A stretch of DNA of 64,000 nucleotides from Streptomyces phaeolivaceus. Lineage in GTDB: Bacteria; Actinomycetota; Actinomycetes; Streptomycetales; Streptomycetaceae. The notes under the pieces were generated by a model, which did not search any database, had not been told where the DNA came from, and was given only the letters and a program-made list of their open reading frames with translations. Below are positions 1 through 64,000 of this stretch, one piece after another (the stretch's first letter is position 1; every line of letters starts with the position of its first letter). The position numbers and the translations under genes were made by a program. The DNA is taken from positions 558,001 through 622,000 of the forward strand of contig NZ_CP045096.1 in NCBI RefSeq assembly GCF_009184865.1, read 5' to 3'.

Positions 1-714
1 TTCGCCGGTCTCGCCCAGCAGGCGGGCGCCGAGTGGTGGACCACCGAGGGCCAGAAGTGGAAGGTCGGCATCGACGACACGGCGACGCAGCGGGTCGCCG
101 ACTTCTGGGGCGGCCTCGTCAAGGAGGGCGCCGTCGACAACCAGCCGATGTACACCCCGGCCTGGAACAAGGCGCTCAACACCGGCAAGCAGATCGCCTG
201 GGTCAGCGCGGTGTGGGCGCCGGGCACGCTGACCACGGCCGCGCCGGACACCGAGGGCAAGTGGAAGGTGGCGCCGCTGCCGCAGTGGTCGGCCTCCGAG
301 AACACCACCGGCAGCTGGGGCGGTTCCTCGACCGCCGTCACCACCGACTCCGAGAACAAGGGGGCCGCCGCCAAGTTCGCCACCTGGCTGAACACGGACC
401 CCGAGGCGCTGACCGCGCTGGCGAAGGAGGGCGGCATCTACCCGGCCGCCACCACCGCGCAGACCAGTGACGCGTTCGCCGAGCCGCCGGCCTACTTCTC
501 CAACCAGGCCGACTTCTACACCGTGGCCTCCGAGATCGCCAAGACCACGGCGCCCTCCGCGTGGGGCCCGAACGTGAACGTCGCCTACACCACCTTCAAG
601 GACGCGTTCGGCGCCGCCGCCAAGAACAAGTCGGACTTCGGCGCCGCCCTGAAGACGATGCAGGACGACACGGTCGCCGACATGAAGAAGCAGGGCTTCG
701 AGGTCGCGGAGTGA
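1..714 (+). CDS. Sugar ABC transporter substrate-binding protein, C-terminal part (5' end outside window)
   Basis: The frame is open from base 1 and ends at TGA 712-714, leaving the last 237 residues of an extracellular solute-binding protein of the family-1 sugar type. Visible family features are WSASENTTGSWGGSS, the run ENKGAAAKFATWL where the receptor is compared with a helper helix, and a C-terminal helix rich in Lys and Asp. The gene overlaps the following permease by four bases (GTGA), so it is the receptor of the same importer. The N-terminal signal and lipobox lie outside the window, so the sugar specificity cannot be told. Confidence 0.9.
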   Translation, partial: FAGLAQQAGAEWWTTEGQKWKVGIDDTATQRVADFWGGLVKEGAVDNQPMYTPAWNKALNTGKQIAWVSAVWAPGTLTTAAPDTEGKWKVAPLPQWSASENTTGSWGGSSTAVTTDSENKGAAAKFATWLNTDPEALTALAKEGGIYPAATTAQTSDAFAEPPAYFSNQADFYTVASEIAKTTAPSAWGPNVNVAYTTFKDAFGAAAKNKSDFGAALKTMQDDTVADMKKQGFEVAE

Positions 715-1685
715 CGAGCGCACGCCGGAGGTCGTACGGGGTCAAGGGCGCCCCGTACGCCCACCCGTCTCCCACCACCACCCTCAAACGAGCGCGAAGC
801 GCCCCCTATTTTTTCCTCCTCCCCGCGACGATCCTGTTCGCCCTCTTCTTCGCGCTCCCGATCGGCTACGCGGTCTGGCTCAGCCTGCACAAGGTGCAGG
901 TCAAGGGGCTGGGCCTCGGCTCGGGTGCGCGGAGCGAGGTGTGGGCGGGCTTCGAGAACCACACCGACGCCCTGACCGACTCCGAGTTGCTGGACGGCGC
1001 GCTGCGCGTCCTCGGCTACGGCGCGATCGTGGTCCCGGTCATGCTCGGACTCGCGCTCGTCTTCGCCCTCATGCTGGACAGCGACAAGGTGCGCCTCGCC
1101 CCCTTCACCCGGCTGGCGATCTTCCTGCCGTACGCGGTTCCCGGTGTCGTGGCCGCCCTGCTCTGGGGCTTCCTCTACCTCCCGGACGTCAGCCCCTTCT
1201 ACTTCGTGCTGGAGAAGCTGGGTCTCCCCCAGCCGGAGCTGCTCGACGGCGGCGGTCTGTACGCGGCCCTGTCGAACATCGCGATCTGGGGCGGCACCGG
1301 CTTCAACATGATCGTCATCTACACCTCGCTGCAGGCGATCCCCGCCGAGGTGTACGAGGCCGCGAAGCTGGACGGCGCGACGCCGTTGCAGATCGCCCTG
1401 CGGATCAAGATCCCGATGGTGGCGTCCTCGCTGGTGCTGACCTTCTTCTTCTCGATCATCGCCACGCTCCAGGTGTTCAGCGAGCCCACCACCCTCAAGC
1501 CCCTCACCAACTCGGTCTCCACGACGTGGAGTCCGCTGATGAAGGTGCACCGGGACGCCTTCGGCGAGGGCGACATCTACTCGGCGGCGGCCGGTGCGGT
1601 GATCATCGCCGTGGCCACGCTGGTCCTCTCCTTCGGCTTCCTGAGGGCCGCGAACTCCCGTACGAAGCAGGAGGCAGCACGATGA
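711..1685 (+). CDS. Carbohydrate ABC transporter permease, MalF type
   Basis: A 324-residue inner-membrane subunit of a sugar importer. The GTG at 711 overlaps the receptor stop and is preferred to the longer frame, whose upstream part is out-of-frame receptor sequence. After a basic start, hydrophobic segments begin at about residue 30 (YFFLLPATILFALFFALPIG). The cytoplasmic EAA loop that contacts the ATPase is clear as EAAKLDGATPLQIALRIKIP. It ends in ATGA overlap with the second permease. No ATPase gene is present here; Streptomyces sugar importers commonly share a distant MsiK ATPase, which is an inference for this system. Confidence 0.92.
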   Translation: MTSARRRSYGVKGAPYAHPSPTTTLKRARSAPYFFLLPATILFALFFALPIGYAVWLSLHKVQVKGLGLGSGARSEVWAGFENHTDALTDSELLDGALRVLGYGAIVVPVMLGLALVFALMLDSDKVRLAPFTRLAIFLPYAVPGVVAALLWGFLYLPDVSPFYFVLEKLGLPQPELLDGGGLYAALSNIAIWGGTGFNMIVIYTSLQAIPAEVYEAAKLDGATPLQIALRIKIPMVASSLVLTFFFSIIATLQVFSEPTTLKPLTNSVSTTWSPLMKVHRDAFGEGDIYSAAAGAVIIAVATLVLSFGFLRAANSRTKQEAAR

Positions 1686-2587
1686 GTTCTCCTGCCGTCC
1701 GCAAGACCGCCCCGGCGGCCGGGACCACGCCCGGCACCGCCCAGGGCCCGCCGCTGCGCCGCCGGATCGCCCTCGTTCCGACGCTCACCCTGCTGCTGGG
1801 CGCGATCTACTGTCTGCTGCCCGTGGCCTGGGTGCTGATCGCCGCCACCAAGTCGGGCAGCGAACTGTTCTCCACCTTCACCTTCCTGCCGGGCACCGGC
1901 TTCGCGGACAACCTGTCCGACCTCAACGCCTACCGCGACGGCATCTACTGGCAGTGGATGGGCAACTCCGCCCTCTACGCCGGCGTCGGCGCCCTGCTGT
2001 CCACCGCCGTCTCGGCGATCAGCGGCTACGCGCTCGCGATCTACCGCTTCAAGGGCCGTGAGGCCGTCTTCAACATCCTGATGGCGGGCGTGCTGATGCC
2101 ACCGGTGATCCTCGCGATCCCGCAGTACCTGCTGATGGCGAAGGCCGACCTGGCGGACTCCTACTGGTCGGTGCTGCTGCCGCTGGTCCTCTCCCCGTAC
2201 GGCGTCTATCTGTCCCGGATCTACGCCGCTGCCGCCGTCCCCTCCGACGTGGTCGAGGCCGGGCGGATGGACGGGGCGAGCGAGTGGCGGATCTTCACCC
2301 GGATCGCGCTGCCGATGATGGTGCCGGGTCTGGTGACGGTGTTCCTGTTCCAGTTCGTGGCCGTCTGGAACAACTTCCTGCTGCCGTACATCATGCTCAG
2401 CGACGACGAGAAGTTCCCGATCACCCTGGGCCTGTTCACGCTTCTCGAACAGGGCGCGAACACGCCGGCGCTCTACACGCTGGTGATCACGGGCGCGCTG
2501 CTCGCGGTGATCCCGCTGATCGCGCTCTTCCTGGTCATCCAGCGGTTCTGGAGCCTCGATCTCCTCTCCGGAGCCGTAAAGTCATGA
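1682..2587 (+). CDS. Carbohydrate ABC transporter permease, MalG type
   Basis: A 301-residue partner permease beginning at ATG 1682, which overlaps the preceding stop. It has about six hydrophobic segments, the first near LVPTLTLLLGAIYCLLPVAW. The EAA loop reads VEAGRMDGASEWRIFTRIAL. Its length and order after a MalF-type subunit are typical of the MalG class. It overlaps the downstream LacI-type gene by four bases, so transporter and regulator are probably one transcript. Confidence 0.92.
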   Translation: MSSPAVRKTAPAAGTTPGTAQGPPLRRRIALVPTLTLLLGAIYCLLPVAWVLIAATKSGSELFSTFTFLPGTGFADNLSDLNAYRDGIYWQWMGNSALYAGVGALLSTAVSAISGYALAIYRFKGREAVFNILMAGVLMPPVILAIPQYLLMAKADLADSYWSVLLPLVLSPYGVYLSRIYAAAAVPSDVVEAGRMDGASEWRIFTRIALPMMVPGLVTVFLFQFVAVWNNFLLPYIMLSDDEKFPITLGLFTLLEQGANTPALYTLVITGALLAVIPLIALFLVIQRFWSLDLLSGAVKS

Positions 2588-3615
2588 CCATGAGCAACAC
2601 GGGGGGCAGGCGCAAGCCGCCGACCATTCACGACGTGGCGCGCGAGGCGGGAGTCTCCCGGGGGACGGTCTCGCGCGTGCTCAACGGCGGTCACTACGTC
2701 AGCCCGACGGCCGCCGAGGCGGTCAACGCCGCGATCCGCAGAACGGGTTATGTCGTCAACCGGCACGCCCGCTCGCTGATCACGGGCCGCTCGGACTCGA
2801 TCGGTTTCCTGCTGACGGAACCGCAGGAGAAACTGTTCGAGGACCCCAACTTCAATGTCCTGCTGCGGGGTTGCACGCAGGCGCTGGCCGCGCACGACAT
2901 CCCGCTGCTGCTGATGGTGGCCGGCACGGAGGACGAGCGGCGGCGGATCACGCGGTACATCACGGCGGGCCATGTCGACGGGGTGCTGCTGGTGTCCAGC
3001 CACTCCGGGAACCCGGTCGCCCAGGAACTCCGGGAGGCGGGCATCCCGCTCGTGCAGTGCGGCAAGCCCATGGCGCCCGGCTCGAAGGTGAGCTATGTGG
3101 CCGCCGACGACCGGGACGGCGCCCGGGACATGGTCCGCCATCTGCTGTCGCTGGGCCGCCGCCGCATCGGTGTCGTCACCGGTCCGCTGGACACCCCCGG
3201 CGGTGTCGACCGGCTCGCCGGGTACAAGGAGGTCCTCACCGAGGCGGGCGTCGACATCGACGAGCGGCTCATCGTCTCCGGCGACTACAGCCGGGCCAGC
3301 GGCGAGGCGGGCACCGACCGGCTGCTCGCCCAGGCACCCGACATGGACGCCGTGTTCGTCGCCTCCGACCTGATGGCACAGGGCGCCCTCGCCGCGCTGC
3401 GCCGGGCGGGCCGCCGGATCCCCGAGGACGTCTCCGTCGGCGGCTTCGACGACTCCGCCGCCGCGACGGAGGCCGTCCCCGCCCTCACCACCATCCGCCA
3501 GCCCTACGACCGCATCAGCAACGAGATGGTCCGCGTCCTCCTGGCCCAGATCGGCGGCGAGGACCCGGCAGCGGTGATCCTGCCTACGGAACTGGTACGA
3601 CGCGAGTCGACGTGA
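2584..3615 (+). CDS. LacI-family transcriptional regulator
   Basis: A 343-residue DNA-binding repressor. The N-terminal helix-turn-helix is classic (TIHDVAREAGVSRGTVSRVLNGG, about residues 12-34), followed by the hinge helix region and a periplasmic-binding-like sugar sensor (DSIGFLLTEP, VDGVLLVSSH, DAVFVASDLMAQGALAAL, SVGGFDD). Two ATGs lie two codons apart (2584 and 2590); 2584 overlaps the permease stop. It most likely controls this importer in response to its sugar, judged by translational coupling. Its operator would be upstream of the window. Confidence 0.93.
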   Translation: MTMSNTGGRRKPPTIHDVAREAGVSRGTVSRVLNGGHYVSPTAAEAVNAAIRRTGYVVNRHARSLITGRSDSIGFLLTEPQEKLFEDPNFNVLLRGCTQALAAHDIPLLLMVAGTEDERRRITRYITAGHVDGVLLVSSHSGNPVAQELREAGIPLVQCGKPMAPGSKVSYVAADDRDGARDMVRHLLSLGRRRIGVVTGPLDTPGGVDRLAGYKEVLTEAGVDIDERLIVSGDYSRASGEAGTDRLLAQAPDMDAVFVASDLMAQGALAALRRAGRRIPEDVSVGGFDDSAAATEAVPALTTIRQPYDRISNEMVRVLLAQIGGEDPAAVILPTELVRREST

Positions 3616-3852
3616 GCGGGTGGGCGACATGGGGCCTGAGCCGATGCGGGGCCGAGGTCGACGAGGCCTGAGCCGGCTCGGGGGCCGACTCACGGGACCG
3701 GCTGAGGGGACTGAGCAGTCGGCCACCGCCGCAGGCACGACCTTGGCCGGCGTCGGCCGCCTCGCCGCCCCGGCCCCGGCGCGGTGCCGCCCCGGCTGTG
3801 GGGGATCCCGGCCCAGCGGCAGATGAGGCATCGCCGGGCGCGGCGCTGGGGC
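3616..3852. other. Convergent intergenic spacer, no gene seen
   Basis: A 237-bp gap between the ends of the LacI-type gene and the MFS exporter. It is GC-rich, and frames running through it have no family resemblance. I see no clear stem with a T-tract. Confidence 0.5.
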
Positions 3853-5466
3853 TCAGTGGTGGGTGGGTTGGTGGTCGGGGGTGTGGGTCTCTTCGGTGAC
3901 GCGGGTGCCCGGGTGGCGGAGGGCGCACAGGAAGCCGATGCCGAGGGCGATGGCCATGCCGTAGAACACCCACTGGTTGGCCTCGGCGAAGTCCATGCGG
4001 ATGGCGTCCATCGAGTCGCGCACCACCGTGCCGACGGGGCCGTCCCCGCCCGGTGCCTGGCTGTCCGGGTTGCCGGTGACCGCCTCGGAGATGTCACGGG
4101 CCGCGTCCTGCGCCGCGTCGTCCGGCACTCCCCTGGACGTCAGCGTCTCGACGACCTTGTCGGTGGTGACATGCGTCAGGATCGTGCCGTACACGGCCAT
4201 GCCCACGGCCGCCGCGTAGTTGCGCACGGTCTGGGTGATGCCGGTGACCTCGCCGTACGAGGCGTTGAGGGAGCGGTTCACCGCGTCGGTCGAGGCGGGC
4301 GCGAGCAGGAAGCCGATGCCGGCGCCGGCGAGGGCGACGTAGGGCCACTGGTCGTGCATCGAGAGGTCGGTCAGTTTGTTGGCCCACAGGGCGAAGCCGA
4401 CCGCGCCGAGGGCCGTGCCCAGCTTCAGCGCCGGCCGGGCGCCGCGTTTGTCGAGGATCCGGCCGCCCCACTGGGAGGCGATGGCGAAGCCGATGAAGAA
4501 GTACAGCAGGAACAGCGCGGCCTGGTTGGGCGAGGCGCTGAGCGAGACCTGCGCGTACACCGAGGCGAAGAAGAACAGCGGGACGAAGGCGAGCATCGCG
4601 AAGAACAGGACCGCCGCGTCGACGCCGAACGCCTTGTCACGGAAGACATGCAGCTTGATCAGCGGTTCGTCGACACGGAGTTCGTAGGCGCAGAACAGCA
4701 CGAGGACCGCGAGGCCGCCGATGACGCAGGCCCAGGTGGCGAAGCTGCTCCAGCCCCAGGCGGAGGCCTGTTGCAGACCGAGCACGCTCAGGCCCATGCC
4801 GAGGGCGACGAGGACGGCGCCGGGCAGGTCGAGACGTTCGCGGCGGGCCTGGTGGGGGATGTGGGCGAGGGCGGTCAGGACGAGGGCGATGATGGCGACG
4901 GGCACGTTGACCCAGAAGATCGCCCGCCAGGTCCAGCCGGTGAGCCAGCCGCCGAGCAGCGGGCCGAGCGCGGTGAGGGCGCCGGACAGCCCGAAGAACA
5001 GGGCGAGCGCCCGGCCGCGCTTGTCGACCGGGAAGACGGCGACGACGACGGCGAGCGCGGCGGGGAACATCAGCGCGGCGCCCAGGCCCTGGGTGGCCCG
5101 GAACACGATCAGCCAGCTCACGGCGAAGCTGTCGTCGGGGACACAGCCGCAGAGCACGGAGGAGATGACGAAGATCAGCGTGCCGATCACCATCATCCGG
5201 CGGTGCCCGAGGATGTCGGCGAGCCGGCCGCCGAGCGCGAAGAACGCGGCCAGGGCGAGCAGATAGGCGTTGACCACCCACTGGATGCCCGACGAGGAGA
5301 GGTCGAGTTCGTCGACGATGCTCGGGGCGGCGATGGCGACGATCGTCTGGTCGATGAAGGTCATCGACACGGCGAACAACATCGCCGCGAGAGCCAGGGT
5401 CTGGTGCGGCGCGGCGGGGCCGGATGCGGCAGGCCCCGGCCCGGAACGTTCCTTCATATCGGCCAT
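3853..5466 (-). CDS. MFS drug exporter, DHA2 (EmrB/QacA) family
   Basis: A 537-residue membrane exporter. The start ATG at 5466 follows AAGGGA. Family features are LAAMLFAVSMTFIDQTIVAI in helix 1 with the D-x-T signature, QWVVNAYLLALAAFFALGGR and GRLADILGHRR (motif A), and LGPLLGGWLTGWTWRAIFW (motif C, antiporter signature). The length fits 14 helices. These proteins expel hydrophobic drugs with a proton gradient, but the substrate here is unknown. It is transcribed away from the VOC gene across a 237-bp spacer and no TetR or MarR gene is adjacent. Confidence 0.9.
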   Translation of the reverse strand: MADMKERSGPGPAASGPAAPHQTLALAAMLFAVSMTFIDQTIVAIAAPSIVDELDLSSSGIQWVVNAYLLALAAFFALGGRLADILGHRRMMVIGTLIFVISSVLCGCVPDDSFAVSWLIVFRATQGLGAALMFPAALAVVVAVFPVDKRGRALALFFGLSGALTALGPLLGGWLTGWTWRAIFWVNVPVAIIALVLTALAHIPHQARRERLDLPGAVLVALGMGLSVLGLQQASAWGWSSFATWACVIGGLAVLVLFCAYELRVDEPLIKLHVFRDKAFGVDAAVLFFAMLAFVPLFFFASVYAQVSLSASPNQAALFLLYFFIGFAIASQWGGRILDKRGARPALKLGTALGAVGFALWANKLTDLSMHDQWPYVALAGAGIGFLLAPASTDAVNRSLNASYGEVTGITQTVRNYAAAVGMAVYGTILTHVTTDKVVETLTSRGVPDDAAQDAARDISEAVTGNPDSQAPGGDGPVGTVVRDSMDAIRMDFAEANQWVFYGMAIALGIGFLCALRHPGTRVTEETHTPDHQPTHH

Positions 5467-5703
5467 GGGTGGAATGTTCCCTTGATCCACTGCCGGGCGC
5501 ATGTGCTCGGCGGTGGCACACGGTAAGAGCCGGAGACTCCCGGTCATCACCCGAACGGTCGTCCGAAGACGGCGGGAAGATCGCTGCGCCACCGGGGTCG
5601 GCACCCCGAGGCGGGGTACTCGACGGGCACCGGCCCCGGATCCGGTTGGACACTGGAGTGCGGCCGGGGTGTGCCGGCGGACGAGACTCAGGACGCGACT
5701 GCC

Positions 5704-6528
5704 ATGAACAGCGACAGCAATCACCGGGGCACGGAGAACGCCCGTCACCGAGGCACGGAGAACGCCATCTCCAGCCACTCCGTCTTCGGCGCGCCCTGCT
5801 GGGTGAGCCTCACCAGCCGGGATCTGCCGGCCACGGAGAACTTCTACTCCGCCGTGCTGAGCTGGCGCTGGCGTACGGCCAAGCTCGGCGACCACTTCCG
5901 GATCGCGCTGGCGGACGGCGTGCCGGTCGCCGGGATCGCCGGGGTGGCGTCCCTGTGGCAGATGGCGGTGGCCTGGACCCCGTACTTCGCCGTCTCCGAC
6001 GCGGACGCGGCGGCCTCCCGGGCCAGGGAGCGCGGCGGCACGGTCGCGGTCGGCCCGCTCTCCTTCCCGCCCGGCCGCGCGGCCCTGCTGGCGGACCGGC
6101 ACGGGGCGTCCTTCGGGATCTGGGAGGGCGCGCTGTTCACCGACTGGGAGACCTGGCGCAAGGCGGCCCCGGCCTTCATCCGGCTGCACACCCGGGACGC
6201 CTTCGACGCGGCGATCTTCTACGGCGAGGTCCTGGAGTGGGCCACCGAGAAACCGGGCTGCTGCGAGGTCCACTACGAGGGCAACGAGGTCGTGCTGCGC
6301 AGCGAGGGCGAGGTGGTGGCCCGGATCAGCTCGGGCGCGCTGGAGGCCGCCCCCGACCCCACGATCCGGCCGCACTGGCAGGTCCACTTCTCCGTCTCCG
6401 ATGTGGCCGCCTGCGTCGATTCCGCCCAGCACCACGGCGGCACGATCCTCACCCACCAGCCGCACGAGGCGGTGCTCCGCGATCCGGACGGCGCCCAGTT
6501 CACGATCACCTCGCGCGGCGAGCGCTGA
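5704..6528 (+). CDS. Two-domain VOC (glyoxalase/bleomycin-resistance fold) protein
   Basis: 274 residues when begun at ATG 5704; a GTG at 5671 in frame is the alternative. Two paired beta-alpha-beta-beta-beta modules are visible, one from GAPCWVSLTSRDLPATENFY and one from AFIRLHTRDAFDAAIFYGEV, with the last module ending in AVLRDPDGAQFTIT. Such proteins include dioxygenases, isomerases and antibiotic-binding proteins, so no reaction can be assigned. The N-terminus contains an in-frame 24-base duplication giving two copies of RGTENA. It is convergent with the debranching gene, only 30 bp away. Confidence 0.82.
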   Translation: MNSDSNHRGTENARHRGTENAISSHSVFGAPCWVSLTSRDLPATENFYSAVLSWRWRTAKLGDHFRIALADGVPVAGIAGVASLWQMAVAWTPYFAVSDADAAASRARERGGTVAVGPLSFPPGRAALLADRHGASFGIWEGALFTDWETWRKAAPAFIRLHTRDAFDAAIFYGEVLEWATEKPGCCEVHYEGNEVVLRSEGEVVARISSGALEAAPDPTIRPHWQVHFSVSDVAACVDSAQHHGGTILTHQPHEAVLRDPDGAQFTITSRGER

Positions 6529-6558
6529 CCACCCACCCGGTCGCCAGGCGGGCACCGA

Positions 6559-8652
<2,094 letters not shown>

Positions 8653-8681
8653 GGGCACCCCTTTCCGGTCCGGCCGCACGG

Positions 8682-9197
8682 TCACCGGGCGCCTTCGCAC
8701 TCGTCCGCGGCATCGGCGCCGGGCGCGCCGGCGAGGACGGCGACGGACGTCTCACGGGGCACTTGGAGCACCGCGCGCAGGGCCGGTTCGGGCACGGTCG
8801 GCACCAGGGGTACGCACTGGTCGACCGGCGCGCGCTGGGTGAACCAGATGACCGTGCCGCCGCGGGCCGTGGAGCAGCAGCCCCAGCCGTCGCTGAGCGC
8901 GGCGATCCGGGTGAGGCAGGGGCGCAGCTCCCGGTCCGGGCGCATCTCCGGGTCGGTCTCTCCCACCGCCGCGATGAGGTGCTGGCCGTTCCACCACATC
9001 TCGATCGAGGTGTGTTTGTCCGTGGCGTGCTCCTCGATCGCGCGCAGCAGCAGTTCGGCGCTGTGGCAGACGGGTCCGACAAGGGTTTCCAGGTCCCAGA
9101 ACCGGAGGTGAGCGGCCAGGATGCGGCTGACCTGTCCGACCCGTTCCGGACTGACTTCCACGTCGAGGTGGTAGTAGCGAGGCACTGCGGTCTTCAT
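8682..9197 (-). CDS. Small ATP-binding regulatory protein (HATPase_c, anti-sigma-factor type)
   Basis: A 171-residue protein starting at ATG 9197 after a good GGTGAGGAG site. It resembles the many actinomycete single-domain GHKL ATPases of the anti-sigma-factor type. The N box is weak ([20 protein letters not shown]), the motif region around GETDPEMRP and the turn LSDGWGC follow, and the last 40 residues are a nonconserved tail. It is co-directional with glgX. Similar small ATPases regulate anti-anti-sigma partners by phosphorylation; whether this one does, or whether it controls glycogen genes, is inference. Confidence 0.72.
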
Positions 9198-9465
9198 CGT
9201 GGTGGGCTCCTCACCGGCGAAGCCCACGCCCCATGAGCACGGGGCGTGAGCACCGATCACTTCTGAGTCAGCTCCAGAGTGGGAGGGCTACGCCATTCGT
9301 GCAACACGAGCGACTCCCGGTGTGGTTGAAGATCCAACAAGACGCCCGGTGGTTACCTGTGCACCATGAGTGAAGGCATCGGCTCCGTGAGGCGCCGATG
9401 CCCCTCCGTGCACGACCTCCCCCGGGGAGCGTGCTCCGCCGAGAGTGCCGGGAGGGACCAGCCAC

Positions 9466-9831
9466 ATGCTGCTGCCCGCCAAGAACGAGGTGGCCAGACA
9501 TCTGCGGCGCTACCGCACCTGGGAACGCGTGATGCTCGCGTCCCCGACCGACCGCGCGGCCCGGGACAGCTTCGAGGACTCGGGCTACACGCTGTGCGTG
9601 CTGATGGGCAAGCGCTGCGCCCGCGAGGCCGTGACGGCCGCCGAGCGCTACCTCCAGACGAGCCTGCCCGCCTATCTCCAGGAGCAGACGGGCCCGCCCT
9701 CCGGTCCGCTGGAGCAGACCGGACACCTGGGGCAGGGCCAGAACGGCAAGGCCCGCAAGGAGCAGCCCCGCAGGACCCGTGCCGTGGGGCGGGAGACGCC
9801 CTCCGGACGGCGTTTCACGGCAGGGCGGTAG
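9466..9831 (+). CDS. DUF5133-type small protein
   Basis: 121 residues beginning MLLPAKNEVARHLRRYRTWE, with a strong GGGAGGGA site 9 bases upstream of ATG 9466. The domain covers about residues 1-70 (LCVLMGKRCAREAVTAAERYL) and is followed by a charged low-complexity tail. DUF5133 proteins are common and uncharacterised in Streptomyces. It sits 66 bp before glgE and is probably co-transcribed with it. Confidence 0.78.
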   Translation: MLLPAKNEVARHLRRYRTWERVMLASPTDRAARDSFEDSGYTLCVLMGKRCAREAVTAAERYLQTSLPAYLQEQTGPPSGPLEQTGHLGQGQNGKARKEQPRRTRAVGRETPSGRRFTAGR

Positions 9832-9897
9832 GACCGCCCTCGTTCACGACCCGTTCGGCCCAGTGCCGATCCCCGAGCACGGCGGAGGTGAGACCCC

Positions 9898-11921
9898 ATG
9901 AGCCCGATCCCGGCCCCGGCCGTCGGCCGCGTCCCCGTCAGGGACGTCCGTCCGCTCGTCGAGTGCGGCAGGCGTCCCGCGAAGGCGGTGGTCGGCGAGA
10001 CCTTCGAGGTCACGGCGACGCTCTTCCGCGAGGGGCACGGCGTGGTGGCCGCCAATGTCGTACTCAAGGACCCGGAGGGCCGTCCGGCCCCTTGGACCCC
10101 GATGCGTGAACTGGTGCCCGGCACCGACCGCTGGGGTGCCTGTGTCACCCCCACCTCGGTGGGCCGCTGGACGTACCGCGTCGAGGCCTGGGGCGACCCG
10201 ATCGCCACCTGGCGCCACATCGCCCGTATCAAGGTCCCGGCCGGGATCGACGCGGGGCTCGTCCTGGAGGAGGGCGCCGAGTTGCACACGCGCGCCGCCG
10301 CCGGGGTGCCGGAGGGCGGCGGGCACACCGTCCTGCTGACGGCCGTCGGGCGTCTGCGCGACGACACGCTCCCGGTGGCCGACCGGTTGGCGGCGGCGTT
10401 GGCCCCGGAGGTGGACGAGGTCCTGACCCGCCACCCCCTGCGCGAGCTGGTCACGTCCTCCGAGCCGTTGCCGCTGCTGGTGGAGCGGGAGAGGGCCCTG
10501 TTCGGGTCCTGGTACGAGTTCTTCCCGCGTTCCGAGGGCACCCCCCAGCAGCCCCACGGAACCTTCCGCACCGCCGCCCGCCGCCTCCCGGCCATCGCCG
10601 CGATGGGCTTCGACGTCGTCTACCTGCCCCCGATCCACCCGATCGGGACCACCTTCCGCAAAGGCCGCAACAACACCCTCTCCCCCACCCCCGACGACGT
10701 CGGCGTGCCCTGGGCGATCGGCTCCCCCGAGGGCGGCCACGACGCCGTCCACCCCGGCCTCGGCACCCTCGACGACTTCGACCACTTCGTCACCGAGGCC
10801 CGCGCACTCGGCCTGGAAGTCGCCCTGGACTTCGCCCTCCAGTGCTCCCCCGACCACCCCTGGGTGCACAAACACCCCGAGTGGTTCCACCACCGCCCCG
10901 ACGGCACCATCGCCCACGCGGAGAACCCGCCGAAGAAGTACCAGGACATCTACCCCATCGCCTTCGACGCCGACCTGCCCGGCCTCATCGCCGAGACCAC
11001 CCGCGTCCTGCGGCACTGGATGGACCACGGCGTCCGCATCTTCCGCGTCGACAACCCCCACACCAAACCGGTGGTCTTCTGGGAACACGTCATCGCCGAC
11101 ATCAACACCACCGACCCCGACGTCCTCTTCCTCGCCGAGGCCTTCACCCGCCCCGCGATGATGCACACCCTCGCCGCCACCGGCTTCCAGCAGTCCTACA
11201 CCTACTTCACCTGGCGCACCACCAAAACCGAACTCACCGAGTACGCCACCGAACTCGCCGGCGAAGCCGCGAGCTACATGCGGCCCAACCTCTTCGTCAA
11301 CACCCCCGACATCCTCCACGCCTTCCTCCAGGAAGGCGGCCGGCCCGCCTTCGAACTCCGCGCCGTCCTCGCCGCCACCCTCTCCCCCACCTGGGGCGTC
11401 TACTCCGGCTACGAACTCTGCGAGAACACCCCCCTCAAACCCGGCAGCGAGGAATACCTCGACTCCGAGAAGTACCAACTCCGCCCCCGCGACTGGGACA
11501 CAGCCGCACGAGACGGACGTACCATCGCGCCCCTCATCACCGCGCTCAACGAGATCAGAAGGCGCCACCCCGCGCTCCACGGGCTCCGGAACCTGCGCTT
11601 CCACCACACCGGCAACGACGCGGTGATCGCGTACAGCAAGCGGGCGGGCGAGGACGCGGTCGTGGTGGTCGTCAATCTCGACCCGCATCGCGTCCAGGAG
11701 GCCACGGTCACGCTCGACATGGCGGAACTCGGCCTCGGCATGGACGAGAACGTGCCAGTGCGCGACGAGTTGACGGGGGAGACCTACCACTGGGGAAGGA
11801 CGAACTACGTGCGCCTGGAACCCGGGCGGGCACCCGCGCACATCCTCCACGTCCAGCTCCCGACCGAGAGCACGTCCCCCTCGCCACAGGACTCGTCGCA
11901 GATCGGAGCGTCAGGCACGCC

Positions 11922-11925
<4 letters not shown>
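9898..11925 (+). CDS. glgE: Alpha-1,4-glucan:maltose-1-phosphate maltosyltransferase GlgE
   Basis: A 675-residue GH13_3 enzyme that adds maltosyl units from maltose-1-phosphate to glucan chains. A GGAGG site lies before ATG 9898. The N-terminal beta domain ([20 protein letters not shown]) is followed by the barrel. The nucleophile is D385 in [10 protein letters not shown] and the acid/base is E414 in FLAEAFTRP. The 29-residue spacing equals that of characterised Streptomyces GlgE. Order glgE-treS-maltokinase-glgB is the complete GlgE pathway. The middle of the gene (about 10560-11520) uses AAA lysine codons and C-ending codons far more than its ends. Confidence 0.97.
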
Positions 11926-13658
<1,733 letters not shown>

Positions 13659-13687
13659 AGCGCGGGCCGGCGAAAGGACGCGTCACC

Positions 13688-15073
13688 ATGTCGAAGACCG
13701 CAACCGCACTGCTCCGGCCGAGCGGTGAGGAGGTCGCCGCCGACCTCATGACCTCGCTGGCCGGGCTGCTGCGCGAGTGGCTGCCGCGGCAGCGCTGGTT
13801 CGCCGGCAAGGACCGGCCGGTCACGGACCTCGCCCTGCTGTCGATGACCGAGCTGTACCCGGGCTGTCTGCATCTGCTGGTGCACACCGGTCAGCCGAAC
13901 CACACCGGTCACTGCGGGGTACCCGCGCCGGGCGGCACTCCCCCGGCCGGTGACTGCTACCAACTGCTGCTCGGAGTACGCGAGCACGTGGTCCCGCGTC
14001 TCGGGCGGGCGCTCATCGGACAGGCCCACGAGGGCCCGCTCGCGGGTCTGACCGTGTACGACGCGCTGTACGACCCCCGCTCGGCCCAACTGCTCCTGGA
14101 ACGCCTGCGGCACCCCGGGACGGCGGGCCCGCTGCGCTTCGAGGCCGACCCGGACGTCCGGGTACCGGCCGGGCTGGCGCCCCGGCTGCTGGACGCCGAG
14201 CAGTCCAACTCCTCGCTGGTGTACGGGGACGCGTACATCCTGAAGGTGTTCCGGCACATCCAGGCGGGGGTGAACCCCGATCTGGAGGTGCCGGGCGCGC
14301 TGGCCGGGCAGGGATGCGGGCGGGTGCCCGCGCCGGTGGCCTGGTTCCGGACCACCGATCCGTTCCCGGCGACGCTCGGGGTGCTGCAGCCCTTCCTGCC
14401 CGACGCGTCCGACGGCTGGACGCTGGCGCTCGGCGCGCTCGCCGCCGGGCACGACTTCACGGCACAGGCCCGTGAGCTGGGCCGGGCCACGGCCGACGTG
14501 CATCTGGCACTCGCCTCGGCGTTCCCGTCCGGGGCCCATGACGAGAACGGGCGGACGGCGGCGGCGATGACCGAGCGGCTGGACGCCGCCGCGCGCTGCG
14601 TCCCGGCGCTGCGGCCGTACGTCCCCGGGCTGCGCACCGCCTTCCGCGCCCTGCTCTCCTGCGATGTCGGACCGCCCGCGCAGCGCGTCCACGGCGATCT
14701 GCATCTGGGGCAGGTGCTGCGGGCCGGCCGGGAGTGGTTCGTGATCGACTTCGAGGGCGAGCCGTCCCGTCCGCTGGCCGAGCGGTGCGGCACCCAGTCG
14801 CCGGTGCGGGACATCGCCGGGATGCTGCGCTCCTTCGACTACGCGGCCCGCCAGCGCCGGCCCTGGCGCCCGGAGTGGGCGAGCCGCTGCCGGGAGGCGT
14901 ACTGCGCGGGCTACGCGGCCCGCGCCGGCTGGGACCCGCGCGAGAAACACGGTCTGCTGCGCGCCTATGAGACGGACCGGGCCGTGTACGAGGTGCTCTA
15001 CGAGGCCCGGCACCGCCCCGACTGGCTTCCCGTACCGATGGCGGCGATCGAGCGTCTCGCCGTGAGACCGTGA
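13688..15073 (+). CDS. pep2: Maltokinase (Pep2/Mak)
   Basis: 461 residues. It phosphorylates maltose at C1 with ATP, giving the maltose-1-phosphate used by GlgE. ATG 13688 is chosen over TTG 13655 because GAAAGGAC precedes it. The N-terminal cap domain (LREWLPRQRWFAGKDRP) is typical of mycobacterial and Streptomyces Mak. The kinase-like lobe contains QRVHGDLHLGQVL (catalytic loop) and FVIDFEGEPSRP (metal-binding loop). It lies 29 bp after treS and 15 bp before glgB. Confidence 0.94.
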   Translation: MSKTATALLRPSGEEVAADLMTSLAGLLREWLPRQRWFAGKDRPVTDLALLSMTELYPGCLHLLVHTGQPNHTGHCGVPAPGGTPPAGDCYQLLLGVREHVVPRLGRALIGQAHEGPLAGLTVYDALYDPRSAQLLLERLRHPGTAGPLRFEADPDVRVPAGLAPRLLDAEQSNSSLVYGDAYILKVFRHIQAGVNPDLEVPGALAGQGCGRVPAPVAWFRTTDPFPATLGVLQPFLPDASDGWTLALGALAAGHDFTAQARELGRATADVHLALASAFPSGAHDENGRTAAAMTERLDAAARCVPALRPYVPGLRTAFRALLSCDVGPPAQRVHGDLHLGQVLRAGREWFVIDFEGEPSRPLAERCGTQSPVRDIAGMLRSFDYAARQRRPWRPEWASRCREAYCAGYAARAGWDPREKHGLLRAYETDRAVYEVLYEARHRPDWLPVPMAAIERLAVRP

Positions 15074-15088
15074 GAGGAGACTGAGACC

Positions 15089-17326
15089 GTGGCCCTGCGC
15101 GACACCACTCCCCCCGAGGCGGCGGGCCCGCCCCCGCGCGGGCCCCGGCTGACCGTGCCCGCCCCTCCCCTGGCCCCCGAGGACCGTGCGCGGCTGCTCT
15201 CCGGCACGCACCACGATCCGCACGCCCTGCTCGGCGCCCGTCCGGTGCCGGGCGGGGTCGCGGTACGGGCCCTGCGTCCGTACGCGCACGCGGTGAGCGT
15301 GGTGATCGGCGGCGCGCGTACCTATCTCGCCTCGGAGGGCGACGGTCTGTTCTCCGTGCTGCTCCCGCTGGACGCCGTACCGCAGTACACGCTGCTCGTG
15401 TCGTACGAGGACACCGACCACGAGGTCCACGACCCTTACCGTTTCCTGCCCGCGCTCGGGGAGCTGGATCTGCATCTGATCCGTGAGGGGCGGCACGAGC
15501 AGTTGTGGAAGGCGCTCGGGTCGGAGCCGATGACCCATCAGGGGGTGGCCGGGACCCGGTTCGCCGTGTGGGCGCCGAACGCGCAAGGGGTGCGGGTCGT
15601 CGGGGACTTCGCCTGCTGGAACGGCACGGCGTTCCCGATGCGGTCCCTCGGAGCGTCCGGGGTCTGGGAGCTGTTCCTGCCGGGGGTGGGCGAGGGCGCC
15701 CACTACAAGTACGAGATCGTCTCGCGCCACGGCCATCGGCTGCTCAAGGCCGACCCGATGGCCAGATACGCCGAGGTGCCGCCCGCGACGGCGTCCGTCG
15801 TGCACGTCTCGCACTACGAGTGGGGCGACGCGGAGTGGATGGCGCGACGCGGGGACGTCCCGGTGCACGAGGCGCCGTTCTCCGTGTACGAGATCCATCT
15901 CCCCTCCTGGCGGCCTGGGCTGACGTACCGTCAACTGGCCGATGTGCTGCCGGAGTACGTCTCCGATCTCGGCTTCACCCATGTCGAGCTGATGCCGGTC
16001 GCACAGCATCCGTTCAGCGGGTCCTGGGGCTATCAGGTCACCGGCTTCTACGCGCCCTCGTCCCGGCTCGGCAGCCCCGACGACTTCAAGTACCTGGTCG
16101 ACGCCCTGCACCGGGCCGGGATCGGGGTGATCGTGGACTGGGTGCCCGCGCACTTCCCCAAGGACGACTGGGCGCTCGGACGGTTCGACGGGGAGCCGCT
16201 GTACGAGCCCGGGGACAGCCGGCGGGCCGAGCATCCCGACTGGGGGACGTACGAGTTCGACTTCGGGCGGGTCGAGGTACGCAACTTCCTGGTGGCGAAC
16301 GCGGTGTACTGGTGCGAGGAGTTCCATGTCGACGGGCTGCGGGTGGATGCCGTGGCGTCGATGCTGTACCTCGACTACTCGCGGGACTCGGGGCAGTGGA
16401 CGCCCAATGTGTTCGGCGGGCGGGAGGATCTGGACGCGGTCGCCTTCCTCCAGGAGATGAACGCCACCGTGTACCGGCGGGCGCCGGGGGTGGTGACCAT
16501 CGCGGAGGAGTCCACCGCCTGGGACGGGGTGACCCGGGCGACCGACAGCGGGGGCCTGGGGTTCGGGCTGAAGTGGAACATGGGGTGGATGCACGACTCG
16601 CTGGAGTACATGGCGCATGAGCCGGTGCATCGTGAGTACCACCACGACGAGATGTCGTTCTCGATGGTGTACGCGTACAGCGAGAACTATGTGCTGCCCA
16701 TCTCGCACGACGAAGTCGTGCACGGGAAGCGGGCGTTGGTGTCGAAGATGCCCGGCGACTGGTGGCAGCGGCGGGCGAACCACCGGGCGTATCTGGGGTT
16801 CATGTGGGCCCACCCCGGTAAGCAACTGCTGTTCATGGGGCAGGAGTTCGCGCAGGGGGCGGAGTGGGTGGAGGGCTCGGGGCCGGACTGGTGGTTGCTC
16901 GATCCGGGGTACGGGGCGGAGGGGGACCATCGGGGGGTGCGGGATCTCGTGCGGGATCTCAATACGGTCTATCGGGGGACGTCGGCTCTGTGGCAGCGGG
17001 ACACGGATCCGGCGGGGTTCCAGTGGGTGTGTGGGGATGCCGCCGAGGACAATGTGTTCGCGTTTCTGCGGTTCGACGGGGCGGGGGTGCCGTTGCTGGC
17101 CGTGTCCCACTTCGGTCCGGTGGTGCGGGAGGGGTATCGGTTGGGGGTGCCGGGGGGTGTGCGGGCGTGGGGGGAGGTGTTGAACACGGATGCGGCTGCT
17201 TATGGGGGGAGCGGTGTGGGGAACTCTCGGCCCGTCGAGAGTGAGGTGCTTGGGTGGCACGGGCGGGCGGGCAGCGTTCGGGTGACCTTGCCGCCGCTCG
17301 CCACGCTCTGGTTCCGCCCGGCCTAG
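15089..17326 (+). CDS. glgB: 1,4-alpha-glucan branching enzyme GlgB (GH13_9)
   Basis: 745 residues starting at GTG 15089 after AGAGGAGA. It makes alpha-1,6 branches in the GlgE-built glucan. A long N-terminal region ([18 protein letters not shown], then the CBM48 module [20 protein letters not shown]) precedes the barrel. Catalytic residues are D420 ([17 protein letters not shown]), E473 (TIAEESTAW) and D541 ([11 protein letters not shown]). It is the last gene of the operon. The 3' third becomes markedly G-rich on the coding strand, the opposite of the C-rich glgE/treS stretch. Confidence 0.97.
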
Positions 17327-17677
17327 TCTTGCGCCCCCGCCGCCCCTACCCGTCCCCTCCCCAGGGGCTGCGCCCCTTCGACCCGCTTTCGCGCTCCGCG
17401 CGGGGTGGGTTGTCGGCTGCCGGCCCGGTGGGGGCTGGTCGCGCAGTTCTCCGCGCCCCTGAAGAGCCGGGGCTGCGCCCCGGGCTCTTCGGGCCGACAA
17501 GCAGGGCGCAGCCCGTTCCAGGGGCGCGGGGAGCTGCGCGAGAAGCCCCACCGGGCCGGTGGCCGACAACGCGGGCCTCAAGCGAACGGTCAGGATCGGA
17601 GAAGCCTCTCCGGGGGCCCGCGGCCTAGCGTGGGGCGCAGGTCGTGAGGGCCGGAGACAATCACTGAGGAGGACGTC
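17327..17677. repeat. Long inverted repeat, Streptomyces-type intergenic palindrome
   Basis: A 351-bp gene-free spacer. Arms at 17412-17461 and 17518-17566 are imperfect reverse complements over about 50 bp (left arm includes CGGCCCGGTGGGGGCT and TCCGCGCCCCTG). An inner hairpin at 17464-17489 pairs AGAGCCGG with CCGGCTCT-like bases around a GCGCCC loop. Variants of this GCGCAGTTCCCCGCGCCCCT-like repeat are familiar between Streptomyces genes. It may end the glgB transcript. Confidence 0.7.
17626..17631 (+). promoter_or_regulatory. Possible -10 box for the small VOC gene
   Basis: TAGCGT in the context GCCTAGCGTGGG, about 47 bases before ATG 17678. No good -35 is visible. The same GCCTAGCGTGGG string occurs before the fucosidase gene. 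Confidence 0.3.
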
Positions 17678-18031
17678 ATGACTGCTGGGCTGAAGACGAT
17701 CGTGTACCCCGTCAAGGACCTCGCCGGGGCGAAGGCGCTGTTCGGGGCGTTGCTGGGGGTCGAGCCGTATGCGGACACCCCGTACTACGTCGGGTACAAG
17801 GACGCGGGCCAGGACGTGGGCCTGGACCCGAACGGGCACGCGAAGGGGATGACGGGGCCGGTTCCGTACTGGCATGTCGCCGACATCCGGTCGACCCTCG
17901 CGTCCCTGCTCGCGGCGGGCGCGGAGACCCTGGAGGACGTCCACGACGTGGGCGGCGGCCGGCTCATCGCCTCGGTGAAGGACACGGACGGGAACCTCGT
18001 CGGCCTGGTGGAGGACACCGTCGCGGAGTAG
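17678..18031 (+). CDS. Small VOC-family protein
   Basis: 117 residues, ATG 17678 after GAGGAGGA. A single VOC module is evident: TIVYPVKDLAGAKALFGALL, then YWHVADIRSTLASLLAAGAE and IASVKDTDGNLVGLVED. One-module proteins work as dimers. The function is unknown; location just before a MarR regulator suggests it may be part of a small stress or detoxification unit. Confidence 0.85.
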   Translation: MTAGLKTIVYPVKDLAGAKALFGALLGVEPYADTPYYVGYKDAGQDVGLDPNGHAKGMTGPVPYWHVADIRSTLASLLAAGAETLEDVHDVGGGRLIASVKDTDGNLVGLVEDTVAE

Positions 18032-18059
18032 CGCGGAGGCGGTGGATGCACCCGCAGTA

Positions 18060-18073
18060 GTTGCACGGACAAC
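18060..18073. promoter_or_regulatory. Candidate MarR operator
   Basis: GTTGCACGGACAAC is a near-perfect inverted repeat (GTTG/CAAC arms) ending 30 bases before the MarR-type gene's ATG. MarR regulators bind palindromes of this size and often repress themselves. The assignment to this gene is inference from position. Confidence 0.4.
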
Positions 18074-18103
18074 GACCGCCTCGCCCTCTGTTACCGTGCA
18101 CAT

Positions 18104-18505
18104 ATGGCAGCGAACACGGCCGGGGTCCGGCTCGAGGACCAGTGGCGGGACATCCTGTCCGTGCATGCCCGCACGATGTGCGAGATCGACCGTGTACTGC
18201 ATCCGCACGGCCTCGGCGGCAGCGACTTCGAGGTGCTCGACATCCTCGCCTCGGGGATGGCGGCGGCCACGGCGGCCGGGGACCTGTGCAGGGTGCAGAA
18301 CATCGCCGAGAAGGTCCACCTCAGCCAGAGCGCGCTGTCCCGGCTGATCAGCCGGCTGGAGAAGGACGGCCTGGTGGAGCGGTCCGTGTGCGCGGAGGAC
18401 CGGCGCGGCGTGTGGGTCACCCTGACCGCCAAGGGGCGCGATCTGCACACCGAGGTGCTGCCGCTCCAGCGCGAGGTGCTCTCCCGGATGCTCCAGCAGG
18501 GCTGA
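18104..18505 (+). CDS. MarR-family transcriptional regulator
   Basis: 133 residues. The winged helix is visible as LCRVQNIAEKVHLSQSALSR followed by RLEKDGLVERSVCAEDRRG (wing) and the dimer helices at both ends. Length is normal. It has no strong ribosome site before ATG 18104, so a leaderless transcript is possible. It is convergent with the LysR gene (21 bp gap). Likely ligand unknown. Confidence 0.88.
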   Translation: MAANTAGVRLEDQWRDILSVHARTMCEIDRVLHPHGLGGSDFEVLDILASGMAAATAAGDLCRVQNIAEKVHLSQSALSRLISRLEKDGLVERSVCAEDRRGVWVTLTAKGRDLHTEVLPLQREVLSRMLQQG

Positions 18506-18526
18506 CCACCGGCTCTCTCCTCCGGG

Positions 18527-19375
18527 TCAGCGCAGCAGCTCCCGTACGGCCTCGAAGGCCGCCTCCACCGTGGCCGGGTCCGCGCCGGGGCGGGCGAGGG
18601 CGCTCATCGGGATGGGGGTGACGGGCGGCAGCCCGGCGTACGGGGTGAGCCCGTCGGGGGCGGGGCCGACGGCGGCGAGGAGGGCGACGCCCTGGCCGGT
18701 GCGAGCGATGTCGAGGACACCGGCGAGATAACCGGCGTCGCCGACGACCGTGGCGGCGACGCCGTGCGCGGCGAGTGTCGAGATGGCCCGGCGGCGGATG
18801 GCGCACGGGTCCTCGACGGCCACCAGCGGCACCGGTACGGGGGCGACCGGTGCCTCCCAGCCGGGGGTGGCGTGCCAGGTCAGCGGCAGTCCGCCGACGG
18901 GGGTGCCCTCGGTGGCCGCCGCCTCGGTGACGTACACCGCCACATCGACGCTCCCCCGTTCCACGGCCTCGACGAGCCGTGCCGACCGGTCGATGCGGAA
19001 CCGCACCCGGCAGCCGGGGCGCACCTCCTGCACGGCCGCCGTGAGCCGGGGCAGGAACTGGTCGGCGGCGTGTTCGGTGGAGCCGATGGTGACGGTGTCG
19101 CCGTCGACGTCGAGCAGGGCGCGGACGGCCTCGTCGTGGACGGCGAGGATACGGCGCGCCTGCTCCACGAGGAGCCGTCCGTCGGGGGTGAAGCGGGTGC
19201 CGCGCCCCTCGCGTTCGACGATCGCGCGACCCAGCGTCTTCTCCAGCCTGCGCACATGCTGGCTCACCGCGGACTGGCTGAGGGCGAGGGAGCGGGCCGC
19301 GCGATGGAAGCCGCCGCAGTCGGCTATCGCGGTCAGGCTGCGCAGGGCCACGATGTCGAGGACAGGTCGGTGCAT
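18527..19375 (-). CDS. LysR-family transcriptional regulator
   Basis: 282 residues from ATG 19375; ATG 19402 would add nine residues. The N-terminal helix-turn-helix is standard (LRSLTAIADCGGFHRAARSL, then LSQSAVSQHVRRLEKTLGR). An effector domain follows (VTIGSTEHAADQFLP and later strands). It is divergent from the organosulfur operon and separated from it by a palindrome, which is the usual layout for a LysR regulator of the neighbouring operon. A CysB/Cbl-like role in sulfur supply is inferred. Confidence 0.88.
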   Translation of the reverse strand: MHRPVLDIVALRSLTAIADCGGFHRAARSLALSQSAVSQHVRRLEKTLGRAIVEREGRGTRFTPDGRLLVEQARRILAVHDEAVRALLDVDGDTVTIGSTEHAADQFLPRLTAAVQEVRPGCRVRFRIDRSARLVEAVERGSVDVAVYVTEAAATEGTPVGGLPLTWHATPGWEAPVAPVPVPLVAVEDPCAIRRRAISTLAAHGVAATVVGDAGYLAGVLDIARTGQGVALLAAVGPAPDGLTPYAGLPPVTPIPMSALARPGADPATVEAAFEAVRELLR

Positions 19376-19408
19376 GCGGCGACCGTAGCCGCTGCGCGGC
19401 ATCGATCG

Positions 19409-19438
19409 CGATTCCTGATCGGTTTCGATGCGGAATCG
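19409..19438. promoter_or_regulatory. Candidate LysR operator in divergent promoter region
   Basis: CGATTCC at 19409-19415 and its reverse complement GGAATCG at 19432-19438 frame a 30-bp inverted repeat between the LysR gene and the leader peptide. Its size fits the LysR activation/recognition sites. TTGGAC at 19442 could be a -35 for the rightward promoter. Confidence 0.4.
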
Positions 19439-19478
19439 TCGTTGGACGTGACGCGGCACCGCCGGTCATCATGAACAC

Positions 19479-19565
19479 ATGATTCCCGCGACCGCCCCTG
19501 CTGCCTTTCTGACGCAGCGCCGAGTCATCGACTTCGGTGTGGCGTGCAGCGCGCGTTGTCGTTGA
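19479..19565 (+). CDS. Cysteine-containing leader peptide (28 aa)
   Basis: A very short gene starting at ATG 19479 and ending at TGA 19563-19565. The product contains LTQRRVIDFGVACSARCR, with two cysteine codons (TGC, TGT) in the last six positions. Actinomycetes carry families of such leader peptides, often with the pattern LTxRRxxDxxRxxSxxCR, in front of sulfur-assimilation genes, where ribosome stalling at Cys codons can couple downstream expression to cysteine supply. Here it precedes a sulfonate/organosulfur operon, which supports that reading. No clear ribosome site is seen, so it may be leaderless. Confidence 0.75.
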   Translation: MIPATAPAAFLTQRRVIDFGVACSARCR

Positions 19566-19705
19566 TCCGCTGATTCTCCGGCCGCCCGTCCGGCGGCGCT
19601 CTCTCCGCGCTCGTCGAGCGTTCCCCCGCTGAACCGACACGTGTCCGCGCGGCCTCCCGCCCGGTCCGCTCCTTTCCCCTGCCCTCGAACGGGAGTTGCT
19701 TCCCC
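19566..19705 (+). promoter_or_regulatory. Untranslated segment between leader peptide and operon
   Basis: 140 bases without a gene. It contains short GC-rich self-complementary stretches (for example CCGGCCGCCCGTCCGG) that could take part in attenuation, and ends with GGGAG before ATG 19706. No defined riboswitch fold was recognised. Confidence 0.35.
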
Positions 19706-20452
19706 ATGCCCTCCTCCGCGCCCTGTTCCTCCGCACCGTCCTCCTGGGACGAACCCGAAGGTCTCGCCGCCCGCGGCACGCTCGTCGTGCTCGCCGGGCG
19801 AGGTGAGCACGGCGGCGTGTACGAGCGGTTCGGCCGCCGTCTCGCCTTCGACGCCTACCGTGTCCGTGCCCTCGGCGATCCGTCCGCCGACCCCTCGGTC
19901 CTCGACGCGGCGGCCAAGCTTCTCGCCGACGAGTCGCTGCCCGGCCCCAAGGTGCTGGTCGGCTCCGACACGGGCGCCCGGTACGCCGTACGGCTCGCCG
20001 CCGAGCGGACCACTGGCCTCGACGCGCTGATCCTCGCCGGGCTGCCCATCGGGCCCTGGAAATCCGGGAGTTGGGAGGAAGAGGTGACGGCCCGGACCGC
20101 CTGCCCCACGCATCAGGGGCGGCTCACGAACGACCCCGACTTCCGCCGGGGCGCCCTCGACGCGAGCCCCGCCGAACTGCCGGACCTGCCGGACCTGCCT
20201 GACCTGCGGCTGGACCTGGTCGACGTCCCCGTGCTCGCCCTGCACGGCACGGACGACGTCGTCAGCCCGCTCGACCGGGCCCTCGCCACCTACGCCGGCC
20301 ACCCCACCGTACGGACGGTGACGTTCGAGGGCGGGCGGCACGACGTGCTGAACGACGCCCAGCACCGCACGGCCGCCGCCACCGTCGTCCTCTTCCTCGA
20401 ACGGCTCCGGCTCTCCCCCGGGCTGCCCGTCATCGCGGCGGGTCTGTCATGA
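19706..20452 (+). CDS. Alpha/beta-hydrolase-fold protein
   Basis: 248 residues. An alpha/beta-hydrolase pattern is seen: TLVVLAGRGEHGGVYERF (oxyanion strand), LVGSDTGARYAVRLA (nucleophile elbow), VPVLALHGTDDVVSP and GGRHDVLND (acid and His). The elbow reads G-S-D-T-G, which puts Asp where Ser normally sits. A triplicated dipeptide-like run (LPDLPDLPDL) links the core to the C-terminal strand. It is the first structural gene after the leader peptide and overlaps the rhodanese gene by four bases. Substrate unknown. Confidence 0.8.
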   Translation: MPSSAPCSSAPSSWDEPEGLAARGTLVVLAGRGEHGGVYERFGRRLAFDAYRVRALGDPSADPSVLDAAAKLLADESLPGPKVLVGSDTGARYAVRLAAERTTGLDALILAGLPIGPWKSGSWEEEVTARTACPTHQGRLTNDPDFRRGALDASPAELPDLPDLPDLRLDLVDVPVLALHGTDDVVSPLDRALATYAGHPTVRTVTFEGGRHDVLNDAQHRTAAATVVLFLERLRLSPGLPVIAAGLS

Positions 20453-21354
20453 GCCCGAACACCCCGGCCACCACCCGTGCGACCACCACCGGCACCCCGG
20501 TGACCACCACCGGTACCCGGGTGACCACCTCCGTCGTCGAACTCGCCGCCCTGCTGCGGTCCGAACTCCCGCCCGTGCTGCTCGATGTGCGGTGGGCGCT
20601 CGGTGATCCGCACGGGCGTGCGCACTACGCGGCCGGGCACATCCCGGGCGCGGTGTATGTGGACCTCGACACCGAGCTGGCCGCGCCGCCGAGTGCGGAG
20701 GGCGGGCGGCATCCGCTGCCCGCCCTCACGGATCTGCAGGCCGCCGCGCGGCGTTGGGGGGTCCGGGAGGGGCGGCCGGTCGTCGTGTACGACGATCTGG
20801 GCAACACGGCGGCGGCGCGCGCCTGGTGGCTGTTGCGATATGCCGGAGTGGCCGAAGTGACGCTACTGGACGGGGCGTTGGGGGCGTGGAGGGCCGCCGG
20901 TCTTGAGCTGGAGTCGGGGGTGCCCGGCGCTCCGGCGCCCGGTGACGTCGTTCTGCGGGCCGGTGGGCTGCCGGTGACCGATGCCGACGGGGCCGCCGAA
21001 CTCGCCCTGACCGGACTGCTGTTGGACGCGCGGGCCGCCGAGCGGTACCGGGGCGAGGTCGAGCCGGTGGATCCCCGGGCCGGGCACATCCCGGGGGCGG
21101 TGTCCGCGCCGACCGGGGAGAACCTGACGGCCGACGGGACGTTCCGGTCCCCCGAGGAGCTGCGGGAACGATTCACGGCGAAGGGCGCGGGCGAGGCGGA
21201 GCGCGTCGGCGTGTACTGCGGGTCCGGGGTCACCGCCGCGCATCAGATCGCCGCGCTCGCCCTCGCCGGGTTCGAGGCGACGCTCTTCCCCGGTTCCTGG
21301 TCCGCGTGGTCCGCCGATCCGGTCCGCCCGGCCGTGCGGGGAGGCCGGCCATGA
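20449..21354 (+). CDS. Two-domain rhodanese (sulfurtransferase)
   Basis: 301 residues starting at ATG 20449. Two rhodanese modules: an inactive first one (VLLDVRWALGDPHGRAHYAAGHIPGAVYVDLD) and an active second one with the catalytic loop Y-C-G-S-G-V-T-A near residue 260. Such enzymes move sulfane sulfur from thiosulfate or 3-mercaptopyruvate to acceptors. A Thr-rich stretch fills residues 6-27. It is coupled on both sides within a sulfur-acquisition operon. Confidence 0.93.
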   Translation: MSPNTPATTRATTTGTPVTTTGTRVTTSVVELAALLRSELPPVLLDVRWALGDPHGRAHYAAGHIPGAVYVDLDTELAAPPSAEGGRHPLPALTDLQAAARRWGVREGRPVVVYDDLGNTAAARAWWLLRYAGVAEVTLLDGALGAWRAAGLELESGVPGAPAPGDVVLRAGGLPVTDADGAAELALTGLLLDARAAERYRGEVEPVDPRAGHIPGAVSAPTGENLTADGTFRSPEELRERFTAKGAGEAERVGVYCGSGVTAAHQIAALALAGFEATLFPGSWSAWSADPVRPAVRGGRP

Positions 21355-22223
21355 CGACGAAACCCCTGGCACGCCCCCGGCGGCCGGCCGCCGAGGACAC
21401 CGCGCCCGCTCCGGCCCGCGTCACCATCCGCGGGACCGCGAGGACGTCCCGCCGGTTCACCGTCCCCCGTGCCGTGCGGCGCGCCTCCGGCCCGGTCGGT
21501 CTGGTGCTGCTGTGGTTCCTGACCTCGGCGACCGGGCTGCTCCCCGAGTCGGTGCTCGCCTCCCCCGTGGACGTCGTACGGCAGGCCGTGGAGCTGACGA
21601 AGAGCGGCGAACTCCCGGACGCCATCGCCGCGTCGGGGCGGCGGGCCGCCACCGGGTTCCTGATCGGGGCGGCCGTCGCGCTGAGCCTGTCGCTGCTGGC
21701 CGGGCTGTTCCGGCTGGGCGAGGACGTCATCGACTCCTCGATGGGCATGTTCCGGGCGATCCCCTGGGTGGGTCTGATCCCGCTGTTCATCGTGTGGTTC
21801 GGCATCGAGGAGACGCCGAAGATCGCGCTGGTCGCGCTGGGTGTGACGTATCCGCTGTACTTCAACATCTACGGCGGCATCCGGTCCACGGACGCCCAAC
21901 TCGTCGAGGCCGCACGGATGATGGGGCTCGGGCGGCTGGGGCTGATCGCGTACGTGATCCTGCCGAGCGCGCTGCCCGGGGCACTCGTGGGGCTCCGGTA
22001 CGCCCTGTCGACGGCCTGGCTGGCGCTGGTGTTCGCCGAGCAGATCAACGCGGACGCGGGGCTCGGCTATCTGATGAGCAACGCCCAGCAGTACTTCCGC
22101 ACGGACGTCATCGTGCTCTGCCTCGCCGTGTACGCGCTGCTCGGGCTGGCCTGCGACTTCGCCGTACGCGTCCTGTCCCGTCGGCTGCTGACCTGGCGGG
22201 CCAACTTCGAAGGGGAGGCGTGA
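21351..22223 (+). CDS. Aliphatic sulfonate/nitrate-type ABC transporter permease
   Basis: 290 residues, ATG 21351 overlapping the preceding stop. SsuC/TauC-like: FRAIPWVGLIPLFIVWFGIEE, then the EAA loop LVEAARMMGLGRLGLIAYVI and LGYLMSNAQQYFRTD. About six hydrophobic segments follow a basic, disordered first 45 residues. Neighbouring rhodanese, ATPase, receptor and flavin monooxygenase point to an organosulfur substrate. Confidence 0.93.
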   Translation: MTTKPLARPRRPAAEDTAPAPARVTIRGTARTSRRFTVPRAVRRASGPVGLVLLWFLTSATGLLPESVLASPVDVVRQAVELTKSGELPDAIAASGRRAATGFLIGAAVALSLSLLAGLFRLGEDVIDSSMGMFRAIPWVGLIPLFIVWFGIEETPKIALVALGVTYPLYFNIYGGIRSTDAQLVEAARMMGLGRLGLIAYVILPSALPGALVGLRYALSTAWLALVFAEQINADAGLGYLMSNAQQYFRTDVIVLCLAVYALLGLACDFAVRVLSRRLLTWRANFEGEA

Positions 22224-22228
22224 GCGCC

Positions 22229-22981
22229 ATGACGGCCACGGCGTCCGGAACGGCCACCACCGCCGCGTCCCACAGTGTGGAGATACGCGGGCTCTCACGG
22301 GCCTTCGACGGTCACACCGTGCTGCACGCACTCGATCTCGACATCGGCAAGGGCGAGTTCGTGGCCCTCCTCGGGCACAGCGGCTGCGGCAAGTCGACGC
22401 TGCTGCGGATCCTCGCCGGGCTGGACGAGGACATCGACGGCGAGGTGACCGTGCCGGCCCGGCGCAGCGCGGCCTTCCAGTCGCCCCGGCTGCTGCCCTG
22501 GCTGAAGGTGTGGCGCAATGTGGTCCTCGGTCTGCCCGGCCGGGCGGACCGGGAGAAGGCTCTCAAGGCGCTCGACGAGGTCGGGATCGCCGACCGCGCG
22601 ACCGTCTGGCCGAAGACGCTCTCCGGCGGTCAGGCCCAGCGGGTATCGCTGGCCCGCGCCCTGGTCCGGGAGCCCGAACTCCTGCTGCTGGACGAGCCGT
22701 TCGGCGCCCTCGACGCCCTCACCCGAGGCCGGGTGCAGCAGTTGGTCGCCGAGCTGTGGCAGCGGCACGGCTGCGCGATCCTCCTGGTCACCCATGACGT
22801 GGAGGAGGCGCTGCTGCTCGCCGACCGGGTGCTGGTGATGGACGAGGGCCGTATCGCCCATGAGTTGACCGTCGACCTGCCCCGGTCCCGCGATCTGACG
22901 GCCCCGGAATTCGTGTCCCTGCGCGCCCGCCTGCTGAGCTGGCTCGGCGTGCACCGCACCCTGGAAGGAACCTCCTCGTGA
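22229..22981 (+). CDS. Aliphatic sulfonate-type ABC transporter ATPase
   Basis: 250 residues from ATG 22229, placed about ten bases after GGGGAGG; GTG 22220 in frame overlaps the permease stop and is an alternative. All ABC motifs are intact: Walker A GHSGCGKST, Q-loop AFQSPRLLPW, signature LSGGQAQR, Walker B LLLLDEPFGALD, switch His in VTHDVEEA. The compact size and LLPW loop match SsuB/TauB. Confidence 0.94.
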   Translation: MTATASGTATTAASHSVEIRGLSRAFDGHTVLHALDLDIGKGEFVALLGHSGCGKSTLLRILAGLDEDIDGEVTVPARRSAAFQSPRLLPWLKVWRNVVLGLPGRADREKALKALDEVGIADRATVWPKTLSGGQAQRVSLARALVREPELLLLDEPFGALDALTRGRVQQLVAELWQRHGCAILLVTHDVEEALLLADRVLVMDEGRIAHELTVDLPRSRDLTAPEFVSLRARLLSWLGVHRTLEGTSS

Positions 22982-23961
22982 CACCCCCAGCAGTACGCAC
23001 CATCGCCGCCGCCGCGCTGAGCCTCACCGCCCTGTTGGCGCTGACCGGCTGCGGCGGGGACTCCTCGGCGCGGACTTCCTCGGACGAGGGCCAGGTCACG
23101 CTGACGATCGGCGACCAGGCCAAGACCCTGCAGACCATCGTCGCGGCCTCGGGCGCGCTCAAGGGCGCCGACTACAAGGTGAAGTGGGCCGAGTTCGAGG
23201 GCGCGGCCCCGCTCTACCAGGCGGTGCAGGCGAACGCCGCCGACACCACGTACTCCGCCGATCTGCCCGCTCTCCAGGCGCTGAGCGGCGGGGTGAGGTT
23301 CAAGACGGTCGCCGCGCTGAAGAACGACGGGCGGCATGTCGGGATCGTCGTCCGGGACGGGTCCGGCATCGACAGTGTGAAGGATCTGAAGGGCCAGAAG
23401 GTCGTGGTGTCCTCGGCCAAGGGCAGCATCTCGGAGTATCTGCTCGCCAACGTGCTGCGGCAGAACGGGCTGACGTACTCCGACGTGAAGGTGCAGTACC
23501 TGCTGCCGACGGACGCGCAGGCCGCGTTCGCCTCCGGGAAGATCAAGGCGTGGGCGACCTTCGGCGTCTACCAGGCCGTCGGTCTGGAGCAGGGCGGCAA
23601 GCTGCTCGTCGACGGCGCCGACGGCCGGGTCAGCGGCTACGGCTTCATCGGCGCCTCCGACAAGGCCCTCGCCGACGAGAACAAGAAGGCCGCGCTCGGC
23701 GACTTCCTCAAGCGGCTCGGTACGGCCCTGAAGTGGACCGACACCCACGAGGACGAGTACGCGAAGGCCATCGTGGAACGCAACGGCGCCGACGAGTCGG
23801 TGGCGAAGACCCTCGCCTCGGCCGCGTACAGCCAGGTCCTGCCGATCGACGCCGGGGTGACGAAGACGGTCCAGGGTGTCGCCGACCTGATGAACGGCAT
23901 CGGGGTCCTCGAACCGAACGTGGACGTGGCCGGGACCGCCGACACCTCCGTCCTCAAGTAA
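22978..23961 (+). CDS. ABC transporter substrate-binding lipoprotein (sulfonate type)
   Basis: 327 residues, GTG 22978 overlapping the ATPase stop. A lipoprotein signal with lipobox LTGC puts the lipid on C25. The mature protein follows the SsuA/NMT1 pattern: ADYKVKWAEFEGAAPLYQAV, KDLKGQKVVVSSAKGS, LPTDAQAAFASGKIKAWATF. It is the receptor for the preceding permease and ATPase. Confidence 0.92.
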   Translation: MTPPAVRTIAAAALSLTALLALTGCGGDSSARTSSDEGQVTLTIGDQAKTLQTIVAASGALKGADYKVKWAEFEGAAPLYQAVQANAADTTYSADLPALQALSGGVRFKTVAALKNDGRHVGIVVRDGSGIDSVKDLKGQKVVVSSAKGSISEYLLANVLRQNGLTYSDVKVQYLLPTDAQAAFASGKIKAWATFGVYQAVGLEQGGKLLVDGADGRVSGYGFIGASDKALADENKKAALGDFLKRLGTALKWTDTHEDEYAKAIVERNGADESVAKTLASAAYSQVLPIDAGVTKTVQGVADLMNGIGVLEPNVDVAGTADTSVLK

Positions 23962-24008
23962 GCGCCCTCAGAGGCTCAGAAGCTCGAAAGCTCAGAAGGG
24001 AGTTCACC

Positions 24009-25157
24009 ATGCCCGTGGAATTCATCAGCGCCGTCCACACCGCCCCCGGTGTCAACGGGCCCGCGGCGAGCGCGCGTACCGGCTTCGACCCCGACTACGT
24101 CCGCAGGTACGCCCGCGCCCTGGACGACGGCGGCTTCGACCACACCCTCGTCGCCTATCACTCGGCGTCCCCGGACGCGCTGCAGCTGGCCCAGTTCGTG
24201 GCCACGCACACCGAGCGGATCCGCCCGATCCTGGCCCACCGGCCGGGTGTCGTCTTCCCCACGCACGCTGCCCGCGCCCTCGCGACCCTGGATCGGATCA
24301 GCGACGGTCGACTGTCGCTGCACATCATCTCCGGCGGCAGTGACGAGGAGCAGCGGCGGGAGGGCGACTATCTCAACAAGGCGGAGCGGTACGAGCGTTC
24401 GGACGAATACATCCAGGTGCTCCGGAAGGTGTGGACGGCCGACGGGCCGGTCTCGCACGAGGGCAGGTACTTCACGTTCGAGGGCTATCACTCCGATGTG
24501 CGGCCGGTGAACGGGCTGATCCCGGTCTCGGTGGGCGGGTCCTCGCAGGACGCCTATCGGGTGGGCGGGCAGCAGGGCGACATCTTCGGGCTGTGGGGCG
24601 AGCCGTTGAAGGAGACGGCCGAGCAGATCGCCGCCGTGAACGCGGTCGCGGACGCCGCCGGGCGCCCCCATCCCCGTATCTGGGTGTCGTTCCGGCCGAT
24701 CATCGCGCCCACCGAGGAGCTGGCCTGGGAGAAGGCGCACCGCACGCTGGGGGTGCTCAAGGCCGAGTCGGCGGCCTCGGACGCGTTCCGCCACTACCGC
24801 GCCGAGGGGCGTCCGGCGAACGTCGGTTCGCAGCGGCTGCTGGACATCGCCGAGCGCGGGGAGGTGCACGACCGCTGCCTGTGGACCGCTCCGGCGGTCG
24901 CCACCAACGCGGCCGGGGCCTCGACCGCCCTGGTCGGCACGCCGGAGACGGTCGCGAAGGCGCTGCTCGACTATGTCGACATCGGCTGCGACCTGCTGTC
25001 GATCCGGGGCTACGACCCGCTGAACGACGCCATCGACTACGCCCGCCATGTCCTGCCGCTGGTCCGGCAGGAACTCGCCCACCGCGCCACCGGCGCCCAG
25101 GGCCTGTCGTTTGGATCACGCCGGCTTCGGGCGACGGTGCCTGGTGAGTGCCGGTGA
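24009..25157 (+). CDS. LLM-class flavin-dependent monooxygenase (SsuD-like)
   Basis: 382 residues. Luciferase-like barrel typical of FMNH2-dependent alkanesulfonate monooxygenase: HTLVAYHSASPDALQLAQFV, LDRISDGRLSLHIISGGSDE, YERSDEYIQVLRKVWTADGP, PVSVGGSSQDAYRVGG. It cleaves C-S bonds to release sulfite. The family-like sequence ends at about RQELAHRATGA; the last 17 or so residues are encoded by the left end of the MITE-like repeat at 25099, so the original C-terminus has been replaced. Confidence 0.9.
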   Translation: MPVEFISAVHTAPGVNGPAASARTGFDPDYVRRYARALDDGGFDHTLVAYHSASPDALQLAQFVATHTERIRPILAHRPGVVFPTHAARALATLDRISDGRLSLHIISGGSDEEQRREGDYLNKAERYERSDEYIQVLRKVWTADGPVSHEGRYFTFEGYHSDVRPVNGLIPVSVGGSSQDAYRVGGQQGDIFGLWGEPLKETAEQIAAVNAVADAAGRPHPRIWVSFRPIIAPTEELAWEKAHRTLGVLKAESAASDAFRHYRAEGRPANVGSQRLLDIAERGEVHDRCLWTAPAVATNAAGASTALVGTPETVAKALLDYVDIGCDLLSIRGYDPLNDAIDYARHVLPLVRQELAHRATGAQGLSFGSRRLRATVPGECR

Positions 25158-25285
25158 GCGGGGCTTGGTGCGTGCGGCTGCAAGGCGGAGGAGGGCGTCG
25201 ACGCGGAGCGTCGGCAACTGACGACAACGCCGCAGATGTGCGCACCACACCCCGCGGCCCAGGCGTGATCCAAACGGCAGGCCCT
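25099..25285. mobile_element. MITE-like element with 24-bp terminal inverted repeats
   Basis: Ends at 25099-25122 and 25262-25285 are inverted copies with one mismatch (core CGTTTGGATCACGCC against GGCGTGATCCAAACG). The 187-bp body has no transposase and contains many short self-complementary stretches. The right end is followed by AGAC, forming CCCTAG across the border; no direct target duplication is evident. It lies between the monooxygenase and the second receptor, supplies the stop codon of the former and displaces the latter's promoter region. Confidence 0.6.
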
Positions 25286-25333
25286 AGACCGCCTGACCTC
25301 CGCCGGTCGGCGCCACACCCTCATGGAGAGCCC

Positions 25334-26353
25334 GTGTTCCAGCGCACCCTGCGCACGTCCGCCGCCGCCCTGTTCCTGCTGCTCACGGCGGCGTGCGGCG
25401 CCTCCGCCGAGGCCGAGTCCTCGTCGTCCTCGTCGTCCTCGTCGTCCGATCTGTCGTCGGTGACGCTGAGAGTCGGTGCCACCGGCTGGAAGAGCGAGGA
25501 GGCGATCCTCCAGTACGCCGGCCTCGACGACACCCCCTACAAGGTGAAGTGGAACCTCTTCCAGGGCGGTGACCTGCAACTCCAGGCCATCCGTGCCGGG
25601 GCGCTCGATCTGGCGTCCTCCAGTGAGATCCCGCCGGTCTTCGCGGCGGCGGACGGCGAGCCGAACTTCAGGGTCGTGGCCGTGCAGCGCGCCGCGACGC
25701 TCAACCAGGAGGTCGTCGTCCCCAAGGGGTCGAAGGTCACCGACATCGCCGGTCTGAAGGGCGGGAAGGTCGGCTATGTGCAGAACACCACCGCGCACTA
25801 CTTCCTGTACGAGCTGCTGAAGCAGGCGGGCCTCAAGTGGTCCGACATCGACGCCAAACCGCTGCTGCCGAACGACGGTCTCGCCGCCCTCAACGGTGGC
25901 GGTATCGACGCCTTCGCCTCCTACGGCACCTCGATCACCACCGCCCACCAGCAGGGCGCCACCACGGTCGGCTCCGGCGCGGACATCCTGTCGGGCAACT
26001 TCCTCTGGTCGGCCCGGGACAGTGTGCTGAAAAGCCCCGCGCAGAAGGCGGCGGTCGCCGATCTGATCGCCCGCATCACCCGGGCGTACGCGTATGTACG
26101 GGACGGGCACGAGGACGGCTTCGCGAAGATCACCGCCGACGCCACCCACCAGCCGCTCGCCCAGGCGAGGAAGGATCTCCTCGACGCGCAGGCCCAGCGG
26201 CCGACCGAGGCCCGCCCGGTCGGCGACGACACGATCGCCTCGCAGCAGAAGGTCGCCGACGCGTTCACCGAACTGGGCGCGCTGAAGGAGAAGTTGGACG
26301 TGAAGTCGTTCTGGACGACCGCACTCGACGCCGAGCTGAGGAAGGCCCTGTGA
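25334..26353 (+). CDS. Second ABC substrate-binding lipoprotein (sulfonate/taurine type)
   Basis: 339 residues from GTG 25334 after GGAGAG. Lipobox LTAAC with lipid on C21, then a ten-serine linker encoded by a TCGTCGTCC microsatellite (about 25417-25446). The mature fold follows the NMT1/SsuA pattern: YKVKWNLFQGGDLQLQAIRA, DLASSSEIPPVFAAADGEP, GLKGGKVGYVQNTTAHYFLY. There is no second permease or ATPase here, so it probably delivers another organosulfur compound to the same membrane unit. It overlaps the next gene by four bases. Confidence 0.92.
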   Translation: MFQRTLRTSAAALFLLLTAACGASAEAESSSSSSSSSSDLSSVTLRVGATGWKSEEAILQYAGLDDTPYKVKWNLFQGGDLQLQAIRAGALDLASSSEIPPVFAAADGEPNFRVVAVQRAATLNQEVVVPKGSKVTDIAGLKGGKVGYVQNTTAHYFLYELLKQAGLKWSDIDAKPLLPNDGLAALNGGGIDAFASYGTSITTAHQQGATTVGSGADILSGNFLWSARDSVLKSPAQKAAVADLIARITRAYAYVRDGHEDGFAKITADATHQPLAQARKDLLDAQAQRPTEARPVGDDTIASQQKVADAFTELGALKEKLDVKSFWTTALDAELRKAL

Positions 26354-27474
26354 GCGACCGACGCCGGGTGATCGACCGCCTCGCCGAGCTGGCACCGGGG
26401 TACGACCGGTCCGGGGACTTCCCCGCCGAGTCCCTCCGGGTGGCGCACACGGCCGGGCTGCTCACCGCCACCGTCGGGGAGCGGTACGGCGGCCGGGGCG
26501 CGGGTGTGGAGGAGACGGCCCGCATCCTGCACGCGCTCGGGCAGGGTGACCCGTCCGTCGCCCTGATCTCGGCGATGACGCTCGTCGCGCACGCCCGCCA
26601 GGCCGCGCAACCGCACTGGCCGGAGGAGCTTTACGCACGGGTCCTCAAGGAGTCCGGGGAGCGGCCGGTCCTCATCAACCACGCCCGGGTGGAGCCCGAG
26701 TTGGGCTCCCCCGCGCGGGGCGGGCTGCCCGCGACCCGGGCGCGGCGGACGGGCGGCGGCTGGGCGATCAGCGGCACCAAGCGGTTCGTGACGGGCGCGG
26801 AGGGGCTGGACTGGTTCCTGGTGTGGGCGACCACCGACGAGGCCGAGCCGCGCGTGGGCACGTTCCTGGTGCCCGGGGGCTCGCCCGGCATCGACATCGC
26901 CGGGAACTGGGACCAGTTGGGGCTGCGAGCCAGCGGCAGCCACGACGTCACCTTCCGGGAGGTGGAGGTGCCGTACGAGCAGGTGATCGGGCCGGCGGCG
27001 TACGGGCCCGGTGCCGAACAGGACAACCGGGCGGGCGCGGCGATCCATCTCCCGCTGGCCGCCCTGTACTTGGGGGTGGCGCGGGCCGCGCAGGCGTTCT
27101 TCCACACCTTCGCCCGGGAGCGGGTGCCCGCCAACCTCGGGCATCCGGTGGCCCGTACGGAACGGTTCCGGGCGGCGGCCGGGGAGATCGAGGTGCTGCT
27201 GACGGCGGCCGAGGAGCTGGTGTTCGGGGGTGCGGCGCGGGTCGACGCGGGAGACGTGGCGTACACGCCCGAACAGGCTTTGGGAGCACGGGTGTTGGCG
27301 GACCGGCACGGGGTGCGGGCGGTGGAGGTGGCCGTGCGGCTGCTCGGGAATCCGGGGCTGGCGCGGGGCAATCCGCTGGAGCGGCACTTCCGGGACATCC
27401 AGTGCGCGCCGGTGCACGCGCCGCAGGCCGACATCGCGCTGCTGGCGATCGGGGCGAAGGCGCTGGGACTGTGA
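26350..27474 (+). CDS. Acyl-CoA dehydrogenase-fold flavoprotein (SfnC/DszC-like monooxygenase)
   Basis: 374 residues from GTG 26350. The acyl-CoA dehydrogenase fold is clear (LLTATVGERYGGRGAG, GWAISGTKRFVTGAEG, GLRASGSHDVTFREVEVP). The usual catalytic Glu region is not evident, as in group D flavin monooxygenases such as DszC and SfnC. The ending NPLERHFRDIQCAPVHAPQ is typical of that subgroup. Those enzymes oxidise sulfur compounds with reduced flavin. It is translationally coupled to both neighbours. Confidence 0.87.
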   Translation: MSDRRRVIDRLAELAPGYDRSGDFPAESLRVAHTAGLLTATVGERYGGRGAGVEETARILHALGQGDPSVALISAMTLVAHARQAAQPHWPEELYARVLKESGERPVLINHARVEPELGSPARGGLPATRARRTGGGWAISGTKRFVTGAEGLDWFLVWATTDEAEPRVGTFLVPGGSPGIDIAGNWDQLGLRASGSHDVTFREVEVPYEQVIGPAAYGPGAEQDNRAGAAIHLPLAALYLGVARAAQAFFHTFARERVPANLGHPVARTERFRAAAGEIEVLLTAAEELVFGGAARVDAGDVAYTPEQALGARVLADRHGVRAVEVAVRLLGNPGLARGNPLERHFRDIQCAPVHAPQADIALLAIGAKALGL

Positions 27475-28847
27475 CGGCGGCACCGGAGACGACCGTGTCG
27501 GCGCGGCTGCTGGGGCTGCTCGCCCGTGATCTGCCGCTCGACCGGCTCACCACCGACCCGGCGCGGCTCGCCGCGTACGCCACGGACCGCTCGGGCGCAC
27601 GGCCGGACGGGGGTCCGCTGGCCGTGGTGCACGCCCGGCGGACCGAGGACGTGACCGTGACCCTGCGGCACGCGCACACCCTGCGGGTGCCGGTGGTGCC
27701 GCGCGGCGCCGGTACCGGGCTGTCGGGCGGGGCCGGCGCGGGCGAGGGCTCGCTCGTGCTGGACCTGTCCGGGATGAACCGGATTCTGGAGCTGTCGGCG
27801 GACGATCAGCTCGCGGTCGTCGAACCGGGTATGATCACCGCCGAGCTGGACCGGGCGGCCGGGGCGCACGGGCTGCGGTATGCGCCCGATCCGGCGAGCG
27901 CGGCGATCTCCACCATCGGCGGGAACATCGCCACCAACGCGGGCGGGCTGCGTTGCGCCAAATACGGGGTGACCCGGGACAGCGTGCTCGGGCTGGAGGC
28001 GGTGCTCGCGGACGGCACGGTGGTGCGCACGGGCCGCCGTACGGTCAAGGGGGTCACCGGATACGACCTGACGGCCCTGCTCACGGGCTCGGAGGGCACG
28101 CTCGCGGTGATCACGTCGGCGACGCTGCGGCTGCGGCCGGTGCCGGTGGCCACGGCCACGCTCGCCGCGTACTTCGACTCCTTCGAGACGGCCGCCGAGG
28201 CCTCGTACGCGATCCAGCGGGCCGGTGTCGTCCCGGCGCTCGCGGAGCTGGTGGACGGGCCGGTGCTGCACGCGATCGATCCGGCGCTGCGGGCGCGGGG
28301 CGCGGCCCTGCTGGTGGTGCAGTGCGACGGGGCGGGCGCGGAGGCGGAGGCCGAGGCGGTCGCCCGGGTGGTCGCGCCGCTGGCGGCGACGGTGGAGACG
28401 ACCACCGATCCGGTCGAGGCGGAGGCGCTGCTCGCGGCGCGGCGACTGGCACTGCCCGCGCTGGAGCGGCTGGGGCGGCCCCTGATCGAGGACATCGCGG
28501 TGCCGCGTTCCCGTCTCGCGGAGGCGGTCCGGGAGATCCGCGCGATCTCCGAGCGGCACGACGTGCCGGTGTTCACGCTCGCGCACGCCGCCGACGGCAA
28601 TCTTCACCCGATCGTGGTCGTCGACCCGGCCCTGCCGGAGCTGCCGGACGCGGCCTGGGAGGCGGCGGGCGAGATCTTCGCGCTGGCGTTGCGGCTGGGC
28701 GGCACGCTGACCGGGGAGCACGGAGTGGGGGTGCTGAAGCGGCAGTGGGTGGCGGAGGAGCTGGGGCCCGCCGCGCACGGATTGCAGCGGCGGATCAAGG
28801 AGGTGTTCGACCCGCACGGGATCCTCAACCCCGGCAAGGGGCTGTGA
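27471..28847 (+). CDS. FAD-binding oxidase, GlcD/D-lactate dehydrogenase type
   Basis: 458 residues from GTG 27471. The PCMH FAD-binding half is seen (VPVVPRGAGTGLSGGAGAG, DPASAAISTIGGNIATNAGG, KGVTGYDLTALLTGSEGTL), followed by the oxidase C-terminal half ending TGEHGVGVLKRQWVAEEL and HGILNPGKGL. Members oxidise 2-hydroxy acids such as glycolate or D-lactate. In this operon it may deal with hydroxy-acid or aldehyde products of sulfonate cleavage, which is inference. Last gene of the operon. Confidence 0.9.
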   Translation: MTAAPETTVSARLLGLLARDLPLDRLTTDPARLAAYATDRSGARPDGGPLAVVHARRTEDVTVTLRHAHTLRVPVVPRGAGTGLSGGAGAGEGSLVLDLSGMNRILELSADDQLAVVEPGMITAELDRAAGAHGLRYAPDPASAAISTIGGNIATNAGGLRCAKYGVTRDSVLGLEAVLADGTVVRTGRRTVKGVTGYDLTALLTGSEGTLAVITSATLRLRPVPVATATLAAYFDSFETAAEASYAIQRAGVVPALAELVDGPVLHAIDPALRARGAALLVVQCDGAGAEAEAEAVARVVAPLAATVETTTDPVEAEALLAARRLALPALERLGRPLIEDIAVPRSRLAEAVREIRAISERHDVPVFTLAHAADGNLHPIVVVDPALPELPDAAWEAAGEIFALALRLGGTLTGEHGVGVLKRQWVAEELGPAAHGLQRRIKEVFDPHGILNPGKGL

Positions 28848-28886
28848 GGGCCGTGGGGCCGTTCCCTCGTAGACGGTGCGTGCCGG

Positions 28887-29309
28887 TCAGAAGCCGTGTC
28901 CTCCCAGGAGGGTGCCCACGTCGTGGGCGTCGAGGGTGAGGCCGTGCGGGGAACCGGCGTCGATGGTCAGGGAGAGATCGGCGTCGGTCGGCCACTGCGA
29001 GGCCAGGGCGCCCAGGGGAACCAGGCGGTAGCGCGACACGTACGGCAGGAGTTCGGCCATCGCGGGCTCCGAGGTGAAGACCGGCACGATCTGTTCGCCG
29101 CCCGGCTGCTCCAGCACGGGCAGCGCCACGGCCGTCGGATCGTTCACGGCCGCCTCGTCGGCGTCGTCCGGCACCGGAATCAGCACCTCGCTGTCGGCGA
29201 GCGTGTTCAGCGCGGCCGTGTCATGGGTGTCGAGGGCGAGCGCGGTCAGCGCGCGCTGGGCCGGTGTGACGGCCTGGGGCGCGTGGTGGCCGTTGGAGGA
29301 TATGTCCAT
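28887..29309 (-). CDS. SseB-like protein
   Basis: 140 residues from ATG 29309. It resembles the SseB N-terminal domain: LADSEVLIPVPDD, VLEQPGGEQIVPVFTSEPAM, LTIDAGSPHGLTLDAHDVGTL. Function is unknown in actinomycetes. Upstream frame in the same direction (to 29414) has no family resemblance. Convergent with the oxidase gene, and 148 bp downstream of the amylase stop on the same strand. Confidence 0.78.
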   Translation of the reverse strand: MDISSNGHHAPQAVTPAQRALTALALDTHDTAALNTLADSEVLIPVPDDADEAAVNDPTAVALPVLEQPGGEQIVPVFTSEPAMAELLPYVSRYRLVPLGALASQWPTDADLSLTIDAGSPHGLTLDAHDVGTLLGGHGF

Positions 29310-29457
29310 GGAAGATCCCAGGTAGTGATGGAAAAGGCCGCCCGGGACGGCGTCCGTCCCGGGCGCGACGCCCCTCGCGTACCCGACAGGGAGGCGGGCA
29401 TTCCTCTTCGTCACTTCAGGTACCGACTGTCACCGCGGGTGCGGGTCGTCACCTTCG

Positions 29458-32406
29458 TCACTTCAGATACGGGCCGTCGGCGCCGATCCTGCCGGGGCCG
29501 TCGAGGACGTACACCCGCAGGTTGCCCTTGCCGGGGGCGCCGACGCTCAGGGTGCTGTTGGAGACGGTCCTGACGTCGCCGGTGACGGCGTCCCGGTAGG
29601 TGCCGTTCGGGATGCCGGTGAAGGTGGCGTCCCCGGTGACGGTGACCAGGGCGAAACTGTCGGTCGAGCCACTGGTGTACCGGCGCTTGAAGGCCATCTG
29701 GCCGCTGATGCCCTCGGTGGAGTACTGGCCCGCCTGGAGGGCGGGGATCGCCCGGCGGATCTGGTTGAGCCGCTGGAGGTGCTTGACGAGCGGCTGGGCG
29801 AGCGTCGTGGCGACCTGGCCGCCGGCCGAGTCGGCCTTGCCGAAGTCGGAGGCGGTGACGGACCCGGCGAGATGGTCGCCGTAGTACGCGCGTCCGGTGG
29901 TGGCGAGCGGGCAGCCGGGCCCGCAGTCGATCTTCTGCCCCTTCTGGAACTCGATCTCGGAGCCGTAGTAGAGCGTGGGGATGCCGCGGAAGGTCCACAT
30001 CAGGGCCATGTTCTCGGCCCAGGCGTCGCTGCCTCCGCTGTAGCGGTTGCTCGACTTGTTGGGGCCGTAGTCGTGGCTGTCGACGTAGACGACGTTGTAG
30101 GTGGCGTCGTTGACGCTGTCGTCGGAGTCCTTGCCGTTGCCGAAGGCGTTGGGCGCGTCACCGAAGTTCATGTGCATGCGCATGTCGATGATGTGCATGC
30201 CGGAGAACCGGCTGCGGTCGGGCGTGTGGTAGCTGTTGCCGTTCAGGAAGGCGTTGGTGGAGGTCGGCTGGTTGCCGGTGCCGAGGTTGTTCTCGTAGGT
30301 GAACTGCTCGATGGCCGCCGTCTCGTCGTCGGCGCTGTACTCCTTGCGCTCCTTCCAGGTGTAGAACTGCGCCGAGTGGTTGACCGAACCGCGGTTCCAC
30401 TTGTCGTTGACGAAGGCCGCGACCTCGCCGAAGACGAAGAAGTTCTTCGCCGCCTCCGCGCCGAACTTCTGGGTGACCCGGTCGTAAATGGCGGGCAGGA
30501 AACGGCGGTTCCAGGTGACGCGCGGGATGTGCACGGCCGTGTCCACACGGAAGCCGTCGACGCCCATGTCGATGTACTTGTCGTAGGCGCCGATCAAGTA
30601 GTTCTGGACGGCTGTGTTCTCGGTGTTGAAGTCGGCGAGATCCTCGTGCAGCCAGCACGAACGGGCGTCCTCGCCCTCCCAGTTGCCGATCCAGCACCGG
30701 TGGTAGTAGGCCTTGGGGAACATGCCCGAAGTGGGGCTCGGCCACTGGCAGTTGTAGAGCGTGTAGCCCTCGGCGCTCTTGCCGCCGGTGGGCTTGCCCC
30801 AGTTGAGGCAGGTGTTGCCGGTCGGTTCGGCCGTCGACCAGAGGTCGCCGTTGTAGTAGGACTTCCCGGACTTGGGCTCGACGGTGAGGCCGTCGTACTC
30901 GAAGCCCTCGGCCTTCTCGTCGTAGTACCAGCTCCACTGGGAGTCGCGGACGCCGTACACCGTGGGCGTGAACAGGCCCTTGGCGCCCCAGCGGGAGCTG
31001 TGGTTGTAGACGACGTCCTGGTAGATCTTCATGCCCTTGGCGTGGGCCGCGTTGATCAGGTCCTGGTAGGAGGCACCGGCCGACTCCAGGCGCGGGTCGA
31101 CCTTGTAGAAGTCGTAGCCGTGATAGCCGTGGTAGTCGTAGTCGGAGCGATTCAGGACCACCGGGGTGATCCACACCGCTGAGAAGCCGAGCGCCTTGAT
31201 GTAGTCGAGCCGGTCGACCAGGCCCTTGAAGTCGCCCCGGAACATGGGGTCGCCGTTCGCCGCGTTGCCGGACTTGGTGTGCTGGCTGCCGCCCCGGTTG
31301 TTGCCCGTGTCGCCGTCGAAGAAGCGGGCGGTGAGGACGAAGTAGATGGGGTCCTTGCGCGGGTCGGTGCCGAGCGGGGTGCCGGAGGCCGGTTCGGCCG
31401 CCTTCTCCCCGGTGGTCGCCCTGGCCTCGGCGGAGGCGGGCGAGGTGTTGCCTGCCGCGTCCACCGCCTTCACCGTGTACGTGTAGGCGGTCCTCTCCTC
31501 AAGTCCGGTGTCGGACAGGACCGTTGAGCCGAGGTCGGTGACGGTCGTGCCCTTGGTGCCGCCGGTGCGGGTGACCTGATATCCGGTGACGCCCTTGTTG
31601 TCGGTGGCGGCGTGCCAGCTCAGCACGATCGAGGTGTGGGTGGCGGTCGCGGTGACCTCGGTGGGCGCGGTCGGTGCCTCGGTGTCGGGGACCTCGGCCG
31701 CGCACGGGTCGGCGGCGTCCCGGGTGACCGTGCGGTCCTGCACCGTCGTGGTGCCGGCCGGGATCGTGTAGTCGGCGCTGTTGTTGTTGTCCCAGACGCC
31801 GTTGCCGTTGTTGAAGGCCGCCTTGAGGGAGGTCGCGGTGCCGATGTCGAGGGTCTTGCGCCACCAGCCGGCGCAGGCCGCTTCCATGCCGACACCGGGT
31901 GCGGTCGTCCAGGAGCCGCCGGCGGGCTGGTAGTGGATGTTGGCGGTGGTCCAGCCGGTCGTCGCGGTCGCGTAGAAGACGGTGGCCTTGTTCCCCTCGA
32001 CGGGATCGGTGCCGGCGCACGGGTCGCTGTGGGCGATCACCCCGTCCTTGACGGTGATGTTCCCCGTGCCGAGCGCGTAGTTGGCGCCGCCGTTGTTGTC
32101 CCAGGTGCCGCCGCCGTTGTTGAAGGTGGCCTGGAGTCCGGCGGCCGAGCCCAGGTCGACGGTCTTCTTGACCCAGTCCGTGCACGCCGCCTCCATCGGG
32201 GTGCCGGGGACGGTGGTCCAGGAGCCTCCGTCGGGGGCGTAGTGGAGGTAGGTGGCGGGCCAGTTCTTGGTCTTCGTGTAGTAGAAGACGGTAGCGGTGT
32301 CGGCGGCGGTGGCGGCCGTCTCGCGAAGGGGCGTGGGGCCCGTGTCCGGCGGGACCGCTCCCACCAGCACGGCAGCCGCCACCAGCGCCACCAGGGGTTG
32401 CCTCAT
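29458..32406 (-). CDS. Secreted alpha-amylase with two starch-binding modules and a fibronectin III domain
   Basis: 982 residues. GGAG lies six bases before ATG 32406. A Sec signal peptide occupies about residues 1-36. Two CBM25-like modules follow (ATVFYYTKTKNW... and ATVFYATATTGW...), each with the WDNNxGxNY/ADY signature, then one fibronectin III domain (about 245-335) and a GH13 barrel. Catalytic residues are D622 (GFRVDTAVHI), E661 (VFGEVAAF) and D779 (YVDSHDYGP). Many cysteines and Asn-rich loops fit secretion. It degrades starch or glycogen outside the cell. Confidence 0.94.
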   Translation of the reverse strand: MRQPLVALVAAAVLVGAVPPDTGPTPLRETAATAADTATVFYYTKTKNWPATYLHYAPDGGSWTTVPGTPMEAACTDWVKKTVDLGSAAGLQATFNNGGGTWDNNGGANYALGTGNITVKDGVIAHSDPCAGTDPVEGNKATVFYATATTGWTTANIHYQPAGGSWTTAPGVGMEAACAGWWRKTLDIGTATSLKAAFNNGNGVWDNNNSADYTIPAGTTTVQDRTVTRDAADPCAAEVPDTEAPTAPTEVTATATHTSIVLSWHAATDNKGVTGYQVTRTGGTKGTTVTDLGSTVLSDTGLEERTAYTYTVKAVDAAGNTSPASAEARATTGEKAAEPASGTPLGTDPRKDPIYFVLTARFFDGDTGNNRGGSQHTKSGNAANGDPMFRGDFKGLVDRLDYIKALGFSAVWITPVVLNRSDYDYHGYHGYDFYKVDPRLESAGASYQDLINAAHAKGMKIYQDVVYNHSSRWGAKGLFTPTVYGVRDSQWSWYYDEKAEGFEYDGLTVEPKSGKSYYNGDLWSTAEPTGNTCLNWGKPTGGKSAEGYTLYNCQWPSPTSGMFPKAYYHRCWIGNWEGEDARSCWLHEDLADFNTENTAVQNYLIGAYDKYIDMGVDGFRVDTAVHIPRVTWNRRFLPAIYDRVTQKFGAEAAKNFFVFGEVAAFVNDKWNRGSVNHSAQFYTWKERKEYSADDETAAIEQFTYENNLGTGNQPTSTNAFLNGNSYHTPDRSRFSGMHIIDMRMHMNFGDAPNAFGNGKDSDDSVNDATYNVVYVDSHDYGPNKSSNRYSGGSDAWAENMALMWTFRGIPTLYYGSEIEFQKGQKIDCGPGCPLATTGRAYYGDHLAGSVTASDFGKADSAGGQVATTLAQPLVKHLQRLNQIRRAIPALQAGQYSTEGISGQMAFKRRYTSGSTDSFALVTVTGDATFTGIPNGTYRDAVTGDVRTVSNSTLSVGAPGKGNLRVYVLDGPGRIGADGPYLK

Positions 32407-32427
32407 GAGGGACTCCAATACGGCCTG

Positions 32428-32491
32428 GACTGCGGGACTCTGGATGGGGGACTCCGGACTGCGGGACTCCGGACTGCGGGACTCCGACTGC
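32428..32491. repeat. Tandem GACTGCGGGACTCCG repeats in the amylase leader
   Basis: At least three copies of a 15-bp unit (32428-32442 degenerate, 32457-32471, 32472-32486) separated by a partial unit. They lie between the putative operator and the amylase ribosome site, so they extend the untranslated leader. Confidence 0.75.
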
Positions 32492-32526
32492 AAGGGGAAC
32501 CGGCAAATTCCTGAAAGCCCTTGCAG
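32488..32526. promoter_or_regulatory. Candidate MalR/Reg1-type operator of the amylase gene
   Basis: CTGCAAGGG at 32488-32496 and CCCTTGCAG at 32518-32526 form an inverted repeat spaced by 21 bases. CTTGCAG-type repeats in front of Streptomyces amylase and chitinase genes are known binding or control sites for the LacI-type regulator MalR/Reg1. The sequence matches; binding is inferred. Confidence 0.5.
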
Positions 32527-32643
32527 CGCGGAAGCTACAGGTACATGACACTCACGTAAAGAGGTCTCACAGCGATCGGGGCCAATGGTGAAAACGGACC
32601 AGTAGTGGTGACCGGCGCCCACGCGCGCGCCGGGGGCCCGTGC

Positions 32644-32649
32644 CTAGCG
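32644..32649 (+). promoter_or_regulatory. Possible -10 box giving a leaderless fucosidase mRNA
   Basis: TAGCGT lies about seven bases upstream of ATG 32657, the spacing expected if transcription starts at the ATG. No Shine-Dalgarno site is visible. A -35 element is not obvious. Confidence 0.35.
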
Positions 32650-32656
32650 TGGGCGT

Positions 32657-33946
32657 ATGCCGATGCAACCCTGGTTCCCCGATGCCAAGCTGGGCATCTT
32701 CATCCACTACGGCATCTACGCCGTGGACGGAGTGCCGGAGTCCTGGTCCTTCTACTGGGGCGAGGTGACGCACGAGCAGTACATGAAACAGCTCGACGGC
32801 TTCACCGCGTCCGCCTACGACCCGGCGGCCTGGGCCGAGTTGTTCGCCCGGGTGGGCGCGAAGTACGCGGTGCTCACCGCACGCCACCACGACGGCGTCG
32901 CCCTGTGGGACACCGCCCACGGCGATCTGGGCGTCGTCCGGCGCACCCCGGCGGGCCGGGACCTGATCGCCGGCTATGTGGACGCGCTGCGCGAGCGGGG
33001 CCTGAAGGTCGGCCTCTACTACTCGCACTCCGACTGGAACCACCCCGACTACGCGAGCGTCCGCCACCCCGAGATCGACCAGTGGTCGAACACGCACCCG
33101 GGCGGCAACGACGCCAACCCCTACTCCCATGCCGCGCCCGGCGGGGAGGACCCGGCGGCCTGGGACCGCTATCTCGCCTACCGGGACGGTCAGGTGGGCG
33201 AGCTGGTCGAGCGGTTCCGCCCCGATCTGCTGTGGTTCGACGGCGAGTGGGAGCGCACCGAACAGCAGTGGCGGATCCGGGAGTTGGCGGATCTCATCCT
33301 CGCGGAGAACCCCGACACCGTCCTGAACGCCCGCATGCTCGGCCGCGGCGACTACGCCACCCCGGAGCAGGGCGTGCCGCTCGAAGCGCCCGACGGGCCC
33401 TGGGAGTTGTGCCTGACCATCAACGACTCCTGGGGCTTCCAGCACCAGGACGACAACCACAAGTCGGTGCGGCAGCTGGTGCGTTACTTCGCGGAGACGA
33501 TCGGCATGGGCGGCAATCTGCTGCTGGACGTCGGTCCGAGGGCCGACGGGTCGATCCCCGCCGAGCAGGTCGAGCGGCTGGAAGGGCTCGGGGAGTGGAT
33601 CGGACGGCACTCCGAGGCCGTGTACGGGACGGTCGCCGGGCTGCCCGCCGGGCACCACTACGGTCCGAGCACCCTCTCCGCCGACCGGCGCACCCTCTAT
33701 CTGACGTGCTTCGACGTGCCGCGCGAGTCCGTGTCCGTGCGGGGGCTGCGCAACCCCGTCAAGAAGGTCACCGTCCTCGGCACCGGCACCGAACTGGGCC
33801 ACCGGGTGATCGGCGGGCTGGACGCCGTACCCGGCGTGACCTGGATCGACGCCCCGGCGGAGGCCGACCTCGACCCGTACGCGACCGTGCTCGCCGTGGA
33901 GCTGGACGGGGAGCTGGACCTCTACCGGGGGTCGGGCCGCGACTGA
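32657..33946 (+). CDS. Alpha-L-fucosidase (GH29)
   Basis: 429 residues. GH29 hallmarks are WFPDAKLGIFIHYGIYAVDG, YAVLTARHHDGVALWDT, GLKVGLYYSHSDWNHP and the nucleophile D195 in LLWFDGEWE, followed by INDSWGFQ and GGNLLLDVGPRADGSIP. No signal peptide, so probably cytoplasmic. It removes fucose from the ends of glycans. It is divergent from the amylase gene over 250 bp and monocistronic, since the next gene is convergent. Confidence 0.92.
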   Translation: MPMQPWFPDAKLGIFIHYGIYAVDGVPESWSFYWGEVTHEQYMKQLDGFTASAYDPAAWAELFARVGAKYAVLTARHHDGVALWDTAHGDLGVVRRTPAGRDLIAGYVDALRERGLKVGLYYSHSDWNHPDYASVRHPEIDQWSNTHPGGNDANPYSHAAPGGEDPAAWDRYLAYRDGQVGELVERFRPDLLWFDGEWERTEQQWRIRELADLILAENPDTVLNARMLGRGDYATPEQGVPLEAPDGPWELCLTINDSWGFQHQDDNHKSVRQLVRYFAETIGMGGNLLLDVGPRADGSIPAEQVERLEGLGEWIGRHSEAVYGTVAGLPAGHHYGPSTLSADRRTLYLTCFDVPRESVSVRGLRNPVKKVTVLGTGTELGHRVIGGLDAVPGVTWIDAPAEADLDPYATVLAVELDGELDLYRGSGRD

Positions 33947-33978
33947 CGAGGGGCCCGCTCGTCGGCCGGGGCCCGGTC

Positions 33979-34021
33979 GTCGGCGGTCAGGTCCCGAGCG
34001 TCGGCGGTCAGGTCCCGAGGA
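33979..34021. repeat. Direct repeat of about 20 bp at convergent gene ends
   Basis: GTCGGCGGTCAGGTCCCGAG occurs twice in tandem; the right copy contains the isochorismatase stop codon. It looks like a small slippage duplication. Confidence 0.6.
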
Positions 34022-34583
34022 TCTCGTCGACGGTCACGACCCGGACGAGGGGCCGGTACAGGTCCAGTACGTGCAGGGCCTTGGCGTGCGACTCGTCGTC
34101 GGCTCCCGCGCAGGCGTCGGCGGCCACCAGCACCTCGACGCCCGCGTCGGCCGCCGCGAGGGCCGTGGACAGCACACAGCAGTCGGTGCTGACACCGGCC
34201 AGGACCAGCCGCCCGTCCGTTCCCAGGCGGGCGGCCAGCTCCGGGCCCCATTTGCCGAAGGTCGGGGCGTCCACCAAGTCCCTTTCCTCGTCGGTGAGTT
34301 CGTCGACCAGCTGCCACAGCCGCGCGTCGGGCGCCCGCAGCGCGAACGGCCACCGGTCGTAGTACGCCCGCCAGGCGCCCTCGGGCCGCTCCGGCGCGAC
34401 GAAGCGCGTGAACACGGCCCGCCCGGCGAAGGCCGGCAGCAGCCGTCGTACGCCTGCCACCGCCTCCGCGAAACGCGGGGTGCACCAGGGGCTGTCGGGT
34501 TCGGCGAACACGCGCTGCATGTCGATGACGGCGAGCAGGCCGGGCGGCGGGGCCGTGGTGGCGCGGGGTGTGTCCGTGCTCAT
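34008..34583 (-). CDS. Isochorismatase-family cysteine hydrolase
   Basis: 191 residues; ATG 34583 overlaps the stop of the permease gene upstream. Family signs are LLAVIDMQRVFAEPDSPW (catalytic Asp) and VLAGVSTDCCVLSTALAAAD (catalytic Cys), with the conserved Lys probably in DAPTFGKWGPEL. Relatives hydrolyse amide or carbamoyl bonds of small molecules such as nicotinamide, ureidoacrylate or carbamoylsarcosine. Coupling to an NCS1 permease suggests it acts on an imported nucleobase-like or hydantoin-like nitrogen compound. Confidence 0.88.
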   Translation of the reverse strand: MSTDTPRATTAPPPGLLAVIDMQRVFAEPDSPWCTPRFAEAVAGVRRLLPAFAGRAVFTRFVAPERPEGAWRAYYDRWPFALRAPDARLWQLVDELTDEERDLVDAPTFGKWGPELAARLGTDGRLVLAGVSTDCCVLSTALAAADAGVEVLVAADACAGADDESHAKALHVLDLYRPLVRVVTVDEILGT

Positions 34584-36076
34584 GACCGGGCCTCCTGGGC
34601 GCGGACCCGGCCTCGGGCGAGCAGCAGGGTGCCGAGGAAGCCGGTCGCCAGGGCGATCAGGACGCCCAGGTTGGCGTAGGCCCAGTCGCCGGATCTGCCG
34701 CCGAGCCCGAAGGGGCCGAGGAGATAGCCCTGCCAGTCGAGCCAGCCCGCCGCGGAGTTGGTGACCAGGCCCCAGCCGAGGGCGGTGGCGGCGACGGTCA
34801 GCAGGAGGGGGCCGGGCGGGATGTCGCCGTAGCGGCCGTCCGGGCGGAACAGGTCGGCCTCGGCGTAGTCGCGGCGGCGCAGCAGCAGGTCGGCGAGCAT
34901 GACACCGCACCAGGCGGCGACGGGGACGCCGAGGGTGGTGAGGAAGCCGATGAAGGGGCCGAGGAAGTCGTCGGCGAGGAAGACGATGTAGACGGCCCCC
35001 GCGATCATCAGGACGCCGTCGACGAGGGCCGCCAGCGGGCGCGGTACGCGCAGGCCGGCGGCGAGGAGGGCGAGTCCGGAGGAGTAGATGTCGAGGACGG
35101 CGCCGCCGACCAGGCCGAGGACGGCGACGGCGGCGAACGGGACCAGGAACCAGGTGGGCAGGAGTGTGGTCAGCGCGCCGATCGGGTCGGCCGCGACGGC
35201 CTCGTTCAGGTCGGCGGAGGAGCCCGCGAGGAGCAGGCCGAACACCAGCAGGAGCAGTGGGGCGAGCGAGGCGCCGAAGGTGGTCCAGCCGACCACGCCC
35301 CGGCCGGAGGAGTCGCGCGGCAGATAACGGGAGTAGTCGGCCGCCGCGTTGACCCAGCCGAGGCCGAAGCCGGTCATCAGGAACACCAGGGCGCCGATGA
35401 ACTCCTGGGCGGACCCGGCCGGTACGGCGGCGACGGCGGACCAGTGGACATGGTCGGCGACCAGGGCGACGTAGACCACGGTCAGGACGCCCGTGACCAC
35501 GGTGATCACGGTCTGGAGGCGCATGATCAGGTCGAAGCCCGTCACACCGACCACCACGACCAGCGAGGCGACAAGGACGAGTGCCACCACCTCGGTCCCG
35601 GTGCCGCCGCCCGTGCCGAGCCGGCCGAAGACGGTGGCGGTCGCCATGGTGGCGAGCGCGCAGAGCACGGTCTCCCAGCCGACGGTCAGCAGCCAGGAGA
35701 CGACCGCGGGCAGCCGGTTGCCGCGCACCCCGTACGCGGCCCGGCTGAGCACCATCGTCGGCGCCGAGCCGCGTTTTCCGGCGACGGCGACGAAGCCGCA
35801 GAGCAGGAACGAGAAGACGATGCCGACGACTCCGGCGGTCAGGGCCTGCCAGAAGGAGATGCCGAAGCCGAGCGCGAACGCGCCGTAGCTCATGCCGAGG
35901 ATCGACACATTGGCGCCGAACCAGAGCCAGAAGAGCGTGCGTGGGGTGCCCTTGCGCTCGGTGTCGCCGATCACGTCCAGGCCGTGGGTCTCCACCTGGA
36001 GCGGCCGGACCGGGGCGGGGCCGTTCGGGGCCGTGCCGTCGGGGGAGGTGCCGTCGGGGGCGCGGGAGTCCGTCAT
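34580..36076 (-). CDS. NCS1-family purine/cytosine permease
   Basis: 498 residues. About 12 transmembrane segments; family stretches are FWLWFGANVSILGMSYGAFA, RAAYGVRGNRLPAVVSWLL, GFGLGWVNAAADYSRYLPR and FVPFAAVAVLGLVGG-like helix 7-8. The N-terminal 30 residues are a Pro/Gly/Asp-rich repeat. These are sodium- or proton-driven importers of nucleobases, allantoin or hydantoins. It is the first gene of a two-gene operon with the isochorismatase. Confidence 0.9.
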   Translation of the reverse strand: MTDSRAPDGTSPDGTAPNGPAPVRPLQVETHGLDVIGDTERKGTPRTLFWLWFGANVSILGMSYGAFALGFGISFWQALTAGVVGIVFSFLLCGFVAVAGKRGSAPTMVLSRAAYGVRGNRLPAVVSWLLTVGWETVLCALATMATATVFGRLGTGGGTGTEVVALVLVASLVVVVGVTGFDLIMRLQTVITVVTGVLTVVYVALVADHVHWSAVAAVPAGSAQEFIGALVFLMTGFGLGWVNAAADYSRYLPRDSSGRGVVGWTTFGASLAPLLLLVFGLLLAGSSADLNEAVAADPIGALTTLLPTWFLVPFAAVAVLGLVGGAVLDIYSSGLALLAAGLRVPRPLAALVDGVLMIAGAVYIVFLADDFLGPFIGFLTTLGVPVAAWCGVMLADLLLRRRDYAEADLFRPDGRYGDIPPGPLLLTVAATALGWGLVTNSAAGWLDWQGYLLGPFGLGGRSGDWAYANLGVLIALATGFLGTLLLARGRVRAQEARS

Positions 36077-36310
36077 CGTCGACCTGCCTGTCTGATCGCG
36101 GACCTGTCCGTCCGATCATGCGGATCGCGTCGAGGGGAACCTAGGTGCGCCGGTCAGGGGCGTCAAGGTGGCACCCGTACGGGCGCGGAGAGCGGTCCCG
36201 CGACATGGCGGGGCCTACGTACAATCCTCGGGAATCGGCCGGAGGGTTCGCGTTCAGGAACCCCCGGATCGACCCGGGTCGTCCCCGGGCCGTCTTCAGG
36301 GGGAATCGCA
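36077..36310. promoter_or_regulatory. Divergent promoter region between permease and LuxR-type regulator
   Basis: A 234-bp spacer. TACAAT at 36220-36225 is a good -10 match for the rightward gene. No distinct operator palindrome is seen. Confidence 0.3.
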
Positions 36311-39217
36311 TTGCCGTGGGACGTGGCTCCGCTGGTGGGCCGGGAGACGGAGCTGGCACGGCTCGCCGACGTGCTCGACGGGCTGCCGGGAACCGGGCAC
36401 GGGGCGGGCGGGATCGGCCGCGGGCCGACCGTCGTCGATGTCACCGGCGCTGCGGGGATCGGCAAGAGCAGGCTGGTGTCGGAGTTCTGCGCGCGGGCGC
36501 GGCAGCGGGGCATGACGGTGCTGCGGGGCCGGGCGACCGAGTACGAGCAGGAGCTGCCGTACCAGCCGCTCGCGGACGCCCTCGCCGACCTCGACACCGA
36601 GACCGGGATCCGCTCCCCGTTCGCCGACGTCCACACCATGGACCGTTTCGCCCTGCAACGCGCGGCGGCGGCCTTCCTCGCCCGGATCGCGAAGGCCGGT
36701 GACGGCCTGGTGGTGGCCCTCGACGACGTGCACTGGGCGGACCCGGCGTCCCTGGAACTCCTCGACCATCTCGTCCGCCATCCGCCGCGCCGCGCGCCCG
36801 TGGTGATCGTGGTGGCGCGCCGGGAACGGCAGACCTCGCCCCGGTTCGCCGCCTCCCTCACCCGGGGCGTGGAGGCCGGGACGGTGCTGCGTCTCGAACT
36901 CGGCCCGCTGGACCGGGCCGCCTGTCTCGCGGCGCTCGCCCCCGACCGGCCGGCCGCTCTCGCCGCCGAGTTGTACGCGGCCAGCGAGGGCAACCCGTTG
37001 TACTTCCTCGCCCTGCTCCAGGCGGGCAGACCCGCGGGGCTCAGCTCGCTCCTCCTGGACGAGCTGACGCCCCTCACCGACGGCCGGCGCCGGACGCTCC
37101 AGGCCGTGGCCGTGCTCGGCGACCACGCGGCACCCGCGTTGGTGGCGGCCGTCACCGGCCGTCCCGAAAGCGAACTGGACGCGGATCTCCGGGAGTTGAC
37201 CGCCCGAGATCTGGCCCGGCCGGGGCCCGACGGCCGCTGGGCGCTGCGCCATCCGGTGCTGCGGTCCCTCGTCCACGACACCACCGATCCCCTGCTGCGG
37301 ACCCGCATGCACCATCTCGCGGCGGCCGAACTGGGCCGCGTGGGGGCGCCGGTGACCGAGCGGGCGCACCATGTCGAGCGGTCGCTGACCGGCTGGGACC
37401 CGGACGCCGTGGAGGTCCTCACCGAGGCCGCCCGGCAGGCCGCCGCGACCGCGCCCGCGAGCGCCGCCCACTGGCTGGGCGTCGCCCTCGCCCATCTGCC
37501 GGAGCGGCCTGCGCACGCCGCCTCGCGTCGCGCGCTCATGCTGCGCCGGGCCGAGGCGCTCGGTGCCTGCGGCGGGCTGCGGGAGAGCCGCGATCTGCTG
37601 CACGAGGTGATCAGCCTGTCGCCGCCGGGCACCGACGACGGCGTACGGGCCGCCGCCGTCACCCTGTGCGCGGTGATGGAGCGTCACCTCGGCCGGTACA
37701 CGGAGGCGGTGGCCCTGCTCCGCCGCGAACTGGCCCGGGGCGCCGACCTCTCCCCCGCCGAGACCGTCCAACTCGGCCTGGAACTGGGCTCGTCGGCGCC
37801 GCACGCCAGTTCCTACCCGGACGTGCGCGACGACGTGCTCCGCACCCTGGAGCTGGCCCGGTCGCTGGGTGACGAGGTCGCGGAGGCGGGGGCGCTCGCC
37901 GTCACCGCGCTCGGGGAGGCGTACGAGGGCAATACGGAGGCCGCCGCCGAGGCCACCGAGCGGGCCGCCGCGCTCATCGACTCCCTCACCGACCAGGATC
38001 TCGCGGGCCTGTGCGAGCCGTTGGCCCGGCTCGGTTGGGCGGAGGCGTTCCTGGAGCGGTACGCCGACGCCGAACGGCACGCCGAGCGCGGTCTCGTGAT
38101 CGCCCGCCGGGGCGGTCTGCTCTATGTGGTGCCGCATCTGCTGCTGTGCCGGTCCCACCTCCATGTGATGACGATGCGTCCGGCGTCGGCCGTCGAACTC
38201 GCCGAGGAGGCGGAGACGATCGCCCGGGGCATCGGCAGCGACGAGTTGCTCGCGTTCGTGCTGGCGTCCAAGGCCCAGGCGCTGATCCCGGCGCTCCCTC
38301 CGGGTGACGGCGGTGCGCTGGCGGTGGCAGAGGAGGCCGTCGCCCGAGCCGGTGCCGGAACCCGCTGGTGGGCGTCCATCGCCTGGGGCGTGCTCGGGTA
38401 CGCGGCGCTGCACGCCGGTGATCCGGTGCGGGCGCGGGCCGCCCTGCTCCGGGCGGGCGGGGAGGATCTCGCCGGGCTCCAGCCGAGCATGCGGCCCCTG
38501 TTCACCGAGGTCCTCGTCAGCGCCGCCGTGGCCACCGGGGACCACGAGGAGGCCCGGCGGTGGGCGGAACGCGCCCGCAAGGAGGCGGAGCGGCTCGGTC
38601 TCGTGACGCAGCGGGCGTCCGCGCTGCGCAGCCTGGCCCATGTGCCGCTGGCCGCCGGCGACCTGACCGCCGCGGCCGACCTGTTCGAGCGGGCCGCCGA
38701 GGAGGCCGCCCGGGGCCAGGGCCGGCTGTGGGAGGCCCAGACCCTGCTGATGGGCGCACCCCTGACCGCGATGGCGGGCCGCCCGGCGCACGCCCGCGCC
38801 ATGTGGGAACGCGCCGTACGGCTGAGCACCGAGGGCGACGCCCACCTGCTCACCGGCCTCGCGGAGGCGATACGTCCGACGGTGTTCGCCGAGACGGGGA
38901 CGGGAACGGGGACCGGGACCGGGAGGGCGGCGGAGAGCGGGACGGCGGCGGAGGCGGCGGCGAGGACCGGGACGGCGGCGGCCACGGCGACCGGCACGGC
39001 CCGCGTGGAGGCGGCCGTGCTGTCCCCGCGCGAGCGGGAGATCGCCGCTCTGGTCGCGGAGGGACTGACCAGTCCCGCCATCGCCGAGCGGCTCTTCCTC
39101 AGTCCTCGGACGGTCGAGACCCACCTCTCCCGGATCTACCGCAAGACGGGCGTCACCACGCGGGCGGCACTGGCCGCGCTGCAGGTACGGGGCGAACTGG
39201 GCGACGGCGGGGCGTAG
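36311..39217 (+). CDS. Large ATP-binding LuxR-family regulator (LAL)
   Basis: 968 residues. TTG 36311 is the likely start: AGGGGGA precedes it and the protein then opens PWDVAPLVGRETELARL, the usual LAL beginning. An AAA/STAND ATPase (Walker A GAAGIGKS at 46-53, Walker B GLVVALDDVHWAD) is followed by a long helical TPR-like region. A low-complexity Gly/Thr/Ala linker comes next, then a C-terminal LuxR helix-turn-helix (LSPREREIAALVAEGLTSPAIAERL and SPRTVETHLSRIYRKTGV). LALs activate secondary-metabolite or sugar genes. No obvious target adjoins it. Confidence 0.92.
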   Translation: MPWDVAPLVGRETELARLADVLDGLPGTGHGAGGIGRGPTVVDVTGAAGIGKSRLVSEFCARARQRGMTVLRGRATEYEQELPYQPLADALADLDTETGIRSPFADVHTMDRFALQRAAAAFLARIAKAGDGLVVALDDVHWADPASLELLDHLVRHPPRRAPVVIVVARRERQTSPRFAASLTRGVEAGTVLRLELGPLDRAACLAALAPDRPAALAAELYAASEGNPLYFLALLQAGRPAGLSSLLLDELTPLTDGRRRTLQAVAVLGDHAAPALVAAVTGRPESELDADLRELTARDLARPGPDGRWALRHPVLRSLVHDTTDPLLRTRMHHLAAAELGRVGAPVTERAHHVERSLTGWDPDAVEVLTEAARQAAATAPASAAHWLGVALAHLPERPAHAASRRALMLRRAEALGACGGLRESRDLLHEVISLSPPGTDDGVRAAAVTLCAVMERHLGRYTEAVALLRRELARGADLSPAETVQLGLELGSSAPHASSYPDVRDDVLRTLELARSLGDEVAEAGALAVTALGEAYEGNTEAAAEATERAAALIDSLTDQDLAGLCEPLARLGWAEAFLERYADAERHAERGLVIARRGGLLYVVPHLLLCRSHLHVMTMRPASAVELAEEAETIARGIGSDELLAFVLASKAQALIPALPPGDGGALAVAEEAVARAGAGTRWWASIAWGVLGYAALHAGDPVRARAALLRAGGEDLAGLQPSMRPLFTEVLVSAAVATGDHEEARRWAERARKEAERLGLVTQRASALRSLAHVPLAAGDLTAAADLFERAAEEAARGQGRLWEAQTLLMGAPLTAMAGRPAHARAMWERAVRLSTEGDAHLLTGLAEAIRPTVFAETGTGTGTGTGRAAESGTAAEAAARTGTAAATATGTARVEAAVLSPREREIAALVAEGLTSPAIAERLFLSPRTVETHLSRIYRKTGVTTRAALAALQVRGELGDGGA

Positions 39218-39228
39218 TCGGAGTGGCG

Positions 39229-39270
39229 GTCCGGGCCGGGTGGGCCCGGGTGGGCCCGGGTGGGCCCGGG
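39229..39270. repeat. Tandem TGGGCCCGGG repeats in convergent spacer
   Basis: Three successive copies of a 10-bp GC-only unit between the LuxR-type gene and the GH2 gene. The units are self-complementary (GGGCCC), so the stretch can fold and may slow transcription from both sides. Confidence 0.6.
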
Positions 39271-39273
39271 TCC

Positions 39274-41922
39274 TCAGGGGTGTCGGGGGCGGACCGGTAG
39301 CGCGAGGGTCGCCGGGCGCAGGCCCGCGGAACGGGCGGTGAGGGTGAGGCGGCCCGGTCGTCCCGCCGGGCGGAGGACGGCGAGGGCCTTGCCGTGCCAG
39401 GTGTGGCGGGACGGGCGTCGGAAGCTGTCGACGTTGTGCGGGTTGCCGTTGCCGACGCCGAACAACTCCCCCGCGCCGTCGACCTCGAAGGTGACCTCAC
39501 GGGTGGCGTCGGGGACGACCCTGCCGTGCCGGTCGGTCACTTCGACGAGGACGTGGGCGAGGTCGTCGCGGCCGGTGGTGAGGGTCCGGACGTCGGACAC
39601 GAGCCGCAGGGCGGCCGGGGCGCCGACCGTGGTGAGGGTCGTGCGGCCGATCTCCCGGCCGTCCCGCTCGGCGACGGCCGTCAGCGTGCCCGGCCGGTAG
39701 GGGACCGTGAAGGTGGCCATGGCCCGCTCGGGAGCGGTCGGGGCGCCGCCGGGGAACTCCTCCCCGTCGAGCAGCAGCCGCGCCCGGTCGCCAGGTGTGT
39801 AGACGTGCACGGTCATCGGACGGCCGTGCTCCACGCCCTCCCAGGTCCAGCTCGCCAGCTCGTCGAAGTAGCCCCACCACAGGGCCACTTGCTCGGTGCC
39901 GGGCGGGGTCGGGCGTTCCACCAGGAGTTCCACGGGGCTGCGTCCGGTGACGGCGGCCCGCCAGTGGCTCTGCGGTTTGCGCTGTCCGATGAGGTCGAAG
40001 TCGCCGCAGTTCGCCTGGAAGTAGGGGTACGGATAGCCGAACCCGCCCCAGGTGTGGTGCAGTTCGCGGGAGAGGGACCAGCCGGGCATGACACTCTGGT
40101 CGCCGATGGTCGCGCCGGTGCCCACGGGTGGGATCGCCGTCTTGCCGATGCCGGCCTCGCCGAGGTAGTCCCAGGCGGCCCAGACCCAGGTGCCGATGGC
40201 CCAGTCGTGCCGGTCGGCGAAGGTGAGGTCCTGGTGGATCGTCGCGGGGAACGTCTCGTTGTGCGTCAGCGGCTTGTCGGGGTGGGCGGCGTGCATCTGG
40301 GCGTAGCCCTTGCCGTTGGCGTTGTAGTGGACGTCGCCGATGTCGACGTAGTTCCAGGACGGGTCGTCCGGGGAGTGGGTGGAGCCGCCGCCCAGGGTGA
40401 TCGGCCGGGTGGTGTCGAGGGTGCGCAGCAGGGCCGCCAGTTCGGCGCCCCGGTGGCCGTTGGTGCGGTCGGTGATCTCGTTGCCCAGCGACCACATGAC
40501 CACGCTGGGGTGGTTGCGGTCCCGCAGGACCGTGCTCGTCAGGTCGCGCTCCCACCACTCGGCGAAGTGCGCGGAGTAGTCGTCGGGGTTCTTGCCGGTG
40601 TCCCACACGTCGAAGAACTCGTCCATCACCAGCATGCCGAGGCGGTCGCAGACGTCGAGCAGGGCCGGGGTCGGTGGATTGTGGGCCGTGCGCAGGGAGT
40701 TGAAGCCGGCCTCCTTGAGGATCTCGACGCGGCGTTCCTCGGAGCGGTCGAGGGCGACGGCGCCCAGCGGGCCGTGGTCGTGGTGGACGTTGCCGCCCAT
40801 CACCTTGACCGGCGCGCCGTTGAGGAGCAGGCCGTCGTCGCCGTTCCAGGCCAGGGAGCGGAACCCGAAGGTGGTGGTGACCGTGTCGACGACCTCGCCG
40901 GAGACGAGGATCTCGGTGCGCGCGGTGTGCAGGTGGGGTGCGTCCATGGACCACAGCGCCGGTCGTTTGACGGGGAGGTCGAGGGTGACGACGTCCGTGG
41001 CGCCGGGTGCGACGGCGCGGCCGGGGGCCCGGCGTACGGCGACGGTCCGGCCGCGCGGGTCGAGGACCGTGACGCGTACGGCCGCCGACGCGGGCCCCGT
41101 CCCGAGGTTGGCGACGGACACCTCGGCGCGTGCGAGGGACCGGCCGGTGCCCACCTCCGGGGTCGTGATGTGCACACCCCAGAGGGGGACGCGGACGGGG
41201 CCGGTCACGGTCAGCCAGGTGTGCCGGTAGATCCCCGAGCCCGCGTACCAGCGGCTGTTGCGGCCGGTGTTGTCGACACGGACGGCGAGCACGTTCCGAC
41301 CGGTCGGATCGAGATGCGGGGTGAGGTCGTGGGCGAAGGACGTGTAGCCGTGGGGGTGGAAGCCCAGGTGTTCGCCGTTCAGCCAGACGTCCGCGTTCTG
41401 GTACACCCCGTCGAACCGCAACTCGATATGTGACCGGCGGCGGCCGGTCGACGGCCCGGCGCGGAAGTGCTTGCGGTACCAGCCGACCCCGCCGACCGTG
41501 TAGCCGATCGAGCCCCCGTTCTCGCTGCGCTCCGGGTCGAACGGGCCGATCGCCCGAGGGGGCGCGGGCCACTGCGGGTCGGGCTCCCTGGGCACCAGGA
41601 GGGACGGGAAGCTGGTGGCGGCGCCGTCGTCGGAGTCGGCGTACGGGAGGTCCTCGATGCTCCAGTCGTGCGGGAGGTCGAGCGGGCGCCAGGGGCCGTC
41701 GTCGTAGGCGGGATCCTGGGCGCCGGGGGCGTCGCCGCGCAAGAAGAGCCACCCTTCGTCGAACGACCGCTCGCGTGCGACGGGTTTCCCGTCCCGCGCC
41801 TCGGCCGCGACGGCGGCGGATCCACCGATGCCCGTGGCCGCCGCGCCCGCGCCCGCCGCCGTGGCCGCCGCGCCGAGTTGGAGCGCCCTGCGGCGTGTGA
41901 CGCGTCGTCGCCTCGTCGTCAT
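39274..41922 (-). CDS. Secreted GH2 glycoside hydrolase (beta-galactosidase/glucuronidase type)
   Basis: 882 residues from ATG 41922 after GGAGGG. A Tat signal is visible (TRRRALQLG followed by an Ala/Gly hydrophobic stretch). The GH2 jelly-roll sugar-binding domain (FDGVYQNADVWLNGEHLG), immunoglobulin-like domain and barrel follow. The acid/base is E482 in SLGNEITD and the nucleophile E556 in THNETFPA. Two further beta domains fill the C-terminus. The exact sugar specificity cannot be read. It is divergent from the GAPDH gene. Confidence 0.92.
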   Translation of the reverse strand: MTTRRRRVTRRRALQLGAAATAAGAGAAATGIGGSAAVAAEARDGKPVARERSFDEGWLFLRGDAPGAQDPAYDDGPWRPLDLPHDWSIEDLPYADSDDGAATSFPSLLVPREPDPQWPAPPRAIGPFDPERSENGGSIGYTVGGVGWYRKHFRAGPSTGRRRSHIELRFDGVYQNADVWLNGEHLGFHPHGYTSFAHDLTPHLDPTGRNVLAVRVDNTGRNSRWYAGSGIYRHTWLTVTGPVRVPLWGVHITTPEVGTGRSLARAEVSVANLGTGPASAAVRVTVLDPRGRTVAVRRAPGRAVAPGATDVVTLDLPVKRPALWSMDAPHLHTARTEILVSGEVVDTVTTTFGFRSLAWNGDDGLLLNGAPVKVMGGNVHHDHGPLGAVALDRSEERRVEILKEAGFNSLRTAHNPPTPALLDVCDRLGMLVMDEFFDVWDTGKNPDDYSAHFAEWWERDLTSTVLRDRNHPSVVMWSLGNEITDRTNGHRGAELAALLRTLDTTRPITLGGGSTHSPDDPSWNYVDIGDVHYNANGKGYAQMHAAHPDKPLTHNETFPATIHQDLTFADRHDWAIGTWVWAAWDYLGEAGIGKTAIPPVGTGATIGDQSVMPGWSLSRELHHTWGGFGYPYPYFQANCGDFDLIGQRKPQSHWRAAVTGRSPVELLVERPTPPGTEQVALWWGYFDELASWTWEGVEHGRPMTVHVYTPGDRARLLLDGEEFPGGAPTAPERAMATFTVPYRPGTLTAVAERDGREIGRTTLTTVGAPAALRLVSDVRTLTTGRDDLAHVLVEVTDRHGRVVPDATREVTFEVDGAGELFGVGNGNPHNVDSFRRPSRHTWHGKALAVLRPAGRPGRLTLTARSAGLRPATLALPVRPRHP

Positions 41923-41958
41923 CCCTCTCACCCTCCACATGCCTCAGATGAATTCGGT

Positions 41959-41969
41959 ATGTCGAACAT
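41959..41969. promoter_or_regulatory. Possible operator near the GH2 promoter
   Basis: ATGTCGAACAT is a short pseudo-palindrome in an unusually AT-rich patch (41940-42010) just upstream of the GH2 ribosome site. The regulator is unknown. Confidence 0.25.
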
Positions 41970-42130
41970 CGAGCAGAATGCTGAACTGACATAGACATGC
42001 CAGGAATAGGGCGACACGGCTGTGGCGTCAAGAGCCGGGGGTGATCGGGTGTGATGTGCGCCCCCTCGGCGCGTCTCCTCCGAGCGGGGTGGTTAGCATA
42101 TGAGCGCCGCCTAGCTCGAAAGATAAATCT

Positions 42131-43585
42131 GTGACTGTCAACGAGGACTCGTTCACCCAATGGAAGAACCGCGAGGAGATCGCGGAGTCGATGATCCCGA
42201 TCATCGGGAAGCTGCACCGTGAGCGGGACGTGACGGTCCTGCTGCACAGCCGCTCCTTGGTGAACAAGTCGGTGGTCAGCATCCTGAAGACCCACCGGTT
42301 CGCCCGCCAGATCGCCGGTGTGGAGCTCTCGGTCACCGACACCCTGCCGTTCCTGCAGACCCTCACCACGCTCGACCTGGGCCCCTCCCAGATCGACATC
42401 GGCCTGCTCGCCGAGGCCCACCGGGCCGACGACCGAGGGCTGTCGGTCGAGGAGTTCACGGCCGAGGCCGTCGCCGGCGCCACGGGCGCCAACAAGATCG
42501 AGGGCGGCGAGGGACGCGATGTCGTCCTCTACGGCTTCGGCCGCATCGGCCGCCTCGTGGCCCGGCTGCTGATCGAGAAGGCCGGCTCGGGCAACGGACT
42601 GCGGCTGCGCGCCATCGTGGTGCGCGGTGGTGGTGGGCGGGCCGCAGAAGATATCGTCAAGCGCGCCTCGCTGCTGCGCCGGGACTCCATCCACGGCCAG
42701 TTCCAGGGCACGATCACCGTGGACGAGGCGACCAGCACGATCAACGCCAACGGCAACGAGATCAAGGTCATCTACGCCGGCGACCCGTCCGAGGTGGACT
42801 ACACCGAGTACGGCATCAAGAACGCCATCCTCATCGACAACACCGGCAAGTGGCGTGACCGCGAGGGCCTGTCGACGCATCTGCGTCCCGGCATCGACAA
42901 GGTCGTGCTGACCGCGCCCGGCAGGGGCGACGTGCCGAACATCGTGCACGGGGTCAACCACCACACGATCAAGCCGGACGAGCAGATCCTGTCCTGCGCC
43001 TCCTGCACCACCAACGCGATCGTGCCGCCGCTGAAGGCGATGGCCGACGAGTTCGGTGTGCTGCGCGGTCACGTGGAGACCGTCCACTCGTTCACCAACG
43101 ACCAGAACCTGCTGGACAATTACCACAAGTCCGACCGTCGGGGCCGCTCCGCGCCGCTCAACATGGTGATCACCGAGACGGGTGCCGCCTCGGCCGTCGC
43201 CAAGGCGCTGCCCGACCTGAAGGCGCCGATCACCGGCTCCTCGATCCGCGTCCCCGTCCCGGACGTCTCGATCGCGATCCTCAGCCTGCGCCTCGGCCGG
43301 GAGACCGACCGTGAGGAGGTCCTCGACTACCTCCGCAACGTCTCCCTGACCTCGCCGCTCAAGCGCCAGATCGACTTCACCAACGCGCCCGACTCGGTCT
43401 CCAGCGACTTCATCGGCTCCCGCCACGCCTCGATCGTCGACGCGGGCGCCACCAAGGTCGACGGCGACAACGCGATCCTCTACCTCTGGTACGACAACGA
43501 GTTCGGCTACTCCTGCCAGGTCATCCGGGTCGTCCAGCACGTCTCCGGCGTGGAGTACCCGACGTACCCGTCCCCGGCGGTCTGA
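42131..43585 (+). CDS. gap: Glyceraldehyde-3-phosphate dehydrogenase, long form with N-terminal extension
   Basis: 484 residues from GTG 42131; GAAAG is a weak ribosome site. The catalytic part begins with YGFGRIGR at residue 134, and the active-site cysteine is C292 in [28 protein letters not shown] and [12 protein letters not shown] elements follow. The first 125 residues are a helical extension ([20 protein letters not shown]) absent from the roughly 335-residue glycolytic form. A class of Gram-positive and actinomycete paralogues shares this extension. An AT-rich leader with TTAGCAT lies upstream. Confidence 0.93.
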
Positions 43586-43623
43586 GCCACGCCCCGCCAC
43601 CGGGCCGCGCCCCGCACGGTCCA

Positions 43624-43670
43624 CGCGCCGCGGGCCGGACGAGCGATCCGCTCGTCCGGCCCGCGGCGCG
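43624..43670. terminator. Perfect 22-bp stem hairpin between gap and ligA
   Basis: The left arm 43624-43645 and right arm 43649-43670 are exact reverse complements around the loop ATC. It begins about 39 bases after the GAPDH stop and ends 88 bases before ligA. There is no T-run, which is normal for actinomycete terminators. Confidence 0.85.
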
Positions 43671-43758
43671 TTCGCGCCCGCCCGACCGCCGCCCCGCCCT
43701 CACTGTGCCGTCCTGCTGTCCCGAGGGCGTTGTCAGTGGTGGGAGGCAGGATGGGGCC

Positions 43759-45960
<2,202 letters not shown>

Positions 45961-45987
45961 CCGGACCGGACCGGACCGGCGCCCGGC

Positions 45988-47217
45988 TCACAGCCGGACG
46001 ATCACGAGGGCCGTGTCGTCGGTGGCGCGGCCGGCGGGGAGGAGATCGACGAGGAGGGCGTCGGCCAGCGGTTCGAGACCGGCCCGGCGGTGACGGGCGA
46101 GCGCCTCGGCGAGACGGACGAGGCCGACGTCGATGTCCTCGTCCCGGCGTTCGATCAGACCGTCCGTGTAGAGGACGAGCCTGTCGCCCTCGGTGAAGTC
46201 GACGGTCGCCTCGGGGCGGGGAGTGTGTTCCGGACGGGCGCCGAGCGGTGGATCGGTGGCCTGGTCGAGGAGGACGACCGTGCCGTCGCGGCGCAGCAGG
46301 GCGGGCGGCAGATGTCCGGCGCTGCTGTAGGTGATCGTGTGGGTGTCCCAGTCGACGCAGGTCTGCACGGCGGTGGTGTTCTCGGCGCCCTCGACGGAGC
46401 GGGCGTACAGACCGAGCGCGTCCAGCGCCTCGGCGGGGCCGTCCGCCACCAGGGACGCGGCGCTCAGCGCGCTGCGCAGCTTGCCCATCACACAGGCGGC
46501 GGACAGACCGTGTCCGACGACGTCACCGACGGCGATGCCGATGCGGTCGACACCGGAGAGGTCGACGAGGTCGTACCAGTCGCCGCACACGTTCAGCGCG
46601 TCGGTCGCCGGCTGGTAGCGCACGGCGGCCCGGTGGTGGCCGAGCGGGTTGGGCGCGGGCAGCATCGCCTTCTGCAGGGCGAGCGCGACCTCCCGTTCAT
46701 GGGCGTGCGCCTCGCGCAGCCGTTCGTTGACGTCCTGGAGTTCCCGGGCGCGCGTGTACAGCTCGGCCTCCATCACCCGGGCGCGGTCGCCGGGGGCGCG
46801 CTCGCGGGCCCGGATCAGCTCGGTGACCTCCTCCACCTTGTGGATCAGCAGGACCACCTTCCCGTCGGAGTCGAGGAGGGGCGCGTTCACCGGGCTCCAG
46901 TACCGCTCCTCCCACTCCCCCGGCCGCTGCACCGACTCCACGTCGTAGCGCTGCAGTGCCATGGCGTCCCGTTCACCGGTCTCGACGACGCGGTTCAGGG
47001 AGGCCGCCAGATTGCGCATGCCGTTCGCGGTCGGGTCGCCGGGGTTGTCCGGGAAGACGTCGAAGAGATAGCGGCCGACGACCTGCTCACGGGTGCGGCC
47101 CGACATCCGCAGAAACTCCTCGTTCGCGTCCGCGTACACCAGCCCGGGTGTCAGCAGCGCCACCATGCCCGGCAGCGCCTGGAACACCGCCGCGTAGTCG
47201 ATCTCCGTATCCGCCAT
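45988..47217 (-). CDS. PAS-domain PP2C (SpoIIE-type) protein phosphatase
   Basis: 409 residues from ATG 47217. An N-terminal PAS sensor (VFQALPGMVALLTPGLVYAD, then GRTREQVVGRYLFDVFPDNP) is followed by a coiled-coil linker (about 140-175) and the PPM phosphatase (ALQKAMLPAPNP, NVCGDWYDLVDL, GIAVGDVVGHGLSAA, LVLYTDGLIERR, ATDDTALVIVRL). Metal-binding aspartates are all present. Such enzymes dephosphorylate anti-anti-sigma factors. It is downstream of, and on the same strand as, the polymer cluster. Confidence 0.92.
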   Translation of the reverse strand: MADTEIDYAAVFQALPGMVALLTPGLVYADANEEFLRMSGRTREQVVGRYLFDVFPDNPGDPTANGMRNLAASLNRVVETGERDAMALQRYDVESVQRPGEWEERYWSPVNAPLLDSDGKVVLLIHKVEEVTELIRARERAPGDRARVMEAELYTRARELQDVNERLREAHAHEREVALALQKAMLPAPNPLGHHRAAVRYQPATDALNVCGDWYDLVDLSGVDRIGIAVGDVVGHGLSAACVMGKLRSALSAASLVADGPAEALDALGLYARSVEGAENTTAVQTCVDWDTHTITYSSAGHLPPALLRRDGTVVLLDQATDPPLGARPEHTPRPEATVDFTEGDRLVLYTDGLIERRDEDIDVGLVRLAEALARHRRAGLEPLADALLVDLLPAGRATDDTALVIVRL

Positions 47218-47372
47218 GGTCGCCGCCTCAGCGTCCGTCGCGTTCCTGTGATCTCCACCATAGGAGCGGATGGCCGCCGGGGCGCGGTCCTGTTTCCACG
47301 AAAAAGTGCTGGTCACCCACGGTTGTGCGCCGGAGGACACAGCGTCGCCGGCGGGCGGGGTTCGCGCGCCGG

Positions 47373-47891
47373 TCAGCCCGCGGCGCGGAGCAGGATGTCC
47401 CGCGTCGACCCCATGCCGTACTTGTCCACGCGGCTGGACAGCGCCGCCGCCTCCCGCAGCAGGGGGCCGAGGTCGATGCCGGCCCGGCGCGCGTCCTCGC
47501 ACAGGTCGCGCAGGGCGAGCAGTTCGTCACGGGTGTCGGAGCCCTGGTCGACGGCGGAGAGGTGCGGCAGGCGCAGCCGGAAGCCGTCGGGAGTGGGTGC
47601 GAAGGCCAGACTCACGCCCCAGCGGAACGCGGTGTGGCGCGCGAAGAGGCCGCGCGGGGCCACCCGCGACGCGTCGTCACCGTCCGCGTACGCGGTGAGC
47701 ACGGCCCGCAGCACGGTCTCGGCCTCCGCCCGGACGCCCGCCTCGTCCATCGCGGAGGGCCGCTGCCGCATCCGCTCCTCCCAGCCGGGGTCGCCGATGT
47801 CCACGGGCTCCTCGGCGATGGGCCGCAGGGCCGCGTCCAGCAGCGCGACCCGCGCCTCGATCCCGGCGAGCCACTCCACGCCGTTCCCCAC
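47373..47891 (-). CDS. Hypothetical protein
   Basis: 172 residues from GTG 47891, which follows GAGGGGG by a good distance. The sequence is helical and charged, with no signal or membrane segment (GIEARVALLDAALRPIAEEP, GLFARHTAFRWGVSLAFAPT, LRDLCEDARRAGIDLGPLL). I do not recognise the family. A 23-bp tandem duplication covers the ribosome site and start, so a second, out-of-frame copy of the start signals lies just upstream. Confidence 0.65.
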   Translation of the reverse strand: MGNGVEWLAGIEARVALLDAALRPIAEEPVDIGDPGWEERMRQRPSAMDEAGVRAEAETVLRAVLTAYADGDDASRVAPRGLFARHTAFRWGVSLAFAPTPDGFRLRLPHLSAVDQGSDTRDELLALRDLCEDARRAGIDLGPLLREAAALSSRVDKYGMGSTRDILLRAAG

Positions 47892-47938
47892 GCTGCCCCC
47901 TCGCCGTTCCCCACGCTGCCCCCTCGCCGTTCCGCACA
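47880..47938. repeat. 23-bp tandem duplication over a translation start
   Basis: GCCGTTCCCCACGCTGCC plus CCCTC occurs twice in tandem, followed by the partial third copy GCCGTTCC. On the minus strand each copy carries GAGGGGGCAGCGTGG, meaning a duplicated ribosome site and GTG. Because 23 is not a multiple of three, only the inner GTG is in frame. Confidence 0.85.
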
Positions 47939-47947
47939 CCGTCCCCC

Positions 47948-48760
47948 TCAGCAGGGCTGTCGCCACACCCCGAGTTCCAGTCGCTTCACCATCGACGACA
48001 GCCGCAGTCTGCGGGACTCGGCGCAGAAGCTGCTCCTGGGTTCGGTGTACTCCACATGGAACACCGCCTTGCCCGCCTCGATGAACGGGGTGAGCCGTGC
48101 GCATTCGTCGTACTGGGCGCACTCCTCGTTGACCGCGAAGTCGAAGTCGGCCAGCAGCTGGGGGATCTGCGGCAGGTCGTTCTTCAGGCCCACCGACAGG
48201 CCGCGCTCATGGGCGATGTCGGCGATCATACGGTTGTATGCCAGCTGGTCCCGGGCGGTGAGCGGGAAGCCGGTGTCGTTGCCGTAGCCCTCCAGCAGAT
48301 CGGGCTCCACCGCGTCGAAGCCCTTGTCGCGGCACATGTCGAAGCGGCGTTCCATGAGGGGCCGCAGGACGTCCGACCGCCGGATGTCCAGCCATCGTTC
48401 GCCCGCCCAGCCGTTCTCCTCGCCGAGCAGGGCGCGCGGGAAGTCGTCCTTGTCGGGGCGGAAGTCCTCCCAGGCGCCGACGTTGATGTAGCAGATGACC
48501 TTGCGGCCGTCGCGGTGCAGCCGGGCCACGTCCGCCGCGGAGTTCTCGAAGCCGTCGATGTCGTAGACCGGTACGTCCGGCGAGGGGTCGACCTTGCCGT
48601 CCAGCTGCCACTGCCAGGCGAGACCGGGCCGGGGCCGCCACAGCGCCCTGGAGTCCGTCCCCTTGTCGCCGTCGCCGCCACCGTCACCGGTACAGCCCGT
48701 CAGCGTCGAACCCACCAGCGCGGCCAGCAGCACGAGACACACGAACGCCGGCCGCCTCAT
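47948..48760 (-). CDS. GH114 endo-alpha-1,4-polygalactosaminidase, lipoprotein
   Basis: 270 residues. Lipoprotein signal with lipobox LTGC and lipid on C23, so it is anchored outside the cell. The GH114 pattern is strong: VYDIDGFEN, VICYINVGAWEDFRP, WLDIRRSDVLRPLMERR, GFDAVEPD (D149, E152, D154), GLKND, FAVNEECAQYDEC, VFHVEY. Known members (fungal Ega3, the hydrolase domain of PelA) cut alpha-1,4-linked galactosamine. Its ATG overlaps the spherulin-4-like gene's stop. It is the last gene of the cluster and would trim or release the polymer. Confidence 0.9.
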   Translation of the reverse strand: MRRPAFVCLVLLAALVGSTLTGCTGDGGGDGDKGTDSRALWRPRPGLAWQWQLDGKVDPSPDVPVYDIDGFENSAADVARLHRDGRKVICYINVGAWEDFRPDKDDFPRALLGEENGWAGERWLDIRRSDVLRPLMERRFDMCRDKGFDAVEPDLLEGYGNDTGFPLTARDQLAYNRMIADIAHERGLSVGLKNDLPQIPQLLADFDFAVNEECAQYDECARLTPFIEAGKAVFHVEYTEPRSSFCAESRRLRLSSMVKRLELGVWRQPC

Positions 48761-49443
48761 CCTTCAGTCCCTCGGTCCGTACCTCGATCCGTTCCGGTGA
48801 GGGCGGGGGTCAACTGGGCCCAGGGGTTGGGGGGTTCACCGGTGACCGGGCCGCAGACGGCGGCGCCCCGGTCGTGCGCGGTGCGGACGGCGAGCGGGAC
48901 GAGGGCCTCGGGGACGCCGTAGACGAGGTGACAGAGCCGCTCGGGTGGATGCCGGGCGGCCCAGGCGGGTCTGCTGAACGCCGACACGTACGTCGACCAG
49001 TGACCCTCGAAGGTGACGGTCAGGTCGGCGAGGCGCGCGTACCCCGGGGCCGGGTGGACCCCGGGGTTGAGGACGACGGTCCCGGCGCCGAGTCGGCGTA
49101 CGGCCCGGACGAGCCGGCGGCAGGCGGGCAGGGCGTCCGGGGTGGCCGTCACCCGGTCGAGGAAGCAGCCGTCGGCCGCGTACCACTCCTGGTGACGGCG
49201 TACGTCGTCGGCGATCTCGGCGCGGTCGCGCACCCCGTAGTCGGTGTCGACATAGCCGAGCAGCCGGGCCCCGGCCGCGCGCAGGGCCCCGGCCGCCGCC
49301 GTGAAGGCGGGGTCGGGGCCGTCGCCGGGGCCGTTCGCGGGGTTGAGGACGACGCCGTACGTACGGGTCGCGGCCCGGATCAGCCGGTGCCAGGCGCCCG
49401 GGTCCTCGGCCGGGTGGACGTACAGCGGGATCAGCAGGCTCAC
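48757..49443 (-). CDS. Spherulin-4-like protein (GH135-related)
   Basis: 228 residues from GTG 49443, overlapping the epimerase stop. It has the spherulin-4 pattern: LIPLYVHPAEDPGAWHRLI, YGVVLNPANGPG, LLGYVDTDYGVR, WYAADGCFLDRV, VVLNPGVHPAPGYARLADL, VTFEGHWSTYVS. The fungal relative Sph3 is a galactosaminogalactan hydrolase whose gene sits in the same cluster as its synthase. No signal peptide is visible, so a cytoplasmic or non-classically exported enzyme is likely. The C-terminus ends in a short TDRGTDRGT repeat. Confidence 0.88.
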   Translation of the reverse strand: MSLLIPLYVHPAEDPGAWHRLIRAATRTYGVVLNPANGPGDGPDPAFTAAAGALRAAGARLLGYVDTDYGVRDRAEIADDVRRHQEWYAADGCFLDRVTATPDALPACRRLVRAVRRLGAGTVVLNPGVHPAPGYARLADLTVTFEGHWSTYVSAFSRPAWAARHPPERLCHLVYGVPEALVPLAVRTAHDRGAAVCGPVTGEPPNPWAQLTPALTGTDRGTDRGTEG

Positions 49444-50420
49444 GGCGTACGGTCACCCGCCTCGCCGCGCCCGGCGCTCCCTTCCCGTCCGCTCCCCCAC
49501 AGCGCGGTGAGCGCGTCGTCGAGCGTGTGGACCGGCCGCCAGCCGAGCGCCGCCTCGGCGGCGGTGATGTCGGAACACTGCCAGGACACATCGGCCGACC
49601 GCACCGAGCCGAGGACGTGCGCCGAACCGACCGCCCCCGTCCCCCCGCGCGCCCCCGCGCCCAGCGCGTTCTCCTCGATCCGGCCCCGGAAGCCCGCCTT
49701 GGCGGCCAGGCCCCGGACCAGCTCGCGGACCGGGACGGCCCGGCCGGCGCCGATGTTGAGGACGGGGGGCAGCGGACCGGGAGCCGTGGCCGCGCGCGCG
49801 ACCGCTCGGGCGACGTCGCGTACGTCGACGAAGTCGCGGTACGCGGAGAGGTCGCCGAGCGGGAGTACGGCGTCGGGGTCCTGGCCCGCCGTGCGGAGCA
49901 GGCCGGCGATGCGGCCGGGCAGGCCGGTCGGCGGGGCGCCGGGGCCGACCGGGTTGCCGACCCGCAGGACCACCGCGTCCAGGCCGGACGTGGTGACGGC
50001 GACCGTGCCCGCGAGCTTGGTCGCGCCGTAGGGGGCGAGCGGGCGGGTGGCCGCCGATTCCGTCACCCGGACGTTCGGGACGCCGGGCCCGTACTCGGCG
50101 GCCGAGCCCAGATGCACCAGTCGGGCGCCGGGGACGGCCTCGCGGAGCGCGGCGCACAGGACCGCGGGGCCGCGGGCGTTGACCTCGGCGAGGGTCACGG
50201 GATCGCCGCCGGTCGCGCCCGCGCAGTTGACCACGGTGTCGGGCGCGGCCGTCGCCAGGATCTTCGCCAGTTCCGGTGCGGTGACGGTGGCGAGGTCCAC
50301 GGTGTGGTCGGCGGTGGGTCCGCGTCCGCCGCCGAGGACCAGCGCGCCCGGCAGGGCACGCAGCCCCTCGACGACATGGGTGCCCAGATAGCCGGTGTGA
50401 CCCAGGACGAGAATGCGCAT
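49440..50420 (-). CDS. NAD-dependent sugar epimerase/dehydratase (extended SDR)
   Basis: 326 residues. Rossmann start MRILVLGHTGYLGTHVVEGL, then LVHLGSAAEYGPG and the active-site pair PYGATKLAG (Tyr and Lys), DFVDVRDVARA and ALGWRP near the end. Extended SDRs make 4-epimers or deoxysugars of nucleotide sugars. With the neighbouring nucleotidyltransferase it probably supplies an activated sugar to the glycosyltransferase. Seven bases separate it from the nucleotidyltransferase gene. Confidence 0.88.
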   Translation of the reverse strand: MRILVLGHTGYLGTHVVEGLRALPGALVLGGGRGPTADHTVDLATVTAPELAKILATAAPDTVVNCAGATGGDPVTLAEVNARGPAVLCAALREAVPGARLVHLGSAAEYGPGVPNVRVTESAATRPLAPYGATKLAGTVAVTTSGLDAVVLRVGNPVGPGAPPTGLPGRIAGLLRTAGQDPDAVLPLGDLSAYRDFVDVRDVARAVARAATAPGPLPPVLNIGAGRAVPVRELVRGLAAKAGFRGRIEENALGAGARGGTGAVGSAHVLGSVRSADVSWQCSDITAAEAALGWRPVHTLDDALTALWGSGREGSAGRGEAGDRTP

Positions 50421-50427
50421 GTGGTGC

Positions 50428-51141
50428 TCAGGCTCCCTTGAGCAGAAGCGACTTGCGGGTGGTGAACTCGGCGTTGGCCCGGTCGTAGTCGTCGGGGCGC
50501 CCTATGTCCAGCCAGTATCCGTCGAAGTCGTAGGCGTGGGGCTGGTTCTGAGCCCTGATCAGATCGAGGACCAACTCGTCGAAGCCCAGCGGCAGTCCGG
50601 GGGTGTAGTCGTTCAGGGTGGAGCGGGAGACGCCGTAGACGCCCATGGAGACGCGGTAGTCCATGCTCGGCTTCTCGGTGAAGGCGACGACCCTGGAGTT
50701 GTCGGTGGTCAGCACCCCGAAGTCGATGTGGACCTTGCGGGCGTAGGTGGCGATGGTGAGCGGTGCCCCGGACTCGCGGTGGTGGTGCAGGACGTCGGCG
50801 TAGTCGAGGTCGGTGAGGATGTCGCCGTTCATGACGAGGAACGACTCGGGCAGCCGCTCGCGCAGGTTGAGCAGGGGGCCCATGGTGCCGAGGGGGCTCT
50901 CCTCGGTGGCGTAGTCGACGGTCAGGTCCCACTGGGAGCCGTCGCCGACGTAGGCGCGGATGATCTCGCCGAGGTGGCCGATGGCGATGGTGACATGGGT
51001 GAAGCCGGCGGCGGAGAGCTGGCGCAGCACGATCTCCAGGATGGCGTGCTGGTCGCCGATGGGGACGAGCGGCTTCGGCAGCGCGGTCGTGTAGGGCCGC
51101 AGCCGGACACCCTTGCCTCCCGCCAGGATCACTGCGTGCAT
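50428..51141 (-). CDS. Sugar-1-phosphate nucleotidyltransferase
   Basis: 237 residues from ATG 51141. The signature is complete: MHAVILAGGKGVRLRPYT and PKPLVPIGDQ, the metal site VMNGDIL, VAFTEKP, and the ending YWLDIGRPDDYDRANAEF. It forms an NDP-sugar from NTP and a sugar-1-phosphate. The lack of a C-terminal beta-helix excludes GlmU-type bifunctional enzymes. It lies between two epimerase genes, all co-directional. Confidence 0.92.
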   Translation of the reverse strand: MHAVILAGGKGVRLRPYTTALPKPLVPIGDQHAILEIVLRQLSAAGFTHVTIAIGHLGEIIRAYVGDGSQWDLTVDYATEESPLGTMGPLLNLRERLPESFLVMNGDILTDLDYADVLHHHRESGAPLTIATYARKVHIDFGVLTTDNSRVVAFTEKPSMDYRVSMGVYGVSRSTLNDYTPGLPLGFDELVLDLIRAQNQPHAYDFDGYWLDIGRPDDYDRANAEFTTRKSLLLKGA

Positions 51142-51200
51142 GGTGCTCCTCCTTCGTCGAGGTGCTCACGGATGTGCTTCGCGGATGTGCCGGACGGGAG

Positions 51201-52202
51201 TCAGATGTTGTAGATGGCGGTCTTGTAGCGGGCGAGGTTGGCCGGGTCGCGGAAGAACTCCACGGTGTGCGCGAGGCCTTCCTCCAGGGTGTGCGCGGGC
51301 CGCCAGCCGGTGGCGGCGGTGAGCCGGGTCGCGTCCGCGACCAGCCGCATCACCTCGGAGCCCGCGGGCCGGATGCGGGCCTCGTCCTCACGGACGTCGA
51401 GTTCGCTGTCCATGACCTTGCCGATCAGCGCGACGAGGTCGCCGATGGAGATCTCGCCGCCGGTGCCGGCGTTGAAGGTGCGGCCCACGACCTGTGCGGC
51501 GGGCGCGGTGCCGACGGTCAGGAACGCCTGCGCGGTGTCCTTGACGAAGGTGAAGTCCCGGGTGGGGCGCAGATCGCCGAGGGTGATGGTCCGCTCCCCC
51601 GCCGCGACCTGGCCGATGACCGTGGGGATCACCGCGCGCATCGACTGGCGGGGCCCGAAGGTGTTGAACGGTCTCAGGGTCACCACGGGGGTGTCGAAGC
51701 TCGCGTGGTAGCTGTCGGCGAGCCGGTCCCCGCCGGCCTTCGAAGCGGCGTACGGGGACTGGGTGTTGATGGGATGGTCCTCGGTGATCGGCACGGTCCG
51801 GGCGGTGCCGTAGGTCTCGCTGGTGGAGGTGTGGACCAGGCGGGGCGTGCCGAGGGCGCGGACGGCCTCCAGGACGTTGAGGGTGCCGGTGACGTTGGTG
51901 TCCACATAGCTGTGCGGTGCCTGGTAGGAGTACGGGATCGCGATGAGGGCGGCCAGATGGTAGGCGGTGTCGGCGCCGTCGAGGAGGCCGCGCACGGAGC
52001 CGGGGTCGCGGACGTCGCCGAGGACGATGTCGACCTGGTCCAGGACGTCCGGGTGCAGGGTCTCCAGCCAGCCGTAGGAGGAGAACGAGTTGTACTGGGC
52101 CATGGCCCGGACCCGGTGGCCGGCGGCGACTAGTGCCTCGGTCAGATGGGAGCCGATGAAGCCCTCGGCTCCGGTGACGGCGGCGATCGGTGCGGAGGTC
52201 AA
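51201..52202 (-). CDS. NAD-dependent epimerase/dehydratase (GDP-mannose dehydratase-like SDR)
   Basis: 333 residues from TTG 52202, chosen because GGAAGGA precedes it. The sequence opens AAVTGAEGFIGSHLTEAL and contains LVHTSTSETYGTA, the catalytic pair in YAASKAGGDRL, LRPFNTFGPRQSMRAVIP and RDFTFVKDTAQAF. The spacing of the Thr-Tyr-Lys triad is normal. It likely interconverts or dehydrates an NDP-sugar, possibly a 4-epimerase giving a galacto sugar, by analogy with Uge3 in the fungal cluster. Confidence 0.9.
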   Translation of the reverse strand: MTSAPIAAVTGAEGFIGSHLTEALVAAGHRVRAMAQYNSFSSYGWLETLHPDVLDQVDIVLGDVRDPGSVRGLLDGADTAYHLAALIAIPYSYQAPHSYVDTNVTGTLNVLEAVRALGTPRLVHTSTSETYGTARTVPITEDHPINTQSPYAASKAGGDRLADSYHASFDTPVVTLRPFNTFGPRQSMRAVIPTVIGQVAAGERTITLGDLRPTRDFTFVKDTAQAFLTVGTAPAAQVVGRTFNAGTGGEISIGDLVALIGKVMDSELDVREDEARIRPAGSEVMRLVADATRLTAATGWRPAHTLEEGLAHTVEFFRDPANLARYKTAIYNI

Positions 52203-52272
52203 CTGGTGTGTCCTTCCGGTCAGTTGGATGTGGGGGGTGGTGTGGTGAAGGTCGTGGGCGAGCCCCGGGGGC

Positions 52273-53691
52273 TCAGGCGTGCGGCGCGGGCCGGCCGAGC
52301 AGCCGCAGCACGCACGCCGACAGACAGAGCGCGGCGGCGGCGCAGCACAGTGGCAGTGCCGAGTCGGCCGGTGGCGGGCGCAGCAGGGTGACCGCCCCGG
52401 CGGCGCCCGCCGCGGCGAGACAGATCGCGGCCGACGGCCAGGCCGCCCCGAACGCCTGGAGCAGCAGCGCGGTCCACAGGACGGCCGCGAGCAGGAGCAG
52501 GGGTACCGGGTCGGCGCCGGTGAGCCGGGCCGCGGGCAGCAGGGGCAGCAGATAGGCGAGCAGGCAGAGGCCGAGGATCCCGGCCGAGCGCAGCAGGAAC
52601 GCCGCGGGTGTCGCGGCGGCCCGCAGCGCGGCGACGGACAGTCCTCGATAGCGGTAGAGCAGCCATTCCGCCGGGCCCATGCTGACCGTCAGCACGATCA
52701 CCGCGTACGGCTCCTGCCGGCCCTCCAGCAGCACCAGCACCCCGGCGGCCAGGCCGAACAGGCCGTACGGCAGCGACCACAGCAGGCGCGGGCGGCGGGC
52801 GTCCGGGACGGCCGGGGTGGCGAGGACGGTCCGCAGGGTCCGGCCGGTGACGGCGAGGGTGGCGAGCAGGGCGAGGAGGGGCAGCCCGGCGCGCGGCCAC
52901 GGTCCGGGGTCCCACCAGGACAGGACGGCGGCTCCGACGACCAACGGGCTGAGTGCGGCGAGGAGTTGGCGTTCCCGGCCGAGGACCAGCAGGACTCCCG
53001 CCGCCGCGAGGTACGCGGACTGCGCGGCGGCCACCAGGGTCACCGGGCCGCCCTCGGCGGGCAGCGCGGAGATCGCCGTGGCGACCACCGCTCCGACGGG
53101 GGCGCCGGTCAGGAGCGTACGGCCGGCCTCGTGCCGCCCGGTCGCCATCCGCAGATGGGCGCGGTGGCCGAGGGCCTGGCCCCAGGCCCAGGAGACGAGT
53201 CCGGCGACGATGAGGGCCGGGGCGTGGACGCCGGGGTTCCACAGCGGGGCGGTCAGCAGATAGGCGAGGCCCGGCAGGGCGAAGAGCACGCCCCGCAGCA
53301 GACAGCGGACGGTGTCCGGGCGCCAGGGATCGGCGGTCGCGGCCGGTTCCGGGAAGGTCCTGGGCACCCGTTCGTAGAGTGCCGAGGCGAGCGAGAACAG
53401 GTTCGGGTGGCCGTACCGTTCCTTGATGGCGGCGGCGGACAGGCCCTCCGCCTCCAGCAGGGCGGCGACCTCGTAGGGGTGGACGGCCGGGCCGACGCGG
53501 TCGGCGAGTTCGGCGGCGAGTTCGCTGACGGCCTCCTCGTCGGGACCCTGTCCCGGCAGCCGGATGGTGAGGGTGGTGTCGTCGGCGAGGGCCCAGCTGG
53601 GGCGGCGGCGCGGGCGGCGCCGGTCGGCCAGCCGGATGGCGAGGGTGTCCTGTTCGACGCCTCCGGGTTCGAGTGACATGGGCCCGCTCAT
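52273..53691 (-). CDS. 12-helix membrane protein with cytoplasmic N-terminal domain, candidate polymer exporter
   Basis: 472 residues; ATG 53691 overlaps the glycosyltransferase stop, with another ATG at 53679. Residues 1-115 are soluble (HPYEVAALLEAEGLSAAAIK and ERYGHPNLFSLASALYERVP). After that come about 12 hydrophobic helices. The helix count and position next to a PelF-like transferase resemble PelG, the flippase-like partner, but I see no firm sequence match. An exporter or synthase membrane subunit is the best inference. Confidence 0.8.
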   Translation of the reverse strand: MSGPMSLEPGGVEQDTLAIRLADRRRPRRRPSWALADDTTLTIRLPGQGPDEEAVSELAAELADRVGPAVHPYEVAALLEAEGLSAAAIKERYGHPNLFSLASALYERVPRTFPEPAATADPWRPDTVRCLLRGVLFALPGLAYLLTAPLWNPGVHAPALIVAGLVSWAWGQALGHRAHLRMATGRHEAGRTLLTGAPVGAVVATAISALPAEGGPVTLVAAAQSAYLAAAGVLLVLGRERQLLAALSPLVVGAAVLSWWDPGPWPRAGLPLLALLATLAVTGRTLRTVLATPAVPDARRPRLLWSLPYGLFGLAAGVLVLLEGRQEPYAVIVLTVSMGPAEWLLYRYRGLSVAALRAAATPAAFLLRSAGILGLCLLAYLLPLLPAARLTGADPVPLLLLAAVLWTALLLQAFGAAWPSAAICLAAAGAAGAVTLLRPPPADSALPLCCAAAALCLSACVLRLLGRPAPHA

Positions 53692-55214
53692 CCGGCCACC
53701 GTGCTGATCGGGGCCGGCGTCGCCGCCGGGACCGCCGCCACCGCCGTGGCCGTCGACAGCGTCGACTGCCTTTCCAGGGTGGGCAGTTCGAGGTAGATGG
53801 AGCGGAAGGTGTCGATGGTCCGGCGGAGGGTGAACTGCTCGATCACCCGCAGCCGTGCCGCCTCCCCCATCGCCCGGCGGCGCGCGGGGTCGCCCAGGAG
53901 TTCCAGCGCGGCCTTCGCCATGGCCTCCGGGTCGCGCGGCGGCACCACGAGCCCGGTGCCGCCGACGGCCTCGCGGACGCCGCCCACATCGGTGGAGACG
54001 GTGGCCCGCCCGCACGACATGGCCTCGATCAGGGTGAACGGGAAGCCCTCGCTGATGCTGGAGAGCATCACGATGTTCCCGGCGGCGTAGGCGTCCTTGA
54101 TGTCGTCGACACGGCCCTCGAAGGTGACCGCGTCGGCGTGCCCGAGTTCGGCGGCGAGGGCCTCGCAGCGTTCCCGGTAGGCCTCGCCGCCGCGTGGGGT
54201 GCCGCCGAACAACCGCAGCCGTACGTCCGGGAGTTGGGCCCTGACGAGGGCGAACGCCCGGATCAGGGTCTCCAGGTCCTTGATGGGGTCGACGCGGCCC
54301 GCCCAGCTGAGGGTGAGCGCCTCCGGCTCGGGCCCGGCGGGCGGGAACGCGGCGGGATCGACGCCGTTGTAGACGGTGCGGATGGACTCGGGGTCGGCGC
54401 CGCCCTGTTCCTCCCAGAGCCGGTTGTAGCGGTTGCCCGGGGTGATCAGGGCGGCCCTGCGGTAGGTCTCCTCGGCGAGGAGGCGGAAGAAGCCGAGGAC
54501 GACCGCCTTGACGGGCCAGCGGTAGGGGGCGGTGCGGTAGCCGAGGTAGCGCTCGCGCAGATAGACGCCGTGTTCGGTCAACAGCAGGGGTACGCCGTGC
54601 CGTTGGAGGGCGGCGAGGCCCGGGAGGACGGCGACTCCGCCGCTGACCGCGTGCGCGACACCGGTCTCGGGCGGTGGCGCGGCCAGCGGGCGCAGGGCGT
54701 GTTCCAGCAGGGAGGTCGCGGTGAGCGCGTCGTGCAGGGTGGGCCGGGCCTCGCGTACGGCGAGGCCGGGGCGGTTCCAGACGGCGGTCAGCTGGGCGAT
54801 CGCCCGGTCCGAGCGCAGGAACGGGCTGAGTGTGCCGTCCGCCGCGGCCCCCGCCAGCTCGTACAGGGCGGGCCCGAACCCGCTCTCGGCGCCCGGGTCG
54901 AGCAGCGCGGTGAGGAACCGCTCGTAGGCGGTGGTGAGCCGGTGGCGGGCGCTGCCCCGGGGCGGGCGGCCCTCCGGGGGGTCGCCCCACATGGGGACGG
55001 ACAGCACCCGGGAGACATGGGCGGGCAGGTCCCAGACGACGGGTTCGCGTCCGGTTCCGGTGACCGCGATGACGTCGAAGTCGAGGTCGGGCATGCCCTG
55101 GACGAGCTGGTCGCACCAGACGCTCACGCCGCCGTGACTGTGGGGATAGGTGCCTTCGGTGAGGAGGGTGACGCGCGTCGCGCCGAGTCGGCGCGCGTCG
55201 TGAGGAACAGGCAT
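53688..55214 (-). CDS. GT4 glycosyltransferase, PelF-like
   Basis: 508 residues. The N-terminus carries the PelF-type loop LLTEGTYPHSHGGVSVWCDQ. The donor domain contains SWAGRVDPIKDLETLIRAFA, VTFEGRVDDIKDAYAAGNIV and SSISEGFPFTLIEAMSCGRA (the EGFP/E-x7-E nucleotide-sugar pocket). PelF is the soluble UDP-sugar transferase of the Pel galactosaminoglycan system. Fungal clusters use a different membrane synthase. The last 30 residues are an Ala/Thr/Pro tail. It is 106 bp downstream of the deacetylase gene and coupled to the membrane protein. Confidence 0.9.
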   Translation of the reverse strand: MPVPHDARRLGATRVTLLTEGTYPHSHGGVSVWCDQLVQGMPDLDFDVIAVTGTGREPVVWDLPAHVSRVLSVPMWGDPPEGRPPRGSARHRLTTAYERFLTALLDPGAESGFGPALYELAGAAADGTLSPFLRSDRAIAQLTAVWNRPGLAVREARPTLHDALTATSLLEHALRPLAAPPPETGVAHAVSGGVAVLPGLAALQRHGVPLLLTEHGVYLRERYLGYRTAPYRWPVKAVVLGFFRLLAEETYRRAALITPGNRYNRLWEEQGGADPESIRTVYNGVDPAAFPPAGPEPEALTLSWAGRVDPIKDLETLIRAFALVRAQLPDVRLRLFGGTPRGGEAYRERCEALAAELGHADAVTFEGRVDDIKDAYAAGNIVMLSSISEGFPFTLIEAMSCGRATVSTDVGGVREAVGGTGLVVPPRDPEAMAKAALELLGDPARRRAMGEAARLRVIEQFTLRRTIDTFRSIYLELPTLERQSTLSTATAVAAVPAATPAPISTVAG

Positions 55215-55320
55215 CGGTGTGCTCCACGGCCGTGGTGGGGGGGGTGGTTCCCGGTGATTCCCTGCCGGTCCCGGCCCGCCGGTCCGGCGGCCGGGACGGC
55301 TGGTGGGCGGGTGCCGCGGG

Positions 55321-57474
55321 TCAGTCGTCCGCGGTGTCGGTGTCCGTGGTGTACGGCACTCTCTCGCGCACGCCCGCGGGGACGCGGGTGTCCGGCGCGG
55401 GTTCGGTGGTCCCGGCGGTGTCGGCGGACCCGGTGGTGACGCCGGCCGTGGTGGCGGCGGACGTCGGCAGGGCGAGGTCGAGGGTGTCGCCCGAGGAGGG
55501 GGTCCAGCCGGAGACGGCGCCCGCGTAGGCGTCGCCGAAGGCGGTGCCGGCGAGTGTGGTGCCGGTGGGCGCGGTGACGGTGACCGCCAGCCCGTCCGGT
55601 GCCTCGACGGTCACGGTGTCGCCGATGCGGTGGGCGGTGACCTCACCGGCCTGGAGGGCGGCCTGCCAGGCGGCCCTGCGCCGCAGTTCGGCGCCGATGT
55701 CCTTCATCCGCAGGTTGACCACGGGGGTGTTCTCGGCGAACAGGGCCGCGTAGCCGTCGAGGACGCCGTCGAGCACCGGATAGGCGATGCGGTCCTCGGC
55801 CAGGTTCGACTGGTGGATGAAGTGCGGTTTGGGGTCGTTTGCGAGGACGTGGCCGAGGGCGATCCGCTTCTCCAGCGGCACGATGACCTCGTCGTAGCCG
55901 GTGGCCGTGTCCAGCGGTGCCGTGAGGCAGGTGGTGGTGGCCGGGTTGTCCTCGCAGATGCCGCTGCCGCCCTGGGCGCGGCCGGTGTAGATCCAGTTGT
56001 ACTCGTCGACCTGTTCGGCGGCCCGGCCGGCGTTGTAGAAGACGTTCATCGGGTAGCGGGGGACGGTGGTGGCGGGGCCGACCTGACGCTGGGCGGGCTC
56101 GCGGGAGTTGTCGGAGCCGAGCCAGGCGATGTCGTTGTCGTCGAGGGCGAGCGCCAGATTCGGGTTGTCCACGGGCTGTTGCGGCAGCACCTTCATGCCG
56201 GAGTGCTCACCGGTGACCAACTCGCCGTTCTCCAGGGGGAGTCCGGCACTCTCACCCCAGACCCGGTTGGTGGCGATCTCGTCGGAGATGTCGTTCCGGC
56301 TGACCCACTGGGTCGAGCCGTCGGCGTTGGTCGCGCACCTCCAGGGGACCACGCTGGTGTCCTGGACGCAGCCGAGGAAGGGGTGCGAGTAGGTGTGGTT
56401 GATCCAGCGGAACTGGTTGCGGTCCGCGAGGAACTTGTCGGTGAGCGCGTCGTCGCCGTTGTTGTCCTCGCGGTGGTCGACGCTGCCGGCGCCGTTGTAC
56501 GCGAGGTCGAGGGTGAAGTTCTTCGCGGTCTGCCAGGCGGTGGCGTGGTCGACGTCGTCCGGGGTCATCCGGATGGGGTCGGGTTCGACGTTCGGGTCGG
56601 TGCAGTCGACGTCGCCCGGTGTGCAGTTGAGTTCGGTGTTCCAGCGGTCGTCGGCGGCGAAGACGTCGTCGACGTGCACGGCGAAGTAGTTCCGTGAGGC
56701 GCCCAGATGGACTCCGCCGGTCATCCACTCGACGATGCCGCGGGCCAGCAGCCGGAACTGCTGCTGGTACTGGTTGTAGACGAAGGTGACGACGAGTTCG
56801 CGCCGCCCGTCGTGCCGGTACTCGCCGACCAGTGAGCCGCGGGTGGACTGGCCGGGGATCGCCGCGTCGACGTAGGACGTGAAGTCTGCGCCCGCCACCG
56901 GTCTCGACAGGTAGGCGTAACTCTCGCCGACGGCCGGGTCGTTGTCCTCGAAGGGCACCGCGCCGTCGAGATAGCCGAAGGGGCCCGCCTGCCCGGCGTC
57001 GGTCACCTGGGCCTCGACGCCGTCGAGGCCGCCTGAGTAACCGCCGTAGATCGGGTACTGCAAACCGGCTTCTGGACGCGCGTAGGTGTAGGCGTCGACC
57101 TGGGGGATCGCGTACGTCTGCTCGTAGGTCGCGAGCGCCGTCATCTCGGTGGAGCCGGCCGGGAACGGGTTGTCGTTGGGCAGCACCACGGCCTGGTACT
57201 TGGCGCGTGGGCGGCCGTCGACGGTGTCGGCGAGGAAGCCGGCGTCGATGACGGGCCGGCCGGCGCTCGTCAGATCGATCTCGGTGTACGGCGTGCCGGC
57301 CGCGGTGAGTTCGGCGGCTATCGCGTCCGTGGACGGGCCGCCGTCGCTCACCACCAGGACCCGCAGGTCGATGCGGGGTGCGGTGTCGTCGGCCTGCGCC
57401 GGGCCGGCCGGCAGGCCGAGCGCGGCGATGAGCGCGCCCACCGTGAGCACGGCGGTGCGTAAGGTCCGCTTCAT
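55321..57474 (-). CDS. Secreted Agd3/CE18-like polysaccharide deacetylase
   Basis: 717 residues with GGGGAGGGG before ATG 57474. Sec signal peptide ending near PAGPAQADD. A beta-rich N-terminal domain precedes a NodB-like deacetylase with YFAVHVDDVFAADDRWN (metal Asp pair at 269-270) and NHTYSHPFLGC (metal His at 360 and 364). A beta-rich domain and a Thr/Ala tail follow. This layout matches fungal Agd3 (CE18), which deacetylates galactosaminogalactan. It is the first gene of the eight-gene cluster and the only one with a large leader region. Confidence 0.82.
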   Translation of the reverse strand: MKRTLRTAVLTVGALIAALGLPAGPAQADDTAPRIDLRVLVVSDGGPSTDAIAAELTAAGTPYTEIDLTSAGRPVIDAGFLADTVDGRPRAKYQAVVLPNDNPFPAGSTEMTALATYEQTYAIPQVDAYTYARPEAGLQYPIYGGYSGGLDGVEAQVTDAGQAGPFGYLDGAVPFEDNDPAVGESYAYLSRPVAGADFTSYVDAAIPGQSTRGSLVGEYRHDGRRELVVTFVYNQYQQQFRLLARGIVEWMTGGVHLGASRNYFAVHVDDVFAADDRWNTELNCTPGDVDCTDPNVEPDPIRMTPDDVDHATAWQTAKNFTLDLAYNGAGSVDHREDNNGDDALTDKFLADRNQFRWINHTYSHPFLGCVQDTSVVPWRCATNADGSTQWVSRNDISDEIATNRVWGESAGLPLENGELVTGEHSGMKVLPQQPVDNPNLALALDDNDIAWLGSDNSREPAQRQVGPATTVPRYPMNVFYNAGRAAEQVDEYNWIYTGRAQGGSGICEDNPATTTCLTAPLDTATGYDEVIVPLEKRIALGHVLANDPKPHFIHQSNLAEDRIAYPVLDGVLDGYAALFAENTPVVNLRMKDIGAELRRRAAWQAALQAGEVTAHRIGDTVTVEAPDGLAVTVTAPTGTTLAGTAFGDAYAGAVSGWTPSSGDTLDLALPTSAATTAGVTTGSADTAGTTEPAPDTRVPAGVRERVPYTTDTDTADD

Positions 57475-57516
57475 GCGGTGAAGTCCCCTCCCCGGGCAGG
57501 GGTGAGTACGCCTCTC

Positions 57517-57681
57517 AGGGGGTGTTTCGAGGGTCCCGTGCGGTGCCCGCGGTGTCCGGTGTGTGCTCTCGGCGCGCCGGACGAAAGTCCTCGTACTGGA
57601 CGTACTTGGGCTTTCGGCCGGTGCGGCGAGAGCGCGTGCCGGGCGCCGCGGGTGCTGTGCGGGACCCTCGAAACACCCCCT
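57517..57681. repeat. 165-bp palindromic repeat with 21-bp perfect ends
   Basis: Ends at 57517-57537 and 57661-57681 are exact inverted copies (AGGGGGTGTTTCGAGGGT start). The interior is also largely palindromic, with GGACGAAAGTCC against GGGCTTTCGGCC and a centre at GTACTGGACGTAC. It has no coding content. It has the form of a MITE or a REP-like element and sits directly upstream of the deacetylase gene's leader. The right end again abuts TAGAG, giving CCCTAG at the border as in the other element. Confidence 0.85.
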
Positions 57682-58087
57682 AGAGCGGACGCACCCCCTT
57701 GCGTGACGCCGGCGTCCCCCTCAGAACCCAGTCGTCGACGCATCCGTCGCGTCACATAGTGGTGTCTGTGTGTGGCTTTCGTGGTCATGCCGCGAAACAT
57801 GACGGAAAAGCGCAGGTGTCCAACTGGGCGAATCCGGAACCGAATTGGACGCTTTCTCATCAGCCCGTGAGCATGACGTCCGACGACCGCGAGGGCCCGG
57901 CGCGCTGGTCCGGGCCCTGCGGGGCGCGTCGGCGGACCGCAGGGGCCCGCTAAATCGTTCGCCAGTGGTCCAGACCCTCACGGAAGCCTGATCGCAGATC
58001 ATTTCAGGTCACTCCCGTCACGGCGGTCCACTTTCTCGGCGGCCGTCAGGCGCGCAACGGCTTCCTTCGGACGCGGAACGGCTGCCC
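57682..58087. other. Spacer between palindrome and next gene, no gene seen
   Basis: About 400 bp. Less GC-rich around 57770-57860 (GTCATGCCGCGAAACATGAC is a palindrome-like run). Possible promoter material for the polymer cluster, but no firm -35/-10 pair was found. Confidence 0.4.
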
Positions 58088-58615
58088 TCAGGCGCAGAGC
58101 ACCCGGGTCTCGGGCGTGAACACCGGGCCGCCGCTGACGCTCGTGCTGTCGCTGAACTCGGTGTAGAAGTACGAGTAGAAGCCGATGTTGCCGTTGCAGC
58201 CGGAGTCGGCGGCGACCTGGAGCGTCAGCGTGACCGTACGGCTCTGGCCGGGCGGGATGGTGGCTCCGTAGTTGGTGCCGAGGTCGGCGGGGCCGGTCCC
58301 GGAGCAGGGGGTGGCGCCGGCGGCCGTGGCGAGGCTGCAGCCGGTGAAGGAGTACTTCAGGTCGGGGCGCTGGTTGGTCAGCCAGGTGGGCTCGATGGTC
58401 TGGTAGACGAACCAGACGTCGTAGGTGTGGTTGTTCGTGATCGTCATCGACAGGTCGACCGTGCCGCCGGGTGTGGTGGTGGCACTGCTGGTGGTGAACG
58501 TCAGCTCCGCGGGTGCCGCGGCGACCGCGCTCGCGCTGGGGGCCATACCGAACACGGCGAGGGCGAGGGCCAGGACGGCGCCGAGGCCGAAACGTCTCAT
58601 CAGTGGTGATCGCAT
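58088..58615 (-). CDS. Small secreted hypothetical protein
   Basis: 175 residues from ATG 58615 (ATG 58600 is possible). A signal peptide is clear (RRFGLGAVLALALAVFGMAP ending ASAVAA). The mature part is an immunoglobulin-like beta protein (PAELTFTTSSATTTPGGTVD, LSMTITNNHTYDVWFVYQTI) with several cysteines (TGCSLA, TPCSGTG, SGCNGN, RVLCA) that may form disulfides. TAGCCT eight bases before the ATG suggests a leaderless transcript. Function unknown. Confidence 0.78.
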   Translation of the reverse strand: MRSPLMRRFGLGAVLALALAVFGMAPSASAVAAAPAELTFTTSSATTTPGGTVDLSMTITNNHTYDVWFVYQTIEPTWLTNQRPDLKYSFTGCSLATAAGATPCSGTGPADLGTNYGATIPPGQSRTVTLTLQVAADSGCNGNIGFYSYFYTEFSDSTSVSGGPVFTPETRVLCA

Positions 58616-59070
58616 GGGCCGGGAGGCTAGGCATCCGGCGAGCGCGCCGTCTGCCCCGGCGGACACCGGCCGGACGCCGCCCGGCCGGAAGTGTGCGTCG
58701 GGTGCGGCCCACGCGGGGGATTCGTGACGAACCGCCGGGTCCCCGCGTTGGCGCACCGTAACGGCGATGTGACGGGGTGTGCGAAGGGGGTCGGTGACGC
58801 CGGGGCGGTCTCCGCGGCGAACGGGACGGCATTGGCGCGTATCGCACCGCGCGGGGCGCTCCCGGGCCGCCGCGCGGGGCACGGCTTCTCGGCCATCCGC
58901 CGATTTCCGGCCCCGCCCCGCGCCCCTGTCTCTTCTCCCAGGGTCGCGGGGCCGGAAGTCATCTGTGGAAACCCGCGCCCCGTTGATGAGTCGGAACATC
59001 AGCTGTTGCATGGCCCTGCCCGGCGGTCGACCGCCGCCGGTTCTTCGGGATCTCGGGGAAATGGGGGACT
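58616..59070. other. Intergenic region, nothing recognised
   Basis: 455 bp between divergent genes. It holds the two promoters but no recognisable motif pair, RNA gene or repeat. Confidence 0.45.
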
Positions 59071-59530
59071 GTGGGTCGGTCCAGAGCGCGTTCGGAGAGA
59101 CGAACAGCACGGACAGGACGGGCGGGGTGGTCGGGGGTACGGCGACACGGTGTGTCCGGTGCGGCGGCGCTGCTGGGCGTCGCCGCACTCGTCGTCCCGG
59201 CGGTCCCCGCCGGCGCGGCGACCGGGGGAACCGCGCCGCCGCCGAGCCCGGGAGAGCTGATACCGGGACAGCGGACGGCGACTCCCGCACTGGTCGAGGG
59301 GATCGGCGAGCCCGCCCCGGACGCCCCGGACGCGGCGTCCGCGGCCCGCGCCCACCTCGCCGAACGGGACGACCGCTACCGGATCACCCACCCGCTGCGC
59401 GACCTGGAGCCGGCGGGGACGCTCACCACGGGTGACGGCCACGAGGTCGTACGGCTGCGGCAGGAGCACCGGGGTGTGCCCGTGCTCGGCGGGCAGTACG
59501 TCGTCCGTATGGAGAGACGGGACGGCGAAC
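59071..59530 (+). pseudogene. Truncated M4-type metallopeptidase (signal peptide and FTP propeptide only)
   Basis: From GTG 59071 (GGGGGA upstream) the frame gives a signal peptide (AAALLGVAALVVPAVPAGAA) and a fungalysin/thermolysin-type propeptide (AARAHLAERDDRYRITHPLR, EVVRLRQEHRGVPVLGGQYV, VRMERRDGER). Homology then stops near 59530; the frame runs on to 59619 through unrelated Arg-rich sequence. The catalytic domain with HExxH is missing. The loss is shared with the neighbouring MFS fragment, which ends at the same point from the other side. Confidence 0.75.
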
Positions 59531-59746
59531 GGCAAGCGCGCGACGGCGTGGCCAGCGGGCGCTCAGCGCGGCCATCACGGGCGCGCCGACGATCATTCCG
59601 ACGGCGTACGCCGATGTGAGGCTCGCGGCGGCTCCCACCGACACGGACAGCTCACGGGCGATGCCCGGTACGAGGCCGGACAGCATGAACTCGGAGGTGC
59701 CTTGCGCGAACACGGCAAGGCCCAGGACATGGAGGAACAGGGGCAC
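59531..59746 (-). pseudogene. Truncated MFS transporter (first ~72 residues)
   Basis: From GTG 59746 the product opens PLFLHVLGLAVFAQGTSEFM and continues through SLTSAYAVGMIVGAPVMAAL and SARWPRRRAL. That covers helices 1-2 and motif A of an AraJ/sugar-efflux-type MFS protein. Homology ends near 59531 and the frame continues to 59423 through the peptidase propeptide in antisense. About 320 residues are missing. Confidence 0.75.
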
Positions 59747-60071
59747 GGGATCGGCTCCGAAGGTGACGGACGCGGGCAGGGACTTCCGCGGCGCCGGCCG
59801 TCGAACGGGGTCACCCGGGCAGGGACGCTCCGCCGCCGGCCGGCGGCTCCGCTCTGTCCGACTCGGGGCTCGTCACCCGGGGCACGGTAGTCGTGGCCCG
59901 GCTCGGGCCTCAACCGGTTTTGGGCGGCGGGGGTCGGCCTGGGGGCGGGACGGGTGGGGACCGATGTCCGTCCGCCTGTGAGAAGGTCGTCGCGGTCTCC
60001 GAGCAGGGGCGATCGCGACGCTTCGCGCGAACGTTCCGTGACGTGGCCGTGGTCGAGGAGAGGACGGGCCG
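59747..60071. other. Intergenic region upstream of PucR-like gene
   Basis: 325 bp with no recognisable gene. The part next to the MFS fragment would have held its promoter. No repeat or RNA structure was recognised. Confidence 0.4.
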
Positions 60072-61430
60072 GTGAGTGGTGGCGAGGACGAGCCGGTGAG
60101 TGGTGGCGAGGTACGGGCCGGGGCGGGCGGCGGCGCATGGCTGCTGCGGCTGCGGCCGGACGAGGGCGTGGACCGGCCGGTCCCGGCCTCCTCCCCCGCG
60201 ACGGTCGCCGAGGCCGTGGCCGATCTGGGGGCCGAGCCCGTCGCCTGGGCGGTGGAGACGGCGGCCGGGGCGGCCGGGCGGGCGGCACGGCAGTCGCCCG
60301 AGGTGGCGGACGGCCCCGTCGGGCTGCGGATGGCGCGCCGGTCGGCGGAGGCCTGCTGCCTGGCGATCCTGCGGGGGCTGCTCCACGACACACCGGCCGA
60401 CCGCATCGTGGCTCCGGCCGAGGCGGTCGACGGCAACCGCGATCTGGTGCACCGGGGCGTCGCGCTGGACCTGATCCTGCGGTCCGTGTGGACCTCGCAC
60501 GTCCATACGTACGAGCGGCTGCTGGCCGCGCTCAGGACCTTCGTCGAGCCGGAGCGGTGGGGTGCGGAGAGCGAGCGGGTCACCCGGCTCTCCTTCGCCT
60601 ATGTCGAGGAGCTGACCGCCCTGTTCACCTCCCAGTACGCGGCGGAGCGCGAGCACTGGGCCGGGGGCCTGCTCGCCGCGCGCCGGCAGCTCGTCGACGA
60701 TCTCGTCGCCGGCCGGCGTGTCCCACCGGCCGCCGTGGAACGCACGCTGGGTCTCGATCCGGACCACCACCACATCGCCGCCGTGCTGTGGTCGGACCCG
60801 GCCGAGCGCGACGAGGAGGGCCTCTTGCCGCCGCCGCACCGGCTGGCCGCCGATCTGGTGGCGGCCTCGGGGGCCGTCCGATCGCTCGTGCTGCCGGCGG
60901 GGGCGTGCGAGGTGTGGGTGTGGGCGGGGTGGCCGCACCGGCCGCCGGACGACCTCGCGTCCCTGGTCGGCGAGGAGTTGCGGGGCACGATCGCGCGCTC
61001 CCCCGTCGGTGTGTACGTGGCGCTGGGGCCCCCGGCGCCGGGCCGAGAGGGGTTCCGGAGCAGCCATCTCGCCGCCCGGGAGACGGAACGCATCGCCCAG
61101 GCCCTCGGCCGGCCCGGCGTCCACAGCTACGCCGACCTGGCCGTGCTGTCGCTGCTGACCGCCGTGCCCGACCACGCCGAGCGCTATATGCGGGAGGTGC
61201 TGGGCCCGCTGGCCGGGGCCGACGCCAAGACCGCCGAGCTGCGCGAGACCCTGCGGCTGTATCTGGCCCACGGCCGCAGCCGTACCCTCGCCGCCGAGGA
61301 ACTGTTCGTCGCCCCCAACACCGTCGCGTACCGCGTCAAGCGGGCCGAACAGCTGCTGGGCCGGACCCTTCCGCAGGACCATCTGCCGCTGCGGCTGGCG
61401 CTGGAGATCAGCCGGGTCGTCACCCCCTGA
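60072..61430 (+). CDS. PucR/CdaR-type transcriptional regulator
   Basis: 452 residues from GTG 60072 after GAGGAGAGG. A 24-bp in-frame duplication doubles the first residues (SGGE...VSGGE), so GTG 60096 is a second possible start. The middle has no recognised sensor domain (RSVWTSHVHTYERLLAALRT). The C-terminus is the PucR helix-turn-helix (LRETLRLYLAHGRSRTLAAE, LFVAPNTVAYRVKRAEQLLG). It precedes the carotenoid oxygenase and aldehyde dehydrogenase genes, all on the plus strand, and may control them. Confidence 0.88.
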   Translation: MSGGEDEPVSGGEVRAGAGGGAWLLRLRPDEGVDRPVPASSPATVAEAVADLGAEPVAWAVETAAGAAGRAARQSPEVADGPVGLRMARRSAEACCLAILRGLLHDTPADRIVAPAEAVDGNRDLVHRGVALDLILRSVWTSHVHTYERLLAALRTFVEPERWGAESERVTRLSFAYVEELTALFTSQYAAEREHWAGGLLAARRQLVDDLVAGRRVPPAAVERTLGLDPDHHHIAAVLWSDPAERDEEGLLPPPHRLAADLVAASGAVRSLVLPAGACEVWVWAGWPHRPPDDLASLVGEELRGTIARSPVGVYVALGPPAPGREGFRSSHLAARETERIAQALGRPGVHSYADLAVLSLLTAVPDHAERYMREVLGPLAGADAKTAELRETLRLYLAHGRSRTLAAEELFVAPNTVAYRVKRAEQLLGRTLPQDHLPLRLALEISRVVTP

Positions 61431-61650
61431 GCGGTGCCGGGCCTTGCGCCGGGACGACAACACCCCGCCATGAATCTGTCGTCCGGCGCCGAGGACGTCC
61501 GCCGACCGGCGCCCGACGATGAGCGGGCCGGGCACAGGGCGGTGCTCAGCGGGACGCCGGACGCGGCATACGCGTCGCGGGACCGACGACGCCCGCCGCC
61601 GTACGCCCGGCGCCGCTCGTCCGCCGCCCAGTACGCGAAAGGCGCCCCGC

Positions 61651-63177
61651 ATGAACACGCCGCCCACCCCGGTCGTCGCGACCACCCCCCTGTCCGTGTC
61701 GTCGCAGGCCCGGCCCGTCGATCCCGACCAGAGCTGGCCGACCGGCAACAAATGGCTGCGGGGACCGTTCGCCCCATGGGCCGAGGAGAGCGCGGGCTAC
61801 GACCTGCCGGTGGAGGGCGCGATCCCGGAGGATCTCGCGGGCGCCCTGTTCCGTATCTCCTCCAACCCCCGTTTCCAGCCCCGGAACATGGACCGCTACC
61901 ACTGGTGGGAGGGCGACGGCATGGTCGCCGCGCTCTATCTGCGCGACGGCCGGGCCGCCTTCCGCACCGGCTGGGTGGCGACCGACTCGATGAGGTTCGA
62001 GGTGGAGCAGGGCGAGGCCGTCTACAGCGGATTCGTCAACGGCGGCACACCCGGCCGACTGCCGAAGGGCGCCCCGCGGGCCAAGAACGTGGCCAACACC
62101 AACGTCGGTGTCTTCGACGACCATCTGCTGGTCTACTTCGAGGGCGGTCTGCCCACGGCGATGCACCCGGAGACCCTGGAGACGTTCGGCACGTACGACT
62201 TCCACGGCGGCATCGACGTGCTGTGCACCGCCCACCACAAGATCGACCCGGTGACGGGCGACATGCTGTTCTTCGCCGCGACCGGGCCGGTCATCACCTG
62301 GTACCGCGCCGAGGTGAAGACCGGCCGGGTCGTCGACTCGCACACCATCGACGTCGGCGTCCCGGTCCTCATGCACGACTTCGTCGTCAGCGAGAACTAC
62401 GCGATCTTCTTCGTCGCGCCCAACCTGCTCCGCCTCGACCTGATCGCCCAGGGCAGGCCCGGCGTGGTCTGGGACGAGTCCGCGCTGCCGCACGGCACCC
62501 AGATCGTGCTGATGGATCGCCGTACGCACGAGGTGAAGTGGTACGAGGCGGGCGGCATGTTCGCGCCGACGCACTTCTACAACGCCTACGAGATCGGTGA
62601 CGAGGTCGTCATCGACATGCACCGGGTCTCCCGCATCGGGACCCCCGCCGACAGCCTCACCCCGCTCGGCTCCCACGAGTGGTTCCCGCCGGGCTACGCC
62701 TGGCAGTGGCGGATCGACACGGCGACGGGAAAGGTCTCCGACCGGCGGGTCTCCGGCATCGCGGGCGAGTTCCCGAAGATCAACGACGTGTACACGGGCG
62801 TGCGGAACCGGTACGGCTACTTCGTCACCACCCGTGATCTGGCACCGGAGACGATGTCCGACGGTCTGGCCCGCCACGATTACGTCAAGGACGTCACGAC
62901 CGTCCTGGAGGGGCCGCACCCGCTGACCAGCCCCAGCGAACCGGTGTTCGTCCCCCGGGCCGACGCGCGCGCCGAGGACGACGGCTATCTGCTGACCCTG
63001 TGGTGGAACCCGGAGACGGGACTGAGCGAGCTGCTGGTCCACGACGCCTCCGACCTCGTCACCCAGCCGCTGGCCCGTGTCCGGCTGCCCGTGCGGGTGC
63101 CGTTCGGCTTCCACGGCAGCTGGGCCGACCAGTCCGTCCTCGACCGGAGCGTGGCCGCGCTGCGCGACGCGCGCTGA
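61651..63177 (+). CDS. Carotenoid oxygenase family dioxygenase
   Basis: 508 residues from ATG 61651 after AAAGG. A seven-bladed beta-propeller with Fe(II) held by four histidines. Matching residues are H195 or H196 (TAHHKID), H242 (VLMHDFVVSENY), H308 (APTHFYNAYE) and H488 (PFGFHGSW). Other family stretches are YDLPVEGAIPEDLAGALFRI and RYHWWEGDGMVAAL. Members cleave carotenoids or stilbene- and lignin-type phenylpropanoid double bonds to aldehydes. The benzaldehyde-dehydrogenase-like pseudogene next to it suggests an aromatic aldehyde product. Confidence 0.92.
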   Translation: MNTPPTPVVATTPLSVSSQARPVDPDQSWPTGNKWLRGPFAPWAEESAGYDLPVEGAIPEDLAGALFRISSNPRFQPRNMDRYHWWEGDGMVAALYLRDGRAAFRTGWVATDSMRFEVEQGEAVYSGFVNGGTPGRLPKGAPRAKNVANTNVGVFDDHLLVYFEGGLPTAMHPETLETFGTYDFHGGIDVLCTAHHKIDPVTGDMLFFAATGPVITWYRAEVKTGRVVDSHTIDVGVPVLMHDFVVSENYAIFFVAPNLLRLDLIAQGRPGVVWDESALPHGTQIVLMDRRTHEVKWYEAGGMFAPTHFYNAYEIGDEVVIDMHRVSRIGTPADSLTPLGSHEWFPPGYAWQWRIDTATGKVSDRRVSGIAGEFPKINDVYTGVRNRYGYFVTTRDLAPETMSDGLARHDYVKDVTTVLEGPHPLTSPSEPVFVPRADARAEDDGYLLTLWWNPETGLSELLVHDASDLVTQPLARVRLPVRVPFGFHGSWADQSVLDRSVAALRDAR

Positions 63178-63285
63178 CCTCCTCGCCCCATTCCTTCGCG
63201 CGCCGGTCTCCTCCTCCGGCGCGCGCCGATCACGTACGCCCCGATCGCGTACGCCCGGAGCCGCCCACGAACACCGGAGAACCCC

Positions 63286-64000
63286 ATGACCACCACCACA
63301 CCCACGACAGCCGTGCCCGCGTCCGGCGACGCCCTCGCCGCGTGGCACGGGCTCCTCTTCGACGGCGCCTGGCGGCCGGGCCGCGGCGGGACCCCGGAGG
63401 TGACCGCGCCGGCCACCGGAGAGGTGATCGCCACGGTCGGCGCCGCCTCCCCGGCCGATGTCGGGCAGGCCGTGGAGAGCGCGGCGCGGGCCCAGCGGGA
63501 CTGGGCCCGGCTGCCCTACGACCGACGGGCGGACGTGTTCCGCAGGGCGGCGGCCCTGCTGGAGGCCGGCCCGGGTCAGCCGACCCGGGCCGGCTGACCC
63601 GGGCCGGCTGACCCGCCGGCTCGTCCCCGAGGCCGGCTCCGGCAGGGGCAAGGCCGCCTTCGAGACCGGTGTGGTGGTCTCCGAACTCGCCCAGGCCGCC
63701 GCGCTCGCCGCCGCGCCCTACGGCGAACTCCTGCGCACCTCCCGCCCAACGCCTCTCCCTCGCCCGCCGGGTCCCGGTCGGCGTGGTCGGTGTCGTCTCG
63801 CCGTTCAACTTCCCCGCCATCCTGTCCATCCGCTCGGTGGCACCCGCGCTCGCCCTCGGCAACGCGGTCGTCCTCGAACCCGACCCGCGCACCCCCGTCT
63901 CGGGCGGGTTCGCCCTCGCCGAACTGCTCGCCGAGGCCGGGCTGCCGGAAGGACTCCCGCACGCACTGCCCGGCGGCGCCGACGTCGGCCACGCCCTCGT
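63286..64000 (+). pseudogene. Aldehyde dehydrogenase (benzaldehyde-dehydrogenase type), frameshifted, runs off window
   Basis: The frame from ATG 63286 reads a normal ALDH N-terminus (LLFDGAWRPGRGGTPEVTAP to RRAAALLEAG) but stops at 63597. Homology resumes in another frame from about 63611 (RLVPEAGSGRGKAAFETGVV to GELLRTSRP). It shifts again near 63746, where a base is missing, into QRLSLARRVPVGVVGVVSPF, NFPAILSIRSVAPALALGNA and on to the window end. The first break coincides with a tandem GACCCGGGCCGGCT repeat. The NAD-site motif reads VVLEPDP where the family has LKPDP. Confidence 0.85.
63571..63612. repeat. Tandem GACCCGGGCCGGCT repeats at the ALDH frameshift
   Basis: Two full and one partial copies of a 14-bp, partly palindromic unit. 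They replace the expected codons after LLEAG and introduce the stop, pointing to replication slippage. Confidence 0.75.

Follow-up and report, generated by a model that had tools for sequence, protein, structure and literature searches.

A Streptomyces gene cluster likely to make an amino-sugar polymer related to that of Aspergillus biofilms, with additional enzymes suggestive of an unusual 6-deoxy sugar

Cationic polymers of the galactosaminogalactan (GAG) and Pel types are biofilm adhesins in Aspergillus and in several bacteria. The GAG cluster of Aspergillus fumigatus comprises uge3, sph3, ega3, agd3 and gtb3, the last encoding a putative transmembrane glycosyltransferase (PMC4817252); loss of sph3 abolishes GAG, by a mechanism described as unclear (PMC7329490). 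A link from bacteria to fungi has already been proposed (PMC4817252; PMC7229062), and Bamford et al. (2020) placed spherulin-4 with agd3-like operon genes in some Actinobacteria (PMC7229062). Those bacterial agd3-like operons resemble the locus analysed here in their CE18 homologue, cytoplasmic glycosyltransferase, multi-spanning membrane protein and GH114 protein, and the combination of gene types, reported for bacteria in 2020, is not new as an observation (PMC7229062). The text of section 13 of that paper does not describe a module of 4,6-dehydratase, nucleotidyltransferase and SDR (some of the genes may be drawn in its Fig. 8c), two paralogous cluster types in one genome or a MOP fold, nor a spherulin-4 (GH135) protein lacking a secretion signal. 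The Gram-positive pelDEADAFG operon of Bacillus cereus (PMC7112168) is likewise similar in its PelF glycosyltransferase, its deacetylase with a three-domain Agd3-like layout, its membrane translocase and its separate hydrolase.

The window, the whole stretch of 64,000 nucleotides of Streptomyces phaeolivaceus DNA that was analysed, contains eight genes forming a putative operon (Table 1). The initial annotation had described this locus from its sequence, and we confirm that CE18-, GH114-, GH135- and PelF-type proteins are encoded together in a single putative operon, which makes a hexosamine polymer, secreted and partly de-N-acetylated, the likely product. Its wider interpretation is supported in part: the bacterial link to the fungal system that it suggests had been proposed before (PMC4817252; PMC7229062). 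The cluster type is common in Streptomyces, and its products very probably synthesize, export and trim a sticky amino-sugar polymer akin to that of Aspergillus biofilms. Homologues of Agd3, Ega3 and Sph3 with their catalytic residues kept are shared with the A. fumigatus cluster, whereas the glycosyltransferase and the membrane protein are separate genes (PelF and MOP-fold) rather than Gtb3 (PMC4817252), a clear Uge3-like epimerase is absent from the Streptomyces cluster, and a nucleotidyltransferase and a 4,6-dehydratase are additional. These extra enzymes point to an unusual 6-deoxy sugar.

Table 1. Genes of the Streptomyces cluster, with positions in the window
Gene product	Position	Strand	Length (aa)	Remarks
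CE, CE18/Agd3-type polysaccharide deacetylase	55321..57474	-	717	Hydrophobic N-terminus, predicted signal peptide; three-domain Agd3 fold
PelF-type GT4 glycosyltransferase	53688..55214	-	508	DUF3492 and GT4
TM, MATE/MOP-fold membrane protein	52273..53691	-	472	Small helical domain N-terminal; presumed polymer translocase (PelG analogue)
SDR1, nucleotide-sugar 4,6-dehydratase, LegB-like	51201..52202	-	333	
NT, sugar-1-phosphate nucleotidyltransferase	50428..51141	-	237	Mannose-1-P guanylyltransferases nearest
SDR2, SDR of epimerase/4-keto-reductase type	49440..50420	-	326	
Sph4, GH135/spherulin-4 domain protein	48757..49443	-	228	No signal peptide seen; probably cytoplasmic
GH114 endo-alpha-1,4-galactosaminidase-type lipoprotein	47948..48760	-	270	

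The Agd3 fold of CE was recognized by fold comparison, and the protein contains the CE18 catalytic motif of Asp-Asp, HxxxH, Arg and a late His: D269, D270, H360, H364 and H554 are kept in 94 of 94 aligned rows and R473 in 93 of 94 (in this and the other residue counts, rows had at least 60% query coverage). The roles of these residues are assigned by analogy with PelADA and Agd3 (PMC13254593), and de-N-acetylation of a GalNAc polymer by CE is predicted. On profile evidence CE is a divergent, Agd3-like relative outside the curated membership of Pfam Agd3_CE (PF25115), because it alone scores 21.1 bits against a cut-off of 27.6 while E<=0.01 is reached by 16 of the 22 relatives in the alignment, the best at 1.5e-16. 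A single-sequence PDB search did not recover Agd3, the likeness being visible only by profile and fold. By hydropathy, CE is without a hydrophobic N-terminus in 5 of 93 loci. A palindrome preceding CE was considered as a regulatory element and then dropped, since it belongs to the interspersed repeats and the relatives examined showed none in the same place.

The spherulin-4/GH135 identity of Sph4 is borne out by PF12138 (121.7 bits, cut-off 30.2), by a match to Sph3 (5c5g, E 3.3e-15) and by catalytic D96 and E146, kept in 80 of 80 aligned rows. The GH114 protein scores 293.1 bits with PF03537 (cut-off 27), matches Ega3 (6ojb, E 2.6e-55) with 92 of 203 aligned residues identical (45%) and keeps catalytic D154 and E212 in all 61 aligned rows; its hydrophobic N-terminus ends in LTGC, which we take to be a lipobox, in agreement with its annotation as a lipoprotein. 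The GH114 and GH135 enzymes characterized so far have GalN/GalNAc polymers as substrates, and we know of none that acts on 6-deoxy sugars. A hydrophobic N-terminus is missing from Sph4 in 75 of 80 loci, compared with 7 of 60 for GH114, and Sph4 is, as judged from hydropathy, probably cytoplasmic, which bears on how sph3 loss abolishes GAG in Aspergillus (PMC7329490). Two hydrolases and a deacetylase, all of GAG type, might also serve to degrade the galactosaminogalactan of other organisms, such as fungal competitors, in place of polymer synthesis, but we regard this as very improbable, given that the PelF-type glycosyltransferase, the MOP-fold protein and the sugar-nucleotide enzymes look biosynthetic, that Sph4 appears to be without a secretion signal, and that Pfam identified an importer domain in none of the eight proteins.

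The glycosyltransferase is a PelF by the NCBIfam equivalog NF038011 (171.6 bits, cut-off 100), matches PF11997 with 210 bits and keeps E389 and E397 in 90 of 90 aligned rows. Fold comparison of TM yielded a 12-helix MATE/MOP flippase fold. The likeness to Pel does not extend to PelG: a profile search with PF16933 gave no match in the S. phaeolivaceus genome (it is above cut-off in 3 of 296 genomes of the phylum) and hhalign against three PelG sequences a probability of 0.1%, which rule out TM as PelG by sequence. Pfam on 30 relatives returned a single chance-level match, and a PDB profile search returned none. Because no PelG was found, the locus is, as far as sequence comparison can tell, not Pel in the strict sense. 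It differs from pelDEADAFG (PMC7112168) in having no PelG sequence homologue and in its deacetylase, which is of CE18 type whereas PelADA is the founder of CE26 (PMC13254593); a Pfam domain suggestive of PelD or PelE is present in none of the eight proteins.

The initial annotation had proposed a galactosamine polymer with an SDR as counterpart of the epimerase Uge3. The GAG-type hydrolases, deacetylase and glycosyltransferase favour such a polymer, but the epimerase assignment was not upheld for SDR1. T127-S128-E129 occurs in 78 of 79 aligned rows and Y151 and K155 in 79 of 79 (two rows, L120 and L121, being distant SDRs only), giving the [ST]SE and Yx3K signature of nucleotide-sugar 4,6-dehydratases, with Glu in TSE as in GMD ([ST]SExnYx3K; PMC8987622 Table 1). 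SDR1 scores 447.9 bits with LegB (TIGR04180), just under the curated equivalog cut-off of 475, the second-best model giving 164.8 bits. With the galE model (cut-off 262.3) SDR1 reaches 137 bits and SDR2 44.6 bits, while as a control the SDR beside PelF in the distant locus L120 passes at 337 bits; SDR1 was accordingly rejected as a GalE or Uge3. LegB is also the best model for the SDR1 relative in a cluster of another family (L118, 458.3 bits). The layout of NT, dehydratase and SDR and the SDR1 signature recall LegB/GMD-type 4,6-dehydratase pathways, from which SDR1 departs in its sub-cut-off LegB score. Campylobacter jejuni LegB uses GDP-GlcNAc (PMC7439481), which fits NT, for which mannose-1-P guanylyltransferases seem nearest among several matching types (PF00483, 136 bits; NF052502, 145.2 bits, cut-off 440; PDB 7whr and 7d72; also MurU-, HddC- and GlmU-type NCBIfam models). 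A complete legionaminic acid pathway was rejected, Pfam having identified no aminotransferase or NeuB-type synthase among the eight proteins. SDR2 matches PF01370 (132.3 bits) and contains GSA[AG]EYG in 76 of 76 aligned rows; no NCBIfam model comes near its cut-off, galE being the best, and PDB matches include UDP-glucose 4-epimerases as well as the reductases 2pk3 and 6x3b. SDR2 may be either a UDP-Glc/GalNAc 4-epimerase or a 4-keto-reductase. With a 4,6-dehydratase signature in SDR1 and both SDRs below the GalE cut-off, the polymer could be other than plain galactosamine.

The survey of loci covered the best-scoring 80 of 559, in named Streptomyces, all therefore close to the cluster described here (type A). 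In these 80 loci gene order is conserved and SDR1, NT and SDR2 are each present in 71, the other nine being interrupted by a contig end; in all 71 assessable loci the module occupies the stretch of the operon that separates TM from Sph4. Some type A loci have no CE (matches below 35% identity being left out) and some no GH114. The S. phaeolivaceus genome also holds a cluster B, which encodes the remaining five functions and lacks the module. Type B is known from five loci read around CE and from CE matches of about 60% identity; GH114 was found in two of the five (L033 and L036) and the module in none. In the PelF tree the 22 type A rows and the 5 type B rows are each set apart by a branch of their own (support 96/96 and 100/99), with outgroups on long branches and of unsure placement. 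The module is linked to type A and absent from the type B loci read. Searches of open-licence PMC full text turned up no more about type A clusters than the papers cited here.

It is quite possible, if short of probable, that the product is nevertheless a plain bacterial GAG or Pel of alpha-1,4-linked GalNAc/GalN, with or without galactose, in which SDR2 (or SDR1) would be the epimerase and the remaining module genes would tune supply or add a minor cap. Characterized CE18, GH114, GH135 and PelF relatives use or make GalNAc/GalN polymers (PMC7229062; PMC12054363; PMC7112168), enzymes of the same types occur in cluster B, from which the module is missing, L120 encodes a true GalE next to PelF, and in locus C of the same genome an SDR 43.6% identical to SDR2 lies beside PelF, TM and Sph4 with neither SDR1 nor NT, so that SDR2 does not necessarily act on what SDR1 makes. 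However, SDR1 has the dehydratase Glu and scores far below GalE enzymes, and a module found in 71 of 71 uncut type A loci and in none of the five type B loci is hard to explain as a dispensable supply step. The 6-deoxysugar might instead be a substituent, or part of another glycan. That the module merely neighbours a GAG-like operon and serves a cell-wall glycopolymer or a glycoprotein would suit the finding of no second glycosyltransferase among the eight genes, and of locus L155 (G196), which has an NT orthologue, an SDR1 match of only 29% and no CE, TM or Sph4 match nearby; yet the constant position of the module inside the operon, and its relatives adjoining PelF in other families (L118 and L121), make this quite unlikely.

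From the gene content, gene order, folds and conserved catalytic residues we infer substrates, product, transport direction, GH135 location and biological role as follows. Our working hypothesis, to which we assign a probability of about 0.45, is that the locus is a Streptomyces GAG/Pel-like synthase operon building a 6-deoxysugar-containing polymer. NT and SDR1 would act with a reductase, be it SDR2 or another, to yield a 6-deoxysugar linked to a nucleotide. The best candidate is a GDP- or UDP-6-deoxy-N-acetylhexosamine. PelF would polymerize this sugar on the cytoplasmic side, alone or with UDP-GalNAc supplied by GalE enzymes encoded elsewhere (the genome has three GalE homologues above cut-off away from the cluster) or by SDR2, if it is an epimerase. 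Transfer of the chain through the membrane would fall to the MOP-fold protein, and GH135, in the cytoplasm, would trim or release chains that are nascent or stalled. Once exported, the CE18 enzyme would deacetylate the polymer and render it cationic, and the surface GH114 lipoprotein would cleave deacetylated stretches, the polymer serving as an adhesin or matrix of the hyphae.

It is interesting to speculate on the significance of such a polymer, which might play a part in the adhesion of hyphae, in pellet formation and in association with roots or insects. Should Streptomyces prove to make two of these polymers, one of them with a 6-deoxyamino sugar, from paralogous clusters, it would offer a tractable bacterial model for how GAG/Pel-type polymers are built, trimmed and diversified. 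A more specific and doubtful proposal is that the type A polymer is an undescribed one, cationic and alpha-linked, containing partly de-N-acetylated 6-deoxyhexosamine and made beside a GAG-like cluster B polymer, with GH135 acting cytoplasmically on the nascent chain; if true, such action could explain why Aspergillus needs Sph3 for GAG synthesis. An example of such a 6-deoxyhexosamine is N-acetyl-D-fucosamine, the 6-deoxy form of GalNAc.

The eight minus-strand genes (Table) lie where the initial annotation placed them, with three 4-base overlaps, and the observation of a cluster is confirmed. The interpretation attached to it, a system for making a secreted, partly deacetylated galactosamine polymer linked to that producing galactosaminogalactan (GAG) in Aspergillus, was right in part and is largely in print already. 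Agd3 homologues are known from 45 bacterial species, and in the published tree agd3 lies within or near carbohydrate-active-enzyme operons in 30 of 35 cases; a cytoplasmic glycosyltransferase and a multi-spanning protein are common to all operons identified, GH114 is highly consistent in them, and some Actinobacteria carry spherulin-4 as well (Bamford et al., 2020; PMC7229062). Transfer to fungi has also been discussed (Bamford et al., 2020; Lee et al., 2016; PMC4817252). The combination of fungal-type enzymes with a Pel-type glycosyltransferase was already known. What goes beyond the passages of published text cited here is the division into clusters with a sugar module (type A) and without one (type B), the 4,6-dehydratase within that module, the MOP fold of the membrane protein (TM) and an apparently non-secreted GH135 protein (Sph4); the chemistry of the product is what we infer from these genes.

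Table. Features of the window and related loci in the S. phaeolivaceus genome (G000) and in G729
Feature	Position	Strand	Remarks
Window	G000:C2:558001-622000		G+C 72 %
Cluster A	window 57474->47948	minus	eight genes
MOP-fold protein, N-terminal domain	window 52273-53691, residues about 50-110		small, conserved, helical; without a named Pfam family
PAS/SpoIIE-phosphatase protein	window 45988-47502	minus	downstream of cluster A
Imperfect palindrome	window 57517-57681		165 bases
Cluster B	C2:2.390-2.397 Mb		in L033, G000:C2:2382000-2401900
Locus C (L184)	G000:C2:7098000-7113000		~7.10 Mb
Decayed A-type locus (L187)	G729:C1:1070000-1086000

The module genes SDR1, NT and SDR2 are each found in 71 of the best 80 of 559 loci recovered with the deacetylase (CE) profile, the remaining nine ending at a contig edge. 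SDR1 scores 447.9 bits against the LegB model, 164.8 against RmlB and 137 against GalE; as the LegB cut-off is 475, it was not assigned to LegB, whose Campylobacter jejuni representative acts on GDP-GlcNAc (PMC7439481). The motif TSE is present in 78 of 79 rows of the SDR1 alignment (which includes a merely distant SDR from locus L121), the exception being the L120 protein, a GalE above cut-off; a review table gives [ST]SExnYx3K as the signature of GDP-mannose 4,6-dehydratase and [ST]xnYx3K as that of GalE (PMC8987622). The nearest relatives of NT are mannose-1-phosphate guanylyltransferases. We infer an NDP-6-deoxysugar as the product of the module; the hexosamine character of the remaining cluster genes makes a 6-deoxy-N-acetylhexosamine probable. 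SDR2, which fits none of the curated models, counts against the 6-deoxy reading: its solved relatives include both epimerases and GDP-4-keto-6-deoxysugar reductases, and a relative occurs at locus C without SDR1 or NT. Its role may be that of the module's reductase or of an epimerase supplying GalNAc, which leaves SDR1 and NT as the basis of the 6-deoxysugar reading. UDP-GalNAc could additionally come from three GalE homologues above cut-off that are encoded elsewhere in the genome.

Cluster A shares its genome (10.18 Mb in two contigs) with two related loci. Cluster B, in the order CE-PelF-TM-Sph4-GH114, encodes proteins 42–70 % identical to those of cluster A and lacks the sugar module. Among five type B loci read, CE, PelF, TM and Sph4 were present in all, GH114 in two, and SDR1, NT and SDR2 in none. 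Of the 31 PelF proteins placed in one tree, the 22 of type A form one side of a branch (support 96/96), as do the five of type B (100/99). Locus C has a PelF-like glycosyltransferase (81.7 bits, below cut-off), a TM-profile match, Sph4 and an SDR 43.6 % identical to SDR2; CE, NT and GH114 gave no match there and SDR1 is also absent. Gene content likewise differs in other families. L118 has PelF, TM, SDR1 (67 %), NT (64 %), SDR2 (42 %), Sph4, CE and two GH114 genes; in L121, CE, PelF, TM, NT and SDR2 are accompanied by its distant SDR; and L119 has no SDR or NT match. At the GAG-like L120 (genome G006), with two Sph4 genes, a GalE (337 bits) instead adjoins PelF, comparable to Uge3 in fungi. 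Sugar supply thus varies among otherwise similar clusters.

The closest proteins to those of the window come from Streptomyces, e.g. S. griseiscabiei and S. caniscabiei. Among 150 evenly drawn Streptomyces genomes, 68 had a CE match (E<=1e-100), 100 Spherulin4 and 35 SDR1 (E<=1e-120); among 394 genomes drawn class-wide, 28 had a CE match (E<=0.001) and 21 an NT orthologue (E<=1e-70), 18 of these in the same genus and three in others. CE adjoins SDR1 on the same contig in 29 of the 35 genomes. In G756 and G802 it is on a different contig (85 and 77 % identical to the window CE), SDR1 lying about 1 kb or less from a contig edge. The other four have no CE beside SDR1: G729 carries a decayed locus with fragments of CE, SDR2 and Sph4 next to SDR1, where PelF, TM and NT gave no match of at least 35 % identity, and G101 (TM match split over two frames), G678 and G781 keep the PelF-to-Sph4 matches without a whole CE. 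A whole CE is likewise missing from the locus in G269 and G293 of the class-wide sample. At these A-type loci (L153, L154, L156, L185 and L186) CE is gone or a short remnant, as at L156 (G293) and L185 (G678), while PelF, TM, SDR1, NT, SDR2 and Sph4 matches stay. Since all five genomes encode another CE elsewhere (59–63 % identical), deacetylation in trans is possible.

A candidate start with a hydrophobic N-terminus was found for Sph4 at only 5 of 80 loci, compared with 53 of 60 for GH114 and 88 of 93 for CE. The window Sph4 starts immediately ahead of its homology to Sph3, the alignment including residue 3, and its ORF has no in-frame start further upstream. Hydropathy alone thus predicts a cytoplasmic enzyme; for the fungus, it is unclear according to a review why GAG is abolished when sph3 is lost (PMC7329490).

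The palindrome, an interspersed, MITE-like repeat with two 80-nt arms of 79 % complementarity, lies 42 bases ahead of the CE start codon. It has 30 matches in its own genome, counting itself and reverse-strand matches, and two further copies are almost full length at 86 % identity.
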